From NCBI GenBank assembly GCA_004195035.1, contig SGBD01000001.1, positions 788,368-852,367 of the forward strand: a DNA stretch of 64,000 nucleotides, read 5' to 3'. The notes below the pieces were generated by a model that was given only the letters and a program-made list of their open reading frames with translations, had not been told where the DNA came from and ran no database searches. Origin of the DNA: Candidatus Acidulodesulfobacterium ferriphilum. Lineage in GTDB: Bacteria > SZUA-79 > Acidulodesulfobacterales > Acidulodesulfobacteraceae. Positions 1 to 64,000 of this stretch are shown here, in pieces (position 1 is the stretch's first letter; each line of letters opens with the position of its first letter). Both the position numbers and the translations under genes were made by a program.

Positions 1-1
1 C

Positions 2-1498
2 CTTATTTCCGAATATGCCGTTATCGATGAATCTATGTATAACGGCGAAACTTTGCCGGTAAATAAAAAAAATAACGAAAATTTAATCAGCGGGTCGATA
101 AATAAAGGAAAAGATATAAAAATAAAGGCTTCGACGGGCGCGTACGGAAGTTACTTATTTAAAATAATAAGATTCGCCGAAAGAGCTTATAATTTGAAAA
201 CCGAACCCTTGAGATATGTCGATAACATAGCAAAAATTTTTGTTCCGGCGATAATAGCCGTTGCCGTTTTAACATTTGCAATTTACTATTTTTTAACAAA
301 AAATTTTGACGCATCTTTAGTGAGATTCATATCCGTGCTGGTGGTGGCTTGCCCCTGCGCGTTCGGCCTTGCTGCGCCGCTTGTCATAACTAACGGAATC
401 TCAAGGGCGCAAAAAGACAAGATACTCGTTAACGGGGCCGAAACCCTTGAACTATTTACAAATGCTGATACATTTATTTTTGATAAAACAGGGACATTAA
501 CCGAAGGATTGCCGGAAATAAAAGAGATTGTCCCGTTAAATTCGACTAAAGGCAAAATTACAGGCTTAATTCAGGTTGCATCTTTAATCGAAAGAAATAT
601 CGACGACAGGATAGCCGAGGCTTTTAAGCGAAAAGCCGAAAATGCCGAAAAGATAGACGCGGATGATATTAGCGGGATAAAATTTAAAATCGGTTACGGC
701 GTTAGCGCAAAATATTTAAACGATGAGGTATTACTGGGGAATCCCGAATTTCTGGAAGAAAACGGCATATCCTTGAACGCGGAAATCAAAAAAAGGGCTT
801 TAGGATTTGAAAAAGAAGGGGCGGCGGTAGTTTATCTGAGCATTGGGGGAGAACCGAAATGTTTTTTTGTTATAACGGATAAAATAAAGAGCAGTTCCGG
901 TGACGCGATAAAAAATATTTTAAAGCTTAAAAAGAGGGTTATAATGTTAAGCGGAGACAGCGAAGAGGCGGTGAATTTTATAGCCTCTCAAGTCGGGATT
1001 CCAAAGGAAAACGCGCATTTTAGAATGAAGCCGGAGGACAAGCTCGAATTTATTCAAAATTTAAAGAAAAAGGACGGGGGCGGCATAGCAGCATTTGTCG
1101 GCGACGGTTTAAACGATATGCCGGCAATGGAAGAAGCCGATATTTCCATTTTATCGCCGTCCCATTATAATGTCCCGTTTACCCGGCCGAATGTGGTTCT
1201 GTTAAACGGGGACCTAAGATCTATCGTCCTTTTGTTGAAATTATCATCCGTTACAAGAAGGATTATTAAAGAAAACCTGCTATTTTCTTTTATTTATAAT
1301 TCCGCCGCAATACCGCTCGCCGTTCTCGGTATTTTAAACCCGTTAAGCGCGGCAATTTCTATGATGGTTTCCTCTATTTTTATAACCTTTAATTCTCTAA
1401 AGATAAAACTGCGCAGAGTTGAACCTTCCGCCGCTAAAAGGACTGATGCGGATACCGAAAGCGGTATTGCAGTGTATGGAAATGCTTTGATAAAATGA
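2..1498 (+). CDS. ccoI: Copper-transporting P-type ATPase CcoI/FixI, 3' part (start lies outside the window)
   Basis: This is the C-terminal ~498 residues of a CPx-type (P1B) heavy-metal ATPase. The reading frame is open to the left edge, so the metal-binding domain and first helices are missing. Visible in order: the end of the actuator domain with the TGE-type motif written as NGET, the membrane motif CPC (about base 350), the phosphorylation loop DKTGT (about base 482), the hinge GDGLND, and two C-terminal helices. These ATPases export Cu(I) or deliver it to periplasmic or membrane cuproenzymes. The next genes, ccoS and two ccoG, point to CcoI/FixI, which supplies copper to cbb3 oxidase, rather than a detoxifying CopA; a separate CopA lies at 52-55 kb. 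The T-to-N change in the TGE motif is unusual and may simply be lineage variation. Confidence 0.85.
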   Translation, partial: LISEYAVIDESMYNGETLPVNKKNNENLISGSINKGKDIKIKASTGAYGSYLFKIIRFAERAYNLKTEPLRYVDNIAKIFVPAIIAVAVLTFAIYYFLTKNFDASLVRFISVLVVACPCAFGLAAPLVITNGISRAQKDKILVNGAETLELFTNADTFIFDKTGTLTEGLPEIKEIVPLNSTKGKITGLIQVASLIERNIDDRIAEAFKRKAENAEKIDADDISGIKFKIGYGVSAKYLNDEVLLGNPEFLEENGISLNAEIKKRALGFEKEGAAVVYLSIGGEPKCFFVITDKIKSSSGDAIKNILKLKKRVIMLSGDSEEAVNFIASQVGIPKENAHFRMKPEDKLEFIQNLKKKDGGGIAAFVGDGLNDMPAMEEADISILSPSHYNVPFTRPNVVLLNGDLRSIVLLLKLSSVTRRIIKENLLFSFIYNSAAIPLAVLGILNPLSAAISMMVSSIFITFNSLKIKLRRVEPSAAKRTDADTESGIAVYGNALIK

Positions 1499-1554
1499 AA
1501 ATTAATATTAATCTATAAAAATTTATTTAATGATGTTAAGGGGGTGAATTAAAA

Positions 1555-1716
1555 ATGTTTTTTTATCTTTTACTTATTCTTATGAGCTTATTTATGGGTC
1601 TTGGTTTTTTCTTCCTTCTTTATTGGGGAATAAAAACTGGACAGTTTAAAAATTCCGAAGATATAGCCAGAAGAATGCTTAAAAACGAGGAAGAAAGCGC
1701 CAAACTTAAACAGTAA
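1555..1716 (+). CDS. ccoS: cbb3-type cytochrome oxidase assembly protein CcoS
   Basis: A 53-residue protein with one N-terminal membrane helix followed by the family pattern W-x2-K-x-GQF-x2-S/D-x-E-x-A-x-R-x-L and an acidic tail. The reading starts at the ATG 10 bases after a GGGGG ribosome-binding site and ends at TAA. CcoS is needed for cofactor insertion into cbb3 oxidase. Its position directly after ccoI and before ccoG reproduces the usual fixGHIS/ccoGHIS gene set, although no ccoH is recognisable here. It probably belongs to one transcript with the ATPase, 56 bases upstream. Confidence 0.85.
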   Translation: MFFYLLLILMSLFMGLGFFFLLYWGIKTGQFKNSEDIARRMLKNEEESAKLKQ

Positions 1717-1772
1717 ATCTTATTCGGATTATTAATTTTAATATTTATTTTTAAACGAAAGGAGGTTTCATT

Positions 1773-1907
1773 ATGAATCAGGAACATAGCGAAGAATCTT
1801 CAAACATCGAAGTAAGTTCGGGACACGGCATTGTGCCGTTATGGCTTATTTTAGTTATGGCAGGCTTAGTTATCTGGGGTGTTATTTATTTGTATCTTTA
1901 CTGGTGA
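1773..1907 (+). CDS. Small single-helix membrane protein, cbb3-associated
   Basis: A 44-residue protein with a polar N-terminal third and one hydrophobic helix (about residues 21-42) rich in Trp, Tyr and Leu, ending in LYLYW. A strong AAAGGAGG site precedes the ATG by 5 bases, so it is very likely translated. The helix resembles the membrane anchor of small cbb3 subunits (the CcoP N-terminus or CcoQ-like peptides), and it sits between ccoS and ccoG. The exact role is not known; a subunit or assembly peptide of the oxidase is the likeliest reading. It is too short for a secure family assignment. Confidence 0.6.
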   Translation: MNQEHSEESSNIEVSSGHGIVPLWLILVMAGLVIWGVIYLYLYW

Positions 1908-2015
1908 GATTCGATATTCGTCTTTTTATCGTTAATTAATTTTTGTGAAAGTTTTTAATTAAGCCTCAGGCTTCCCTTGGCTTTTCCGCTGATATCCCCT
2001 TTCGAAAGATTGGGG

Positions 2016-3365
2016 ATGAGCGGCGAAAGTTCAAATAATGTTGAAACTAAATTTTGGAAAGGGTTTTTTGTTCCTTTATATATAGGAGTATATGAATATA
2101 TGAAATATAATATAAGTATTAATTTTATAAGCAAAGTTTTATTAGTAATTTCAACGCTTTTTATAATATTTGCACCCTTGCTTAATATATTAAGGATAAA
2201 TGTTTTAAAAGGGACCATTGTCTTATTCGGCAGGTATTATTTTATAAACGAATTTTATGTTTTATGGCTTTTTCTTCTTTTTATACTTTTTGCGTTCATA
2301 TTTGTTTCGATAGTTTTTGGAAGGGTATACTGCGGCTTTGTTTGTCCGCAGACAATACTTTCTCAAATATTCGAGGGACTCTTTGGTTTTATTAAAAAAA
2401 GGGCAGGCGGACTCTCAAAGCCTGCAATATACGCGGCAGTTTTAATTTTTATGACCGTATTATCCCTGTTTATCGGGTTTAATTTGATTGCTTATTTTAT
2501 CCCGCCGTCTTTGGTTGCGAAGCACGCATTTCTGGAACAAAACTATTTAACGCCTTATATCTGGGTAATTGCAGGGTTTATCGCTTTTCTAATTATATTC
2601 GATATGATGCTGCTCAGGCATAAATACTGTATCTATGCCTGTCCGTACGGATTTATACAATTTTTGTTTAACGATTCCAGAACATTAAGGATTTTATACA
2701 GGCCCGCAAATAACAGCATGTGCAAAGACTGTACTGATTGTACGGATTCCTGCTTTATGAAAATAGATCCGCGTAAAAAAGCCCTTCAGGTCCAATGCGT
2801 AAATTGCGGTTATTGCATAGATTCCTGCAAAGAAAGATTCGATTCTAAAAACAAAAAAGGGAAGAACCTGTTTTATTCGTTTGGACTTGATGAAGATAAA
2901 AAAAATAAAGTTAAAAACAGGCCGTTTTTTTATAAGGCAGCGATAGCTTTATTTTTATTATTGGCGTCTTTTTTAATATTTTTCTTTAAGTTTTCCAATT
3001 ATCACTATTTGAATCAATCCATTTTTAATATAAATCAAAATTATTTTACCCGTAATCCTAAAATGTTCGGAAACAAATATAAACTGATAGTGGAAAACGG
3101 GTCGAATGAAACGAAGCGGCTAAAAATAAAAGTGTTAAGTTCAAAGTTAAAATTGCATTTTCTAACGAAGAGCAAATTTAAAATCGAACCGCATAGCAGT
3201 TTAACCCTGTATCCCGTTCTTTATATTCTTAAGAATGAAACAAAAGAAAATTTTAAAAAAGGGCCTTATCCTTTGATATTTCAAATTATAAACTCTAAAA
3301 ATACTATTATTTCGGAGAAAAATACGGTTTTTTTTATAACAAAAATATTTAATAATAAGAAATAA
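2016..3365 (+). CDS. ccoG: CcoG/FixG/RdxA family polyferredoxin, copy 1
   Basis: A membrane protein of about 449 residues: N-terminal helices with a conserved GRxYCGFxCPQ segment (NapH-type), further helices, two 4Fe-4S binding motifs (CKDC-x2-C-x3-C, and CVNC-x2-C-x3-C after the IDPR motif), one more helix and an Ig-like FixG C-terminal domain facing the periplasm. CcoG proteins reduce Cu(II) to Cu(I) for assembly of the CuB site in cbb3 oxidase. The ATG at 2016 is chosen; a TTG 39 bases upstream is in frame but has no ribosome-binding site. A second, related gene follows 18 bases downstream. Assembly function is inferred from the family and the ccoI/ccoS neighbours. Confidence 0.85.
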   Translation: MSGESSNNVETKFWKGFFVPLYIGVYEYMKYNISINFISKVLLVISTLFIIFAPLLNILRINVLKGTIVLFGRYYFINEFYVLWLFLLFILFAFIFVSIVFGRVYCGFVCPQTILSQIFEGLFGFIKKRAGGLSKPAIYAAVLIFMTVLSLFIGFNLIAYFIPPSLVAKHAFLEQNYLTPYIWVIAGFIAFLIIFDMMLLRHKYCIYACPYGFIQFLFNDSRTLRILYRPANNSMCKDCTDCTDSCFMKIDPRKKALQVQCVNCGYCIDSCKERFDSKNKKGKNLFYSFGLDEDKKNKVKNRPFFYKAAIALFLLLASFLIFFFKFSNYHYLNQSIFNINQNYFTRNPKMFGNKYKLIVENGSNETKRLKIKVLSSKLKLHFLTKSKFKIEPHSSLTLYPVLYILKNETKENFKKGPYPLIFQIINSKNTIISEKNTVFFITKIFNNKK

Positions 3366-3383
3366 AAAGAAAAGGTGAGAAAA

Positions 3384-4604
3384 ATGAAAAATAAAAAGGA
3401 TTCTAAAATTACCGGACTTTTGATTTTTAGGAGGTTTACACAGTTTTTAATAATATTTTTACTATTTTTAACTCCCGTTTTGGGATTTATAAGGTTTGAC
3501 AAAAAAAATGATTCTATATGGCTTTTGCATCATGAAATATTTTTAAATTCCGTTTCGGTTTATGAAGTTACGCTGTTTATCTCATTTTTAGTCATTACGG
3601 GATATTTGATATATCTGTTGTTCGGCAGGGTCTGGTGCGGCTTCTTTTGCCCGCAGCTTACTATTTATGAATTCAGGGATTACGCGATAAATAAAATAAA
3701 AAGAATTTTTAACGGCGAAAGGCGCGGCTTTCCCGAAAAAATCGTTACCGGCTTATTTATCGCGGCTTTTTCGGCTATTCTGACTTATTCCGTTTCTTCA
3801 TATTTTATTAATTTTAATAATTTCGGCTCATTTAATTTTGAAAATCTCTTATATCCACTGCTTATCGTGTTTCCTCTATTTATAATCGATTTAACGGCAT
3901 TAAGGCCTAAGATGTGCGATTATTGCTTATACGGCTACACGCAGTCTTCGCTGTCGGATGAAAATTCAATCGGCATAAGCTATAAACCTTCTGGAACCGT
4001 TTGCAAAACCTGTTCGGATTGCAAAGATGTCTGTCCGCAGGGTTTTGACCCGAGAAATACCCATTTCAGAACCTGCTTTAACTGTGCGAAATGTGTTGAT
4101 GCATGCCCCGAAAAATTTATTAAGTTCGGTTTTAGAGGGAAAAACAACAGGCTGTCCTTTCTGAATTATAAAGCAGGCTTTCTCGTAATTGTTATGGCTG
4201 CTTTAGGTTTTTTAATGTATCTGGCGCCCCTCAGGGCAGGCAAAATCAGGTTTACGGCGGCAAATTACAATCTTTATCATTACTGGAACTATAATTCCTC
4301 AAAGTTAAAGGGATATTTTTTGAATAAGTTTATAATAAACGCAACAAATTTCACGAATAAAAAAATTAAGGTAAAACCTGAAGCAAACAATCCCGTTCTT
4401 TCGAAGCATCAATTTTTAAAAGGAGGAAAGCAGTTTGCCGTATTAAACCCGCATGAAAAAGAAAGGCTTATTTTTTATGTAGGAGTAAAAAGGGGCGCGT
4501 TAAGTCCGGGCGTTCACGATTTTAAGCTTTCTTTGGTATCGCCGGAAAACGGAAAGCCTTACGAAACAAATATCGTTTCGATTTATGTGCCGCGCAAGGC
4601 GTAA
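3384..4604 (+). CDS. CcoG/FixG family polyferredoxin, copy 2
   Basis: About 406 residues with the same layout as its neighbour: two N-terminal helices, GRVWCGFFCPQ, two more helices, paired 4Fe-4S motifs (CKTC-x2-C-x3-CP and CFNC-x2-C-x3-CP), a further helix and a periplasmic Ig-like tail. ATG 3384 is used because AAAGGTGAG lies just upstream; an in-frame GTG 9 bases earlier would sit inside that site. The two copies differ widely in sequence, so this is an old duplication or separate acquisition, not a recent tandem copy. It may be specialised for another copper enzyme, for example the nos system that starts on the opposite strand 7 bases downstream, but that is only inference. Confidence 0.8.
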   Translation: MKNKKDSKITGLLIFRRFTQFLIIFLLFLTPVLGFIRFDKKNDSIWLLHHEIFLNSVSVYEVTLFISFLVITGYLIYLLFGRVWCGFFCPQLTIYEFRDYAINKIKRIFNGERRGFPEKIVTGLFIAAFSAILTYSVSSYFINFNNFGSFNFENLLYPLLIVFPLFIIDLTALRPKMCDYCLYGYTQSSLSDENSIGISYKPSGTVCKTCSDCKDVCPQGFDPRNTHFRTCFNCAKCVDACPEKFIKFGFRGKNNRLSFLNYKAGFLVIVMAALGFLMYLAPLRAGKIRFTAANYNLYHYWNYNSSKLKGYFLNKFIINATNFTNKKIKVKPEANNPVLSKHQFLKGGKQFAVLNPHEKERLIFYVGVKRGALSPGVHDFKLSLVSPENGKPYETNIVSIYVPRKA

Positions 4605-4611
4605 CATTCAA

Positions 4612-5655
4612 TTATTTAAGCGCATAAATTTTCAGATGCGATTTGTTCATCTTTTTAATAATTATAACCTTTAAAGGTTTATTTAATTTTTTTATAACGG
4701 CAGATATTCGATTCTTATTCAGTATAAAAAAAGAACAGGAAAGCGCATCGGCAACGGTCGAAGGATAGCGGAAATCTTTGTTCTCGACGATGACGGTATC
4801 GCTTAAGGTATTTGTTTTAACAGGTGTTCCCGTGATTGGGTTCATAATATGCCCATAATATTTGCCTTTGTAAAAAAACCGGTTTTCATAATTTGCAGAG
4901 GTTTCAACGGAGGCATTTGTCAATTTAATGACCTTGATTATCTTATTTCTATTCAACGGATCTAAAAGACCCACACTCCATCTTTTTCCGTTTATATCTT
5001 TTCCTATGGCGGTTATTTGTCCTCCTCCATTTACAAGGGCATTTTTTATTCCATATTTTTTTAAGACAAAAAGCGCTTCGTCAATACCGTATCCCTCGCC
5101 GTCTCCTCCAAAGTCTATCATCATACCCTTTTTTTCGAGAAAAACCGTTTTTCCGTTTATTTTTATGAATTGGGGATTGCTAAGAAAAATGGTCTTTTTA
5201 ATGTTTGTTTCATCTGGTACCGTGTATTTTTTATCGTAAAATCCCCAAATTTTCATTACGGGGCCTATAGCGACATCGAAGGAATTATCCGTTAACCGGT
5301 AAAATTTAAGACTCAGCTTTAAAAGCTTTAAAAGGTCGGGGTTTGCTTTAATAGGTTTTATTCCGGAATATTTATTAATTAACGAAACATTGCTTGACGG
5401 CTTAAAATCGCTTAATATCCCGTCTAATTTTCTTACCCTTTTTATTGCAAGGCTGATTGTTTTTAAATCCCTCGATTTATTTTTATTTGTAGAAATAACC
5501 TTTATTTCCCAAAAAGTTCCCATAGAATAAAAGGATTTTTTAATTTCTACTTTTTTACCGGCAGTCTTCTTGTCTGATTTACCGCAGGAATTTAAAATAA
5601 AAGCGGAGGCAGACAAAAGTATAACGATTATAATTAATTTGGCGGATTTATTCAT
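4612..5655 (-). CDS. apbE: ApbE/NosX-type FAD:protein FMN transferase (lipoprotein)
   Basis: A 347-residue protein with a lipoprotein signal (hydrophobic stretch ending LNSC, residue ~24), the ApbE opening SMGTFWEI, a central FGGDGEGYGID segment equivalent to the family's GGIAKGYAVD, VNGGGQI, and the C-terminal HIMNPITGTP metal/FAD region. ApbE attaches FMN through a phosphoester bond to Thr in FMN-binding domains outside the cytoplasmic membrane. NosR in the same cluster carries such a domain, so this is almost certainly the NosX-type maturase. It is the last gene of the minus-strand nos run, 6 bases after its neighbour, and ends 7 bases from the converging ccoG copy. The change of the usual IAKGYA to DGEGYG is worth noting. 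Confidence 0.85.
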   Translation of the reverse strand: MNKSAKLIIIVILLSASAFILNSCGKSDKKTAGKKVEIKKSFYSMGTFWEIKVISTNKNKSRDLKTISLAIKRVRKLDGILSDFKPSSNVSLINKYSGIKPIKANPDLLKLLKLSLKFYRLTDNSFDVAIGPVMKIWGFYDKKYTVPDETNIKKTIFLSNPQFIKINGKTVFLEKKGMMIDFGGDGEGYGIDEALFVLKKYGIKNALVNGGGQITAIGKDINGKRWSVGLLDPLNRNKIIKVIKLTNASVETSANYENRFFYKGKYYGHIMNPITGTPVKTNTLSDTVIVENKDFRYPSTVADALSCSFFILNKNRISAVIKKLNKPLKVIIIKKMNKSHLKIYALK

Positions 5656-5661
5656 TTTTTC

Positions 5662-6042
5662 TCATATGTAGCCGAAAAACCGTAAAAAATTTTCGATATT
5701 TTTAACAGGTTCGTTGTTAATATCCGTGATGCCGTCTTTTATTAATTTTCCGTCAAAATCATGGATATGATTAGGATAGGTTTCAAGCTCGTTATGAATA
5801 GGGGCAGTATCGATTATAAATAGTTTTTCTCCCCTTAAGAAATTAAAAGAATATTCTTTTTTAGAAGGATAGTGCAATTCAAGTTGCGAGCCGTCTTTAA
5901 ACCGCAGCAATAAGCCGTCGCTTTTTACCTCTGCGGGAGTTTTAAATATGTTTTTAAATCCGGCGTTTATATCATCGGCTAATTTTACTGCAAATTCCTC
6001 GGGAACCCTTTTCTTTTCCAGAAAATCCTTTTTATATGCCAT
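5662..6042 (-). CDS. TumE-like (DUF6516-type) small protein in the nos cluster
   Basis: 126 residues, soluble, no signal peptide. The C-terminal half reads DTAPIHNELETYPNHIHD, which matches the hallmark of TumE/DUF6516 proteins (D-x-APHH-x-ELxTFPHHxH), preceded by a beta-rich segment. TumE proteins are annotated as toxins of two-gene toxin-antitoxin pairs. A strong GAGGAGG site precedes the ATG. The 88-residue gene immediately upstream could be the partner, and both sit between nosY and apbE in the same orientation with short gaps. A role in N2O reduction is not evident. Family assignment is from motif recognition and is moderately sure. Confidence 0.55.
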   Translation of the reverse strand: MAYKKDFLEKKRVPEEFAVKLADDINAGFKNIFKTPAEVKSDGLLLRFKDGSQLELHYPSKKEYSFNFLRGEKLFIIDTAPIHNELETYPNHIHDFDGKLIKDGITDINNEPVKNIENFLRFFGYI

Positions 6043-6072
6043 AAATCCTCCTCTTATTTAATTTCTTTTCTT

Positions 6073-6339
6073 TTATAATTCATCCATAAATTTTTGTATT
6101 TTAAGCCTGTAATGGGCAATGTAGTCCTTGAGATGAAGTATCGAAAGATAACCCTCGTAAGCCGGATGTTCCGGTACGAGTCCTTTTTTGATTCTATTTA
6201 ATAATCCGTTTTCATCCTTAACATCATAAGCTTCTTTAATATCGTCTATGGCGACTTTCATTAAAGTTATTTCCTGAACCATATCCGCAAGCTCTTTTTT
6301 CTTTGAAACATCCTCTACATTTTTAAAGAAATCAGTCAT
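6073..6339 (-). CDS. Small helical protein of unknown function, possible partner of the TumE-like protein
   Basis: 88 residues, predicted almost wholly alpha-helical, with charged amphipathic stretches and no cysteines, signal peptide or membrane segment. I do not recognise the family. The layout (helix, a Pro-rich PEHPAYEGYL turn, then a C-terminal helix) does not look like a helix-turn-helix or AbrB fold, so it is not an obvious DNA-binding antitoxin. It lies 30 bases upstream of the TumE-like gene and 21 bases after nosY, so the three genes are probably cotranscribed. AAGAGGA precedes the ATG at somewhat long spacing. Confidence 0.5.
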   Translation of the reverse strand: MTDFFKNVEDVSKKKELADMVQEITLMKVAIDDIKEAYDVKDENGLLNRIKKGLVPEHPAYEGYLSILHLKDYIAHYRLKIQKFMDEL

Positions 6340-6360
6340 ATAATTAATCCTCTTAAATAA

Positions 6361-7200
6361 TTAATATCTCTTTTTATAAAATATAAACATACCCGAAAAC
6401 ATGGGCAGAAAAATCCACATAATATATACAAAAATTAAAAGAAAGCGGTTCAGTATAAATTTTCCCGTTAAAATGCTTGTAAGACCGTAATAGCCCTTAA
6501 GGCCCCGGATAAAGGAGATAGTAAAAAGCCTGTAAACATCTGCCGGGTTTACAAGCAAAAAGCCTCCTATAACGGCATTATTTATAAATACGGCCTTTCC
6601 CTTTGTCGCGACGAGAATTCCTATCAATAAGAGGTCATAAATAAAAATATAAAAAAACCATAAAAAAACGGAAATGGTTATCGAGGATGTTCTTGACCTT
6701 GTGAAACTGGAAATCAACAAAGCAACCGATATGAAAGATATGCCAAGCAATATCGAGGAAAATATAAAAGCGAAATAGTCGATTATATGGCTTGCATTTT
6801 CTTTTAATAAAATTATAATGCCGGATATTCCATACCCCGCAAGAATAGCGATTGAGATAACGAGTATGAGTCCTATAAATTTTCCGAGATATATTTCGCT
6901 TCTGGAGGCGGATGACGACAAAAGCAAAGGCATAGTTCCGTCCTCCTCCTCCCCCGTAATGGAATCATAGCCAAGAATAAAAGAAATCAAGGGGATTAAA
7001 TATATCGAAAGGCTCATAAGAGAGGCTATCGTAACGGATGTTCCGTGATAACCGGTTAAACCGAAAGGGCTTGTCCCAAAGTAGGAGATTGCAAGGGATA
7101 GAATTGCAAGAATAAAAATTAAGATAAAAAGAGAAATATTCTTAATCCTGTTAATGAATTCTTTTTTGGAGATTGCTAAAATTACTTTTAGGTTAATCAT
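6361..7200 (-). CDS. nosY: NosY, ABC-2 type permease of the NosDFY copper-site maturation system
   Basis: About 279 residues with six hydrophobic segments. The family pattern is clear: LIPLISFILGYDSITGEEEDGTM around residues 75-95 (read in short pieces: GYDSITGE, EEDGTM), followed by LLLSS and SEIYLGKFIG. NosY forms the membrane part of the ABC transporter that, with NosF and NosD, delivers material for CuZ assembly in NosZ. The start is ATG 7200, which overlaps the nosF stop by 8 bases, giving translational coupling; an in-frame ATG at 7239 lies deep inside nosF and is less likely. Confidence 0.88.
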   Translation of the reverse strand: MINLKVILAISKKEFINRIKNISLFILIFILAILSLAISYFGTSPFGLTGYHGTSVTIASLMSLSIYLIPLISFILGYDSITGEEEDGTMPLLLSSSASRSEIYLGKFIGLILVISIAILAGYGISGIIILLKENASHIIDYFAFIFSSILLGISFISVALLISSFTRSRTSSITISVFLWFFYIFIYDLLLIGILVATKGKAVFINNAVIGGFLLVNPADVYRLFTISFIRGLKGYYGLTSILTGKFILNRFLLIFVYIMWIFLPMFSGMFIFYKKRY

Positions 7201-8194
7201 TTGACACCTTTTTAATAGAGAAATAGTTATAAATTTCAAAAAGACCCGGTTTCTGCATAGTCATATCGGCAAGGTCGTTATTATATTTACCGAAAACCTC
7301 GTTGATTAATTTTATCCTGTTTTCTTCTAAAAATTTAAGATCCATCGTTGAATTTTTATCGTCAATCAGGTAATCGGTAACCAATTGCTCCGTTTTTATC
7401 ATATCGAGCCAGTTTCTATCGGGTCTAACATTCTCTTTAAACCTCAGATTAATTTTTGAGGTTAGACCAAGTTCGGCGGCTAACTCCGGAATATTTCCCA
7501 AAGCCGCAACCCTTCCGTTTAACATAACGCAAATCCTGCTTGAAATATCTTCTACCTCCGGGAGTATGTGCGATGTTAAAATCACCGTTTTCCCTTCATT
7601 GTTTATAAGTTTGACAAGGGAAACAAATTCATTTATGCCGGATGGATCCATTCCGCTGGTCGGTTCGTCAAATATGTAAAGCTCGGGATTTTTAATTCTC
7701 GATACCGCAAATGCCAATCTCTGCCGCATTCCTTTTGAATAAGTAATTACCTTTTTATTTGCGGACTTAAGTATTCCGGCATTATACAGCAGTTCTTCAA
7801 AAAGTTTTTTATTATAAATATTATTTAATTTTCCAAAAAACCGCATAATTTCAAATCCCGACAGGTTTCCGTAAAAGCTGACCGCCTCAGGGATATAACC
7901 GATTCGAGCTTTTATATTTTTAGGAAGCATTCGGGACACATCCATGTCAAAAATTTTTATCCCGCCGGAGGTAAGTTTTGTGAGACCCATAATGATTTTT
8001 ATAAGGGTAGATTTGCCGGCGCCGTTATGGCCTACGATTGTTAAAACCTCCCCTTCTTTTACCGAAAAATTTATGTCTATCAGCGCTTTAAATAAATACC
8101 CGCCCCTGAGTTTATAGTCTTTATGGATATTATTCAGCCTTATTACCTGTTTATCGTTATTTGCCTGTTCTTTGTTTAATTCCTGTTTTAACAT
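7193..8194 (-). CDS. nosF: NosF, ABC transporter ATPase of the nos cluster
   Basis: 333 residues. The nucleotide-binding domain shows Walker A GHNGAGKST (about residues 54-62), signature YSKGMRQRL, Walker B YIFDEPTSGMDP and the switch histidine in TSHILPEVE. A ~100-residue C-terminal extension is typical of NosF. It powers NosDFY maturation of the CuZ centre. The start overlaps the 3' end of nosD by 38 bases, but AAAGGACGG sits 8 bases before the ATG and supports this choice. The LSGGQ-like signature is altered to YSKGM, as is common in NosF-type ATPases. Confidence 0.92.
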   Translation of the reverse strand: MLKQELNKEQANNDKQVIRLNNIHKDYKLRGGYLFKALIDINFSVKEGEVLTIVGHNGAGKSTLIKIIMGLTKLTSGGIKIFDMDVSRMLPKNIKARIGYIPEAVSFYGNLSGFEIMRFFGKLNNIYNKKLFEELLYNAGILKSANKKVITYSKGMRQRLAFAVSRIKNPELYIFDEPTSGMDPSGINEFVSLVKLINNEGKTVILTSHILPEVEDISSRICVMLNGRVAALGNIPELAAELGLTSKINLRFKENVRPDRNWLDMIKTEQLVTDYLIDDKNSTMDLKFLEENRIKLINEVFGKYNNDLADMTMQKPGLFEIYNYFSIKKVSND

Positions 8195-9488
8195 AAAAAA
8201 ATCCGTCCTTTGTTGAATTTATTATTATTATTTTTGAAAAAGTCGGGTTTAAATAAGGGTATCTGTCAACGATGCCCGGAATGGTAAAAATGGGGAAACT
8301 GTTTTCAATAAACTGCAGAGTTTGTATAACGGGGGAACCGCTTAATAAAAGTTTTGCAATAGGATATTTCCAGTAAATATAACTGGAGATAGAGTTAGAC
8401 CTGTAAGGCAGGGAACCTGTATTATTTTTTTTTATACTAAAGCCGTTATAATCCGACCAGTAATTGCCCTTTTCCTTATAATCCCAGTAAACATCGTTAT
8501 GAGCAAGGAATTTTATTTGAAAAATATTGTCGATAAAAGAGTTATCGTAAACAATATTAGGGAAAGACCCTCCCCATATATGCATTCCTATTTTATTATT
8601 TATGACAAGATTATGAATTATTTTGCAATACACGGTATTGTATAAGTCCATTCCCTTACCGGACTTTATTACCACATTGTTTACCACAGTATCGTGAAAT
8701 GATTGATTAAATAAAAAGCCCTTATGTTTTGCATCAATCACAGTATTCAGAGCTGCGAGGATATGTCTTGAATACATAAGCGCCAACCCGTCCACCGTGT
8801 TTTTCACAAAGTTTCCCGCAACGATGTCGTGGTTTGAAAACATATAATGCGTGCCGTAATAGTCGTCTATAATAATGTTTTTTAAAAGATAAGAATTTGG
8901 GGACGATACGACATAAAATCCGCCGATAAAGCACTTTATCATATTTTTTTCGAATACGCCGTATTGCGCATTCCATAAATAGATTCCATAACCCCTGTTC
9001 CCGTATTGGATTTTTCTGGAAGATGTTATAAAATTATTTTTAACGGTCGCGTAAAACGCGCCGTCCACATAAATCCCGTTTGAGTTAGAATTTATTATAC
9101 GATTATTTTCGATGACCGCAAAACGGGCTTTTTGCCTGAGGAGAATGCCCGCATCCATTTTTGCAAGATTATTACCTGTATTTATTATTTTAAATCCTTT
9201 AACCGTAACATTTTTTGCATTGACCGTTATCCCGCTTCCTTTTAAAAGTCCGTTTATTATTGGATTATTTATCCCGATCAGGATTATCGGTTTATTTATA
9301 AATATATTTCCCGAATATTCCCCTCCGCCAACGATAATCGTATCACCGTTATTTGCCGAATTTATCGCCTTTTGGATAGAATTAAAAGGCTTGCCTTTTT
9401 CCGCGTAAATAGTTTTAGACAGGGAAATAGAAGGGTTCGATAAAATCGGCACTAATAATAAAAAAAATAAAATAATTTTGTATTTCAT
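8157..9488 (-). CDS. nosD: NosD, periplasmic right-handed beta-helix protein for NosZ maturation
   Basis: 443 residues with a clear N-terminal signal peptide (about residues 1-25). The body is a run of parallel beta-helix repeats (CASH/PbH1 type) rich in N-x-I/V patterns such as NGIYVDGAF and GNRGYGIYLWN, and ends with a segment typical of NosD (GNYWSDYNGF). NosD works in the periplasm with NosF and NosY to build the copper-sulfide CuZ centre of N2O reductase. It lies between nosR (55 bases upstream) and nosF (overlapping). Confidence 0.9.
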   Translation of the reverse strand: MKYKIILFFLLLVPILSNPSISLSKTIYAEKGKPFNSIQKAINSANNGDTIIVGGGEYSGNIFINKPIILIGINNPIINGLLKGSGITVNAKNVTVKGFKIINTGNNLAKMDAGILLRQKARFAVIENNRIINSNSNGIYVDGAFYATVKNNFITSSRKIQYGNRGYGIYLWNAQYGVFEKNMIKCFIGGFYVVSSPNSYLLKNIIIDDYYGTHYMFSNHDIVAGNFVKNTVDGLALMYSRHILAALNTVIDAKHKGFLFNQSFHDTVVNNVVIKSGKGMDLYNTVYCKIIHNLVINNKIGMHIWGGSFPNIVYDNSFIDNIFQIKFLAHNDVYWDYKEKGNYWSDYNGFSIKKNNTGSLPYRSNSISSYIYWKYPIAKLLLSGSPVIQTLQFIENSFPIFTIPGIVDRYPYLNPTFSKIIIINSTKDGFFYVKTGIKQRTGK

Positions 9489-9543
9489 CTTTAATCCCGA
9501 ATAAAAACTATATTATATATATCCTATAAATATTAGCTCTGGA

Positions 9544-11634
9544 TTATTTAATATTCTCGACGATATTTCCTCTTTTAAGTTTCAGTAAGTGAGGGCAGAG
9601 TTTTTCGTCGTTATAATTAATCTGGCATTCCAAGCAGTAGAAACATTCGGACCTGTTAATTTTTCCTTTATCGTCTATCGCCCTTATAGTGCACGACCTT
9701 GTACAAATTTTGCAGCTTTTACATTCCTCGTATCTTTTTATGCTGAATATTTTTAATTTTGAAAGCAAGCCGAAGGAAGCCCCGAGAGGACACATATACT
9801 TGCAAAAAAATCTGTAAGATAGGGCGGATATGCTTATTAATATTATGGCATATGATACGAAATACCACTGTCTTTCGAAGTGCAGATAAAAAACGGTTTT
9901 AAACGGTTCCACCTCCGCAAGCCTTTCCCCCCAAGCAATAGATATAATTGCCGTTGCCATTAATATTATAAATATAACATATTTTAAATATACCAGCTTA
10001 AAATGAAATTTATTATTAAACTCGAGCGAAATTTTTTTTGCAAGTTTTTCGGGCAGTATTCTTTTTTTTATTCTATAAATATATTCCTGAATGGTTCCGA
10101 ATGGGCAAATCCAGCCGCAAAACATACCCCTTCCCCATACGATAGAGGTAATAAAAATAAATACAAAAAGAATAAAAATTAACGGGTCGAGCAGGAAAAG
10201 CGTTGGATTATAACTTACGAATAAGCTGTCGTAAATTGTGTAAAGATGGGTAATAGAAGGCTGGGAGGGTTTAATCAAGCCGAGTAATACGAGAAATAAA
10301 AATAATACGGAATAATATAGCCATTTTATCTTTTTACGCCCGTTTGCCGATGTTTTTGTTGTTATAATCCTGTCTTTAATTAAAAAGACAACGGTTAAAA
10401 TAATTAGAAATAAACCGAGCACAATAATATAATGGAAATCGTTTAGCCATGCAAGTTCATACGGCTTAAGTTTTTTAATATACCGGTAGCTTGAAATATA
10501 ATACTTGCCCGGCAGGTGATAGCTTGAGTAAAAGGTCTGAAAACTTTCCCTTTTTAGCATAGAACCGTGGGAAACATGTTTGTGGAAAGTAAAAACTATA
10601 TGAAAAGGAAGAATCGGATTGAATTTCGAAAGGGGAATCGTAAATATTCCGCCTTCTTTAAAGTATGGAGCGCCTTTTATCTTAATGTAAGAGATATAAT
10701 TAAAATCGGCATCCCTGAATATTATAGAACTGTACCCCTGCTCCAAATGAAACCTTTCGAATACCCCCCCCCTGACAAAACCGGAACCCAGAAAAGAAGA
10801 TACGCCTCTTGCAATCATAAAAAGAGCCGCCTGCCGTCTTCTTTGCCATCTCTTTGATAAATAGCCGTATTGATAATTGCCGAGAAGATTTTTTCCAATG
10901 TTCGGTACGCTTAATATTCCGTAATACAAAGTTTCATACGGCCCGCCGCAGTCTTTTACGCCCATCTGCGAACATGATATGACAAATTTTTTAATACTGC
11001 CGTCCCTTCTTAATTCACCCCAGTTTTTTGGCTTATAATAAGTTTTTAATTCATATTTTACATTAGTAATAGGTTTGATAATTCCGACCTTGGCGGCAAA
11101 TCTTCTCGCAGCCATAAGAATCGTCTGGTCCATCGCTACGGTCGTAACGCTTGCGCTTGCTATGGCTGATACATGGTTCCTGCCCTTTCCGCCGATATAG
11201 ATATGGCTTCTTATATTTTTTCCTATATACTGGCCGGTAAAGGAATACAGTTTTGAAACAGGAATGCCTATTAAAAATATCGGGTCGTCGATGTGGATTA
11301 CCCTTACCCCTTTTATTATGCCCTTCTTATCGATGGATATTAACGATATTAACGGTTTTCCGGAATAGCTTTTTATATCGACCAAATCGGTCGAAAGAAA
11401 GATATAGCCGAGGAATTTCCCTTTTTTATCGTAGCCGTATATAACGGGCGTGCCTTTAATGTTTCCGTACTTAAATGCGGCGGCGCCTTTTAATGCGTAA
11501 CCGTAATATTTAGAAGAGTCTTTTAATGTGATATCGGTTTTTCCGAACACGAAAGAGGAATTTAATATAAAAGATATAACGAAAGATATGATAAAAAATA
11601 AAAATATATGAATGACTTTATTAGGTTTTCTCAT
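9544..11634 (-). CDS. nosR: NosR, FMN-binding membrane polyferredoxin that supports N2O reduction
   Basis: 696 residues: a signal-like N-terminal helix, a periplasmic FMN-binding domain whose attachment site reads SASVTT (Thr ~164/165), about five membrane helices, and cytoplasmic ferredoxin-like motifs (GWICPFG, CKYMCPLG, CKSC-x2-C-x3-C and C-x2-C-x2-C). NosR is needed for nos expression and electron supply to NosZ. Its flavin is added by ApbE/NosX, encoded later in the same run. NosR normally accompanies clade-I nos systems, which agrees with the Tat signal on NosZ. Gene order here (Z, L, R, D, F, Y, X) differs from the usual R-Z-D-F-Y-L-X. Confidence 0.92.
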   Translation of the reverse strand: MRKPNKVIHIFLFFIISFVISFILNSSFVFGKTDITLKDSSKYYGYALKGAAAFKYGNIKGTPVIYGYDKKGKFLGYIFLSTDLVDIKSYSGKPLISLISIDKKGIIKGVRVIHIDDPIFLIGIPVSKLYSFTGQYIGKNIRSHIYIGGKGRNHVSAIASASVTTVAMDQTILMAARRFAAKVGIIKPITNVKYELKTYYKPKNWGELRRDGSIKKFVISCSQMGVKDCGGPYETLYYGILSVPNIGKNLLGNYQYGYLSKRWQRRRQAALFMIARGVSSFLGSGFVRGGVFERFHLEQGYSSIIFRDADFNYISYIKIKGAPYFKEGGIFTIPLSKFNPILPFHIVFTFHKHVSHGSMLKRESFQTFYSSYHLPGKYYISSYRYIKKLKPYELAWLNDFHYIIVLGLFLIILTVVFLIKDRIITTKTSANGRKKIKWLYYSVLFLFLVLLGLIKPSQPSITHLYTIYDSLFVSYNPTLFLLDPLIFILFVFIFITSIVWGRGMFCGWICPFGTIQEYIYRIKKRILPEKLAKKISLEFNNKFHFKLVYLKYVIFIILMATAIISIAWGERLAEVEPFKTVFYLHFERQWYFVSYAIILISISALSYRFFCKYMCPLGASFGLLSKLKIFSIKRYEECKSCKICTRSCTIRAIDDKGKINRSECFYCLECQINYNDEKLCPHLLKLKRGNIVENIK

Positions 11635-11703
11635 GATTTGAATAGCTTATCCCCTTTTATTTAATATGCATCATTATTTAATTTATATAAGTTTTTATAT
11701 AGC

Positions 11704-12246
11704 TCACCCCATATTTTTAAATTTCATTTTCATATTGGCGGGATTTGCCGCCTTATTTATCATTTTTACGGTAATTTCATGAAATTTATATGCTTTGCCG
11801 CCATATTTTTTAATAAATCTACCCGCGGCTTTTCGGCTAGAAAACGAAACAAATGTGGGACCCATACAGCCCATTCTTTTAGAACCTATAACATAATAAG
11901 CCTTTTCGGCATTTATAAAGCGGTCCTCGGGATGCCGCCAAGAGTTATCGGTCATATCCTGAACATACATAACTAAAGGGACTCGGGCTGCGACGCTTTT
12001 TAAGTGAATCCATTCGAATAATTCCACCGTGTCGCAAAAAAAATAGGTTTTCCCGTTTCTGTAAATTATCTGAGCTTCCGGTCCCGGATACTGTTTAAGA
12101 AACATTCCGCAAAGTTTTGATGTAGTAGTAGATGTGATTTTTCTCGGCGGCGGGAACTTGGCTTTATTTGGCGAACATGCGGTTAAAAGCGCGGACGAAG
12201 ACGCCAATATAAAAAATAAAATAAAAAAGAACTTTTTGTTGTGCAT
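11704..12246 (-). CDS. nosL: NosL, copper-binding lipoprotein of the nos cluster
   Basis: 180 residues with a lipoprotein signal ending LLTAC (residue ~24), then the NosL signature KLCGMFL followed by KTYFFCDTVELFEW, and the C-terminal GCMGPTFVSFSS with AAGRFIKKYGG. NosL is an outer-leaflet Cu(I) chaperone that supplies NosZ. The ATG at 12246 is preceded by AAAAGGGG; a longer in-frame reading from 12336 would run back into the terminator hairpin upstream and is rejected. It lies between nosZ and nosR, 69 bases before nosR. Confidence 0.92.
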   Translation of the reverse strand: MHNKKFFFILFFILASSSALLTACSPNKAKFPPPRKITSTTTSKLCGMFLKQYPGPEAQIIYRNGKTYFFCDTVELFEWIHLKSVAARVPLVMYVQDMTDNSWRHPEDRFINAEKAYYVIGSKRMGCMGPTFVSFSSRKAAGRFIKKYGGKAYKFHEITVKMINKAANPANMKMKFKNMG

Positions 12247-12277
12247 TTTTACCCCTTTTATTGTTTTACGGGCATAT

Positions 12278-12316
12278 AAAAACCCTCTCCTTAAATAGAA
12301 AATATTAAGGAGAGGG
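12278..12316 (-). terminator. Intrinsic terminator/attenuator hairpin between nosZ and nosL
   Basis: On the minus strand a perfect 12-bp stem (CCCTCTCCTTAA with TTAAGGAGAGGG, 10-base loop) is followed directly by five T. It sits after the nosZ stop and before nosL. Read-through would be needed to transcribe nosL-nosR-nosDFY from the nosZ promoter, so this probably sets a high nosZ to accessory-gene ratio. Confidence 0.7.
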
Positions 12317-12384
12317 ATAGAGAAGGGAAAGAACATTTTAATAAAGCCTACAGTATTAATTCTATCCAGCCCCTGAATAGAATA

Positions 12385-14409
12385 TTATGCCTTTCCTACC
12401 TCAGGAAAATCTTTAAATCTTTCGTGCAATGACGGTTTTCCGCTGAGCCTGTTCGGTTTAATCGGCCTTGAACGGTAACCCGGAACTTTTTCTACTATCA
12501 TTCTGCCGCGCATTTCAAGATGAAGGGCGTGACAGAATATAGTGCAGTAATACCAGTAAACGCCTGCCCTGTCTGCGGTAAACGTAACCTCTTTGGTTTC
12601 GCCAGGGTCGATATTCACATTTTTGCCGTGCATCGTCATATTAAATCCGTGGGCAAGATTTTCGACCGTATCGTTATTCGAATAAATAACGGTTACAAGG
12701 TCGCCCTCTTTGACATGGAAATAGACTGGGGTCAAGATTGGCGCAACACCTGTTAGTCTTACGATAACCCTGTGAGGCCCGATGCGTTTTACGCCTTCTG
12801 TGCCGGCTGCAATATGGTTGGCAAAATATTTCGGGTCGTAAGTCTTTTTCACATATTTTATCCTGTCGGCAAGGGCTATCGTAGCCTGATGAGGTTCTAT
12901 ATAAACGGGATTATCTGACACTAAAACCATTTTATGACCGGATATATCGATTAACTGGTCGTTTTCGGGGAACCGGGGTCCGACAGGGAGAAATCTGTCC
13001 TTTGAAAATTTATTTAAGCTGACAAGCCATTCTCCCGTGGGGTGGTTTGTATCGCTCTGTGTTGCCGCATTATGCCCGGGCTGATATTGAACATCAAGTT
13101 TTTGTACTATCGGCTTGACTTTTTTATCCCCGTTATAAGCCTTAATTGCATCCTCGATGTTCCACTTGACCATCTGCGAATCGACGAAAAGGGTCGTGTA
13201 GGCATTGCCTCTGCCGTCGTAAACGGTGTGTAACGGACCAACCCCGACCGTAAGAATGGCGGCAACGGCATCTTTAGGTTTTAATTTTTTCTCGAAAACC
13301 TGACCTACTTTTTCTAGGTCTATAACGGTAACCTTTGGAGCGAGCTTGCCGTTCGCAACGAAATATTTTCCATCCGGCGTAGGCGATATTCCGTGAGGGT
13401 CCTTTTCTACCGGAATATAAGCGGTTAAATCCGAACCGTGTCTGCCGTCGAGAACGGGAACCGAAGATTTTCCGATAGTTTTATATTTTCCGGCTTTGAT
13501 TGCGGCTTCAACCCTCTGGATATTGACAAAAACAGCCCACATTACAGGGGGTTTTGTCATTGTAGAAACATCCCATCCTTTATCTGCATTGTAGCATGTA
13601 GCTGCTACATAAAGCCCCTTATAGTCGGTGGTCATGTTATCCTGGTTGCCGTCAACCATGACCTGCCATTTAACCGCCATGGTCTCTCCGTCGACAGCGC
13701 TAAGTAATGTCCAGTAATTTTTTGTCTGTGCCGCATTATTACCCGTGGGGACGATATCTCTGCCATCGTTGGGCATGGGAACTTCAAATTCGGATGCCGC
13801 AAAAACATAACCTGTTTTTGGATAGCGTTGGACGCATAAGCCATGAACGGCAGAGACATTTGGAAGAGCGGTAATTGCATCGGTTTGAAAATAATCAAGC
13901 CTTATTCTGGCAATTCTTCCTGCTGATTTATCGTTGATAAAACAATACCTGCCGTCAAAATCTCCATTAGCATAGGATATATGAGGATGATGAGTGTCGC
14001 CCTCTATATATCCTCCGGCATCCTCAAGCATTTTGGCGCTCTGGTCATCGCCGGACGGTCCGCCGTAACCCCTTCCCGTATCATTGTTAAAAACGGGTAT
14101 TCTTAGGAGCGTCTTCATCGAAGGAATACCTTTAACTCTAACCTCGCCGGACGGTCCGGCGCTCCAGAATCCCATATATTTATCCCATTTGCCGGGAGGA
14201 ACTATAGCTTTTGCGACGGCCGCGGATACGGTTGCGGTTCCCGTCGGCGCTTTTGCGCATCCCGATAACGCCTCAATTCCAGCCCCACTGCCTATAAGCC
14301 CGGCCCCTGCTGCAATTTTTGCCATTGTAGATAAAAAGCCGCGCCTCGTGGTTCCCTTTTGAATCTGTGAATCTTCTTCTTTAGTCAAATCATCTTCATT
14401 TTTTTCCAT
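12385..14409 (-). CDS. nosZ: NosZ, nitrous-oxide reductase (Tat-exported, possible lipoprotein)
   Basis: 674 residues. It reduces N2O to N2 in the periplasm. The N-terminus has a twin-arginine motif (RRGFLS, residues 22-27), a hydrophobic stretch and a lipobox-like LSGC (Cys51). CuZ ligands are visible in GDTHHPHIS, AVHGL, DPHGIS, GPLHT and EPHQAT. The C-terminal cupredoxin CuA site is C622-T-I-F-C-H-A-L-H-L-E-M. The THHPHIS block, Tat signal and NosR/ApbE partners point to clade I, but LEM and the missing Trp of the usual CSWFCHALHMEM are not typical. GAGGAGGGG lies 5 bases before the ATG. A CRP-type box and -10 hexamer lie ~190-240 bases upstream. Confidence 0.95.
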   Translation of the reverse strand: MEKNEDDLTKEEDSQIQKGTTRRGFLSTMAKIAAGAGLIGSGAGIEALSGCAKAPTGTATVSAAVAKAIVPPGKWDKYMGFWSAGPSGEVRVKGIPSMKTLLRIPVFNNDTGRGYGGPSGDDQSAKMLEDAGGYIEGDTHHPHISYANGDFDGRYCFINDKSAGRIARIRLDYFQTDAITALPNVSAVHGLCVQRYPKTGYVFAASEFEVPMPNDGRDIVPTGNNAAQTKNYWTLLSAVDGETMAVKWQVMVDGNQDNMTTDYKGLYVAATCYNADKGWDVSTMTKPPVMWAVFVNIQRVEAAIKAGKYKTIGKSSVPVLDGRHGSDLTAYIPVEKDPHGISPTPDGKYFVANGKLAPKVTVIDLEKVGQVFEKKLKPKDAVAAILTVGVGPLHTVYDGRGNAYTTLFVDSQMVKWNIEDAIKAYNGDKKVKPIVQKLDVQYQPGHNAATQSDTNHPTGEWLVSLNKFSKDRFLPVGPRFPENDQLIDISGHKMVLVSDNPVYIEPHQATIALADRIKYVKKTYDPKYFANHIAAGTEGVKRIGPHRVIVRLTGVAPILTPVYFHVKEGDLVTVIYSNNDTVENLAHGFNMTMHGKNVNIDPGETKEVTFTADRAGVYWYYCTIFCHALHLEMRGRMIVEKVPGYRSRPIKPNRLSGKPSLHERFKDFPEVGKA

Positions 14410-14938
14410 AAAAACCCCTCCTCATAGGGTATTAATAAAAGAAAAAAGTTAAATTTAAAAAATTAAAAATCAAAAAAAGACACTAAATTGAATTACTAAA
14501 CTGCGCGGTACGATTATGTGCCGAACTTAACCACCTCCATAATCTAATTTTAAATTAGAACATTGGTTTAAACTTTAATGCATTATATAACTAAGTAGAA
14601 TTATATTAATAATTATAAAAAAGTTAAAATATGACAAAAGTCACATTATATTAAATTAATGCAACCATTTTTAATGAATTAAACCGGCGTTTTGTTTTAT
14701 TATTTAATAATTATTATTATTTATTATAATTTATTATATTAATCTAAAACATTATATTTTAAATATTATCCCATTTCTTCAATTTGTCAAATTTATTATA
14801 TATATTGTTTGGTGGATAAAAATATTAATAATATTTCCATTATTAGCCCGAGAGAGTTCCTAATTTTATTAAAAGAGAAAATTTCCCCTGTTCCGATGTT
14901 TTTATGATTGCGCCGATATTGCATTAACAGGGTTTATT
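14410..14938. promoter_or_regulatory. Divergent regulatory region between nosZ and the HTH-NosL regulator
   Basis: 529 bases with no convincing gene. It is extremely AT-rich. It holds the CRP-type box at 14629-14646, a near-perfect 17-bp palindrome TCTAATTTTAAATTAGA at 14543-14559, and minus-strand -10 candidates at 14600-14608. The nosZ leader would be about 185 bases long. No clear -35/-10 pair was found for the divergent regulator. Confidence 0.6.
14629..14646 (-). promoter_or_regulatory. CRP/HcpR-type operator upstream of nosZ
   Basis: The sequence TATGAC-AAAA-GTCACA contains the inverted repeat TGAC-N4-GTCA (14632-14643). In CRP notation it is TATGA-N6-TCACA. On the minus strand TAATAT (14608-14603) begins 29.5 bases from the box centre, the class-II distance; a better hexamer TATAAT (14605-14600) lies 3 bases further. 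Similar boxes occur at ric and nor. Confidence 0.65.
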
Positions 14939-15556
14939 ATGTATAATTACCTTATGAAAAGGGTAATTAAAAATAAGGAAAAATCGAAAAAGTTCGATGA
15001 ACTTACCCAGAAAGAAAGGGTTCTGGAATTGGTGAAAAGCGGAAAATCGGATAATGTGGCGGATATAAGCAGTGTATTAAACATATCTAAGATGAGCGTT
15101 TACAGATATATCCGCGCTTTAATAGATGAGGGCAAAATTTCAAAGACTTTTAATAAACTGTATCCTTACGCCGCCCAAACCCAAGCCGATAAAAGTCCTG
15201 CCATACGCAAATGCGTTATATGTCTTAAACATATTACCGATGAAAGACTTGCCGTTGCCGTTAACCAAAAGAACGGTCAAGTGCATGAATTTTGCTGTGC
15301 CCATTGCGCCGTTTTGGGAGTGCTGCACATCATCGGCGATTTAAATGCGGTTAATTCTATAATGGGGAGGGATTTTCTATACGGAAATCCGTTAGATTTA
15401 AGAAATGCTTTCCTTTTGTTTAAAACGGATGTTATTCCATGCTGTTCCCCGCCTATTCTTGTTTTTGCGAGACAAGACGATGCGGAAAGATTCAAAAAAG
15501 GATTCGGCGGGGAGATAGTATCGTTCGACGAAATAATATCGCATATGAAATTCTAA
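14939..15556 (+). CDS. HTH regulator with a NosL/TRASH-like metal-binding domain
   Basis: 205 residues in two parts. Residues ~20-72 form a winged-helix DNA-binding domain (DeoR/HTH_11-like: AdISSVLNISKMSVYRYI region, then LIDEGKI). Residues ~90-200 resemble NosL/TRASH metal sites: C92-x2-C95, then C119-C120-x2-C123 in EFCCAHC, C168-C169, and the NosL-like tail LVFARQDDAERFKKGFGG with EIVSFDEI. It is transcribed away from nosZ and ends 4 bases from the YtkA-like gene. The domain pairing and position suggest a copper (or other soft-metal) sensing regulator of nos or copper genes. No experiment supports this; the fold call is from motif recognition. CAGGG precedes the ATG by 6 bases. Confidence 0.65.
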   Translation: MYNYLMKRVIKNKEKSKKFDELTQKERVLELVKSGKSDNVADISSVLNISKMSVYRYIRALIDEGKISKTFNKLYPYAAQTQADKSPAIRKCVICLKHITDERLAVAVNQKNGQVHEFCCAHCAVLGVLHIIGDLNAVNSIMGRDFLYGNPLDLRNAFLLFKTDVIPCCSPPILVFARQDDAERFKKGFGGEIVSFDEIISHMKF

Positions 15557-15559
15557 CCC

Positions 15560-15985
15560 CTAATTCACATTAAGTTCATTAGAAAAGCGGAACAACCTGC
15601 CCCTGCTATCATATAAAACATAATCCAATTTCCATAATCCGCCCATCGTAAAATAAATATAAGTTTGGTATTTTCCGGGTCTGCCGTTTACCGGATGAAT
15701 CGTTGCAATATTTTTCCCCATATACATCCCCGGCATCGAAAGGGAAACTTTCCCTCTGAAATTTTGAACGGGTCTGCCGCTTTTTGTGATAAACAGCGCG
15801 AATTTTAATTTGTTAAATTTAACCGCGCCCGGCGCAATAACCGTCTTAAAGTTGTAGCCGCCGGAGTGATTAATGCGGTAAAAAGGCTTGAGTGCGTAAA
15901 CGTCCTTGCCTGCTAAAATTATAGACAGCGCAAATACAAAAACCAAGATTAATTTTAGCCTGATTTTTTTTAAATGAAAATTCAT
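15560..15985 (-). CDS. YtkA-like periplasmic protein
   Basis: 141 residues with an N-terminal signal or anchor helix (residues ~10-30). The mature part is beta-rich and follows the YtkA/FixH-like pattern: SLSMPGMYMG, then HPVNGRPGKYQ, YIYFTMGGLWKLDYVLYD. Met residues in MPGMYMG and FTMGG could bind copper, as proposed for related periplasmic chaperones. It is the last gene of a three-gene minus-strand run (outer-membrane barrel cytochrome, SafE-like, this gene), 20 bases after the SafE-like gene. Role inferred: periplasmic copper or redox-partner handling. Confidence 0.65.
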   Translation of the reverse strand: MNFHLKKIRLKLILVFVFALSIILAGKDVYALKPFYRINHSGGYNFKTVIAPGAVKFNKLKFALFITKSGRPVQNFRGKVSLSMPGMYMGKNIATIHPVNGRPGKYQTYIYFTMGGLWKLDYVLYDSRGRLFRFSNELNVN

Positions 15986-16005
15986 AAAAACCTCCTCATC
16001 GTTTT

Positions 16006-16776
16006 TTAGATCATAAGAATATTATTAACTAAATATGAATGTCCAAGATTGATAAAATTTTCAAAAGACAGCGCCCGCAGGATAAACAAGACCCCGACGG
16101 CAAGAACTATTAAGGAAGCCAAAGATGCAAGCCAGATCCTTGAGTTAGAAAATTTAAGCTTATCGTAAAGCCTTCCCGATAATAATGCAAAAGTATTAAG
16201 AGGAATTGCCGTTCCTACGGCAAAAGCTGCCATGACGAGCGCTCCGTAGAATGCGGACATTGTGCCGGCTGCGGTTATTGCAACCGTAAGCGACAGCATG
16301 CACGGCAAAAAGCCTATCATAATCCCAAAAATAAAACGAGAGGATAAGATATGCTTTTTTGATTTCGAATTTATTAATTTTAAATATAAAGGCGAAAATA
16401 GAGTCATAAATTTTTCGGGATGAAAGTTTAATTTTATAAACGGGGCAAAACTGAGCGCCATTAGTATCAGGGTTAACCCGATTAAAAGCTCGAATATGCC
16501 CCTGAATATGGATGTTTTAGCCATTAATAGTATAAATGACCCGCTTGCCCCCGCGATAAAACCGGTTATCCCGTAACCGGTAATTCTTCCGAGAGTGAAT
16601 AAAAAGTTCGATAAAAAAAGGTATGCCCTTTTTTCAGTCCTGGTAAATTTATTTTTGCCGACAAATTCCGTATCTTTAGAAGAATAGCTAAAGACAAGGG
16701 GTCCGCACATAAAATAACAGTGTGCAAACCCCCCTATAAGCCCCGTAATAAAAACACTTAAAATTATTATTGCCAT
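16006..16776 (-). CDS. SafE/UreH-like membrane protein (COG2836 type)
   Basis: 256 residues with about six helices. The start shows GGFAHCYFMCGPLV, the family's GHCxGMCGP-like motif with two cysteines near the first helix; a second half-motif MIGFLPCMLSL lies in the fourth helix, in keeping with the DsbD-related fold. Members next to cbb3 and nos genes are linked to copper transport or thiol/copper chemistry at the membrane; older annotation calls them sulfite exporters. It lies 30 bases after the outer-membrane barrel gene and 20 bases before the YtkA-like gene. The substrate is unknown. Confidence 0.7.
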   Translation of the reverse strand: MAIIILSVFITGLIGGFAHCYFMCGPLVFSYSSKDTEFVGKNKFTRTEKRAYLFLSNFLFTLGRITGYGITGFIAGASGSFILLMAKTSIFRGIFELLIGLTLILMALSFAPFIKLNFHPEKFMTLFSPLYLKLINSKSKKHILSSRFIFGIMIGFLPCMLSLTVAITAAGTMSAFYGALVMAAFAVGTAIPLNTFALLSGRLYDKLKFSNSRIWLASLASLIVLAVGVLFILRALSFENFINLGHSYLVNNILMI

Positions 16777-16806
16777 TATTTATATTATATTTTTAATTTT
16801 AAAAAA

Positions 16807-18462
16807 TTAAAATGCAAAAGCAAGTCCGGTTCCGAACATATCATCCTGCACCCTGTCTGTTAATAGATAGGTTGCGTATAGATAAGCATTGTAAGCTATA
16901 TTATATGTTGCCGTTAGGGTTAAGGTCTGGTCCACCCCTTCGTTCATCACACCCGAATTATTTGCATAAAAGCCGTTCTGGTATAACTCGCTGCCGGCAT
17001 TACCTAATAAATTTAAAGAATTATAAAAATATTGCGTCTTCGACATCGAATTATAATCAAAATTGTACGCCTCCTGAAGCGCTTTATGGTCCCAGCGGTA
17101 CACGGAATATTCCGCCATCAGCATGAGTCCCGTGTACATATTGTTCATAAATGAAGCCATTGCATAAACATCGATGGTACTGTAACCGTTAGATGAATTT
17201 GTAGTGCCATAGGAAGAATAACCCGCGGGGCAAGCGCCGTTCACATCGCCGGGAAAGCCGTTCATCAAGGTGCCGTTCATCATAGTCATCCAGACGGGGG
17301 TATTATTCTGTGGCAGACAAAGCTCCTGAGAAGGGAGCGAAGGGTTTCCGTAGGGATGAAAGTCTTCCTGGTGCATAGCCGTAAGACCAACTTCGCTCAT
17401 ATAACCCGGAAAGGCATAATCGATGTCAAAGCCGTCAACCCTGATTGGGTTTATCCATACAGTTGAAACACCCGGTGATGACATTCCATTGCCCATTAAA
17501 GCCCAATTCTGGTTTCCCTGTACGGGTTCGGAAACAGTAGCCCCATAATAACCGAACTCAAGCTGTCCACCGTTTTTTAATTGAAGATATTCTTTTAAAG
17601 AATATGAGTAAGTCATTGCATTAGATGTAATAGGTGACGAGGGAGTCATACCGCCCATATTCATACCCGAAGAACTTGCGCCCTGATCGTTTGTAACGGT
17701 AAACTTATACCATAAATTGTACCCCGGGGTTCCGTAAAATTCAAATCCCGGGCTTACATGATTAATTAATTTACCGCCTTCTTCATCAAAACCGATGCTG
17801 AGTCCTTGAGCGTTCATATCGGAGTACGATGGAAGAAACATGGGCATTTGCCGGTAAAAATATGGGCCTGCCGTATTCGGTTCCCCGATTTTCAAATTTA
17901 ACAAATGCGGCTTAATCCCGAAGCCGTAACCTAAATCGTTTAACGATGCCCATGTCTGGGCGTTGGTAAATGGAACATTGTTTCCGGTCGTAGCGCCGAT
18001 ATTGTTCATAACAAAGTAAGACAAAGAATCTGTAAACGGGCTGTTTAACTTAAATGCCCCTCCCGAATCTATCATGGTCGAAACACTGAAATTATCGGTA
18101 TTATTATCGGTTAGTCCAACCATTGGAAGTGTTTGAGGCAGAACATTCTCGTTTGTCGCATGGGTGTACTGAATCCATGTTGCCACGGAAAGAGGAACAG
18201 GCCACGGGTTAGGAAGCGATAACCCTTCGGTGATGGAAGTTGCATCGGCGGGCGTTCCTGTTGTATTGGGCAGCCTGAAGCCGTTTCGCCAGAATGCCCT
18301 TCCGAACGGGTTAAGGTTGGGGAAAACGGTATGGCAGACGGCGCATGCAAAGTGGTATTTCTCGGCAAATGGTGGAATTGCGCGGCTTTTTTTCGGGAAT
18401 AATGTAATTGTTAAAAGTAAAACGGAAAAGATTAAAAAAATGTACGAAGATACCTTTTTCAT
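16807..18462 (-). CDS. Outer-membrane beta-barrel protein with one N-terminal haem c site
   Basis: About 551 residues: signal peptide, then near the mature N-terminus IPPFAEKYHFACAVCHTVFP with a single CxxCH haem site and the conserved NPFGRAFWRNGFRLP block (seen in a family of exported monohaem porin-like proteins). The rest is rich in aromatic, Gly, Ser, Asn and alternating patterns typical of a beta-barrel, ending in LAFAF with a terminal Phe. Met-rich loops (for example WMTMMNGTLMNGF) are notable. ATG 18462 is chosen because GAGGT lies 5 bases upstream; the ATG 12 bases earlier contains that site. Possible role: electron or metal transfer across the outer membrane; not established. Confidence 0.6.
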   Translation of the reverse strand: MKKVSSYIFLIFSVLLLTITLFPKKSRAIPPFAEKYHFACAVCHTVFPNLNPFGRAFWRNGFRLPNTTGTPADATSITEGLSLPNPWPVPLSVATWIQYTHATNENVLPQTLPMVGLTDNNTDNFSVSTMIDSGGAFKLNSPFTDSLSYFVMNNIGATTGNNVPFTNAQTWASLNDLGYGFGIKPHLLNLKIGEPNTAGPYFYRQMPMFLPSYSDMNAQGLSIGFDEEGGKLINHVSPGFEFYGTPGYNLWYKFTVTNDQGASSSGMNMGGMTPSSPITSNAMTYSYSLKEYLQLKNGGQLEFGYYGATVSEPVQGNQNWALMGNGMSSPGVSTVWINPIRVDGFDIDYAFPGYMSEVGLTAMHQEDFHPYGNPSLPSQELCLPQNNTPVWMTMMNGTLMNGFPGDVNGACPAGYSSYGTTNSSNGYSTIDVYAMASFMNNMYTGLMLMAEYSVYRWDHKALQEAYNFDYNSMSKTQYFYNSLNLLGNAGSELYQNGFYANNSGVMNEGVDQTLTLTATYNIAYNAYLYATYLLTDRVQDDMFGTGLAFAF

Positions 18463-18548
18463 AACGAACCTCATTTTTAAGCGGTTAATTATTATTTATG
18501 GGAACTAATATAATCTTTTTCCTGACGCACTTAAATTCTACTTTAAAT

Positions 18549-18569
18549 CCCCCTCCTTTAAGGAGGGGG
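18549..18569. repeat. C/G-rich palindromic repeat
   Basis: CCCCCTCC and GGAGGGGG are separated by TTTAA, and the T/A bases can extend the stem to 10 bp. No T-run follows in either direction, so it is not a standard terminator. It resembles other C/G palindromes in this window (25636-25668). Confidence 0.6.
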
Positions 18570-18780
18570 TGAGGAAGAGTTTTTACAGTTGTGCGTTAAT
18601 TTAAATGTTAAATTAACTATAATATTAACATTAAATTAAGATTTGTCAAGTCTTAATTTAAGACAATTTAAGGCAAATTTGATATTTTTTAATTTAGGGG
18701 TAGAATAAAAAAAGATATGAAAATTTAGCGCAGATGTTAAACACCTTATAATGTGAGGTTTTGGCGTATTTTATTTTTTA

Positions 18781-18809
18781 TTGACTTGCAACATATGTAT
18801 AGATATAAT
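18781..18809 (+). promoter_or_regulatory. Sigma-70 type promoter of cydAB
   Basis: TTGACT (18781-18786), a spacer of exactly 17 bases, and a perfect TATAAT (18804-18809). The predicted start near 18816 gives a ~100-base leader. Imperfect inverted repeats (TTGCAACATATG and CGTATATGCAA) overlap the promoter and could be an operator. Confidence 0.75.
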
Positions 18810-18914
18810 CGTATATGCAATTATTACTATTAAGATATAATTACTCTTGAATAATTATTATTCAAGATATTTTGCCAATATTTAATTTCTATCTAATTTT
18901 ACATGGGGGTGTTT

Positions 18915-20330
18915 ATGGATAGTTTGGCTTTAATTCTGGCGCGGTTCCAGTTTGGAATGACGGCCTTTTTTCATTTTCTTTACCCGCCCTTAACCATCGG
19001 GCTTGGCGTGCTGCTTGTTATTGCAGAGGGAATTTATGTTTATTCGAAAAATCAGGATTACCTGAGAATTACGCGCTTTTTTGCAAAATTATTCGCAATT
19101 AACTTTGTTGTCGGCGTTGCGACAGGAATAGTTATGGAGTTTCAGTTTGGAACAAACTGGTCTCAATATTCTTCTTTTGTCGGTGCAATATTCGGCGCGC
19201 CTCTTGCCATAGAGGGCTTGTTTGCCTTTTTTATGGAATCTATTTTTATAGGTGTTATGCTGCTGGGGTGGAACAGGCTTTCGGCCAAGGCACACTGGGT
19301 ATCGACGATATTTGTGGCCTTTGGTTCGACTTTGTCGGGCGTCTGGATTCTTGTGGCAAATTCATGGATGCAAAGTCCAAGGGGTTATAAAATCGGTTCA
19401 AACGGAATACCTAAGATGACAAACTTTTGGCATGTCGTTTTTAACCCCTATTTTCCATCGGAGTTTCTCCATGTAATTGCGGGCGCATGGGAGTATTCAG
19501 CATTTTTCATGGCGGGGGTAGCTTCATGGTTTTTAATTAAAAACAGCAAAGACATGGTAATGAGAAAAGCCCTGAAAGTAGCCGTTATAGCGGGTGTGAT
19601 AATCGCGTGTCTTCAAATCGTATTGGGAGATATCAGCGCAAGAGAAGTGGTCAGGTATCAGCCGACAAAATTAGCAATGATGGAGGCGCAATGGCATTCT
19701 CAAAGATATGCCCCTGAAACGCTTTTTGCCCTGCCGAACAATAAAACCGAGTCTAACGGACCGCAAATCGGGATTCCCGGTATGTTAAGCATGCTGGCTT
19801 ATATGAATCCGGCGGCCAAAGTTATGGGTTTTAACGAATCGATAAAGTATATCAATAATAAGTATGATTTAAAGTTGACGCCGGCCATGTTCCCGCCCGT
19901 ATGGATAGTATTCTGGTCGTTTCATATTATGATGTATTTGGGGTTTTATTTTGCGGCGGTGATGATTATAGCCCTTATTCTTCTGTTAAAAAATAAACTA
20001 TACGACAGCCGAAAAATGTTAAAAGTTTTTTGGTTTTCGACATTTTTACCGCTTATAGCGTTAGAACTTGGCTGGTTTACGACGGAGATAGGGCGGCAGC
20101 CCTTTACCGTTTACGGACTGCTTACGACCGTAAAGTCCGTATCGCCCAATGTCAGCGCATTGGAGGTAGGGTTATCCTTGTTTATGTTTGTGATGATATA
20201 TATAACCCTTGCCGCGTTTGCTATTTTCTTATTTAAAAAGGAACTAAACGAAAGACTGAAAGGGAAGGATGAACTTGCCGGCGAGGTAAGCGGCATGGCC
20301 GGCGCAAAAGCTAAGGAGGTGCTGTCATGA
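18915..20330 (+). CDS. cydA: CydA, cytochrome bd quinol oxidase subunit I
   Basis: 471 residues with about nine helices. The haem b595 ligand His is at residue 20 (FFHFLYPPLTIG). The acidic pair lies in LAIEGLFAFFMES, and GRQPFTVYG is the conserved GRQPW-type block with Phe in place of Trp. The Q-loop is short compared with E. coli CydA (522 residues), as in CioA-like or Bacillus-type enzymes. It oxidises quinol and reduces O2 to water in the cytoplasmic membrane with high affinity, which would protect nitrogenase and NO/N2O enzymes. GGGGG lies 5 bases before ATG 18915, so this start is preferred to the ATG 12 bases upstream. Confidence 0.95.
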   Translation: MDSLALILARFQFGMTAFFHFLYPPLTIGLGVLLVIAEGIYVYSKNQDYLRITRFFAKLFAINFVVGVATGIVMEFQFGTNWSQYSSFVGAIFGAPLAIEGLFAFFMESIFIGVMLLGWNRLSAKAHWVSTIFVAFGSTLSGVWILVANSWMQSPRGYKIGSNGIPKMTNFWHVVFNPYFPSEFLHVIAGAWEYSAFFMAGVASWFLIKNSKDMVMRKALKVAVIAGVIIACLQIVLGDISAREVVRYQPTKLAMMEAQWHSQRYAPETLFALPNNKTESNGPQIGIPGMLSMLAYMNPAAKVMGFNESIKYINNKYDLKLTPAMFPPVWIVFWSFHIMMYLGFYFAAVMIIALILLLKNKLYDSRKMLKVFWFSTFLPLIALELGWFTTEIGRQPFTVYGLLTTVKSVSPNVSALEVGLSLFMFVMIYITLAAFAIFLFKKELNERLKGKDELAGEVSGMAGAKAKEVLS

Positions 20331-21343
20331 ACTTAAACATATTGTGGTTCATTTTGGTTGCGGTTTTAATTTTGGGCTGGTCGGTTATGGATGGTTTTGA
20401 TTACGGCGTCGGCGGGCTTTTAAGGTTTATATCCAAAAATGATGATGAAAGAAGATATGTAATGAATGCGATAGGCCCAGTTTGGGAAGGGAATCAGGTT
20501 TGGTTGATATTAGGCGGCGGAGCGGTTTTTGCGGCTTTCCCGCGGGTTTACGCTTCCGTTTTCAGCGGGTTTTATCTCGCGTTTATGCTTGTCGTATGGC
20601 TGATAATATTTAGAGCGGTTTCTTTTGAATTTAGAAGCAGGGTGGAAAGTAAAAGCTGGAGAAATTTTTGGGATACCGATATCACCGTTACGGGCCTCGG
20701 CATCTCTTTATTGCTTGGCGTCGCGATAGCCAACATCTTAATGGGCGTTCCTTTAAATAAAGACCACATAGATTATCAATCGCTTTTTAGTTTATTGAAT
20801 ATTTTTGGCCTGACGGGGGGACTTCTGTCGCTATCGATGTTTTTGATGCACGGTTCAGCTTATCTTATTATGAAAACCGAGGGAGAGATTCAAAAGAGGG
20901 CAAGGGTTTTTGCGTCAGGATTTGCTTACGCATATATTATCTTTACAATATTATTTTTATTGCTCTCTTTGGTATTTGCGCAAAGGCTTGCAAACAACAG
21001 CTTTGGCATTATAGGGGATATTGTTCCGGTTATTATGATAATCGGCGGAATCGGCGTTATCGTATCGGCTAAATCATTAAGCGATATTAAGCCGTTTGCT
21101 TACTCTGTGCTTGGAATCGTAGGAGCGGTTGCGAGCTTAGCCGTCGGGATATTTCCCGATATCGTTCCGTCGTCCATAAATCCGGAATACAGCCTTAATA
21201 TTTATAATTCCGCATCGAATCACCTTACGCTTTTTGTAATGCTCATAGCGACTATTATCGGACTTCCGCTTGTTTTGATATATGCATTTTATGCGTATAA
21301 AAAGTTTGGATTGAAGGTTAAAATGGATGAAAGCAGTTATTAA
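20327..21343 (+). CDS. cydB: CydB, cytochrome bd quinol oxidase subunit II
   Basis: 338 residues with about eight helices, opening with the family pattern GWSVMDGFDYGVGGL and containing GPVWEGNQVWLI. It pairs with CydA to form the oxidase. The start overlaps the cydA stop (ATGA), so translation is coupled. AAGGAGGTG lies just upstream. A clear terminator follows. No CydX-type small subunit gene is visible downstream. Confidence 0.95.
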   Translation: MNLNILWFILVAVLILGWSVMDGFDYGVGGLLRFISKNDDERRYVMNAIGPVWEGNQVWLILGGGAVFAAFPRVYASVFSGFYLAFMLVVWLIIFRAVSFEFRSRVESKSWRNFWDTDITVTGLGISLLLGVAIANILMGVPLNKDHIDYQSLFSLLNIFGLTGGLLSLSMFLMHGSAYLIMKTEGEIQKRARVFASGFAYAYIIFTILFLLLSLVFAQRLANNSFGIIGDIVPVIMIIGGIGVIVSAKSLSDIKPFAYSVLGIVGAVASLAVGIFPDIVPSSINPEYSLNIYNSASNHLTLFVMLIATIIGLPLVLIYAFYAYKKFGLKVKMDESSY

Positions 21344-21354
21344 CATTTTGTGGG

Positions 21355-21402
21355 TGCCCTATAATTAAATTAATCCCTTTAATTTTTATAGGGCATTTTT
21401 TT
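21355..21402 (+). terminator. Intrinsic terminator of cydAB
   Basis: A 10-bp stem TGCCCTATAA / TTATAGGGCA (21355-21364 with 21386-21395), a 21-base AT-rich loop and seven T directly after the stem. Confidence 0.8.
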
Positions 21403-21486
21403 AATATCAGCAGGATTTGGGTTTATATAGCCTTTTCGCATTAAATGGTTTATAATGTTATGTAGGTTTTATTTTGAGGTGTATAT

Positions 21487-21930
21487 ATGAAGATTTCAAG
21501 AGCCAGCGATTATGCTATTAGAGGCTTGGTTTATATGGCAAAAAAGCCGGCAGGAAGTATATGTTTTGTAAAAGATATTGCTAAAAATACCGATTCACCC
21601 GCTTCTTTTATGTCTAAGATTTTTCAATCTCTGGCAAAAAGCGGTCTTGTACATTCTTTTATCGGAACGAAAGGCGGGTTTACGTTTAACATTCCGCCCG
21701 AAAATATTACCATAAAAATGATTGTCGAAATTATAGACGGTCCTGTTGTTTTAAATAGATGCGTCGTTAATAAATCATCCTGCCGGAATGTGGGCAATTG
21801 CGATGTGCATTTTATGTGGGCCGATATTCAAAAAATGCTCACAAAAGCCTTAAGTTCTTATTCTATTGCCGATTTTGCAAGTAATACGCATAAAAATAAG
21901 CTGTCGGAATACGATTTAAATTTTTCTTAG
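21487..21930 (+). CDS. Rrf2-family transcriptional regulator
   Basis: 147 residues. The N-terminal winged helix starts MKISRASDYAIRGLVYMA, typical of Rrf2 proteins, with GTKGGFTF for the wing. The cluster-binding loop has three cysteines, C-x6-C-x5-C, and then the conserved MWADIQ-type helix. Family members (IscR, NsrR, RsrR) carry an Fe-S cluster sensed by NO, iron or redox state. Its position next to ric and nor favours an NsrR-like NO sensor, though the three-cysteine spacing alone cannot separate NsrR from IscR. It ends 4 bases into the converging ric gene. Confidence 0.8.
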   Translation: MKISRASDYAIRGLVYMAKKPAGSICFVKDIAKNTDSPASFMSKIFQSLAKSGLVHSFIGTKGGFTFNIPPENITIKMIVEIIDGPVVLNRCVVNKSSCRNVGNCDVHFMWADIQKMLTKALSSYSIADFASNTHKNKLSEYDLNFS

Positions 21931-22616
21931 ATTTTTTTAAAAAGTATATTGTTTTCCAAATGTATATGAATCATTATGTCGTCTGAAATATTCTTTAGCA
22001 GTTTGTAAGCGTGCCTGTAAGAAGCGCAGGCATCTTCGGGACTTAAGTAGCCGGAACTTAAAAAATTCATCTCCTTAAGAATATGCCCGACATATTCGTG
22101 GTCGTATTCCGCATCGTTTATTTCTCCCATAATCCCGCCGGTTTCCTGGTTTTTTATATGCTGGAAAAGCTCCTTTTCCTCTTTATCTAAATGAATAATT
22201 AAAGCCTGCGACATTTTTATAAAAAGTTCCCTTATTCTGATAAGTTCCCGATGGCGGTCTCCGTGAACATGGGCAATCTTTTCTACATATTCCGTTGCTT
22301 CGGGAAGATGAATTCTTAAAAATGTGTGATGAATATTAACTATGTAATCGATTAAAAAATCTGTATTCCAATTGTTCGCTCTTTGATTTGAAACATAATT
22401 TTTGTCCTTCTCCAGACCGCGTTCCTTAACGGCGTTTAATTCGTTGGCGATAAATTTTTCGTCTATGCCGGATTCTTCACATGCCTCTTTTAATGTTTTA
22501 TTGCCGCCGCAGCAAAAATCGACGCCGTATTTTTTGAATACCTCTATCTTTTCAGGGTTTTCTGATGCAATTTCGCCGACGCTCCTTAAAAATAAATCAT
22601 CCGCATCTCTTCTCAT
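21927..22616 (-). CDS. ric: RIC/ScdA/YtfE-type iron-sulfur cluster repair di-iron protein
   Basis: 229 residues. The N-terminal DUF542 domain shows FKKYGVDFCCGGNKTL with the paired Cys. A hemerythrin-like domain follows with the di-iron ligands in NIHHTFLRIHLPE, HGDRHREL, HLDKEEKELF, YDHEYVG and HIHLENNILF. RIC proteins repair Fe-S clusters damaged by NO or oxidants. It is transcribed away from the cytochrome c-nor operon across a 255-base gap that holds two CRP-type boxes; AAAGGAG lies 8 bases before the ATG. The NO-reductase neighbour supports an NO-stress role. Confidence 0.9.
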   Translation of the reverse strand: MRRDADDLFLRSVGEIASENPEKIEVFKKYGVDFCCGGNKTLKEACEESGIDEKFIANELNAVKERGLEKDKNYVSNQRANNWNTDFLIDYIVNIHHTFLRIHLPEATEYVEKIAHVHGDRHRELIRIRELFIKMSQALIIHLDKEEKELFQHIKNQETGGIMGEINDAEYDHEYVGHILKEMNFLSSGYLSPEDACASYRHAYKLLKNISDDIMIHIHLENNILFKKI

Positions 22617-22687
22617 TTTTGTTTCTCCTTTTATTTACCGGTTAAATCTTATCCTAAATTTTATTATCTTAAAATTTTAACCGTTAA

Positions 22688-22707
22688 TATATGATTTTTA
22701 TCACATA
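22688..22707 (-). promoter_or_regulatory. CRP/FNR-type operator of ric
   Basis: TATATGAT-TTTT-ATCACATA: inverted repeat TGAT-N4-ATCA at 22692-22703. On the minus strand GATAAT (22668-22663, 5 of 6 to TATAAT) begins 29.5 bases from the box centre, so the box would centre at -41.5, the class-II activator position. The predicted start is near 22656. Confidence 0.7.
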
Positions 22708-22742
22708 AATAAAATAATTTTATAAAAATTAAATTATTAAAT

Positions 22743-22760
22743 TTGTGACAAAAGTCATAA
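22743..22760 (+). promoter_or_regulatory. CRP/HcpR-type operator of the cytochrome c-nor operon
   Basis: TTGTGAC-AAAA-GTCATAA with its centre at 22751.5. A perfect TATAAT occupies 22781-22786, starting 29.5 bases from the centre, so the box would sit at -41.5 for a start near 22793. No -35 hexamer is present, as expected of a class-II activated promoter. Confidence 0.75.
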
Positions 22761-22871
22761 CATTTATTTTTTATATTTTTTATAATCAGGGAAACTTGAA
22801 TTGTCGCTGCATTATTGTCGGGTTTAAATTCAAATTAATTTATAATACTATTTTATTTTTTAGCAAAAAAA

Positions 22872-23294
22872 ATGATTATGCCAAAGAATAATAAAAATAT
22901 TATTAAAATAGGTATTTTCGTTTCCCTCGGACTTATTCTCATTTTAGCCGTACCTGTTTTAGCCTTATTGGTTTTTATGAAAACCTCTAACGGAAGCAAT
23001 TTAAAAAACCTTAAAACTAAAAACGGCAGAGCTATATTTTATAATTTAGGGTGTGTCAAATGTCATAACATAAGGGCTTTAAATATTAAAGGGGGACATG
23101 TCGGCCCCGACCTTTCAGGTGCGTATTCCAATGTCGAAAAAGTTTACAGAAAAAGCCTGAACGATTTTTTGAAAAATCCGGCCGGAACGATGTATTTTAT
23201 TTTGATGTTTAATCATCTGAGCAAAGAAAATAGAAAAATTATAATAGCCGAATTAAAAAAGGCGCAAACGATAGAAAATAAAAATAAAAAATAA
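22872..23294 (+). CDS. Membrane-anchored monohaem cytochrome c next to NO reductase (NorC-like position)
   Basis: 140 residues: one N-terminal anchor helix (~residues 10-33), a single CVKCH haem site near residue 57, GPDLSGAY typical of class-I cytochromes c, and a possible axial Met in GTMYF or ILMF. It is followed 14 bases downstream by a quinol-type NO reductase. In cNor systems NorC plays this part, but the large subunit here already carries the qNor N-terminal extension, so the cytochrome may be an extra donor or an ancestral remnant. No strong ribosome-binding site is visible before the first ATG; a second ATG two codons later is possible. Confidence 0.7.
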   Translation: MIMPKNNKNIIKIGIFVSLGLILILAVPVLALLVFMKTSNGSNLKNLKTKNGRAIFYNLGCVKCHNIRALNIKGGHVGPDLSGAYSNVEKVYRKSLNDFLKNPAGTMYFILMFNHLSKENRKIIIAELKKAQTIENKNKK

Positions 23295-23308
23295 AAGGAG
23301 GAGTGTTT

Positions 23309-25588
23309 ATGAGCAAAAGCATTTATTATGATGAAAAATCGGTAAACAAATTTTTAAAGATCACGTTATCGCTTACGATTATAGTTCTTGTCGCCATATT
23401 GGTTTACGGAACGTTTAAGGTATATTACGGCGCTCCGCCAATACCTGGACAGGTAATAAGCGCTAAGGGTAAGACCCTTTTTACGGGACAGGATATCGTT
23501 GCAGGCAAAGCAAGGTTTCAGGAATTCGACCTGATGGATTATGGCAGTATTTACGGGAACGGCGCATATTTCGGGCCGGATTTTACCGACCAGTATCTTC
23601 ACAGGGAGGTTAAATATTACCGCGATTTCGAGTCGCAAAAACTTTATAAAAAGCCTTATAACCAAATTTCCCCGCGTGACAGGGATTATATAAAATCACT
23701 TGTAATATCAAAGATAAAGAAAAATAGATTTTCTTCGGCAGGAAATGTTCTCACATACACTCCGGGCGAGATATATGCCTTCGACAAAATTCAAAAAAGG
23801 ATTGAAAATCTTTATACGAACGGCAATCCCAAATTGGGAATCGGTAAAGATTTAGTTCCTTCAAAATATGATATAAAAAGAATAGTCGAATTTTATTCAT
23901 GGGCGGCATGGAGCGCGGGAACGTTAAGGCCGGGCGTTGACCATACTTACACCAATAATTGGCCGTATAACAGAGGGGCGGGCAATGTTCCGCCGACTTA
24001 TCTCTATACTTGGACATTTGCTTCCATAGCCGTTTTTATTGCATTAGCAGGACTTGTCATCTGGTTTTTCCTTACCTATATTTCTCCCGGCTGGCAGGAG
24101 GCTCCGGCAATGCTTGATAACTGGAAGCCGATGGAAGACTTGGGCAATTTTAAAATCACTCATTCAATGAAAAAAGCAGGCAAATATTTTTTCTTAGGCG
24201 CTTTCTTATTAGGTTTGCAAATAATAGCAGGTATGCTTTTAGCTCACTATTATGCCGAAAGGTCTTCATTTTTTGGCATAAATACCCTTACGATACTTCC
24301 TTTTAATATCGTTAAATCATGGCACATCCAGCTTGCAATTCTTTTCATCGCTTCGATGTGGCTCGGCGCAGGCATATTTGTTTCGAAATATATAGGCGGC
24401 GGAAAAGAACCTAAATGGCAATCCTTTCTCATTGATTTTCTATGGTGGGCATTATTAATCGACGGGGTTGCAGCCCTTATAGGAATGTATCTTGGCGCAA
24501 AAGGCTATTTTCACAAAGGTCTATGGTTTTTTATCGGCAATCAGGGTCTTGAATATTTACAATTAGGCAGACTTAATCAGATTATAGTGTTTGTCGGTCT
24601 GTTACTCTGGGTTGTTATACTTTACAGGGCATTAAAACCTAATTTTATAAAAAATACCGATAAATGGAGCGTTGAATGGCTCCTTTTAATCAGCGCGTCA
24701 ACTATCGGCTTAATGTATGTGTTTGGGATGTTTCCTTTAGCGTGGATTCTCAAAAACTGGACGATTACCGATTTTTGGAGATGGTGGGTCGTTCATCTAT
24801 GGGTTGAGGGGACATTTGAATTCTTTGCGGTTGTGGTTATAGGTTATTTCTTTCTTGCTCAGGGTCTCGTAAAAAGACAGACAATCGAAAACACCCTGCT
24901 TCTTGAAATACTCCTTATATTTTTGGGAGGAATTATCGGAACGGGGCATCATTTTTATTTTATCGGCGATGCCTCGATATGGATAGCTCTCGGTTCGATG
25001 TTTTCGTTTCTTGAGGTTATCCCGCTTTTACTTTTAACAATGCAGGCTGTTTATGAAAAAAATGTTTTAGTAAAGGCAGGGAAAGAATTTCCGCAGGATT
25101 TGTCGTTTAAATATTTAGAGGCTTCGACATTCTGGAACTTCGTCGGCGCCGGTGTTTTCGGGTCATTAATCAACACCCCGCTTATGAATTATTACGAACA
25201 TGGTCAGTATCTGACGATAAACCATGGACATACGGCTTTATTCGGCGTCTTTGGCCTTTTAGGAATTGCCTTAAGCTATTATGTCCTGAGGATGATTGTC
25301 GAACCTTCTAAATGGAGCGATAAAGCCGGTAGAATAGCTTTGTGGTGCTTTAATGCAGGTATGATTCTATGGGTGATTTTAAATTTTCTGCCGGAAGGAT
25401 TTATGCAGTTTGCGGCATCCGTAAAACACGGTTACTGGTATTCGAGAAGCATTTACTTTTATGATAAGACCGACATGTGGCTGTGGTTAAGATCGCCCGG
25501 AGACCTTGTATTTACGATAGGCGTTCTGGTTCTTTTTATAGATATAACAATAAAACTTCTACAGGTTAAAAAATCGGTAAAAGAATAA
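23309..25588 (+). CDS. norZ: Quinol-type nitric-oxide reductase (qNor, NorZ)
   Basis: 759 residues. An N-terminal helix and a long periplasmic domain (GKARFQEFDLMDYGS, the qNor NorC-like extension without a haem site) lead into a 12-14 helix NorB core. The haem and FeB ligands lie in KSWHIQLAI, VHLWVEGTFEF, GTGHHFYFIG and NHGHTALFG; the Glu residues of VEGTFE are characteristic of NO reductases as opposed to oxidases. It reduces 2 NO to N2O using quinol, supplying the nos system. AGGAGGAG lies 5 bases before ATG 23309; a GTG 6 bases earlier overlaps that site. Transcription probably starts upstream of the small cytochrome gene. Confidence 0.93.
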   Translation: MSKSIYYDEKSVNKFLKITLSLTIIVLVAILVYGTFKVYYGAPPIPGQVISAKGKTLFTGQDIVAGKARFQEFDLMDYGSIYGNGAYFGPDFTDQYLHREVKYYRDFESQKLYKKPYNQISPRDRDYIKSLVISKIKKNRFSSAGNVLTYTPGEIYAFDKIQKRIENLYTNGNPKLGIGKDLVPSKYDIKRIVEFYSWAAWSAGTLRPGVDHTYTNNWPYNRGAGNVPPTYLYTWTFASIAVFIALAGLVIWFFLTYISPGWQEAPAMLDNWKPMEDLGNFKITHSMKKAGKYFFLGAFLLGLQIIAGMLLAHYYAERSSFFGINTLTILPFNIVKSWHIQLAILFIASMWLGAGIFVSKYIGGGKEPKWQSFLIDFLWWALLIDGVAALIGMYLGAKGYFHKGLWFFIGNQGLEYLQLGRLNQIIVFVGLLLWVVILYRALKPNFIKNTDKWSVEWLLLISASTIGLMYVFGMFPLAWILKNWTITDFWRWWVVHLWVEGTFEFFAVVVIGYFFLAQGLVKRQTIENTLLLEILLIFLGGIIGTGHHFYFIGDASIWIALGSMFSFLEVIPLLLLTMQAVYEKNVLVKAGKEFPQDLSFKYLEASTFWNFVGAGVFGSLINTPLMNYYEHGQYLTINHGHTALFGVFGLLGIALSYYVLRMIVEPSKWSDKAGRIALWCFNAGMILWVILNFLPEGFMQFAASVKHGYWYSRSIYFYDKTDMWLWLRSPGDLVFTIGVLVLFIDITIKLLQVKKSVKE

Positions 25589-25888
25589 AAGGGTTCCCAA
25601 ATCACGATTTAGAAAATATTTATTTTCATCATGCCCCCCCAACCCTCCCGCAGGGGGAGGGTTGGGGGAAGGGGGGAGTGTTGTTTCTTCTTGACAATTT
25701 ATCTATTATATGGCAATATTAATAAAAATCGCTTAGGCAATGGGGTCTGCTTGAGTTGTTTAAAAAATAAATCGACACCTGCCGCCTGAAGAAATAAAAG
25801 GCTAATGACTCCTACATTACATTATTTATTAAAATAATTTTGCCGCTCTGCTTTTAAGTGTAATGTTAGAGAGGGATATTAGCCTATA
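25589..25888. other. Gap after norZ with repeat DNA
   Basis: 300 bases with no gene seen. It holds the solo end of a MITE-like element and a long G/C hairpin (25600-25668), and short repeats CATTACATT and GTGTAATG ahead of the next operon. GAGAGGG lies about 12 bases before the next start codon. Confidence 0.5.
25600..25668. repeat. Solo MITE end plus G/C hairpin
   Basis: Bases 25600-25623 match the left end of the MITE-like element at 49262 almost base for base (AATCACGATTTAGAAAATAT). They are followed by a perfect 14-bp stem CCCCCAACCCTCCC / GGGAGGGTTGGGGG (25636-25649 with 25655-25668). No matching right end is found. The hairpin may also terminate norZ transcription, but no T-run follows. 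Confidence 0.6.
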
Positions 25889-26848
25889 ATGAACATCTTT
25901 TTAAATTCAACCGTCTTTCAAATCTTTCAGGTTATAACCGTCCTTGGTTTTTCCCCGTTTATTGCGGGCTTTATCGGCAAGATAGAGGAGATTTTTGAGG
26001 GGAAGAAGGGACCTTCGGTTTTTCAGCCTTATTACGATATTCATAAACTATTCCAAAAAGAGATATTGATACCGCCTTCCGCCTCGTTTATTTTTAAGTC
26101 AGCCCCGTTCGTTTCTTTTATTTCGATGGTGCTTATTACCCTTCTTATTCCTGTTTTAACCGCATATCCGCTTCCCCTTGGATTTATGGGCGATATGCTC
26201 GGAGGGGCATTTCTTTTTTCCCTTTCATCATTTTTTATAAACATTGCTTCCCTTGATTTGGGTACAAGCTATGGGGGGCTGGGTTCGTCCCGCGCCACCC
26301 TTCTCGCGATTCTTTCCGAGCCTACCCTTATTCTCGTTTTTGTGGGCGTAGCTTTAATAGCACAATCCACACTGCCTTATGTGATGCTGCGTACTATAAC
26401 CGCATCATTGCCTTTTTATTTTAGTCCGCCCCATTTCTTAATTATAGCCGCATTTTTTCTCTTATTTCTGGCGGATACGGATAGAAGGCCTATTAACGCC
26501 TCAACTCATGCCGAGATGAGCATGATTGAAGAGGCAAGAATTTTGGATTATTCAGGTCCATATTTAGCTCTTTTAAAATGGTCAGGGTATATGAAACAAT
26601 TTTTACTTTTGGTGATTTTTTTGAATGTACTGGTTTTTCCATGGGGGCTATCCATTAATCATAGTCTCGCAGGTCTTATTATTGCTGTAATCAGTCTTAT
26701 TTTAAAAATGTTAATTGTGGGATTCATAGCCGGAATTATAGATACCGCTATTTCAAGATTGAGATTCTTCAGGTATCAGGAGTATTTTGCCGCCGCATTC
26801 GTTTTAAGCGTTCTTGCGATAATGACATTTCAATATAAGGGTTTTTAA
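25889..26848 (+). CDS. HyfC/HycD/NuoH-like membrane subunit of a complex-I-related complex
   Basis: 319 residues and eight or so helices. The conserved NuoH/HyfC features are present: an N-terminal helix, then a cytoplasmic loop GKIEEIFEGKKGPSVFQPYYD and IHKLFQKE, and later DTDRRPINASTHAEMSMIEE with its acidic residues at the quinone-side loop. In this family the subunit anchors the hydrophilic arm and couples electron transfer to ion movement. It opens a six-gene run (HyfC-, HyfE-, HyfF-, HyfG-, HyfHI-, HyfB-like) in one direction with short gaps. Confidence 0.85.
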   Translation: MNIFLNSTVFQIFQVITVLGFSPFIAGFIGKIEEIFEGKKGPSVFQPYYDIHKLFQKEILIPPSASFIFKSAPFVSFISMVLITLLIPVLTAYPLPLGFMGDMLGGAFLFSLSSFFINIASLDLGTSYGGLGSSRATLLAILSEPTLILVFVGVALIAQSTLPYVMLRTITASLPFYFSPPHFLIIAAFFLLFLADTDRRPINASTHAEMSMIEEARILDYSGPYLALLKWSGYMKQFLLLVIFLNVLVFPWGLSINHSLAGLIIAVISLILKMLIVGFIAGIIDTAISRLRFFRYQEYFAAAFVLSVLAIMTFQYKGF

Positions 26849-26883
26849 ATTATTTAAATATTAAAATTCTGGAGCAATCAAAT

Positions 26884-27558
26884 ATGCTGGGATATGTAAT
26901 GCCGCTTTATGTTTATGTCATAGAAGACCTTTTGGCTGCATTGATTCTTTTATCGTCTTTTGTGATGCTTAGCTCAAGATGGATATCTTTTTATATCCAT
27001 GCCTACGGATTTCAATCGTTTTTAATATTTATTTTAACGCTCGTTTTAGGAATCGAATCGCAAAATATAGATTTATACTTTGTTGCATTTTTAACCTTAT
27101 TTGTCAGGACAATCATAGTGCCTTACATACTTTTAAAAATGATTAAAAAATTCAATATTAAAGAAGAAGTAAAACTTATTATAAAGATACCGCTTTCAAT
27201 TATCTCTGGACTATTACTGACGGTTTTTGCCTATTTTTTGATATACAGGTTGATTTCTCCTTTTTCGCCTAAAATAGTTATTAATGCCTCGTCTATTGCT
27301 TTAAGTCTTATATTTATAGGTTTTTTTATGATTATATCGAGGTTTACGACGATAACCCATATATTAGGATTACTTGTTATAGAAAACGGAATATTTCTTT
27401 TATCCGTCGTCGTAGTTCCGACTCTTCCGATAATCGTAGAATTGGTGGTTTTGTTCGATATTTTGGTTACCGTTGTGGCAATGCTGATTCTATCGATGTT
27501 TATGAAGATGCAGACAGGTTCTTTTTCCACAACCATGCTAAATAGATTAGTCGGGTAA
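26884..27558 (+). CDS. HyfE-like (NuoK-related) membrane subunit
   Basis: 224 residues, about seven helices. It matches HyfE of hydrogenase-4-type complexes, with a C-terminal half related to NuoK (FTTITHILGLLVIENGIFL, then VELVVLFDILVTVVAM, Glu residues in the membrane). It stands between the HyfC- and HyfF-like genes, 5 bases before the latter. Role: membrane arm of the ion-pumping module. Confidence 0.8.
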   Translation: MLGYVMPLYVYVIEDLLAALILLSSFVMLSSRWISFYIHAYGFQSFLIFILTLVLGIESQNIDLYFVAFLTLFVRTIIVPYILLKMIKKFNIKEEVKLIIKIPLSIISGLLLTVFAYFLIYRLISPFSPKIVINASSIALSLIFIGFFMIISRFTTITHILGLLVIENGIFLLSVVVVPTLPIIVELVVLFDILVTVVAMLILSMFMKMQTGSFSTTMLNRLVG

Positions 27559-27563
27559 AATAT

Positions 27564-29039
27564 ATGAATATTTTCATTATTACATTTTTGATAATCCCCT
27601 TATTTGCATCCTTAAGTTCTTTTATTATAAAAAATAATAGATTTGCCGAATATATAAGCCTTTTGTCCTCATCCTTATGCCTGATTGGCGCATTTATTAT
27701 TCTTTATTTTTTAATAAGCCTTAAAGCTATTTCTATTTTTAACAGTGCAATAGTAATAGATAAGTTTGGCGCTTATATAATCCTGTTGGTTAGTATCGTA
27801 TATTTTTTATCGTCGATGTATTCTATTTCATATATGAGGCTTGCAATGGAAGACGAGCAGATGACGGATAGGGAGTTTAACAGGTATTATCTTTTTTTGA
27901 ATCTTTTTGCTTTGACGATGCTTATCGCTCCAATGATTAACAATATGGCGGTTTACCTGATAGACATAGAACTTACCACGGTAGCAAGCGCTTTTTTGGT
28001 TATTGCGGAGGTTACGGAAAAATCGATAGAAGCGGCATGGAAGTACATCCTGATAGTTTCTTCGGGAATCTCGCTTGCCCTTTTAGGCACGATACTATTT
28101 TATCTTTCGGGAAATATTCCCGGAAGCGCAAATGCCGTTTCATCTTTAGACTGGACAACTTTACGCTTGAATGCCGTTTATCTTAATAAAGATATAGTAA
28201 GGTTTGCATTTGTTTTAATCGTGATAGGTTTAGGTACCAAAGTCGGTCTTGCTCCAATGCATACATGGCTTCCCGATGCCCATTCGGAAGCGCCTTCCCC
28301 TATTTCAAGCATGCTTTCGGCATCTCTTTTAAATACGGCAATATACGGCATAATGAGGTATTTTAGTATTACGGGGAAAAATCTTGGATTTAATTATCCG
28401 AACACAATAATGGTTATTATAGGTCTTTTTACAATATTTACAGGGGTAATGGGAATTATTAATCAAAAATCGACAAAAAGGCTTTTTGCATATTCGAGTA
28501 TCGAACATATGGGAATAATTAGTTTAGGGTTTGGTCTGGGGGGCGTATTTGGAACTTTTGGCGCCCTTTTGCAGATGTTCGGTCACAGCCTTGCAAAACC
28601 TGTCATGTTTTTTGGTTCCGGAAATTTGCTGCACAAGTATAAAACGAAGGATATTAAAAAAATTAAAGGCGTTTTTTATGTTATGCCTAAAACCGCTTTT
28701 TTATTTTCCATTGGCGTGCTTGCATTAACCGGGTCTCCGCCTTCGGTAACCTTTATAAGCGAATTTTTAATTATACTTCAAAGTTTAAAAAACGGCTATT
28801 ATGTAGTAACGATAATGCTTATAAGTCTTTTAATTGCGGCATTTGTTAGTTTATTGGCAAAAGTCGGCTCTATTGTTTTCGGAAAAAAAGATAATGATTT
28901 AAATATTAAAAAGGGCGATTTTGGGCTCTCATCTTATTTGCCCATGGCTCTGCCGCTTGCGGCATTGATAATTTTAGGGTTTTATATACCGGGAAACCTG
29001 CATAGTTTATTGCTGGATATAGTTCAGATAATTAGATAA
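27564..29039 (+). CDS. HyfF-like proton/sodium-antiporter-type subunit
   Basis: 491 residues and about 14 helices of the NuoL/M/N (Mrp antiporter) family. Key residues are visible: the membrane Glu in YLIDIELTTVASA, GTKVGLAPMHTWLPDAHSEAPSPIS with the conserved Lys and the His/Asp/Glu motif, STKRLFAYSSIEHMG, and a Lys in LAKPVMFFGSG. This is one of two antiporter-like subunits in the complex and would translocate ions. It lies 28 bases before the large-subunit gene. Confidence 0.85.
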   Translation: MNIFIITFLIIPLFASLSSFIIKNNRFAEYISLLSSSLCLIGAFIILYFLISLKAISIFNSAIVIDKFGAYIILLVSIVYFLSSMYSISYMRLAMEDEQMTDREFNRYYLFLNLFALTMLIAPMINNMAVYLIDIELTTVASAFLVIAEVTEKSIEAAWKYILIVSSGISLALLGTILFYLSGNIPGSANAVSSLDWTTLRLNAVYLNKDIVRFAFVLIVIGLGTKVGLAPMHTWLPDAHSEAPSPISSMLSASLLNTAIYGIMRYFSITGKNLGFNYPNTIMVIIGLFTIFTGVMGIINQKSTKRLFAYSSIEHMGIISLGFGLGGVFGTFGALLQMFGHSLAKPVMFFGSGNLLHKYKTKDIKKIKGVFYVMPKTAFLFSIGVLALTGSPPSVTFISEFLIILQSLKNGYYVVTIMLISLLIAAFVSLLAKVGSIVFGKKDNDLNIKKGDFGLSSYLPMALPLAALIILGFYIPGNLHSLLLDIVQIIR

Positions 29040-29067
29040 ATAAAAATAATAATATTTAAAGACCATT

Positions 29068-30231
29068 ATGCCGCATAGTAAATATAAATTTCTGGGAGAT
29101 TACGAATTTATCTGGGGTCCGGTGAGAAAAGGCGTCTCCGAATCTATTTTATATGAATTTTTGTCATCGGGGGAAGAGCTTCATAATTTGGATATAACAT
29201 CCGGATATAAACAAAGGGATGCAGGGAATGTCCTTGCTGAAAAGGGTAATTTATACGAACAGGTTTTAGCCATAGAAAGAATATCGGGACTCCATGCCTT
29301 TAGCTCGTCGCTTAGTTATTGCCTTAGCGTTGAAAACTTTTTTGGGCTTGCGGATAAAATTCATAAAAACCTGCAAATCTTACGGATGTTTTTTGCGGAA
29401 GTGGAAAGAATTAGGAATCACATAGAAAACTTATCCGAAATAGCGGAATCAACCTATATTCAGGTACCCTCAGCCATGTATTCTTATTATGCCGAGATGT
29501 TAAAGCAACTATCTTTGAAATTTTTAAGTTCCCGTTATTTAATGGGCATCAATACAATAGGAGGAATTAGAAAAAATTTATCGTTGAATGATATAGAATT
29601 TATTTTCAATTCGGTTAAGCCTGTTGTGAGCCGCGTTCAGGAAATCATTAAAAAAAATATGGAGACCAAGTCCCATATAGATAGGCTAAAAACCACGGGG
29701 AAAATAGATATGAAAACGGCGAAGCGGTTTTGCGCAAAGGGTGTTGCCGCAAAAAGCGCAGGAATAAATTCGGATTTAAGAATTAAAAGACCTTATCTTT
29801 TGTACGGCGATATAAAACTAAATAGTATTATATTTAATGACGGCGATGCATTTTCAAGGTATATGGTCAGGATAGGAGAGATCACTCAATCATTAAGGAT
29901 ACTTGATTATTGTTTAGAAATGCTTAAAAAAAATAGATTTAATAACACTTCGGATTATTTCATAAACAGGGATGAAATAGACAGGCTAAAAGATTCTGGA
30001 CCTGAAAATAATAAAAAAAGGCATGGATTCGGTTATGCGGAATCTTCCGAGGGGTCAATTTTCTGTTATATAAAAGATTTTGACGGATGCGTTTTTAAGA
30101 AAATAAATTTAAAATACCCGTTTGAAAATAATTATAAATTATTTGCCTGCGGAGTTAAAAATACTATGATGATGGATTTTAACATTAACGAAACGAGTTA
30201 TAACTTTTCGGTTGCGGCGCTGGATAAATAA
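29068..30231 (+). CDS. HyfG/NuoD-like large subunit lacking nickel ligands (Ehr-like)
   Basis: 387 residues of the [NiFe]-hydrogenase large subunit/NuoD fold. The N-terminal ERICGxC motif of group-4 hydrogenases is here ERISGLH, and the C-terminal DPCxxC is absent; the protein ends DFNINETSYNFSVAALDK without cysteine. It therefore cannot hold a NiFe centre. The ~150-residue NuoC-like domain found at the start of classical HyfG is also missing. This fits energy-converting-hydrogenase-related (Ehr) complexes, where an unknown reaction replaces H2 chemistry. No hydrogenase maturation genes occur in the window. Confidence 0.75.
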   Translation: MPHSKYKFLGDYEFIWGPVRKGVSESILYEFLSSGEELHNLDITSGYKQRDAGNVLAEKGNLYEQVLAIERISGLHAFSSSLSYCLSVENFFGLADKIHKNLQILRMFFAEVERIRNHIENLSEIAESTYIQVPSAMYSYYAEMLKQLSLKFLSSRYLMGINTIGGIRKNLSLNDIEFIFNSVKPVVSRVQEIIKKNMETKSHIDRLKTTGKIDMKTAKRFCAKGVAAKSAGINSDLRIKRPYLLYGDIKLNSIIFNDGDAFSRYMVRIGEITQSLRILDYCLEMLKKNRFNNTSDYFINRDEIDRLKDSGPENNKKRHGFGYAESSEGSIFCYIKDFDGCVFKKINLKYPFENNYKLFACGVKNTMMMDFNINETSYNFSVAALDK

Positions 30232-30272
30232 TTGAAAAATCAAAATATTTTTTAATAAAGGATTGAAGTATA

Positions 30273-31124
30273 ATGGCTTTCTGGACATATAGCGGATTGA
30301 AATTTGGAATAAAATCTGTAAAATTTCCGAAGGAAAACGATTTTTACGATGGTTTTATCTCATCCATAAAAATCAACGGGCAAAAGTGTCTAAATCAAGA
30401 CAAAACGGCCGGTTTATCAGGGAAAAGCGACGGGTTGCAGTGCAGAAAATGCGAGCTTGTCTGTCCGACTAAAGCGGTTAACCTGAATAATTTAGCAGAC
30501 GGCGAAAACGGGAAGGGCGGGCAGGCATTAAAAGCGATTGATGCGAACAGATGTATCTTCTGCGGATTATGCATTGACGCTTGCAGCGATATTGCGGGCG
30601 CAATTTATTATAGCAATGATTTTGATTTCGATATAGCCCCTTCACCCTGTGCAGGCAAGATAAAAGCCTTTAAAAAATCTCTATTTGTAAAGCATATAGA
30701 TACAGGGTCTTGCGGGGCATGCGAGTCGGAAATTAATGCGTTGAACAATCCGTATTACAATATGCACAGGCTTGGTATTTTTATAACGCCGAGTCCCCGG
30801 TTTGCCGATGTGTTATTGGTTACAGGAACTTTCACTAAAAAGATGTCCGATATATTTTTTAATGTTTTGGACAATATTCCAAAACCGAGATATGTTGTTC
30901 TAATCGGCTCCTGTTCCCTGACCGGCGGCGTATTCGAGAGGTCGGAAGCCGATGAAGACGGTTTTAATACAGGGTTATTAAACAGTACGGAAACTAAAGA
31001 GGGGACGGATTTAAATCCGTCCCCTCTGCTGAACGAAAATGTTATTGCTTTGCCTCACTGTCCGCCTAATCCATTCGAAATATTAAATGTTTTATTGCTA
31101 ATCAAAAAGGGTGATTTCAAATGA
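30273..31124 (+). CDS. Fused HyfH-HyfI-like subunit: ferredoxin domain plus NuoB-like domain
   Basis: 283 residues. The N-terminal half has two 4Fe-4S sites: QCRKCELVCPTKAV (with a fourth Cys 18 residues before, in GQKCLN) and RCIFCGLCIDACS. The C-terminal half is the NuoB/HyfI small subunit with the proximal-cluster cysteines SCGACE, GSCSLTGG and PHCPP. In classical Hyf these are two proteins. The join places a three-cluster relay in one chain next to the nickel-free large subunit. A 30-bp palindrome at 30998-31027 is read in frame between GSCSLTGG and PHCPP. The stop overlaps the next start (ATGA). Confidence 0.8.
   Translation: MAFWTYSGLKFGIKSVKFPKENDFYDGFISSIKINGQKCLNQDKTAGLSGKSDGLQCRKCELVCPTKAVNLNNLADGENGKGGQALKAIDANRCIFCGLCIDACSDIAGAIYYSNDFDFDIAPSPCAGKIKAFKKSLFVKHIDTGSCGACESEINALNNPYYNMHRLGIFITPSPRFADVLLVTGTFTKKMSDIFFNVLDNIPKPRYVVLIGSCSLTGGVFERSEADEDGFNTGLLNSTETKEGTDLNPSPLLNENVIALPHCPPNPFEILNVLLLIKKGDFK
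30998..31027. repeat. Perfect 30-bp palindrome inside the HyfHI-like gene
   Basis: AGAGGGGACGGATTT followed by its exact reverse complement. It is read in frame as part of KEGTDLNPSPL, a loop before the last cluster cysteine. It shares the GGGGACxGATTTAAATCxGxCCCC core with the palindrome at 31217-31240 and more loosely with the one at 60227-60250. Confidence 0.85.
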
Positions 31125-33280
31125 ATTTAAGCCTCTTAAATCCTTTAAATTATTATTACTTATTCTTAATTTTTTCTGCGGCAGGGATATTAGTTTCGTT
31201 TTTAGGTTTGATATTCGGGGACAGATTTAAATCTGCCCCCTTTAAAATGTTTTTCGCTTTTTCAAACATTCTTTACATGGCGGCTTCTTTAACGGCAGTT
31301 TCATTTTCTGTAATTGCATTTTTTAAAGGCGGAAATATATTAAACCGGATGCTCTATATCGGCAGGTTTTTTCCCGCCGGCAGAGTAATGTTGAAATTCG
31401 ATACGCTAAGCGATTTTTTTATATTATTTATTTTTGCCGTATTTTTTTACATTTCTTTATATCAGATAAGATATGTTAAAGGGTTAGATTCTGAAATAAA
31501 CCGGTCGTTATTTTCTTTTTTATACGGGATAATGCTTATAAGTGTTTATTTTGTCATCATTGCCTTTAACGGTTTTGTATTTATGATTTTTTGGGAAATA
31601 ATGGCCATATCGTCATTTTTCTTAGTAATGACCAAACATTATATAAAAGGGACAAAAAGGGCGGCATTTTTAATGGCGGTAATTACCGAAATCGGCGCAA
31701 TGTTAATAATAGTTGGATTAATGATTCTGTATTTATACTCAAACAATTTTAATCTATATGCGTTAAAAGATGCAGTAATACCCGGTTATACAAAAGAAAT
31801 AGTCTTTACCCTGTTTTTATTTGGGTTTGGGGCAAAGATGGGGATTGTTCCTTTGCATATCTGGCTTCCTGAAGCCCATCCGGCATCCCCTTCGGGAGTG
31901 TCGGGAGTTTTAAGCGGCGTGCTTACATCCTGCGGCGTTTATGGCATTATGCGGTTTGGGCTTTATGTTCTTCACCCTGCGGACAGCGCGCTGCCGATAG
32001 GGACTATGATATTAATCGTAGCCGCTTTCACGATGTTTTTTGGGGTGCTGTATATGTCTCAAACCCATGATATAAAGGTTTTGTTGTCTTATTCCACCGT
32101 AGATAACATGGGTCTTATATTAACGGGGATAGGGGCGTCCCTGTATTATAAATATTACGGATTATACGGGCTTTCCGCTTTAGCGCTGGTTGCATCTTTA
32201 TATGCGCTCATAAATCACGCATTCTTTAAAAGCCTTTTGTTTATGGGTGCAGGTAATATCGAGCATGAAACCGGAAGTCACAATATGGACGATTTTGGGG
32301 GAATTTTAAAGAGGATGCCCGTAACCGGAGCGCTTATATTTGCAGGGGTTCTTGCAGCCGCGGGGATTCCGCCGCTTAACGGGTTTGTCTCGGAATGGCT
32401 TAACCTTGAGGTGGTTTTTTTGGGTTTCCATATAAGCGGCGTTTTACCAAGAATACTTCTTTTTGGCGCAGGTTCTATTTTAGCCTTAAGCTCAGCCGTT
32501 GCAATTTCCAGTTATGTAAAATTATACGGTTTAACCTTTCTTGGTTTGCCAAGGTCTGAGAAGGCAAAAAAGGTGAAAGAGGTTCCGTTATCCATGAATA
32601 TAGCATTGATAATCCCGGTACTTTTAAGCATTTCCCTTGCCGGTTTTATGTTTCTATATACGCCTGTTTTTTCTAAGGTGGCGGAATCGATATACCGCAT
32701 AAATATCGGCAAAAACATTTTACACAATTATATTTTTATACCGTATTACAGCTCTTTTTCCGCATCAAGCCCCATATATCTGTTTTTTGTATCTATACTG
32801 CTTTTGTCAGCCCTTTATATCTTATATAAGGTTATAATAAAACCCAAAAAACGGTTTGTGGATTATGCATGGACGGGCGGTAAAAATATAATTAACCCGC
32901 ACGCTCAGGTTTCTACGCTTGGTTTTTCCAATGCTCTAAGGATAATGTTTAATCTTGTTTACGGGCAGAGAAAGAGGCTTTCGGATAGAAAAGCCTATCC
33001 GCTTTCTTATTATCACGGGGATGATTATTTAAAACAGGATAAAAAAGGCATATCCAACCCGTTCCCTTATTCATCTTATTATCACAATTCAAGCGGCTAC
33101 GGTTCCTACATATTTCCGCTTATCGAATATTATTTGTATCTGCCCTTGATAAAATTCTTCGAAAAGATAAGCTCCGTAATGACCGAATTAATGCAAAACG
33201 GGTCTTTAAATCTTTATATTTTTTATATATTTTTTGTTTTTGCGGCGGCGTTTTTTATAATTGTTCTAATTCCCGTTTAA
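31121..33280 (+). CDS. HyfB-like large antiporter-type subunit
   Basis: 719 residues and about 16-17 helices, of the NuoL/HyfB type. Visible: NGFVFMIFWEIMAISSFFLV with the membrane Glu, GFGAKMGIVPLHIWLPEAHPASPSGVSGVLSG, DIKVLLSYSTVDNMG, and a long C-terminal extension after ~residue 560 with a lateral-helix-like segment. It ends the six-gene run and starts within the stop codon of the previous gene. An in-frame palindrome lies at 31217-31240, within GDRFKSAP between the first two helices. Confidence 0.85.
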   Translation: MNLSLLNPLNYYYLFLIFSAAGILVSFLGLIFGDRFKSAPFKMFFAFSNILYMAASLTAVSFSVIAFFKGGNILNRMLYIGRFFPAGRVMLKFDTLSDFFILFIFAVFFYISLYQIRYVKGLDSEINRSLFSFLYGIMLISVYFVIIAFNGFVFMIFWEIMAISSFFLVMTKHYIKGTKRAAFLMAVITEIGAMLIIVGLMILYLYSNNFNLYALKDAVIPGYTKEIVFTLFLFGFGAKMGIVPLHIWLPEAHPASPSGVSGVLSGVLTSCGVYGIMRFGLYVLHPADSALPIGTMILIVAAFTMFFGVLYMSQTHDIKVLLSYSTVDNMGLILTGIGASLYYKYYGLYGLSALALVASLYALINHAFFKSLLFMGAGNIEHETGSHNMDDFGGILKRMPVTGALIFAGVLAAAGIPPLNGFVSEWLNLEVVFLGFHISGVLPRILLFGAGSILALSSAVAISSYVKLYGLTFLGLPRSEKAKKVKEVPLSMNIALIIPVLLSISLAGFMFLYTPVFSKVAESIYRINIGKNILHNYIFIPYYSSFSASSPIYLFFVSILLLSALYILYKVIIKPKKRFVDYAWTGGKNIINPHAQVSTLGFSNALRIMFNLVYGQRKRLSDRKAYPLSYYHGDDYLKQDKKGISNPFPYSSYYHNSSGYGSYIFPLIEYYLYLPLIKFFEKISSVMTELMQNGSLNLYIFYIFFVFAAAFFIIVLIPV
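31217..31240. repeat. Near-perfect 24-bp palindrome inside the HyfB-like gene
   Basis: GGGGACAGATTT / AAATCTGCCCCC, one mismatch. It is read in frame as GDRFKSAP in a loop after the first membrane helix. It lies 190 bases after the 30-bp palindrome and shares its core. Confidence 0.8.
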
Positions 33281-33562
33281 ATTAAAAATTTTTATTATAT
33301 GAAAGTAATTGAGCGAAATGAACAGTACGTTTTTATCAAGCCGTTCGGATGCTATCCCTAAATTTTTCATTTATTAACCCTCAATATATATTTTCTATTT
33401 TTATGAAATATCGTAATTCAATATTTATCATAAATTTCATCAAATTGTAATAATTTTGTCATAATATTGTAACAGTAATTAAGTTAAAATAATAACTCTT
33501 CCAATTTTTTCGTAATTGGATATTTAAAAAATTGATGTTATAATTGAAAGGAGAGTTATTAA
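33281..33562. other. AT-rich gap between the Ehr-like operon and the coiled-coil gene
   Basis: 282 bases. I see no gene, no strong promoter and no terminator hairpin. GAAAGGAGAG near 33546-33555 is the ribosome-binding site of the next gene. Confidence 0.5.
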
Positions 33563-34060
33563 ATGGAAGCTAAGGAACATGTTATGGATTTTTCTATATC
33601 CCCCGAAAAATATTTCGATGCCCGCTTTGACGGTCAGGAAAAACTGTTTAATTCACGGTTTGACAATCTTACCGGCTATGTGAATACCAAGTTTGACGAA
33701 TTTGAGATAAGATTTTCCGAGCTTGACAGGAAAATAGATATCTTAGACAAAAAAATCGATTCAAAAGCTTCAGAGTTTAGGTTTGAGGCAAGAGCCGACG
33801 AGTTAAACAAGAAAATCGATGATAGATTCTCGGAACTTGATAAAAAAATCGATGAAAAGTTTACCTTCCTTGATAAAAAAATCGATGAAAAGTTTACCTT
33901 CCTTGACAGAAAAATAGATGTCAAGTTTACCGAGCTTGACGGGAAAATCGATGAAAAATTTACTGTACTCGATAGGAAATTTACCTGGGGCATGGGTTTA
34001 ATGATGGGTTTTTTTACAATAATGTTTGCGGTAATAATCGGCATCCATTTTATAAAATAA
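33563..34060 (+). CDS. Membrane-anchored coiled-coil protein with 11-residue repeats
   Basis: 165 residues. Residues ~80-138 are repeats of eleven residues, of the form DKKIDEKFTFL, encoded by near-identical 33-bp DNA units; the preceding region has similar heptad-like patterns (ELDRKIDILDKKID). One C-terminal membrane helix (about 143-163) ends IHFIK. Eleven-residue (hendecad) repeats form right-handed coiled coils. Proteins of this build are sometimes annotated DUF1640-like. The function is unknown, and it has no clear operon partner. A strong GAAAGGAGAG site precedes the ATG. Confidence 0.7.
   Translation: MEAKEHVMDFSISPEKYFDARFDGQEKLFNSRFDNLTGYVNTKFDEFEIRFSELDRKIDILDKKIDSKASEFRFEARADELNKKIDDRFSELDKKIDEKFTFLDKKIDEKFTFLDRKIDVKFTELDGKIDEKFTVLDRKFTWGMGLMMGFFTIMFAVIIGIHFIK
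33806..33970 (+). repeat. Five tandem 33-bp units in the coiled-coil gene
   Basis: Units start at 33806, 33839, 33872, 33905 and 33938; a partial sixth follows. The second and third are identical, which indicates recent expansion or gene conversion. Each codes for one hendecad. Confidence 0.85.
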
Positions 34061-34088
34061 GAAATAGTTCCGTATAAGCCGTTTTTAA

Positions 34089-35222
34089 TTAGAAACCGGC
34101 ATTCATTTTATAATCGTTATAAATAGATTCAACCTCTTTATCGGTTAAGCATCTTTTTAATTTAACCGATTCTGCCTTTACGATATCGAGAATATTTTTA
34201 GCATCCTCATTATTTATTTGAAGCCCCATTTTATTTAACTTGTGCTTGATTGCCGCAGAACCGCTATGTTTTCCTGCTAAGAGTTTTCTTTCGGCCCCGA
34301 CATATTCAGGCGGATAGGCCTCGTAATTTATAGGGTTTTTTAATATTCCGTCGGTGTGTATGCCCGCCTCGTGATAAAATATGTTTTTGCCGAAAATCGG
34401 CTTTGATACGGGCATCGGTCTTTTTGTTATCTTTGCTATAAGCTTTGCCAAAATTTTTGCTTTTATTAAATCGAATTTAATTTTTTTATTTTCTATAAAA
34501 TTAAAATATGCGATAACCTCTTCCAGTGCGCAATTTCCGGCTCTTTCGCCGATGCCGGAGATACTGCCGGATAAAGAACCTGCGCCGGCTTTTAAAGCCG
34601 AAACCGAATTTGCCGAAGCCATGCCGAAGTCGTTATGCGTGTGAATTTCTATTATTATGTCTTTGAATAGGGATGTTAATTTTTTTATATTTTCGAAGGT
34701 TTTTAACGGATTAAGCATCCCCACGGTGTCTGAATACCTGTATTTATATGCCCCCTCCTCTTTAGCAATTTTGATGATCTCGATAATCGTGTTTTCCTCG
34801 GCTCTCGAGGAGTCTTCACCGCCCACGGAATATTGCACCCCTTCTTTATTCAATATTTTTAGAATGTCTATCAGGCTAGTTTTAATATATTGAAAATCTT
34901 TTTTTAACTTATATTCCATATGAATTTGGGAAACCGGAATCGATATGTGAATAACTTTAAGACCGATGTCAAGCGATGAATAAATATCTTCCATCTTTGC
35001 TCTATTCCAGCCGACTATTTTTGCCTTAAGTCCTAATTCGTTTATCTCTTTAATTGCCTTTTTTTCATGGCCCCCCATTACCGGAATGCCCGCTTCTATC
35101 TCGTCCGCGCCTGTTTCATCCAGCATTTTGGCAATTAATATCTTTTCGGAAGCCGAAAACACGATTCCCGCGGTTTGCTCGCCGTCTCTTAATGTCGTAT
35201 CGTTGATAATGATTTTTTCCAT
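34089..35222 (-). CDS. nifV: NifV, homocitrate synthase
   Basis: 377 residues, a DRE-TIM metallolyase. It condenses acetyl-CoA with 2-oxoglutarate to homocitrate, the organic ligand of FeMo-co. Seen: NDTTLRDGEQTAG at residues 7-19 with the catalytic Arg and metal Asp, HTHNDFGMA with the metal His pair, GERAGNCALEE, and FYHEAGIHTDG. Length fits NifV rather than isopropylmalate synthase, which has a further regulatory domain. It faces away from nifH. A -24/-12 type sequence ends about 12 bases before the ATG, so its transcript would be almost leaderless; no ribosome-binding site is visible. Confidence 0.92.
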   Translation of the reverse strand: MEKIIINDTTLRDGEQTAGIVFSASEKILIAKMLDETGADEIEAGIPVMGGHEKKAIKEINELGLKAKIVGWNRAKMEDIYSSLDIGLKVIHISIPVSQIHMEYKLKKDFQYIKTSLIDILKILNKEGVQYSVGGEDSSRAEENTIIEIIKIAKEEGAYKYRYSDTVGMLNPLKTFENIKKLTSLFKDIIIEIHTHNDFGMASANSVSALKAGAGSLSGSISGIGERAGNCALEEVIAYFNFIENKKIKFDLIKAKILAKLIAKITKRPMPVSKPIFGKNIFYHEAGIHTDGILKNPINYEAYPPEYVGAERKLLAGKHSGSAAIKHKLNKMGLQINNEDAKNILDIVKAESVKLKRCLTDKEVESIYNDYKMNAGF

Positions 35223-35233
35223 ATTGAATTAAA

Positions 35234-35249
35234 AGCATATTTTATGCCA
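35234..35249 (-). promoter_or_regulatory. Candidate sigma-54 promoter of nifV
   Basis: On the minus strand TGGCAT-AAAAT-ATGCT, with GG and GC separated by exactly 10 bases. TTGC is here ATGC, a weaker -12 element. The expected start would be at or just before the nifV ATG. Confidence 0.5.
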
Positions 35250-35454
35250 GAAAACCTGTTAAAACTTACTAAAGTTATAAAGCGCGCTTTTACTTATATT
35301 CCATATTAAGATTGTTATAGATAATATTAAAAGTTTACATAGTTGCCATATATTTAATCAAATATGACTAAAAAATAAGCAAATTAAATACAATAAGGAA
35401 TTAAAGAGGGCGGATAAACCATTGCGATTATAAATAATCCTTAAACAAAAGTTA

Positions 35455-35470
35455 TGGCATGAAAATTGCT
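35455..35470 (+). promoter_or_regulatory. Sigma-54 promoter of nifH
   Basis: TGGCAT-GAAAA-TTGCT: GG and GC are 10 bases apart and both elements match the -24/-12 consensus. Transcription would start near 35481 and yield a ~198-base leader. I found no clear TGT-N10-ACA NifA enhancer between nifV and nifH, so the activator may be another bEBP. Confidence 0.8.
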
Positions 35471-35542
35471 CCTATTTAAATTAAATTAATCAAAGGAGTC
35501 CATGAATTAACTTATTTTAAAATTTTAAAATTAAATAAATAA

Positions 35543-35623
35543 AAGCGCAATTGGGCGCTTGTGGCGATGACGCCATAATTAAAGGGATTTGTATGCTTTA
35601 TCCCTTTGGTTATGGCGTTTTTT
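35543..35623 (+). terminator. nifH leader attenuator: two small hairpins overlapping an intrinsic terminator
   Basis: Hairpin P1: AAGCGC / GCGCTT with a 6-base loop (35543-35560). Hairpin P2: TGGCG / CGCCA around ATGA (35562-35575). Terminator: ACGCCATAA-TT-AAAGGGAT pairs with ATCCCTTT-GG-TTATGGCGT (35570-35588 with 35600-35618; two T-G pairs) and is followed by a T-run to 35623. The P2 right arm is the terminator left arm, so the two exclude each other. It lies between the sigma-54 promoter and nifH, 55 bases before the start codon. This is the architecture of ANTAR-controlled leaders. Confidence 0.8.
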
Positions 35624-35651
35624 GTTTTTAATTTTATTACTAATTCAATAA

Positions 35652-36542
<891 letters not shown>

Positions 36543-36572
36543 TTTTAAAGAAGAGAAACAGGGTAATTATAT

Positions 36573-37508
36573 ATGAATATAACCGATTTTAAATTAAATA
36601 AGAATAAGAACCGCTCACAGCTTTCTTTTGCAGCCGGCATTGAAAAACACCCCTGCTTTAGCAAAGAAGCGTCTAAACACTTTGGCAGGGTTCATTTGCC
36701 GGTTGCAAAATCATGCAACATCTCCTGCAACTATTGCCACAGGGATTATGACTGCCCGAATGAATCAAGGCCTGGAGTAACATCGGGTTTGCTTGCGCCG
36801 GAGGATGCGGTTAAAAGAATATACGAGGTTAAAAGCCTTTTTAACGATATAAGCGTCGCCGCCGTCGCAGGTCCGGGCGACAGCTTAGCCGAGCCGGCAG
36901 GTACGATGAAAACATTTAAGCTTATTGCAGGAGAGTTTCCGGAAATTATCCTGTGCATGAGCACAAACGGTTTAAATTTGGCCGACAACTTAGAGGAACT
37001 TAAAGATAACGGCGTTAATTTTATAACCGTAACGCTTAACGCAATAGATGTGTCTATCGCCGCAAAGATTTACAGGTATGTTAATTATAACGGCGTATCC
37101 TATACGGAAAAGGATGCCGCAGGACTCTTATTGGAACGGCAGATAAAAGGCATAGACAGGGCGGTAAAAATGGGATTTACGATAAAAATAAATTCGGTTC
37201 TCATACCCGGCATTAACGACTTTCATATGAAAGCGCTATCGGAAGCGGTTAAAAAATTAGGCGTGTATCTGTTTAATGTTATGCCTATGATACCTGCCGA
37301 AAAATCTTATTTTTATAAAATTGGCGTAAAAGGCGCAAGCAGGAAAGATGTCGCCTGCATCACGGACGGGCTTGAAGGTATAAATATAATGAGCCATTGC
37401 AGACAATGCCGGTCCGACGCCGCAGGGCTTTTAAACGAAGATTTAAGCAAAAAACTAAAGGGACAGGAGGGGGGATTAGGATGCAAACTCAAGAAGATGC
37501 CGTGTTAG
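36573..37508 (+). CDS. nifB: NifB, radical SAM FeMo-co biosynthesis protein
   Basis: 311 residues. It makes the carbide-containing 8Fe core (NifB-co) from 4Fe-4S clusters and SAM. Seen: HPCFSKEA near the start, the radical SAM motif CNISCNYCHRDYDC (residues ~49-62) with NESRPGVTS after it, AGPGD (SAM binding), and CRQCRSDA near residue 275. There is no C-terminal NifX-like domain, so this is the compact form seen in anaerobes and archaea. Its 3' end overlaps the next gene by 28 bases. Confidence 0.95.
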   Translation: MNITDFKLNKNKNRSQLSFAAGIEKHPCFSKEASKHFGRVHLPVAKSCNISCNYCHRDYDCPNESRPGVTSGLLAPEDAVKRIYEVKSLFNDISVAAVAGPGDSLAEPAGTMKTFKLIAGEFPEIILCMSTNGLNLADNLEELKDNGVNFITVTLNAIDVSIAAKIYRYVNYNGVSYTEKDAAGLLLERQIKGIDRAVKMGFTIKINSVLIPGINDFHMKALSEAVKKLGVYLFNVMPMIPAEKSYFYKIGVKGASRKDVACITDGLEGINIMSHCRQCRSDAAGLLNEDLSKKLKGQEGGLGCKLKKMPC

Positions 37509-38362
37509 GATGCAAGCTCTCAAAAAGCCTTAGTTTTTCTCAGGATGAAGAGCTTTATATTGCGACAAGCGATACCAAAATAAAAATGGAAGAGGACTAT
37601 GCGCCGTTCGTCGATAAAATTTTAAACAATATTCCATATATTCCATACAGCGTTCTAGATCTCGGCTGCGGTCCGGGCTATATAGCAAGGAGAATCAGCG
37701 AGGTCTTGCCGAATGCCTTTGTTTTTGGGTTGGATAAATCTATCACAATGATAAATCATGCAAATAAGGTTTTTAAAAAAATGTTGCTTGCATCTCCGTT
37801 TGCTGAAAAGGCATGCTTTTCAAAACGCGCAAGCGGAGATATGCTGCGCGGAGAAACGTTACCCTCCCCTATGAGCGTAAAAATGTTGAAAATGGATTAC
37901 GCCATTCATTCTGCGTATGAAATTAACGACACGGCGCTTAAAATGCTTGGGAATGAAGCGGGTTATTCAGATTGCTATAATTATAATCGCGGGCTTAAAT
38001 ATATGATTGCGGACAGCGCGAATCTCCCTTTCGGAAAGAATAGCTTTAATTTAATTATACTTAAAGGGACATTTAAATGCTTGGACGATAAGCTGAATTC
38101 CCTGAAGGAAATGTTCAGGGTTCTGGCGGATAACGGCGATATTTTAATATACGAATTTAGAAAAGAAATTCCGGATGACGAATTTAGTATGCTTACGGAG
38201 CATATGAATCCTCAAAAGGTAAAGTCTTTAAAACGCAAGTTAAATTGCTCCTTAGACATAGAAGATTATGAGAAATATTTATCAAAAGCAGGCTTAACAG
38301 GGTTTGCCGATATAAAAACAGAAGGACTAGATTTAAGAATAAGAATATCTAAGAATTGTTGA
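37481..38362 (+). CDS. Class I SAM-dependent methyltransferase inside the nif cluster
   Basis: 293 residues. Motif I is VLDLGCGPGYIARRI (residues ~56-70), with a later acidic residue in GLDKS and a motif-IV-like NLIILKGTF; an insert of about 70 residues separates motif II from it. The substrate is unknown. The start is ATG 37481, six bases after GGAGGGGG; a longer in-frame reading would run further back through nifB. It sits between nifB and a nif ferredoxin and is very likely cotranscribed with them, which suggests a job in cofactor synthesis or regulation, but the link is positional only. Confidence 0.75.
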   Translation: MQTQEDAVLGCKLSKSLSFSQDEELYIATSDTKIKMEEDYAPFVDKILNNIPYIPYSVLDLGCGPGYIARRISEVLPNAFVFGLDKSITMINHANKVFKKMLLASPFAEKACFSKRASGDMLRGETLPSPMSVKMLKMDYAIHSAYEINDTALKMLGNEAGYSDCYNYNRGLKYMIADSANLPFGKNSFNLIILKGTFKCLDDKLNSLKEMFRVLADNGDILIYEFRKEIPDDEFSMLTEHMNPQKVKSLKRKLNCSLDIEDYEKYLSKAGLTGFADIKTEGLDLRIRISKNC

Positions 38363-38381
38363 CAAAGGAGGAAAAATAGCA

Positions 38382-38678
38382 ATGAGTATCATGGATGGAT
38401 TTACCGGCAATATCGATAATTATGTCAATGCGCCGCGCCGGTCGGGCGGAAAATGGGTTCCACATTTTCTGGTAGAATTCGATAAGGAAAACTGCATATC
38501 ATGCGGCAGATGTATCAAGGTTTGTCCGGGCGGGGTTTACACGTTTGAGGACGACGGGGATAAGATGATTGTTAGAATAGAAAGCATGGATGATTGTATC
38601 GGCGATATGTCATGCGAAAAGGTCTGCCCTAAAAACAAGACGATGCATCTGCATAAATTTTCGCCGCTTACAAAATGA
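38382..38678 (+). CDS. fdxB: Nif-specific ferredoxin (ferredoxin III/FdxB type)
   Basis: 98 residues with GGKWVPHFLVEFDKENC, then CISCGRCIKVCPGG and a second set DDCIGDMSCEKVCPKN in which the spacing is expanded, as in the nif-specific ferredoxin III family. Such proteins carry two 4Fe-4S clusters and donate electrons in nitrogen fixation or NifB chemistry. AAAGGAGG precedes the ATG. A 137-base gap with hairpins follows before nifD. Confidence 0.85.
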   Translation: MSIMDGFTGNIDNYVNAPRRSGGKWVPHFLVEFDKENCISCGRCIKVCPGGVYTFEDDGDKMIVRIESMDDCIGDMSCEKVCPKNKTMHLHKFSPLTK

Positions 38679-38705
38679 CAAATAAATAATTAAAATAAAG
38701 ATCGA

Positions 38706-38785
38706 CATATATTTTTCTGCGGGCATTAAAAAGCAGTGCTTTTTAGCGGAAGAATATGTTTACCCTAAAAGTTGCGAAGCAACTT
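38706..38785 (+). other. Stem-loops between the ferredoxin gene and nifD
   Basis: A perfect AAAAAGC / GCTTTTT stem (38728-38744) is nested inside a longer imperfect pairing of 38706-38720 with 38746-38758. A second hairpin AAGTTGC / GCAACTT follows (38769-38785). No T-run ends the structure, so RNA processing or mRNA stabilisation of nifDK is more likely than termination. Confidence 0.55.
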
Positions 38786-38815
38786 AATTACATTATATAA
38801 ATATGCGGAGGTAAA

Positions 38816-40252
38816 ATGGCTGTTAACTTTAAAGAAACCGAAGGAATAGTTGAAGATATTCTCAATGTTTATTCCGAAAAGGCAAAGAAAAACAGAAAAG
38901 AACATATCGGCATTAATAGCAAAGAGGCATGCGGGAGCTGTGTTGCAAAATCTAATGTCAAATCCCTTCCCGGCGTTATGACGCCGAGAGGCTGCGCCTA
39001 CGCAGGTTCCAAGGGCGTTGTCTGGGGGCCGGTTAAAGACGTAATTAATATAAGCCACGGTCCGATAGGATGCGGCCATTACAGCTGGGGTACAAGAAGA
39101 AATTTGGCTAACGGCGAGCCCGGAGTCGAAAATTTTGTGTCTTTTCAATTTACTACGGATTTTAAGGAAAGGGATATAGTTTTTGGCGGCGATAAAAAAT
39201 TGGAGCAGGCGATTAAAGAGTTGCATGAACTTTTTCCTACCGCAAAAGGCATAATTATAGATTCGGAATGCCCGATAGGTTTAATAGGCGACGATATCGA
39301 GGCTGTGGCGAAAAAAATGGAAGGTGAAATAAAGATTCCGGTAATTCCCGTAAGGTGCGAGGGTTTCAGGGGAGTAAGCCAGTCTTTGGGGCATCACATA
39401 GCAAACGATACTATAAGGGATTTTGTCGTAGGAACAGGAGAAATAGACGAAAGCAAAAAGACCCCTTATGATGTAGCGATACTCGGCGATTATAATATAG
39501 GCGGGGATGTCTGGTCGTCGATGAAAATATTTAAAGAAATGGGTTTGAATGTAGTAGCCCACTGGTCTGGAGACGGTTCTATAGAGGAAATGAAGATAAC
39601 TCACGGGGTAAATTATAATCTTCTGCATTGTTACAGGTCGATGAATTATATAGCGAGGCATTTCGAGGAAAAGTTCGGTATCCCGTGGATTGAATATAAT
39701 TTCTTCGGTCCCACTAAAATAAAAGAAAGCATCAGGAGCATAGCAAAATTATTCGATGAAAATATTCAGGAAAAATCCGAAGAGGTTATCAAGGCATACG
39801 AACCTAAAATGCAGGAGGTTATAGATAAATACAGGCCGAGATTGGAAGGCAAAAAAGTAATGATATTAGTCGGCGGCTTGAGGCCCCGTCATATAGTCGG
39901 AGCTTATGAAGATTTAGGAATGAAGGTTGTATCCGCGGCATATGAATTTGCTCATACCGATGATTATGAAAGAACGACAAAAGAGCTGGAAGACGGGGCT
40001 ATTGTTGCCGACGATATGAATGAATACGAATTTGTCGAGCTTGCAAACAGGCTTAAGCCGGATTTAGTCGCCTCCGGGATAAAAGAAAAATATGTTTTTC
40101 AGAAAATGGGAATACCTTTCAGGCAGATGCACTCATGGGATTATTCCGGACCCTATCACGGTTACGACGGCTTTGAAATATTTGCAAGAGATATGGATCT
40201 GGCGATAAACAGCCCGTCGTGGAAATTGGTTAAGCCGCGTTGGAAAAAATAA
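38816..40252 (+). CDS. nifD: NifD, nitrogenase MoFe protein alpha subunit
   Basis: 478 residues. P-cluster ligands are Cys60 (RGCAYAG), Cys86 ([11 protein letters not shown]) and Cys152 ([11 protein letters not shown]). FeMo-co ligands are Cys272 (LLHCYRS) and His439 ([12 protein letters not shown]); His193/194 in LGHHIAND and the GGLRPRH segment line the cofactor. These motifs and the absence of a delta subunit (AnfG/VnfG) identify the molybdenum enzyme. GCGGAGG precedes the ATG. It follows a structured gap and leads nifK. Confidence 0.97.
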
Positions 40253-40325
40253 AAGAAATAAATACTTGAGAGGAGCAGGTAAAAGTATTTAGTTAAATTA
40301 ATAAAATTATACGGGAGGTTTGATT

Positions 40326-41747
40326 GTGGAAAAAGAAGAGGTTAAAAAGATAAAAGATTGGATGAATACCGAAGAGTATAAAGAAAAAAACTTTAATAGA
40401 AAGGCTATAGTAATAAATCCGGAAAGAGCCTGTCAGCCGCTCGGCGCAGTGTTATGCGCGGCAGGTTTTGAAAATACGATGCCGTTTGTCCACGGTTCCC
40501 ATGGATGCGTTGCATATTATAGAAATAACTTATCCCGTCATTTCAGGGAGCCGATTGCAGGGGTTTGCACATCTTTAACGGAGGACGGGGCGGTTTTCGG
40601 AGGACAGGCGAACGGGTTCGAGGGGTTTAGAAACGCCTCGGCTTTATATAAGCCGGAGATGTTTGCGATATCTACCACCTGTATGTCCGAGATTATCGGC
40701 GACGATCTTGGTTCGATAGTGGGCGGCGCCAGAGAAAAGGGGTATCTGGCTGAAGATATAGCGGCGCCGTACGCAAATACGCCGAGTTTTGTAGGCTCCC
40801 ATCTCGAAGGTTACGATAGTATGCTTAATGCAATAATAGAAACGCTCGGTAAAAAATCGGATGCAAATAAACAGGACACGATAAACATAATTCCGGGTTT
40901 TGACACGACTATCGGCAATATTAACGAGATTAAGAGGATTTTAAAAATTTTCGGAATAAACTATCTTGTTCTTGCAGACTATTCGAATACTTTAGACAGC
41001 CCTTTAAACGGGGAGTATAAACTATACCCTGACGGCGCTACAAAGCTTGAGGATGTTAAAAATTGCGTAAACAATAAAGCTGCTATTGCCCTGCAGAAAT
41101 TTTCTACAAAAAAAACGGCGGCGGCATTATCCGAAAAATTCGGACAGGATGTCAGGGTCGTCAAAAGTCCTATCGGAATAAGTTATACCGATGAATTTTT
41201 AATGACGCTTTCCGAACTTTCCGGCAAAGAAGTTCCGAAAGAGCTTGAAGACGAAAGAGGTAAGGCAATAGACTCTATGACGGATGCACAGCAGTATATT
41301 CACGGAAAAAAATTTGCGATATTCGGCGACCCGGATATGCTCATGGGATTAACGGGTTATCTCCTTGAAATGGGCGGAATTCCAAAATATGTGTTATGCT
41401 CAAACGGTACGGAGGAATTTAAAAAAGAAATCGAGGATTTGTTTGCCTCTTATTCGGAAAATCAAGGCGAGGTTTATATAGACAAGGATTTATGGCATTT
41501 GAGGTCATTACTCATGACGGGACCCGTCGATATGCTTTTGGGACCGTCCCACGGTAAATTTGCGGCAAGGGAAGCTAATATTCCTCATATCAGGGTAGGC
41601 TATCCCATTTTTGACAGGGTAAATATTCACCGTTATCCGCTTTACGGGTATAGCGGGGTTATTAATCTGACCACATGGATAGTTAATAAATTTTTGGATA
41701 TTTTGGATGATACCAGCGACGATGCCCATTTCGAGCTTATGAGGTAA
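40326..41747 (+). CDS. nifK: NifK, nitrogenase MoFe protein beta subunit
   Basis: 473 residues from a GTG start, seven bases after GGGAGG; the TTG at 40320 is too close to that site. P-cluster cysteines lie in RACQPLGAVLCAAGFE, SHGCVAYYRN and TTCMSEIIGDDL. The N-terminus is shorter than in group-I NifK (about 520 residues), as in anaerobes. A weak AAATACTT / AAGTATTT hairpin lies in the nifD-nifK gap (40260-40290). Confidence 0.97.
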   Translation: MEKEEVKKIKDWMNTEEYKEKNFNRKAIVINPERACQPLGAVLCAAGFENTMPFVHGSHGCVAYYRNNLSRHFREPIAGVCTSLTEDGAVFGGQANGFEGFRNASALYKPEMFAISTTCMSEIIGDDLGSIVGGAREKGYLAEDIAAPYANTPSFVGSHLEGYDSMLNAIIETLGKKSDANKQDTINIIPGFDTTIGNINEIKRILKIFGINYLVLADYSNTLDSPLNGEYKLYPDGATKLEDVKNCVNNKAAIALQKFSTKKTAAALSEKFGQDVRVVKSPIGISYTDEFLMTLSELSGKEVPKELEDERGKAIDSMTDAQQYIHGKKFAIFGDPDMLMGLTGYLLEMGGIPKYVLCSNGTEEFKKEIEDLFASYSENQGEVYIDKDLWHLRSLLMTGPVDMLLGPSHGKFAAREANIPHIRVGYPIFDRVNIHRYPLYGYSGVINLTTWIVNKFLDILDDTSDDAHFELMR

Positions 41748-41797
41748 ATTTGGCAATATTAACCTAACAAGATTTAAATTAAAGGAAGTGATACAAA

Positions 41798-43159
41798 ATG
41801 CACATTACAGCCAAAGAAGAATATTTTGACGAACCTGCCTGCGAGCATAACGGCGTTGCTAAGGATAAAAAAGCCTGTAAAACGGCAACACCGGGTTCTT
41901 CAACCGGCGGATGCGCGCTTGACGGGGCATATATTGTTTTAAGCCCGATAAAAGATGCCCTGAACATAGTACATGCTCCGATAAATTGTCTTGGAAACAG
42001 TTACAATCAAAGAACATCCGAAACTACTCAAAGAGAAAACTATTATATGTACGGTTTTACGACGGCGATAAATGAAAACGACCTCATTTTCGGCTCGGAA
42101 GACAAATTAAGGCAGGGCGTAATTTATGTTTTTAACAGATTTAAACCGAAAGCGGTGTTTATTTATAACACATGCGTGCCGGCGCTAACGGGGGAAGATA
42201 TAGAAGGGGTTTCCAAGGAACTTGCGGCTAAACTTAAAATTCCCGTTGTTCCGGTTTTTTCACAGGGGTTTTCGGGAAATAAGAATCTTGGCAATAAAAT
42301 TGCGGGAGATGCCCTTTTTACCCACATTATAGGGAGAAAGGAGCCTGAAATAGATTTATTATCGGATTATAACATAAATTTAATAGGCGAATATAATATC
42401 AGAGGAGAGCTTTTTTTAATAAAAAAGGCTCTAAAACAGGCCGGCATAAATGTTCTTTCAACCATAACGGGGGACTCTACGATAGAAGAAATAATGTATT
42501 CCCACAAAGCGGGGCTTAATGTCGTGGTGTGCTCCAAGGCCTTGATATATCTGGCAAGAAAAATGAAAGAAAAATACGGGCTTCCTTATATAGAAGGGTC
42601 GTTTTTCGGCTTAACATCCACCAATAAGGCGATAATGGATATAGTAAACTCGATCGGGGATTATGAACTTACCTGCAGCGCGAAAAAATACATCAAAATA
42701 AGGACAAGGAATACCGAAGAAAATATTTATGAGTATAAAAGATTTTTAACTGGTAAAAAGGCTCTTTTATATACCGGCGGGGTTAAAAGCTGGTCCCTGG
42801 TATCTGCCTTAAACGACTTAGGCATGAAGGTCATTGCCACGGGGGTAAAAAAATCCACCGAGGAAGACAAACTAAGAATAAAAGAAATCGATGGAAACGG
42901 GAATATAATAATGCTCGATAACGGCAACCCCGTCAATCTTATTAAAATAGCGCGGGAAGAGCAGGTTGACATTATACTTGCAGGCGGAAGGAATCAATAT
43001 ACCGCAATAAAATCCCTTATACCCTTTTTAGATGTCAATCAAGAAAGGTTTAATCCTTATACATCCTATGAGGGCATGGAATTTTTGGCTAAACAGATTT
43101 ATTTCGAGATCAAAAATCCTTTATTTAAATTGCTAAAGGAATCAAATATAAATTTATAA
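41798..43159 (+). CDS. nifE: NifE, FeMo-co assembly scaffold subunit
   Basis: 453 residues, homologous to NifD. It shows STGGCALDGAY, HAPINCLGNSYN and YNTCVPALTGEDIEG, the three cysteine positions that bind the 4Fe-4S cluster at the subunit interface, but not the FeMo-co ligand His context of NifD. NifEN matures NifB-co into FeMo-co. AAAGGAAG precedes the ATG. It runs into nifN with a 4-base gap. Confidence 0.95.
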   Translation: MHITAKEEYFDEPACEHNGVAKDKKACKTATPGSSTGGCALDGAYIVLSPIKDALNIVHAPINCLGNSYNQRTSETTQRENYYMYGFTTAINENDLIFGSEDKLRQGVIYVFNRFKPKAVFIYNTCVPALTGEDIEGVSKELAAKLKIPVVPVFSQGFSGNKNLGNKIAGDALFTHIIGRKEPEIDLLSDYNINLIGEYNIRGELFLIKKALKQAGINVLSTITGDSTIEEIMYSHKAGLNVVVCSKALIYLARKMKEKYGLPYIEGSFFGLTSTNKAIMDIVNSIGDYELTCSAKKYIKIRTRNTEENIYEYKRFLTGKKALLYTGGVKSWSLVSALNDLGMKVIATGVKKSTEEDKLRIKEIDGNGNIIMLDNGNPVNLIKIAREEQVDIILAGGRNQYTAIKSLIPFLDVNQERFNPYTSYEGMEFLAKQIYFEIKNPLFKLLKESNINL

Positions 43160-43163
43160 TTCT

Positions 43164-44456
43164 ATGATGAATCCAATAAAAAATATGGAAATTAATCCTT
43201 TACAGGCAAGCTCTTCGCTGGGAGCGGCGATGTTTTTTCTAGGGATTAACAATGCCGTGGTTCTTATGCACGGGGCCGTCGGTTGCGCAAGCTTTGACAA
43301 AGTTACGCTGACAAAGCATTTTCGCGAAAACATTCCGATAGTTACCACGGCTTTAAATGAATATGGGGCAATTCTGGGGGGAACCGACTTTTTAACATCG
43401 GGAATTAAAAACATTTATGAAAAAATGAAGCCGGATTTTATAGGTATTGCGTCATCAGGCCTCACGGAAACGAGCGGCGAAGATATTGCCTGCATTATCA
43501 GGGATTTTAAAGAAAAACAGGATTTACCGTTTTCAAAAATAATTTATGCAGGCACTCCGGATTATAAGGGCAGCCTTGAAGACGGCTATATGAAAGCAAT
43601 GTTGGCGCTGTTAGAGGACTTTTCGGGTAAAGAAACATATAAAACATTTAAAAAATCAAAGAAATTAACAAAGAGCATAAATGTTTTCTGCCCGGTATCT
43701 TTCACCCCCCAGGATTTTTTGGAACTCCGGGAGGCCGTAGGTTATTTTGATTTAAAGCCGGTTATGATACCCGATTTGGGCTTGTCCTTAGACGGACATC
43801 TTGACGAAAGGGGATATTTACAGACAACCGCAGATGGGCTTGGGATTAAAGATATGGAAAATATTCATAATAGCGAATTTAACATAGTTATAGGTTTAAG
43901 TTTGGGGAACGCGGTTAAATCCATTAGTGAATTAACCGGTTTAGCGACATATTACTTTCCGAATGTGTGCGGGCTTAAAAATAGCGATAAACTCTTCAAT
44001 CTTTTATCCGAACTTTCGGGTAAAGAAATTCCCGAAAAATATAAAAGGCAGAGAAGACAGCTTATGGATGCTTATTTAGATACGCATTTTTATTTTTTAG
44101 GAAAAGATATTGCGTTGGCTCTCGGCATAGATCTTTTAGATTCTTTTTCTATGATTTATTCGGAAATGGGCGCAAATTTAAAAATCGGAATATCGACAAA
44201 ATTTAGCGATGATATTAAATATAGATTTTTAAATTTCTGCGAAGGCGATTTAGATTTGCTCGATAATTACAGGAATGTCGATTTAATTGTTTCCAATTCC
44301 AATGCAGGATTTTATGCTAAAGATTTTAGAATACCCCTGCTAAGGGCGGGCTTTCCGCTAATCGACGAAATAGGACACGGCTATAAGCATTATATACTCT
44401 ACAGAGGGGCGGTTAATCTTGCCGTTGAAAGCGCAAACTTGCTTAATAAAGGATAA
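43164..44456 (+). CDS. nifN: NifN, FeMo-co assembly scaffold subunit
   Basis: 430 residues, homologous to NifK. NPLQASSSLGAAMFFLGI and HGAVGCASF keep the family layout with one clear cluster cysteine; the other two P-cluster positions of NifK are not cysteines, as is normal for NifN. It pairs with NifE. Two adjacent ATG codons (43164, 43167) are possible starts; there is no good ribosome-binding site, so coupling to nifE is likely. Confidence 0.93.
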   Translation: MMNPIKNMEINPLQASSSLGAAMFFLGINNAVVLMHGAVGCASFDKVTLTKHFRENIPIVTTALNEYGAILGGTDFLTSGIKNIYEKMKPDFIGIASSGLTETSGEDIACIIRDFKEKQDLPFSKIIYAGTPDYKGSLEDGYMKAMLALLEDFSGKETYKTFKKSKKLTKSINVFCPVSFTPQDFLELREAVGYFDLKPVMIPDLGLSLDGHLDERGYLQTTADGLGIKDMENIHNSEFNIVIGLSLGNAVKSISELTGLATYYFPNVCGLKNSDKLFNLLSELSGKEIPEKYKRQRRQLMDAYLDTHFYFLGKDIALALGIDLLDSFSMIYSEMGANLKIGISTKFSDDIKYRFLNFCEGDLDLLDNYRNVDLIVSNSNAGFYAKDFRIPLLRAGFPLIDEIGHGYKHYILYRGAVNLAVESANLLNKG

Positions 44457-44496
44457 AATTCAATTTAATCTAAAAATTTTTAAGGAGGGGGTCTAA

Positions 44497-44883
44497 ATGA
44501 AGGTAGGTTTTGCCACAACTGATAATATTTTAATCAACGACCACTTTGGATGGGCTAAAAATTTTGCAATATACGAAATAAATCAGGAAGGCTTCAGATT
44601 TTTGGAAAATAGGCATTTTGAAGAAGACGAGATTGAGGAACTCAATAAGATAGATAAGAAGATTGATAGGCTAAAAGATTTGAAGATTATTTTTGTAGAA
44701 AGCATCGGCGGGACGGCGGCCGCCCGCGTCGTAAAATCAGGTATTCATCCGGTTAAATCCAAACCGAACGATAAAATAGAATATGTTATGAAAGACCTTA
44801 AAACGGTTTTATCAGGCAATCCCCCTCCATGGCTAAAAAAAATTATTCTTAAAGAATCCGGAAATATTGCAGGTCTGGCTTGA
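44497..44883 (+). CDS. nifX: NifX-like FeMo-co/NifB-co carrier protein
   Basis: 128 residues of the dinitrogenase iron-molybdenum cofactor family: MKVGFATTD, INDHFGWAKNFAIYEI, GGTAAARVVKSGIHPVK and the typical ending LSGNPPPWLKK. NifX binds NifB-co or precursors during transfer to NifEN. AAGGAGGGGG precedes the ATG. It closes the structural nif operon; a new sigma-54 promoter lies 14 bases after its stop. Confidence 0.9.
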   Translation: MKVGFATTDNILINDHFGWAKNFAIYEINQEGFRFLENRHFEEDEIEELNKIDKKIDRLKDLKIIFVESIGGTAAARVVKSGIHPVKSKPNDKIEYVMKDLKTVLSGNPPPWLKKIILKESGNIAGLA

Positions 44884-44896
44884 ACTTTTAGATAAA

Positions 44897-44912
44897 TGGC
44901 ATTAAATTTGCA
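44897..44912 (+). promoter_or_regulatory. Sigma-54 promoter of the ANTAR regulator
   Basis: TGGCAT-TAAAT-TTGCA matches the -24/-12 consensus with the 10-base GG-to-GC spacing. Expected start near 44923, about 60 bases before the ANTAR gene; nifI1 and nifI2 could share the transcript. Confidence 0.8.
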
Positions 44913-44983
44913 ACTAAATTTAATAAATAAAAAATTGTGTCTTTTATTTTATTGAAAATAACACCCCGTCCGGTTATTAAATT

Positions 44984-45592
44984 ATGGTAAATGAAAAAGG
45001 CTTGAATTTAAATATAAAAGTCTTAGTTGTCGATGATATAAAAGAAAGAAGGGAAGAACTTAAGGTTATTTTAAATTCTATTACAACTAATATATATGAG
45101 GCTGATAACGGAGCGTTAGCTATCGTAGCGGCAGAAGAATTTAAACCGGATATTATCTTTATGGACATAAAGATGCCGTCAATGGACGGAATTACCGCCT
45201 GCAAAAAGATTATGGAGACAAACCCCCTTCCAATTATTTTTTTAACGGCGGGTGCGGGCGATATAAAAGATTACGATAAATATATGGAAGAGCTTAAAGG
45301 ATCCGGGGCATTTTCTTACATAATGAAACCTGCCAGAAAGAGCGAGGTTTTGGCCCAAACAATTATCGCAATCGAAAATTTTAAAAGATTGCAGGATATA
45401 AAAAAAGAGAACGAAACTTTAAAGCAATATATCGAGGATAGAAAGTTAATTAACAAGGCGAAAAGTATCCTTATGGATAAAGAAAGCATCCCCGAAAAAG
45501 AAGCGCATAAAAGACTTCAAAGATTAAGCATGAGCAGCGGGCGTCCGTTAGCGGATATTGCAAAAGCTATTATTTTGACAAGTTCAAGTTGA
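44984..45592 (+). CDS. Response regulator with RNA-binding ANTAR domain (antiterminator)
   Basis: 202 residues. Residues 10-125 form a receiver domain with the acidic pair D17-D18, phosphoacceptor D61 (FMDIKMPSMDG), Thr88 and Lys115. A coiled linker (~130-148) leads to an ANTAR domain (about 150-198): RKLINKAKSILMDKE, EAHKRLQRLSMSSGRPL, DIAKAI. ANTAR domains bind paired small hairpins in leader RNA and prevent terminator formation; in Geobacter a regulator of this type (GnfR) controls nif genes. Its own sigma-54 promoter and the nifH leader attenuator make the same function very plausible here. The partner kinase is not in the window. No strong ribosome-binding site precedes the ATG. Confidence 0.88.
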   Translation: MVNEKGLNLNIKVLVVDDIKERREELKVILNSITTNIYEADNGALAIVAAEEFKPDIIFMDIKMPSMDGITACKKIMETNPLPIIFLTAGAGDIKDYDKYMEELKGSGAFSYIMKPARKSEVLAQTIIAIENFKRLQDIKKENETLKQYIEDRKLINKAKSILMDKESIPEKEAHKRLQRLSMSSGRPLADIAKAIILTSSS

Positions 45593-45655
45593 AGATATTT
45601 ACTCGAAAAAGATTATAAGATAATTTAAATATAACATAATAATAAGGAGTAATTT

Positions 45656-45973
45656 ATGGAAATGGTAAGAGCGATTATCAGGCCGGAGAAAGAAAAAGAT
45701 GTGCTTAAGGCGCTTGAAGAAAACGGATTTGTTTCGGTTACGAAAATGCATGTTTTTGGAAGAGGGAAACAAAAGGGAATTAAAGTCGGGGATGTGGTTT
45801 ACGATGAATTGCCAAAACTGGAACTTATGATTGTCGTGAAAAAAGAGGACGCGAACAGGGTTTGCGATATTATTCAGGAAAATGCCGTTACGGGGCATAT
45901 CGGCGACGGCAAGATATTTGTTGTGCCTGTTTCAAGGACATATACGGTAAGAACCGGCGCCGAAGGCTTATAA
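45656..45973 (+). CDS. nifI1: NifI1, nif-associated PII protein
   Basis: 105 residues of the PII family with the T-loop start FGRGKQKGIKVGD, and the C-terminal signature TGHIGDGKIFV. NifI1 with NifI2 forms a complex that blocks nitrogenase NifDK when nitrogen is sufficient and is released by 2-oxoglutarate and ATP. AAGGAG precedes the ATG. In most NifI-bearing clusters the pair sits between nifH and nifD; here it follows the ANTAR gene at the end of the cluster. Confidence 0.92.
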   Translation: MEMVRAIIRPEKEKDVLKALEENGFVSVTKMHVFGRGKQKGIKVGDVVYDELPKLELMIVVKKEDANRVCDIIQENAVTGHIGDGKIFVVPVSRTYTVRTGAEGL

Positions 45974-46028
45974 TATTATTTATTATACATTAATTTATTT
46001 ATGTTAAATTCATATTAACGAGGTTTTT

Positions 46029-46436
46029 ATGGAATCTAAATTCGAAGAAAATATTGTTGAGATTATTGCTATAATAAGAAGACATAAAATTCAGGAAACA
46101 AAAGATGCGTTAGATAAAGAAGGTTTCAGCCAGATGACCTTTTATTCCGTTCACGGCAGGGGGAGGCAAAAGGGGCGTGGAGGACTTGCAAATGAACTAG
46201 ACCCGGGGTTAAATCTAATTAATAATAAAACCGATATAGCCGATAACGATTACAGCTTTTTGCCTAAAAGGATGATATCATTAGTGGCGCCGGCACAGGA
46301 GACGGATAAAATCGTAAAGATAATAACGGATGTAAATAGTACAGGACATTACGGCGACGGCAAGATATTTGTTGTGCCGGTGAGGCTTGTCGAAAGGATA
46401 AGGACGGCGGAAGAAGGACTGTACGCGGTGAGTTAA
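46029..46436 (+). CDS. nifI2: NifI2, nif-associated PII protein
   Basis: 135 residues, PII family with a longer T-loop insertion (GRGRQKGRGGLANELDPG and about 15 further residues) and the signature TGHYGDGKIFVVP. It partners NifI1 in post-translational switch-off of nitrogenase. Gap to nifI1 is 55 bases; it ends one base from the converging ogt gene. Confidence 0.92.
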   Translation: MESKFEENIVEIIAIIRRHKIQETKDALDKEGFSQMTFYSVHGRGRQKGRGGLANELDPGLNLINNKTDIADNDYSFLPKRMISLVAPAQETDKIVKIITDVNSTGHYGDGKIFVVPVRLVERIRTAEEGLYAVS

Positions 46437-46437
46437 G

Positions 46438-46986
46438 TCAAAAAGAAAAGGAGCGCCGCTCCAACGAAAGCAGTTTGGCTTTAAAATGTGCGCCTCCGCC
46501 CCCGGAATATCCGCCCAATTTTCCGCCGGAGGTTATTATCCTGTGGCACGGTATAACGATGGGCGTTTTGTTTATAGATAAAGCGCCGGCGCAAGCCCTC
46601 GAGTAAGTTCCTTCAAAGCCTGCTTTCAGCGCAAGTTCCTTGTATGACATCGTTTCGCCGTACTTAATAGAGCGTGAGGCAAAAAGTATCTTTTTTGTAA
46701 AATCGCCGTAGTAAGAAAAGTTTACGGGGGTTTTTGCGAAGTCGGCAATTTTGCCCGAAAAATAGTTATCCAATAGATTTATCAGGCTGCATAAATAGTC
46801 CAGGCGGTTATAATCATTCTGCCCCAGCAATATTAAAGATTGCCCGTTTTGATTTAACCGCCTGCCGTTAAATTCCTTAAAAGTTTTGATATCGGGATTT
46901 TTTATTTTTATTTCTTCGATACAATTTTCCGATAACTTTATTTCCAAATCGGCTATTTTTGTCTTAAATTCAAAAATATATAACAA
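46438..46986 (-). CDS. ogt: Methylated-DNA--protein-cysteine methyltransferase
   Basis: 182 residues. The active-site motif PVIPCHRII is present with the acceptor Cys, followed by GKLGGYSGG; the helix-turn-helix part is YKELALKAGFEGTYSRACAGAL. It repairs O6-alkylguanine by suicidal transfer to its Cys. Two possible genes in the family (Ogt and the Ada C-domain) cannot be told apart. It converges on nifI2 with a one-base gap. Confidence 0.9.
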   Translation of the reverse strand: MLYIFEFKTKIADLEIKLSENCIEEIKIKNPDIKTFKEFNGRRLNQNGQSLILLGQNDYNRLDYLCSLINLLDNYFSGKIADFAKTPVNFSYYGDFTKKILFASRSIKYGETMSYKELALKAGFEGTYSRACAGALSINKTPIVIPCHRIITSGGKLGGYSGGGGAHFKAKLLSLERRSFSF

Positions 46987-47010
46987 TGACTTGTGATTTA
47001 GCTTTTTATT

Positions 47011-47286
47011 TTAATTATGCCCGCAAGTTTTATTGGCGCAGGAACAAGCAGGAGCAGGGGTTGCCGCGTTTTCCGTTTTTGTTTTTTGGGATGCGTTTTC
47101 CGAACTAGAACTGCTGTAATCGGTCTTATACCAGCCCGAACCTTTTAACACAAAACTTGAATTCGATATGAGCTTTTCTAATTTTCCTCCGCATTCAGGA
47201 CAGGTTCCCAAAGGTTTTTCATTAATACCCTGAATCACTTCCATATAATTGCCGCAGTCTTTGCATTTGTATTCCCTGATAGGCAT
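47011..47286 (-). CDS. FmdB-type zinc-ribbon protein
   Basis: 91 residues. The N-terminus [16 protein letters not shown] and then [13 protein letters not shown] form the four-cysteine zinc ribbon of the FmdB regulatory family; [15 protein letters not shown] is the typical continuation. The C-terminal tail is low-complexity (Ser/Ala/Thr) and ends in a Cys-rich [11 protein letters not shown] that may bind another metal. The function of the family is unclear. Confidence 0.85.
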
Positions 47287-47490
47287 TTTTGACCTCCGTA
47301 AAAATATTTATTTATAAATTTTATTAACATTCGATTATTTAGTTAATTATATCATAAATTTACAAATCATGAAATATGATTATACATCTTTGCGCAGTTT
47401 TATTATATAATACATATAAGATTATTTATTATGAGATTTTTTGTTTATTTTATAATTAAAATAGGTTAATTTAAATTATGGGAAATTACA

Positions 47491-48600
47491 ATGGACAGAA
47501 AAACTGTAATAGAAAACATATTTAAAAAAAATTTCTGCGTGAAACCCGGAGAAACTGTTTTAATTTATACCGATACAATATCTAAAGATGAAAATATCAC
47601 AAAAAAGGACAGGTCAAGAAGAGAAAAACTTATAAAAATTGCTTCCGATTTTGTAGATATAGGAAAAAGTTTTGGGAATGTTAAATATATCGAATACGAA
47701 TCCTTAAAAGAACACGGAAACGAACCTCCGATAGAAGTCTGGAAGTCTGCCTTCGGCAAATCATTTTTTGAATTTATAAAAGAAAATAAACTTTTGGTTA
47801 ATATTACTCAAAAAATAATAAGCGGCGGGCAAAAAAAATTATTATCCGATTTTATCGAAAATCATAACGGCGAATATGTGAATGCCGTTATTGCCCTTTC
47901 TAATTTTTCCACAAGCCATACCCTGTTCAGAGACCTCATAACCAATTACGGCGGCGCGCGGTTCGCTAGTATGCCTTTATTCGAAGACTCTATGTTCGAA
48001 ACCGCTCTAAATATCGATCCAACCGAATTAGCCGATTTTACCTTAAATGTTTATAAAAAGTTGATAGATGCTTCCAAAGTGAACATAAGCGCAAAAAATG
48101 GAACGGATATAACATTTTATATCCGCGAAAACGGTTTTATGCCCGATACGGGCTTGCTTACCGGCAGAGGCTCTTTCAGTAATCTTCCTGCTGGAGAGGT
48201 TTATACCGCGCCTTTAGAAAATATGACGCATGGAAAATTTGTTATGGAATATGCGCCGACTTCTAAACTTAAAAAGCCTCTTACGCTTTATATAGACAAA
48301 GGCAAGTTAAGCTATATCGAAGGGAACGACGATTTCAAACGGCACTTGACCGAGGCGATAGAAAAGAACAATCTTGTATCCAATATTGCCGAGCTCGGCA
48401 TAGGGACAAACAGAGCGGCGAAAAACTTTCAAAATATACTGGAGGCCGAAAAAATTTACGGCACTATCCATATGGCGCTTGGAGATAACTCATCATTCGG
48501 CGGAATTGTAAGGGTCAATTTTCATGAGGATTTTATTTTATTTAATCCCGAAATAACGGTTACGACAAAAGACGGAAATAGTTTTAAGTTATCGCATTAA
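47491..48600 (+). CDS. M29-family aminopeptidase
   Basis: 369 residues, similar to thermophilic aminopeptidase AmpS/PepS. The metal-binding domain is recognisable: NLPAGEVYTAPLE (Glu ligands), AELGIGTN, ILEAEKIYGTIHMALGDN and FGGIVRVNFHED with the late His/Asp ligands. It is a two-metal exopeptidase. No signal peptide, so cytoplasmic. The closest neighbour is the Crp/Fnr gene 30 bases downstream, which may share its transcript. Confidence 0.8.
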   Translation: MDRKTVIENIFKKNFCVKPGETVLIYTDTISKDENITKKDRSRREKLIKIASDFVDIGKSFGNVKYIEYESLKEHGNEPPIEVWKSAFGKSFFEFIKENKLLVNITQKIISGGQKKLLSDFIENHNGEYVNAVIALSNFSTSHTLFRDLITNYGGARFASMPLFEDSMFETALNIDPTELADFTLNVYKKLIDASKVNISAKNGTDITFYIRENGFMPDTGLLTGRGSFSNLPAGEVYTAPLENMTHGKFVMEYAPTSKLKKPLTLYIDKGKLSYIEGNDDFKRHLTEAIEKNNLVSNIAELGIGTNRAAKNFQNILEAEKIYGTIHMALGDNSSFGGIVRVNFHEDFILFNPEITVTTKDGNSFKLSH

Positions 48601-48630
48601 ATATCGCATTTGCTTTAAATTATTTAAATT

Positions 48631-49266
48631 ATGGAAGACATAAAATCGATAGATTATTTTAAATCTTTAAATGAGGGCATTTTAAACGATGTTGTGCCCC
48701 TCTTCAAGGAAGAAAACTATGAAGCGGGCGAGAATATTTTTATAGAAGGGGATAAATCTAAAGGAATATACTTTGTTATGCGGGGAGCGGTCAAAGTATA
48801 TAAATCGTCTAAAGACGGCAGGGAGCAGATACTTAAGCTTATTTACGCGGGGGATTCCTTTAACGATGTTACGGCATTTACAAGCGATATAAACCCTGCT
48901 TCGGCGGATGCCGTTACAAATGTAAAATTATATTTATTGTCCCGCGAAAATATAATCGGTTTAATTTACAAACATCCCGAAATATCTTTGAATATCATAA
49001 AGAGTATGACCGAGAAACTAAGATATTTAACTGGCAGGATAGAGGACCTTTCGTTAAAACATACGCAGGAAAGAATTGCAAAGATACTCCTTTTATTCGA
49101 GGGCAAAAAATTAAGCCAGAAAATAATTGCCGATATCGCGGGAACGGCAAGAGAGGTTGTTTCGAGGGCGCTAAAGGATTTTTCGTCCCGGGGCATCGTA
49201 AAGATAGATAAAAGAGATATAATAATATTAGATAAGAAAAAATTGAAGGATTTGGGGGAATCCTAA
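48631..49266 (+). CDS. Crp/Fnr-family regulator without Fe-S cysteines (DNR/HcpR-like candidate)
   Basis: 211 residues: cyclic-nucleotide-type sensor domain (residues ~10-110), dimer helix, and C-terminal HTH with the recognition helix TAREVVSRAL. R174, E175 and R179 match the R-E-x3-R positions by which CRP reads TGTGA half-sites. There is no cysteine in the protein, so it is not an FNR-type Fe-S oxygen sensor; haem-binding or ligand-binding NO sensors (DNR, HcpR) remain possible. T(G/A)TGA-N6-TCA boxes at nosZ, ric and nor make it a candidate regulator of NO/N2O genes. The stop codon lies within the left end of the adjacent MITE-like element. Confidence 0.8.
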   Translation: MEDIKSIDYFKSLNEGILNDVVPLFKEENYEAGENIFIEGDKSKGIYFVMRGAVKVYKSSKDGREQILKLIYAGDSFNDVTAFTSDINPASADAVTNVKLYLLSRENIIGLIYKHPEISLNIIKSMTEKLRYLTGRIEDLSLKHTQERIAKILLLFEGKKLSQKIIADIAGTAREVVSRALKDFSSRGIVKIDKRDIIILDKKKLKDLGES

Positions 49267-49420
49267 TCCCGATTTAGAAAATATTTATATATTCCAATGC
49301 TAAGTAAATCTGGATTCCCGCTTTCGCGGGAATGACAATGCAGTGATTTATCATTTCACCCGTTAGGTGTCATTCCCGCGGAAGCGGGAATCCAGAATAA
49401 ATTTCTAAATCGTGATTAGG
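49262..49420. mobile_element. MITE-like inverted-repeat element, copy 1
   Basis: 159 bases. The 19-base ends CCTAATCCCGATTTAGAAA and TTTCTAAATCGTGATTAGG are inverted repeats with one mismatch. Inside are two inverted arms (49309-49337, 49368-49396), each with its own CCCGC-TTTC-GCGGG-type hairpin followed or preceded by the AATGACA/TGTCATT motif. No coding capacity. It overlaps the last codons of the Crp/Fnr gene and supplies its TAA. Confidence 0.8.
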
Positions 49421-49446
49421 GGGAATAACCGAAATAACAACCGGAA

Positions 49447-50022
49447 ATGCGTATTATAAGCGGGTCATTAAGGGGAAGGAAAATTCCCAATGTATATAAA
49501 ATCAAAAATGTTTCGCCGTCATCGGACTTTTTAAAAGGGGTATTGTTTAATGTAATCGGACGCGACATAAGGGGCAAGGTTTTTTGCGATTTATACGCAG
49601 GTTCAGGCAATATAGGTTTTGAAGCCCTTTCAAGGGGGGCGGCTTTCTGTGTTTTTGTTGAAACCTCACCCGCTTTAATATCGATAATAATCGATCTTTC
49701 AAAAAAATTCAGCATCGAAGAAAAAGTTAAGATTATAAAAAAGGATGCGTTTAAGGCTTTAGAAAAGGGGCTTTTAAAAGAGTATAAGCCTGATTATATA
49801 TTTCTTGACCCGCCTTATAATTCAGGGCTTTGCGGGAAAACAATTGACGGGATAACGGCAAACTTATATTCCCATAATTTTAACGCGGGTAATAATAGGG
49901 GCAATAATATTATAGTCCAGCACGATAAACGGGAGATTTTATCCGGGGAATATCCCCCTTATAAACTCGTAAGTGAGAAAAAACACGGCAAATCGGTTTT
50001 ATCGTTTTACCGCGTGTTATAA
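49447..50022 (+). CDS. rsmD: RsmD, 16S rRNA (guanine-966-N2)-methyltransferase
   Basis: 191 residues. [13 protein letters not shown] at the start, motif [21 protein letters not shown] and the catalytic FLDPPYN motif define the family. It methylates G966 of 16S rRNA. Its 3' end overlaps the phosphoketolase gene on the other strand by 16 bases. In many bacteria rsmD precedes coaD; here coaD lies 5.5 kb away. Confidence 0.93.
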
Positions 50023-52400
50023 ACCCACTTCCAGTTTTTAATCTCGGGCATATCGTCATCGTATTTTGAAATATATTCTTTGTGATTTATAATTTTATTA
50101 GTCATTTCCTCTTTAATATATGCGGCTTTATATTTAAGATACGGAACCCTGTCTGCGGCATCCATGACAAGATGGAATCTGTCTAAGTCGTTTCTAACCG
50201 TCATATCAAAAGGCGTGGTTGTTGTTCCTTCCTCTTTGTAGCCCCTTACATGAATATTTTTGTGGTTCGTTCTTCTGTAGCTAAGCCTGTGTATCAGCCA
50301 CGGATACCCGTGGAAGGCAAAAACAACCGGTTTGTCTTCCGTAAACAGGGTATCGAATTCCTTATCGGATAAGCCGTTAGGGTGTTCTTCCTTCGGCGTT
50401 AGCGTCATTAAATCAACCACATTAATAACCCTTATTTTAAGTTCTGGAGCAAGATTGTTTAAAATAGACGCGGCCGCAAGGGTTTCCAATGTCGGGACAT
50501 CCCCGGCGCATGCCATAACGATGTCAGGTTCATAACCCCTGTCATTGCTTGCGAAATCCATTATTCCCAGCCCCTTTTTGCAAATCTTAATAGCGGAGTC
50601 CATATCGTACCACTGAAGCTCTTCTTGCTTGCCGGCTATTATGACATTTATCCTGTTTTTACTTCTAAAACATTTGTCGGCAATTGCAAGGAGCGTATTT
50701 GTATCCGGCGGCAAATATATTCTTATATATTTAGGTTTTTTTGTTATTACATGGTCGATAAATCCCGGATCCTGATGTGAAAAACCGTTATGGTCCTGCC
50801 GCCATACATGAGATGTCAGAAGATAATTTAAAGAAGGTATCGGTCTTCTCCATTCTACTTCACCTGCTTCTTTCAGCCACTTTGCATGCTGATTAAACAT
50901 AGAGTCTATTATATGAATAAAGGCTTCGTAGCATGAAAAAAAGCCGTGCCTTCCTGTTAATAAATATCCTTCCAGAAGGCCTTCGCAAGTATGTTCGCTA
51001 AGTATTTCGATAACCCTTCCTTTATGGGACAGATGGTCGTCATAATTAAAAATATCACCCCACCACTGCCTATCGGTTACATCAAAAACAGCGTTAAGCC
51101 TGTTTGAATTATGCTCGTCGGGACTGAAAATTCTAAAGTTATCGGGGTTTAATTTAACTACATCGCGCAGGTAATATCCAAGCGTGGTTGTGGCTTTTCC
51201 GTAAACCGTAGCGGGTTTTTCCACCTTTTCGGCATATTTTGTAAAATCGGGGAGAACTAAATCTTTTAACAATAAGCCGCCGTTAGCATGGATATTGGCG
51301 CTCATCCTCTTTTCTTTTTTAGGAGTAAATTCCTTTATTTTGTTTATTAAAGAACCTTTTTCATCGAATAATTTTTCGGGTTTATAAGATTTCATCCAGT
51401 TTTCCAATATTTTTATATGTTCAGGCTTTTCTTTAAAATCCGTGATAGGAACCTGATGAGCGCGCCAGTACCCCTCAAGCTTAAGCCCGTCGATCTCTTT
51501 CGGGCATGTCCAGCCTTTAGGGGTTTTTAAAATTATCATGGGATAGACGGGTCTTGTAAAATTTTTATCATTTTTTTTATTTACGGTATTTCTAATAGTA
51601 TTAATTTCTTCAGAAATTTTATCAAGCGTCAACGCCATTTTATTATGGGCTATATTTACATCTTCCGCTTCGACAAGATAAGGCGTATATCCATAGCCTT
51701 TAAACAGATTTACCAACTCTTCTTCGCTTATGCGGGCTAATATTGTCGGATTATTAATTTTATAGCCGTTTAAATGTAAAATCGGAACGACGATACCGTC
51801 TATCAGGGGGTTTAAAAACTTGTTAATATGCCATGAGGCTGCCATCGGTCCGGTTTCGGCTTCGCCGTCTCCGACTACGCAAAAAACGGTTAAATCAGGG
51901 TTATCTAACGCCGCCCCATAGGCATGGCTTAAGGCATAACCAAGCTCGCCGCCTTCGTGGATAGAGCCCGGAGTTTTAGGGGAAACATGGCTTGGGACGC
52001 CGTCCGGCGTAGAAAATTGCCTGAAAAGCGCTTTAAGTCCGCCTCCGTTTTCGGAAATATTCGGATAATATTCACTGCAGGTTCCTTCGATGTAAGTATT
52101 TGCGATGATTGCAGGGCCGCCGTGCCCGGGACCGGTAATAAACAGCGAATTTAAATCATATTTTTTTATGATTCTATTTAAATGCGCATAAATAAAATTA
52201 AGTCCGGGCGAGGTACCCCAGTGTCCTAATAACCTGGGTTTTATATGTTCGAGTTTTAAGGGGGTTAGCAGTAATGGGTTGTCCATTAAATAAATCTGCC
52301 CTATCGTTAAATAGTTTGCCGCGTCGAAATACAGATTTAATGTTTGAAGTTCGCTTTCGGAAAGATAATTCTGGAATTTATCGGATTGTTTGATATTCAT
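50007..52400 (-). CDS. xfp: Xylulose-5-phosphate/fructose-6-phosphate phosphoketolase
   Basis: 797 residues, thiamin-diphosphate dependent. Seen: [45 protein letters not shown] (ThDP/Mg binding), [30 protein letters not shown] and CAGDVPTLE. It splits xylulose-5-P or fructose-6-P with phosphate to acetyl-phosphate plus an aldose phosphate, a shunt from sugar phosphates to acetate/acetyl-CoA. It stands alone on the minus strand; no acetate kinase gene is adjacent. Confidence 0.95.
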
Positions 52401-52461
52401 TCATACCCCCTTATATATAATAAAATTAATATTTAAGGTTGTTTTTATATCGCAGGCCGTT

Positions 52462-55326
52462 TCATAACCTATCTATTTTCTTTGAATAGCCCCTTAACAT
52501 AATGGAGTTAAGCGACACGGTTATACTGGAAACCGCCATTGCCGCCCCCGCTGCTGCCGGCGGCAGCAGCCAGCCGGTGAAGTGGTAAAAAACCCCCGCC
52601 GCGAACGGAATACCTAGCCCGTTAAAGAAAAATGCCCAAAAAAGGTTTTGTTTCACTTTGTTTAAAGTTTTTCTGCCGAGCGCCACGCTTTTATAAGCAT
52701 CTTTAATATCGCTTTTTACTAATATAATGTCGCCGGTTTCCCTTGCGACATCGGTTCCGCTGCCTATTGCTATTCCTACATCGGCATAAGCCAGCGCCGG
52801 CGCATCGTTTATGCCGTCGCCGACCATTGCGACTTTTAAGCCTAAATTTTTTAGTTTTTTTACTTCATTAAGTTTGTCCTGCGGTAAAACATTTGCGATG
52901 ACATTTTTTTCGTCTATCCCCACTTGAACGGCAACGTTTGCAGCTGAATTTAGATTATCCCCCGTTAAAAGATATACCGCTATACCCATGGATTTTAATT
53001 TAGTTATCGCTTCTTTTGCCCCTTTCTTAACTTTGTCTGCTAAAGTAATAATGCCGGCCATATCTGAGCCGGCAGAAATTCCGATAACGGTTTTGCTTTC
53101 CTTTGCATATTTTTCCTCAAGTTCGCTAAATTTAGACAAATCGATATTTTCGGTCTCGAACAGCCCTTTCTTCCCGATAAAAATCTTTTTACCGCCGTAA
53201 TTCAATGTTATGCCAAGGCCGCCTATTTCTTTATAATCGGCAGGCTGAATCTCGGCTCTGTCTATACCGACGGCAGTTTTTTCGTTAGATTCGTTATATT
53301 TCTTAACTATTGCCGCTGCAATAGGGTGGGAGGAGAAACCCTCTCCGTAAGCAGCGATTTTTAAAATTTCGTTTGCGGGTAAACTGCCTAAGGGTATTAT
53401 ATCCGTTACCTCAGGTTTGCCGTAAGTAATTGTACCAGTTTTATCAAAAACAACGGCGTTTATTCTTGCGATTTCTTCGAGGCCGGATGATTTTTTTATT
53501 AATATCCCCTTTTCGAGGCCGATTGAACTTCCAACCATAAGAGCCATAGGCGTAGCAAGCCCCATTGCGCAGGGGCAGGCTATAACCAGTACTGCGATAG
53601 CGGCGGATAGAGCAAATAAAAAATTAGAATGAAAAATATATCTCCATGAGAAGAATACTGCTAAAGATATTGCAACGACGATTGGAACAAAATAGTTAGT
53701 TACTTCATCGGCTATTCGCTGAATGGGGGCTTTATCCGCCTGGGCATCTTCGACTAAGCGGACAATCTGGGAGAGTATGGTATCCTTGCCAACCCTCAAA
53801 GCCTTTATTTTTATAACCTGCCCTATGTTTATCGTTGCGCCGCTTACCTCGCCGTTAACCTTTTTTTCAACGGGGATAGGCTCGCCCGTCAGCATAGACT
53901 CGTCTATCTGGGTTTGCCCCTCCATGATTACACCGTCAACGGGAATTTTATCGCCCTTTTTTACTAAAAGAACATCCCCCGCTTTCACGCTCGAAGTGTC
54001 CACCACCTTCACTGCCCCGTTGTTTTCGATAAGGTTCGCTTTGTTAGCCTGAAGTTTAAACAAGGCTTTTAATGATGATGCCGCTCTCTGTTTTGAAATC
54101 TTTTCCAGCAGTTTTCCCGTTCTGATAAAGAGTATAAGCAAAACGGATGTATCGAAATAAAGTTCGCCTTTAAATAAAAATACCCCCGCGACGGAATAAA
54201 AATAAGCGGCGGATATTCCCAATGCGACGAGAACATCCATATTGGCGGAAAAGCTTTTTAAAGAATAATAGGCGCCTTTATAAAATGTAAGTCCGGCGGT
54301 AAATTGAACTATCGTGGCTAATATAAATAAAATAAATATCTTAAATTCATTCGGGGTTTCCGCCATTTTTGCCATGCCGAACATATTTTTATAGGTCAGT
54401 ATAACGACGGGAATCGTAAGAATAAATGTGAATATAAGCCAATAAATATCTTTTTTCCAATCGGGTATTTTACGAAACCATTTGTCCATAAACGGGATAT
54501 GTGCGTTTATGCTTAAGGATTTTTCCGCCTCTTCGCCGGTTTCAGTTTCGTCCACAGGCGTGTATCCGCTTTCCGTTACGGCTTTAAATATAGCCTCTTT
54601 AGATGTTAGGGACGGGTCGAACGATACAAATCCGCTTTCCCCGGCAAAATTAACGGTTACTTTATTTATTCCATCGATCTTCCCGACCCCTTTTTCGATA
54701 GTTCTGGCACAGTTGGTACAGTGCATTCCTTCTATCTTAAATCTGAGGTTTTCTGCTTCCGGTTTTTCCTGTTTATTTTTACTCTCTGCCGGTTGAATTG
54801 TCCAACCTTGCGGTATGGCTTGCCGTGCTTCGTCTATAAGCTCGGCGCCGAACCCTGCAAATTTAACCATTTTAATTATTTCATCGGGCGAAAGATTATT
54901 TGCACCCGAATCGACATAGAGGGTTTCGTTTACGAAATTAAGCCGCGCGTTTTTGACGCCGTCTATTCTTTTTACGGTGTCCACTATGGTTTCCGCGCAT
55001 GAAGCGCAGTCCATTTTGCTTATTTTAAATTTATATTGTTTTTGTTGCGCGGGGGCGGCATTTCCTTTATCAGTCAAGGTGGGAGAACGGTCTTTTGTTT
55101 CATGTCCAGGGTCGCCTTCTTCTTCGGTTTCATAACCCGCTTCTTTTATGGCTTTTTTAATATCCGAAGCCGAGGTAGTTCCTTCGTCGAATGTCACATC
55201 AGCGCATTTATCTTTAAGGCTTACATTGACGGATTTTACTCCTTTAAGGGAAGATACGGCTTTTGTAACAGTTTTTACGCAATGTTCGCATGTCATTCCG
55301 TGGACGGCTATTTTTTCATTTTTCAT
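52462..55326 (-). CDS. copA: CopA, Cu(I)-exporting P-type ATPase with three metal-binding domains
   Basis: 954 residues. Three N-terminal HMA domains carry GMTCEHC, KMDCASC and GMHCTNC. Then eight membrane helices with [10 protein letters not shown], actuator LTGEPIPV, phosphorylation DKTGT and hinge [10 protein letters not shown]. It exports Cu(I) from the cytoplasm. Three HMA domains are more than the usual one or two. ATG 55326 follows AAGAGGTG; the longer in-frame reading to 55383 lacks a site. Copper export here, plus CcoI, NosL and the YtkA/SafE genes, reflects strong copper traffic. Confidence 0.95.
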
Positions 55327-55572
55327 AATATGCACCTCTTTTTTATTATTAACCGGCTTTATTAATAACCCGCGGTTAACCAAATGATTAACTAAAATAT
55401 ATACCGTGCTTTTTTACTTTTAGACCAAATTATATATTTATCAATATATCATATCATCGAAAGGAGCTTTTTTCAAACGGGGTAAGCGGATTTATTCTAT
55501 TGAAAAAATAATCGTTAAGTTTTATAATATATCACTTATATACAAAATAAAAGCGTTTAACGAGGCTGATGA

Positions 55573-56109
55573 ATGGCAAATATATCTAAATATAAAACCG
55601 CCGTTTACCCTGGTTCATTCGACCCTGTTACTTACGGTCATTTAGATGTTTTAAAAAGAAGTCTCAGCGTATTTGACAAGGTGGTTGTAGCGGTTGCCTG
55701 CAATAAAAAGAAGCCTTATCTTTTTAAGCAGTCTATGAGGATTGACCTTATAGACAGGATTTTAAAAGAAGACGAAGAAATCGACAACGGCAGGGTTGAA
55801 GTAATAGCTTTAAAGGGGCTCCTTGTTAAGTATGTGGAAAGTATTAACGCAAAGGTAATTATAAGGGGCCTTAGGGCAGTTTCCGATTTTGAATACGAAC
55901 TTCAGCTTGCGATAACTAACAGGACGCTTAATTCCGACATAGAGACGATATTTATGATGACCGCCGAAAAGTACTCATTTTTAAGTTCCACGATAGTCAA
56001 GGAGATTTCCCGTCTCGGAGGAGATGTTTCCAGCATGGTTCCGAAGGTAATAGCCTCCGAGCTTGCGAAAATTTATTCCAAAGGAGAAAATGATGAAACT
56101 CTCATGTAG
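55573..56109 (+). CDS. coaD: CoaD, phosphopantetheine adenylyltransferase
   Basis: 178 residues. AVYPGSFDPVTYGHLDV holds the nucleotidyltransferase T/HxGH motif, and RGLRAVSDFEYELQ and YSFLSSTIVKEI are the family signatures. It catalyses the penultimate step of coenzyme A synthesis. AACGAGG precedes the ATG. Its 3' end overlaps the start of the aminotransferase gene by 17 bases. Confidence 0.96.
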   Translation: MANISKYKTAVYPGSFDPVTYGHLDVLKRSLSVFDKVVVAVACNKKKPYLFKQSMRIDLIDRILKEDEEIDNGRVEVIALKGLLVKYVESINAKVIIRGLRAVSDFEYELQLAITNRTLNSDIETIFMMTAEKYSFLSSTIVKEISRLGGDVSSMVPKVIASELAKIYSKGENDETLM

Positions 56110-57274
56110 AGCGTCTTCAATAAAACCGTCGGCCACTCTTGCCATAACCGCAAAGGCTAAGAAACTTAAAGCCGAAGGGAAAAATATTATCGGTTTTGGG
56201 GCGGGCGAGCCGGATTTCGACACGCCGGGCTATATCAAAGACGCCGTAAAAGATGCCCTTGACAAAGGTTATACCAAATATACCCCCGTGTCGGGAATCG
56301 AGGAGCTTAAATCGGCGATTGCGGATAAGTTTTTATCCGATTATAATGTCGGATACGAACAGAGCGAGATAATCGTTTCTTGCGGAGGAAAGCACAGCCT
56401 TTACAATCTCTTTTCGGCTCTCTTAAACGAAGGCGACGAGATTATTATTCCATCGCCCTATTGGGTGTCTTATACCGAAATCATAAAGCTTTCCGGCGGC
56501 GTTCCGGTTATAGTCGATACATCCCGAAACGGGTTTAAATTTAACCTGAGAATGCTCGAAAGCAATTTGACGAAAAAGACAAAGGGATTAATCATAAACA
56601 GTCCTTCTAATCCTACAGGGGTTTTAATGGACGAGAAAGATATTATCGAAATTGCAAACTTTGTCAAAAAGAAAGGTTTATACATAATAACCGACGATAT
56701 TTACGAAAAAATAATCTTTGACGATAAAAAATTTTTTAATGCGCTGATGGCCGGCAAATCGATGAAAGAAAATACCGTTGCCGTCAATGCAGTTTCCAAG
56801 ACATACTCTATGACAGGATTCAGAATAGGCTATACGGCCGGCCCCAAAGATTTAATATCGGCAATGAATAATATCCAGTCCCAAAGCACATCCAACCCCA
56901 CGACATTTGCCCAATACGGGGCTTTGGCGGCATTAAAGGGCGGCTATGATTTTACCGTTATGATGCGGAACGAATTTCAAAAAAGAAGGGATTATATGAT
57001 GGATTTTTTTGACAAAAACATAAAAAGCATCACTCCCGTTAAGCCGGATGGGGCATTTTATATATTTGCCGATATTTCAAAGGTCTTTGGCGAAAGCGAG
57101 AATAAAATAAATTCCTCGACCGAATTTTGCGATTATCTTTTAGATAAATATCTTGTCGCAGCCGTTCCCGGCGTTGAGTTTGGCAATGACAATTTTATAA
57201 GGCTGTCTTTTGCGACAAGCCTCGATGTCATAAAAGAAGGTTTAAATAGAATAAAAGAAGCGGTATCCTTTTGA
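56093..57274 (+). CDS. aspC: Class I aspartate/aromatic aminotransferase
   Basis: 393 residues, PLP-dependent fold type I. Seen: GAGEPDFDTP, SPYWVSY, NSPSNPTG, the ITDDIYEK segment and the PLP lysine in AVSKTYSMTGFRIGY. It likely transaminates aspartate (and perhaps prephenate or aromatic acids) with 2-oxoglutarate. ATG 56093 gives 6 bases to AAGGAG; ATG 56090 is also possible. Overlap with coaD suggests cotranscription. Confidence 0.9.
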   Translation: MKLSCRASSIKPSATLAITAKAKKLKAEGKNIIGFGAGEPDFDTPGYIKDAVKDALDKGYTKYTPVSGIEELKSAIADKFLSDYNVGYEQSEIIVSCGGKHSLYNLFSALLNEGDEIIIPSPYWVSYTEIIKLSGGVPVIVDTSRNGFKFNLRMLESNLTKKTKGLIINSPSNPTGVLMDEKDIIEIANFVKKKGLYIITDDIYEKIIFDDKKFFNALMAGKSMKENTVAVNAVSKTYSMTGFRIGYTAGPKDLISAMNNIQSQSTSNPTTFAQYGALAALKGGYDFTVMMRNEFQKRRDYMMDFFDKNIKSITPVKPDGAFYIFADISKVFGESENKINSSTEFCDYLLDKYLVAAVPGVEFGNDNFIRLSFATSLDVIKEGLNRIKEAVSF

Positions 57275-57287
57275 GGCAAATAATTTT

Positions 57288-58660
57288 ATGAAAAGGGCTC
57301 ATAAATACATCCTTAACTTTCTTAATAATAACAGGGGCGATTTTAACTTATTTAAGTTTATCCTTAAGCTCCCCTTATTTTTAATATCGTATGCGGTTAT
57401 TCTTTCTACAAAAATAAAAAGAACATTGTATAACCGTTCTTTTATTTTTAAATCTAAAGAACCTGGCATGTTTACGGTTAGCATAGGGAATATAAATTTG
57501 GGCGGAGCAGGGAAAACCCCGTTTTCCTATACTATTGCCGAATACTTGTACGGACGGGGTTTAAAGCCCTGCATTATAAGCAGGGGCTACAAAGGCCGTT
57601 TAAAAAAAAAATCTATATTGCCGGTTGGGAGTACGAGCTTGAGGATGTCCGGCAAAAGCTTCCCGACGAAGTAATTCTTTTAGTTGAAAGGTTTAAATCA
57701 AAAAATATTCGGATACCCGTTATAGTTTCCAGAAACCGATTATCGGCCGCAAAAGTTTGTTCGGGGGAAGATAGCATATATTATAATCTTGCCGAAGATC
57801 TTAATGTATTTTCAAACTTAGATTCGACAAAACCCCCGGGCGAAAAGGTAGATTTAAGCGCAAACCCGTCCGATGATGCCGTGCATAATTTTTCCGATCA
57901 TTGCTTATATAAAGATGTTTGCGATAAATATGAAGAATATAAAAAGATTGCCGTCTTAGATGACGGATTTACCGCTTTAAATATCAAAAAGGATTTAAAT
58001 ATAGTTCTGATAGACAGGACTAAGAACATTTTCGATCAAAATGTTATTCCCGCAGGGGTTTTAAGGGAGGACTTAACTGTTCTTAAATATGCCGATATTA
58101 TAATTATAACCAAAAATACTGAACAAGCCTGCGATATTACAAAAATAACCGATAAAAATTTAGAGAAAGACATTAAAAGATTTAATAAATCCTGCCCAGT
58201 ATTCTATTCTCATTATAAGCCCGTTAATCTTTTAGGAGGGGACGCTGGGCAAAAATCGTTAAATTTTGATAGCCTCCATGACAAACGGATGAGGATATTG
58301 ACCGTCTGTGCAATCGGAAACCCGGATTACTTTTACGATAATTTGAGTAGCCGCGGGATTAAAATAGACGGCAAGTTCGAGTTTGAAGACCACCATATAT
58401 ATACGGCGCAGGATTTAACCTTATTAAAGAATGACCTGAATCTTAATAATCCCTGTATTATTATAACTACTTTAAAAGATTATGTTAAATTAAAAAAGTT
58501 TGGCGAACGGAAAGAATATAAGGATATTATAGAAAAGGTTTATTATTTGGATTTTGAGCTGGTTATAGATAAATTATTTTTTGAGTTTATTTATGATAAT
58601 TATAAAAAATATATAGAAAGGATCAATCCAGAATTACTTCCATATATAATTAAAAATTAA
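57288..58660 (+). CDS. lpxK: LpxK, tetraacyldisaccharide 4'-kinase, split by a -1 frameshift at ten A
   Basis: The two halves are in different frames. The first (from ATG 57288) has SIGNINLGGAGKTP (Walker A of LpxK) and SRGYKGRLKKK, then goes wrong and stops at 57674. Reading one base back within the ten-A run (57602-57611) continues as IYIAGWEYELEDVRQ, VIPAGVLRED, VLDDGFTAL, FEDHHIYTAQDL and TTLKDYVKL to the stop at 58660, all LpxK features. The joined protein would be ~457 residues, longer than the usual ~330-350, with extra sequence in the middle. Slippage by RNA polymerase or the ribosome at A10, a sequencing error, or a real inactivating mutation are all possible. lpxK is normally essential for lipid A. 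Confidence 0.8.
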
Positions 58661-58667
58661 ACAAAAG

Positions 58668-59576
58668 ATGAAGAAAAATAGGATACTGTTATATGCTGAA
58701 TTTATCGCAGTTTATGGGTTTTATCTTTTTATAAACATTATCCCTCTTGGTTTAGCGTTAAAATTGGGCAGGATTTTAGGGATAATATTTTATAAAATCG
58801 ACAAAAGACATGCAAAAAATACGATTAATAATTTAACCATCGCTTTTCCGAATAAAAAAAAAGAGGAGCTAAACGATATTTGCATTAATTTTTACAAAAA
58901 TATCGGCATGATTTTCGTTGAGATTTTTAGATTAAACAGGTATAATAAAAAGAATATAGACAGCTTTGTCGACTCGGATTTCGACGCGTTTAAGGGCATT
59001 TACAAAAAGCAGGGAATACTTCTCTTGACCGCTCATTTCGGCAATTGGGAGCTTTTGGCAAAAACTTTCAGCCTGAAAGGTTATTCGGGCAATGTTTTAG
59101 CAAGGCCGTTAGACAACCCTTATATAGAAAAAATTCTTTATGGATTAAGGACAAATTCCGGGAATAAGGTAATATATAACAGGGAAAATGCTATTAAAAG
59201 CATAATGTCGGCATTAAATAAAAATGAAATGGTTGGATTTTTGCCGGACGAGAATGCTTCGAAACGGATAGGCGTATTTGTAGATTTTTTTGGCGTTAAA
59301 GCCTGCACTATGCCGGGTATGGCGAATATTGCCGCAAAGACAAAAGCGCCGGTCATTCCGGCTTTTATTGTCAGGATTAAAGACGGCAATTTTAAAAAAC
59401 ATAAACTGATAATCGGAGAACCCCTTGAGATAACCTATACCGGAGACAGAAAGACCGATATGATAAACATCTTGAAAATGTTCAATGAAACAATAGAAAA
59501 CATAATAGAAAATTATCCGGAGCAGTGGTTTTGGATTCACAACAGGTGGAAAACAAGACCGGATCCAGAGAAATAA
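58668..59576 (+). CDS. lpxL: LpxL/HtrB-family lipid A acyltransferase
   Basis: 302 residues. One N-terminal helix, then the HxxxxE-type catalytic motif in TAHFGNWELLA (~residue 118), LARPLDNPY, GFLPDENAS and PAFIVRIKDG. It adds a secondary acyl chain to lipid A at the inner face of the cytoplasmic membrane. It starts 7 bases after lpxK and 4 bases before gmhB, forming an LPS gene group. Which chain or position it serves cannot be read from sequence. Confidence 0.88.
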   Translation: MKKNRILLYAEFIAVYGFYLFINIIPLGLALKLGRILGIIFYKIDKRHAKNTINNLTIAFPNKKKEELNDICINFYKNIGMIFVEIFRLNRYNKKNIDSFVDSDFDAFKGIYKKQGILLLTAHFGNWELLAKTFSLKGYSGNVLARPLDNPYIEKILYGLRTNSGNKVIYNRENAIKSIMSALNKNEMVGFLPDENASKRIGVFVDFFGVKACTMPGMANIAAKTKAPVIPAFIVRIKDGNFKKHKLIIGEPLEITYTGDRKTDMINILKMFNETIENIIENYPEQWFWIHNRWKTRPDPEK

Positions 59577-59580
59577 ATAT

Positions 59581-60135
59581 ATGGAAAAATGCGTATTTTT
59601 AGACAGGGACGGCGTTCTGATTAAAGATGTAGGCTATTTAAAAAATCCGGACGATATAATTTTAATGCCGCAAACGATCGAGGCATTAAAGAATTTAAAG
59701 AAAATCGGGTTTTTGCTCATAATAGTTACAAATCAGGCGGGTGTCGCAAAAGGTTTTTTCACCGTAGATGATTTGGAAAGAGTTAATAAAAGATTGATAA
59801 AGGTTTATGAAACTAACGATATTGCGATAGACGATTTATATTTTTGCCCCCACCACGAAAATGGAATTGTAGAGCCTTATAATATCAAATGCTCTTGCAG
59901 AAAGCCCGATTTAGGAATGGTGGTTAAGGGCGTAGAAAAGTTCGGCATCGATATTAATAAATCATTTATGATTGGAGATAAGGACAGCGATATTCTTCTC
60001 GCAAAAAATTCCGGTTTAAGGTCGTTTTATATAAAAAATTCGATGTACGAACATGATGAAAATATAACCCCGGATTTTTATGTTTCAGATTTGAAAGAAG
60101 CTTCGGATATTATAATAGAATTACAGGGCGGCTGA
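59581..60135 (+). CDS. gmhB: GmhB, D-glycero-beta-D-manno-heptose-1,7-bisphosphate 7-phosphatase
   Basis: 184 residues, HAD family. FLDRDGVLIKDVGYL carries the two catalytic Asp; VTNQAGVAKG follows; the zinc loop is CPHHENGIV with CSCRKPDLGM; IGDKDSDILLAKNSG is motif III/IV. It dephosphorylates heptose bisphosphate for ADP-heptose and LPS core synthesis. It lies 4 bases after lpxL. Confidence 0.92.
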   Translation: MEKCVFLDRDGVLIKDVGYLKNPDDIILMPQTIEALKNLKKIGFLLIIVTNQAGVAKGFFTVDDLERVNKRLIKVYETNDIAIDDLYFCPHHENGIVEPYNIKCSCRKPDLGMVVKGVEKFGIDINKSFMIGDKDSDILLAKNSGLRSFYIKNSMYEHDENITPDFYVSDLKEASDIIIELQGG

Positions 60136-60226
60136 GAAAGAGTTATCGCATCTTTATTTTTTTGTTTGATTTTAAATAAAAAGTTTGTTAAAATTTAATG
60201 CTTAAATTTAAATATACCAATAAAAA

Positions 60227-60250
60227 GAGGACAGACTTAAGTTTGTCCTC
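60227..60250. repeat. 24-bp palindrome before rpsT
   Basis: GAGGACAGACTTAAG / TTTGTCCTC-type inverted repeat (GAGGACAGACTT with AAGTTTGTCCTC, one mismatched position per arm). It ends 18 bases before the rpsT ATG and would form a hairpin just ahead of the AAGGAG site. It has the same GGACAGAxTTAA core as the palindromes at 30998 and 31217. Confidence 0.7.
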
Positions 60251-60268
60251 ATAAACAAGGAGTAAACT

Positions 60269-60538
60269 ATGGCAAATCATAAATCGGCTGAGAAAAGGGC
60301 AAGGCAAACGAAAAAAAGAACTTTGCGCAACACAGGCAGTATTTCGAAAATGAAAACGAATATTAAAAAATTTAAAGCGGCTGTTTCTCAAAACGATAAA
60401 GAAAAGGCTCTGGAACTTTTTAAATTAAATGCGTCTTATATTATGCATTTGGCATCCAAAAGTATAATTCATAAAAATAATGCCTCAAGGAAAATCTCGG
60501 CGCTGGCGAGGCTTCATAACTCAATCAAACAGGATTAG
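60269..60538 (+). CDS. rpsT: Ribosomal protein S20
   Basis: 89 residues, Lys/Arg-rich and helical: ANHKSAEKRARQTKKRTLRN at the start and the C-terminal KNNASRKISALARLHN. It binds 16S rRNA in the 30S subunit. AAGGAG lies 6 bases before the ATG, and a hairpin-forming palindrome lies just upstream and could influence translation. It converges on holA with a 2-base gap. Confidence 0.96.
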   Translation: MANHKSAEKRARQTKKRTLRNTGSISKMKTNIKKFKAAVSQNDKEKALELFKLNASYIMHLASKSIIHKNNASRKISALARLHNSIKQD

Positions 60539-60540
60539 CG

Positions 60541-61533
60541 TTATCTTAAGTTTCTGGAAATATCTAAAAACCCAAGTTTAAAGATAAATTCTTCGAATAT
60601 CAGGTTTTGAGGGTGGGATGTTGTTTTAAGCCTGAAATCCGTTTCTCCCAGCAGTTCCATAATTCTTTTAAGTTCATGAACAGAAAATAAAGATAGATTT
60701 TTTAGAAATTTCTTTTTGAGAAAAGGCAGAACCCCGTTTATCCGTAAAATGGTTTCGAAATCCATACCCGAGGATTCCTGCACCTTTGCTTTATGGAGCT
60801 TTCTCGCTTCGTTATACAATACCGATATAATTTTTACAGGCTCTTCCCCGTCATTATAAATAACGCCGAATATTGAAAATGCCCCCCTTATATCCCTGTC
60901 TAATATTTTATCGATAAAATCAAAAATAGTGAATGTTTTTGAAAAAGCAAGAAGCGGCTTTAATTCGTTAACGGAAAGTTCTTTTGATTTGTTTTCGGGT
61001 TTAATTCCCGATACTATTTTGTTAAGTTCGTTATCGATATTTACCGTGTTATTACCCGTATATCTAATGAGGTAATATACTGCTTCATCGGAAATTTTTA
61101 TACCTTTTTCTTTAGATAAATTTCTAATATAAGAGAAAAGTTCATTTTCATATAGAAGCCTGATTTTATGAAGTTTAAAATAATTTTTGGTTTTTAATTC
61201 CTTGAAAAATTTAATATTTTCGTTAATTTTCGGGCTGTTATCATAAAAAATGATTACTGTTGACGGAGATGGAGAGTTTAAGTAATCAAGCAGTTCCGTA
61301 TCATTAAGAAACGAGCCGTCAAAATCTTCTACCTGTATAACCCTTTTTTCCGAAAGCACAGGATAACTGTTGGCTATGGTTAAAAAATCGACGGGCAAGG
61401 GGGATATAAGCCTGTCAAAATTAAAATCCGTCTGTTCTTTTTTTAATATTCCGGATTTTATTTTTTCTATTTCCTTAGCAATTCTAAAATCATCTTCCCC
61501 GTAAAAAAAATAGACGAGAGTATCTTTTTCCAT
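60541..61533 (-). CDS. holA: HolA, DNA polymerase III delta subunit
   Basis: 330 residues. FFYGEDDFRIAKEIEKIK at the start (the degenerate Walker region of delta), VIQVEDFDG and later EARKLHKAKVQE and LMELLGETDFRLKTTSHPQ are the family features. It is part of the clamp loader that opens the sliding clamp. It often neighbours rpsT, as here. Confidence 0.88.
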   Translation of the reverse strand: MEKDTLVYFFYGEDDFRIAKEIEKIKSGILKKEQTDFNFDRLISPLPVDFLTIANSYPVLSEKRVIQVEDFDGSFLNDTELLDYLNSPSPSTVIIFYDNSPKINENIKFFKELKTKNYFKLHKIRLLYENELFSYIRNLSKEKGIKISDEAVYYLIRYTGNNTVNIDNELNKIVSGIKPENKSKELSVNELKPLLAFSKTFTIFDFIDKILDRDIRGAFSIFGVIYNDGEEPVKIISVLYNEARKLHKAKVQESSGMDFETILRINGVLPFLKKKFLKNLSLFSVHELKRIMELLGETDFRLKTTSHPQNLIFEEFIFKLGFLDISRNLR

Positions 61534-61583
61534 ATTTAAATTTTATAATAAAAAATATCTTTTTTAAAGATATTAATCTTAAG

Positions 61584-61762
61584 TTTTAATTCCGCAATAG
61601 AAACTGTTTAGATATTGCAATACTCAATATTAAGTAATACTGGATTCCCGCTTTCGCGGGAATGACACCTAAAAGGTGAAACTTCCAACCCTTATTAAGT
61701 CATTTTAAGTCATTCCCGCGAAAGCGGGAATCCAGAAAATAAATTTCTATCGGGGGTTAAGG
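61584..61762. mobile_element. MITE-like inverted-repeat element, copy 2 (diverged)
   Basis: About 179 bases. The arms 61638-61667 and 61708-61735 carry the same TGGATTCCCGCTTTCGCGGG core as copy 1, and the flank ATTAAGTAATACTGG matches copy 1's CTAAGTAAATCTGG. The outer ends are recognisable (CAATAGAAA on the left, TTTCTATCGGGGGTTAAGG on the right) but have drifted. No coding capacity. It lies between holA and secG. Confidence 0.7.
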
Positions 61763-61775
61763 TTAAATTTTGCGG

Positions 61776-61807
61776 TTGACTTTTATATCATATTTTATTA
61801 ATATAAT
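61776..61807 (+). promoter_or_regulatory. Promoter of secG (near-leaderless transcript)
   Basis: TTGACT (61776-61781), 17 bases, TAATAT (61799-61804), or TATAAT at 61802-61807 with a 20-base spacer. Transcription would start within about 3 bases of the secG ATG (61814). No ribosome-binding site is present. Confidence 0.55.
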
Positions 61808-61813
61808 TTCATC

Positions 61814-62179
61814 ATGATAGAATTTTTGACGATTATATTAATAGTTTCCGCCGTTTTCTTGGTTATCGTTATTCTTATGCAGCAGGGCAAAGGACAAGAA
61901 ATGGGCGCCGTGTTCGGGGGGAGTTCCCAAACCATATTTGGAGCTTCCGGCGCGGGCAATTTTTTAACTAAAGCTACCGCTATTTTAGCCTTAATTTTTA
62001 TGGCTTCGGCATTTCTAATATCTTATATTTCGGCCAGGCAGATAAGCCCTATCGCAATTAAAAGTTACATTAAAAAGACGGAAAAACCGCCTTTAGTTAA
62101 AAAGGCTGCCAAGCCTGCTCCAAAAGACCAAGCCTTAACTAAGCCATTTAAGCCGTTAAAAACGGTTAATAATAAATAA
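61814..62179 (+). CDS. secG: SecG, Sec translocase subunit
   Basis: 121 residues. Two membrane helices with the family block MQQGKGQEMGAVFGGSSQTIFG between them and GAGNFLTKATAI starting the second. The C-terminal tail is Lys/Pro/Ala-rich and longer than the ~75-110 residues usual. It assists SecYE protein export. The ATG has no ribosome-binding site and the promoter lies immediately upstream, so translation may be leaderless. Confidence 0.92.
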   Translation: MIEFLTIILIVSAVFLVIVILMQQGKGQEMGAVFGGSSQTIFGASGAGNFLTKATAILALIFMASAFLISYISARQISPIAIKSYIKKTEKPPLVKKAAKPAPKDQALTKPFKPLKTVNNK

Positions 62180-62210
62180 TTTACTTTAATAGGTAAGTTT
62201 TAATAAAAAT

Positions 62211-62296
62211 GCCGAAGTGGTGGAATTGGTAGACACGCCATCTTGAGGGGGTGGTGGATAATATCCGTGCCGGTTCGATTCCGGCCTTCGGCACCA
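62211..62296 (+). tRNA. tRNA-Leu (anticodon GAG), CCA encoded
   Basis: The acceptor stem GCCGAAG pairs with CTTCGGC, then A and CCA. The D-arm holds GGAATTGGTAGAC, the anticodon stem CCATC/GGTGG encloses TTGAGGG (anticodon GAG), a long class-II variable arm follows, and the T-arm is CCGGTTCGATTCCGG. It reads CUC and CUU codons. Confidence 0.96.
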
Positions 62297-62332
62297 TTCA
62301 TTATTTTAACCTTTCTGCAAAATAATTATTCT

Positions 62333-63283
62333 TTAGCTAATATTCTTTGACATAAGCAGGGTAAATTCCCTTAAGAATGCGTTATTATAAAGATGGCTGT
62401 TTAAGTTCATCTGGTTTAACGCGTCCGGCATGTTTAATTTTATTCTATACGGCCTATTCCTTGTAAGAGAATCGAATTTGTTGGCGATTATTAAAATCTT
62501 TCCGTAAGTGGAAATATCTTCTTCTGTCTTGCCGAACGGGTAACCCGAGCCGTTTGAAGCTTCGTGATGGTCTAAAATACCGTTAATAATGTCATTATTC
62601 TCCATATCGTTTTGCAGCGCAATATCTTTTGAATATATAGGGTGTTTTTGGATTTCGTTAAGTTCGATTTCCCCCAAACCCCTTTTTGACAGAAGCGCTT
62701 TGGGAATTTTTAATTTTCCGATATCGTGTATAAGCCCCGCTAAACCGATTTCAAAAAGCGAAATTTTATTGGCAAAGCCAAGCCTGTTTGCCAAAGACAT
62801 GGCATAAATACTAACATTAATCCCGTGGCTTACTTCATTATAATCGTAATCCGAAAGATTTAAAAGATTAGTAAAAGCAAATTCGCTGATTAAAAGATAA
62901 TCGATTGTGGCTTCGATGGTTTTTTTGACATTTTCCTTATTATCCTTAAGATTTCCCGTTGTTATAAGATATTCCGCGTAAACTTTAGAATAAATATAAA
63001 TTTTTACGGCCTTTTCTTCGAGAGCTAAATCTTTTGAGTTTACGATACTTTCCATATGTCCCATTATATCGCCGTCATATTTTTCTTTATCCTCTCCTTT
63101 AATGTAAAGATGGTCTACGCCGTTGTTTTTTAATCTTAAAGCATCGCTTTGAGAAAATATGAGGGCTTTTGCCCTGTATAAAATATAGTTTTCTCCCGAT
63201 TTTATATAAAGGGGGTAGTCGGAATTTTTGCCAAAAATCAGGCTTTCGATTAATATCGGAAGATAATTTTCTTTTTTTTCCAT
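62333..63283 (-). CDS. HD-GYP domain protein
   Basis: 316 residues. The N-terminal ~100 residues match the DUF3391-like region often ahead of HD-GYP domains. The catalytic part shows EVSHGINVSIYA, LIHDIGKLKIPKALLSKRG, ILDHHEASNGSGYP and ILIIANKFDSLTRNRPYR. HD-GYP proteins degrade cyclic di-GMP; the HHE-x2-GSGYP motif is intact apart from N for D in DGSGYP. The start at 63283 is favoured by AAGGAG 11 bases upstream; a longer reading to 63316 lacks a site. Confidence 0.85.
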   Translation of the reverse strand: MEKKENYLPILIESLIFGKNSDYPLYIKSGENYILYRAKALIFSQSDALRLKNNGVDHLYIKGEDKEKYDGDIMGHMESIVNSKDLALEEKAVKIYIYSKVYAEYLITTGNLKDNKENVKKTIEATIDYLLISEFAFTNLLNLSDYDYNEVSHGINVSIYAMSLANRLGFANKISLFEIGLAGLIHDIGKLKIPKALLSKRGLGEIELNEIQKHPIYSKDIALQNDMENNDIINGILDHHEASNGSGYPFGKTEEDISTYGKILIIANKFDSLTRNRPYRIKLNMPDALNQMNLNSHLYNNAFLREFTLLMSKNIS

Positions 63284-63328
63284 GCAGGGAAGTTCTCCTT
63301 TTCTAAGGTCGCGCATGTTAGTTTAAAA

Positions 63329-63994
63329 TTATATTATCACAGAGTTCAACCCTTTTTTTTGACAACCTTCCTTAAAATCTTCAGCCTGTTTTCTGTCCCC
63401 CACTATAGTTCCGTAATGCATAGGAATAGATACTGCCGCCCTGATTTTTTCGGCAGCGCCTATCGCTTCGGCAGGAGTCATCACATATGTGCCGCTAACC
63501 GGAATAAATAACAAATCGATATTTTTTGAGGCCAGATTGTCCATTTCGGGTACATGGTCAGTGTCGCCCGTATGATAAATTTTAACCCCGTTAAAAGTAA
63601 CGATAAACCCGAGTTTTTTATCCTCTTTCGGATGATAAACCTTGCCCGGTTCCCGAAATTTGTTTATGTTATAAGCAGAGACGCCTTCTATATGCAAGTC
63701 TTTAAAATCGATTGAATCGCCCGGGGCAATAATTACGACTTTATTATCAAGCGATGCACCCATTTCTTTATGCGTCATTTTATTCATGAATAAAACGGTA
63801 GAATCTTTTATTATTTTGCGAATATCATCCATGGAAAAATGATCGAAGTGTTCATGCGATACGAAAATATAATCCGCTTTAGGTTCGCCGTCGTGCAATT
63901 TAAATGGATCAAAGTATAAATTTACCTTGCCGTTCGTTACCAGAAAACTGTCGTGGCAAAACCTTTTTATTTCAAGTCCTTTATAGTTAAACAT
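63329..63994 (-). CDS. Metallo-beta-lactamase-fold hydrolase (UPF0173 type)
   Basis: 221 residues. The metal-binding motif is VSHEHFDHFS, with further His in YHTGDTDHVP and PMHYGT. The family is widespread in bacteria and archaea; its substrate is unknown. The ATG lies 6 bases from the window end, so the promoter is outside. It lies 45 bases before the HD-GYP start codon in the same direction. Confidence 0.85.
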   Translation of the reverse strand: MFNYKGLEIKRFCHDSFLVTNGKVNLYFDPFKLHDGEPKADYIFVSHEHFDHFSMDDIRKIIKDSTVLFMNKMTHKEMGASLDNKVVIIAPGDSIDFKDLHIEGVSAYNINKFREPGKVYHPKEDKKLGFIVTFNGVKIYHTGDTDHVPEMDNLASKNIDLLFIPVSGTYVMTPAEAIGAAEKIRAAVSIPMHYGTIVGDRKQAEDFKEGCQKKGLNSVII

Positions 63995-64000
63995 AAAAAA

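Follow-up and report, generated by a model that had tools for sequence, protein, structure and literature searches.

The window analysed here, a 64,000-nucleotide stretch of the genome of Candidatus Acidulodesulfobacterium ferriphilum, carries genes for NO reduction, iron-sulphur cluster repair and N2O reduction. The ric gene (21927..22616, - strand) encodes a ScdA/YtfE-type di-iron iron-sulphur cluster repair protein (ScdA_N + Hemerythrin; TIGR03652, 213.7 bits against a cut-off of 204.7). Divergent to it is the nor unit, which begins with the gene for a small c-type cytochrome (22872..23294, +; PF00034) and continues with norB (23303..25588, +), encoding a NO reductase with an N-terminal NorB cytochrome c-like domain (PF22085 + PF00115). 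At a separate locus, nosZ (12385..14409, -) encodes a TAT-type nitrous-oxide reductase (TIGR04244, 766 bits against a cut-off of 625). The gene calls ric, nor and nosZ made in the initial annotation are thus upheld by the curated RIC and NosZ models and by the NorB domains. The closest relatives of this NorB (86-90% identity) are encoded at nine MAG loci, and the next group has acidophiles such as Acidiferrobacter among its members. The host lineage is probably from acid mine sites, and expression of norB and nosZ is reported for one member of Ca. Acidulodesulfobacterales (PMC6776010).

Each of the three units is preceded by a predicted Crp/Fnr-type box, at the position given in the initial annotation. 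The nor box (22744..22759, +; TGTGACAAAAGTCATA) is followed by a -10 hexamer TATAAT (22781..22786, +), and the ric box (22690..22705, -; TGTGATAAAAATCATA as read on the - strand) by GATAAT (22663..22668, -). Both hexamers have their first base exactly 29.5 from the box centre, as had been claimed. For the nosZ box (14630..14645, -; TGTGACTTTTGTCATA as read on the - strand) the claimed TAATAT does lie at 29.5 (14603..14608, -), but it is only a 4/6 match and a perfect TATAAT occurs three bases beyond (14600-14605, offset 32.5), which makes the register of nosZ weaker than was implied. The letters and places of the boxes were also given correctly, but in a notation that mixed strands and hid their common polarity: once each is written along its own direction of transcription, all three show TGTGAY as the upstream half and RTCATA as the downstream half.

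The initial annotation had proposed a genome scan as a check on these boxes. The genome (1.87 Mb, 7 contigs) was scanned with a strict pattern written from the three window boxes (TRTGAYNNNNRTCAYA, TRTGAY-N4-RTCAYA), with the reversed pattern as control; a first pattern, TATGACNNNNGTCATA with three mismatches, was discarded as too loose (988 sites versus 823). The strict pattern occurs six times and the control not at all, and three of the six sites are those before nor, ric and nosZ. Two more, located upstream of respiratory-type genes, played no part in defining the pattern and yet show a -10 in register, namely TATAAT exactly at 29.5 before the gene for a 140-aa COX1-like protein, and TATAAC exactly at 29.5 before a CBS-domain gene that is followed by a TM_HPP gene. 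The sixth (C3:118213), which falls on the opening codons of a short ORF and has no -10 in register, was rejected as an operator and assigned to chance. With one mismatch allowed, there are just 52 sites versus 18 for the control, and the box alone is therefore not a safe predictor. Among the one-mismatch sites, C1:457717 and C3:140468 have a -10 in register and are kept as candidates only. The C3:140468 box (AGTGATAAATATCACA; genome G000, L090 958-2261) is flanked by a hemerythrin-DUF2249 pair on one side and a lipoyl-carrier (GcvH-like) gene on the other, and TAAAAT is found in register toward the latter.

The register was then read across 30 genomes of the same family, where the strict pattern yields 121 sites versus 31 for the reversed control. 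The sites read were 88 distinct ones, comprising 60 intergenic sites and 28 that fall within ORFs of 100 aa or more, the number inside genes being what chance would give. A -10 was scored as a hexamer with at least a 5/6 match to TATAAT, the offset being measured from the box centre to the first base of the hexamer, and 30 offsets were tested. At exactly 29.5, a -10 is present in 42 of the 60 intergenic sites (12 of them perfect TATAAT); at the same 60 sites the runner-up offset reaches 18 and most offsets fewer than nine. None of the 28 coding sites and none of the 18 reversed-pattern sites (6 intergenic, 12 coding) has a -10 at 29.5. The binomial probability of 42 out of 60 at one offset is ∼1e-37 if the sites are independent, a figure that is too favourable, since orthologous promoters lack such independence. 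The box together with its -10 register, rather than the box alone, separates true sites from noise.

The 42 in-register promoters also share the polarity seen in the window, with an upstream TGTGA half (G at position 2 in 38/42) and a downstream half that is mostly TCATA (T at position 15 in 34/42); the foremost exception among strict sites is the CBS/HPP site in the window's genome. Their alignment shows no TTGACA-like consensus at 17-bp spacing, as expected since the activator would cover that place. The class-II geometry put forward in the initial annotation is strongly supported by these counts, and the distance of 29.5 from box centre to -10 identifies the promoters as predicted class-II Crp/Fnr-activated promoters.

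Eight distinct promoters of orthologous cytochrome c-norB genes, the window's own included, have the box in register. In relatives where nor lies back to back with ric (or DUF2249-ric), both boxes are kept, at box-to-box distances of 45, 46, 47, 51, 54, 57 and 60 bp. On the ric side, where the -10 hexamer is conserved in relatives, the distance from the box to its own -10 is 29.5 in all nine sequences compared; on the nor side it is 29.5 in seven of nine, with one promoter type, seen twice, slipping by one base. Because the box-to-box distance drifts and the distance from each box to its own -10 is mostly fixed, it appears to be the internal register of each promoter that is under selection, and not the gap from one box to the other. 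The ric/nor region appears to consist of two independent class-II promoters arranged back to back, a prediction with which the varying box spacing agrees.

By protein similarity, the genes behind the in-register sites form eleven groups, seven of which have more than one member; one multi-member group (two trpG-like cases) and a few single cases may be due to chance. The target groups are the ric and DUF2249-ric operons (we take DUF2249 to be COG4309 of published NO/nitrite regulons), cytochrome c-norB, hcp, nosZ, the CBS/HPP operon and the gene for the 140-aa COX1-like protein. Another group encodes a 308-aa protein, with a weakly BadF-like gene next in line, and there are also the single cases. 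In relatives, Prismane-family matches with an hcp-type N-terminus are mostly box-bearing, and no box lies within 350 bp of three 634-aa CO-dehydrogenase-like members of the same Pfam family, which gives the hcp result a built-in control. No hcp was found in the window's own genome. The nosZ gene occurs in four family genomes and has the strict box before it in three. The -10 sits at 29.5 in G002 and one base nearer to the box in G007, and that of the window is weak; the nosZ of G005 has no box upstream and instead has TTGACA-N17-TATTAT. The gene for the COX1-like protein (L034 1042-1464, -, and orthologues) starts 36-37 bases past the box in 7/7 promoters read, which places its ATG ∼3 bases from the predicted transcription start, and a leaderless mRNA is possible.

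The predicted activator is P0001 (48631..49266, +), a member of the Crp/Fnr superfamily (PF00027, 69.3 bits against a cut-off of 27.5; PF13545, 50.6 bits against a cut-off of 27) with the recognition helix TAREVVSRAL. Of the 30 family genomes, 27, the window's among them, encode P0001 or an orthologue, and the three genomes where none was found are 78-86% complete. The TAREVVSR of the helix is invariant in all 27 aligned orthologues, and the P0001 orthologue is the sole HTH_Crp_2 protein in many box-carrying relatives, several of them >95% complete; such genomes include G016, G009, G025, G011, G018, G010 and G002. In CRP numbering the helix has R180, E181 and R185. Published work ties R180/E181 to half-site bases G3/A6 (PMC1274295) and associates the R, E, R helix pattern of HcpR with TGTGA sites in Desulfovibrio (PMC5701242); the R-E-x-x-S-R of P0001 agrees with both the rule and the CRP-like box of Desulfovibrio HcpR. 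By elimination, and by the fit of its recognition helix, P0001 is almost certainly the activator that acts at the boxes.

The window's genome encodes two Crp/Fnr proteins. The second (L032 3261-4004, -, contig C7), whose gene adjoins a multihaem-cytochrome-like gene, was rejected as the factor: its helix, SRQRTTIVL, lacks R185, and several box-carrying genomes have no second HTH_Crp_2 protein. The initial annotation had proposed that nor, ric and nosZ share a single Crp/Fnr activator and had singled out the protein now called P0001. The first proposal gains strong support from the shared box and register in relatives, and the second is borne out by its being the sole Crp/Fnr protein in several of them and by the invariant helix. 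One 86% complete MAG (G027) has six sites, yet no P0001 orthologue was found in it. No strict or one-mismatch box was found within 350 bp upstream of P0001 orthologues as a sign of autoregulation, the orthologue starts at a few loci such as L052, L058 and L072 not being clean, and a single-sequence structure prediction for P0001 (mean pLDDT 37) was unusable.

Taken as a whole, we consider it very likely that the boxes are operators of P0001 and that nor, ric, nosZ and the other targets are subject to class-II activation. In this mechanism, a P0001 dimer would bind TGTGAY-N4-RTCATA with its centre at -41.5, so as to overlap the site of a -35 element, and the bound protein would recruit sigma-70 RNA polymerase to the TATAAT-type -10. 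P0001 would thereby switch on the cytochrome c-norB unit, ric, nosZ, the CBS/HPP operon and the small COX1-like protein in the window's genome, and in relatives also hcp, DUF2249 and the 308-aa protein. We infer that P0001 activates rather than represses, and the coincidence of the target set with core NO/nitrite regulons suggests that it is triggered by NO, as the initial annotation had proposed, or by a nitrosative signal.

The nature of the signal is the point at which a different reading carries some weight. P0001 may bind the boxes in response to low oxygen, redox state or a metabolite, the NO genes being part of an anaerobic programme, and we regard this as unlikely, though worth keeping in view. 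It would fit the absence of an invariant His, Met or Cys from the aligned P0001 orthologues, and FNR-type regulators likewise use class-II sites at -41.5 (PMC7713065). However, the targets nor, ric, hcp, DUF2249 and nosZ match core NO/nitrite regulons (PMC1274295), and P0001 has no cysteine at all and therefore cannot hold an FNR-type cluster. The HcpR of P. gingivalis has a haem-ligating Met68 (PMC12750200); no Met is invariant in the P0001 orthologues. With no Cys in P0001 and no invariant His or Met in its orthologues, there is no clear sign of an FNR-type cluster or of a conserved haem ligand comparable to Met68 of HcpR. A further, rather improbable idea is that these proteins constitute a Crp/Fnr subfamily of their own, one that detects nitrosative stress with no conserved His/Met/Cys ligand and reads a directional box, the polymerase-side half being systematically of the TATGA type and not the TGTGA type.

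Tail to tail with ric, and overlapping its 3' end, lies the gene for a Rrf2-family protein with a CX6CX5C motif (21487-21930, +), which is conserved beside ric in relatives (68-90% identity). This protein may provide a second regulatory input. Its three cysteines, the overlap with ric and the conserved position would also suit a scheme in which it is the NO sensor, an NsrR-like repressor of ric and nor, with the Crp/Fnr box as a secondary or general anaerobic input. We find this scheme doubtful, since the boxes have Crp/Fnr form and appear also upstream of hcp and other genes in G004, G013, G015 and G017, in none of which ric was found, and since the protein does not reach the curated NsrR and IscR cut-offs.

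Catabolite control through cAMP-CRP is very improbable. The TGTGA-N6-TCA(C/T)A spacing and half-site do fit CRP, and the best NCBIfam match of P0001 is CRP, but its score is 70.2 bits against an equivalog cut-off of 266. Moreover, in P0001 N-P-A-S-A seems to stand in place of the RS pair that CRP has in its cAMP pocket, a search of the genome for a class III cyclase found none, and the targets are NO genes. A chance origin of palindromes and TATAAT-like hexamers in AT-rich intergenic DNA, which would find some comfort in the only ∼3-fold excess of the one-mismatch pattern over its control, can be dismissed in view of the strict-site counts in the genome and the family, the single exact offset and the spread of in-register sites over several unrelated target groups.

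Read as class-II activation by P0001, the system has clear counterparts among known regulons. The HcpR regulon of Desulfovibrio (PMC1274295; HcpR1 of D. desulfuricans, PMC5701242) is likewise governed by a Crp/Fnr protein with R180, E181 and R185, its box (wTGTGA-N6-TCACAw) is CRP-like as here, and hcp is among its targets, as it is here in relatives. In other groups, dnrN (ric) and norB also come under HcpR (PMC1274295). In P0001 the HcpR-type R, E, R is found at helix positions 1, 2 and 6 and the TGTGA half-site is present, most downstream halves having A on the matching strand; control of hcp is indicated by box position, in relatives. The present system differs from HcpR in its lopsided box with an A/T spacer, in having nosZ and norB together among the targets, and in the lack of hcp in the window's genome.

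In denitrifying proteobacteria, DNR/NnrR resembles the system described here in that one Crp/Fnr activator controls both nor and nos, and P0001 has DNR among its PDB matches. The DNR box, however, is CTTGAT-N4-ATCAAG (PMC1274295), unlike the TGTGAY-N4-RTCATA found here alongside R180 in the P0001 helix. No TTGAT-type half-site is present in the three window boxes, which have G or A, not T, at the diagnostic position. The family-wide pattern gives no test of this half-site because it excludes T by design, and one relaxed site (L076) does have T there. The class-II promoters of E. coli CRP and FNR similarly have the operator at -41.5 over the -35 position, plus a -10; in contrast to these, the target set differs, the CRP equivalog score is not reached and P0001 lacks Fe-S cysteines. 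We therefore describe the regulon as a predicted class-II Crp/Fnr regulon for NO handling, of the HcpR/DNR kind.

In the literature searched on HcpR with nosZ and on the regulons of this order, we found no description of this regulon. It adds one more lineage with a Crp/Fnr NO regulon, and a lopsided variant of the box, to a regulatory logic that is itself familiar. For an uncultured lineage, it offers a testable regulatory map of NO and N2O reduction in which the protein and the exact promoters are named.

Two further gene neighbourhoods were noted. Divergent to nosZ, a gene at 14939-15556 (+) encodes a protein of 205 aa that has a helix-turn-helix at its N-terminus and a NosL-like domain at its C-terminus and may be a copper-linked regulator of nosZ; relatives are encoded in L189 (67% identity, G002, on a contig that also carries nosZ) and L270 (72%, G005). 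In one relative (L183 6373-9449), norB is followed by genes for a phosphonate-binding-type protein, a histidine kinase and a LuxR-type response regulator, and the counterpart of this region downstream of norB in the window is occupied by complex-I/hydrogenase-like membrane genes (25889-33280).
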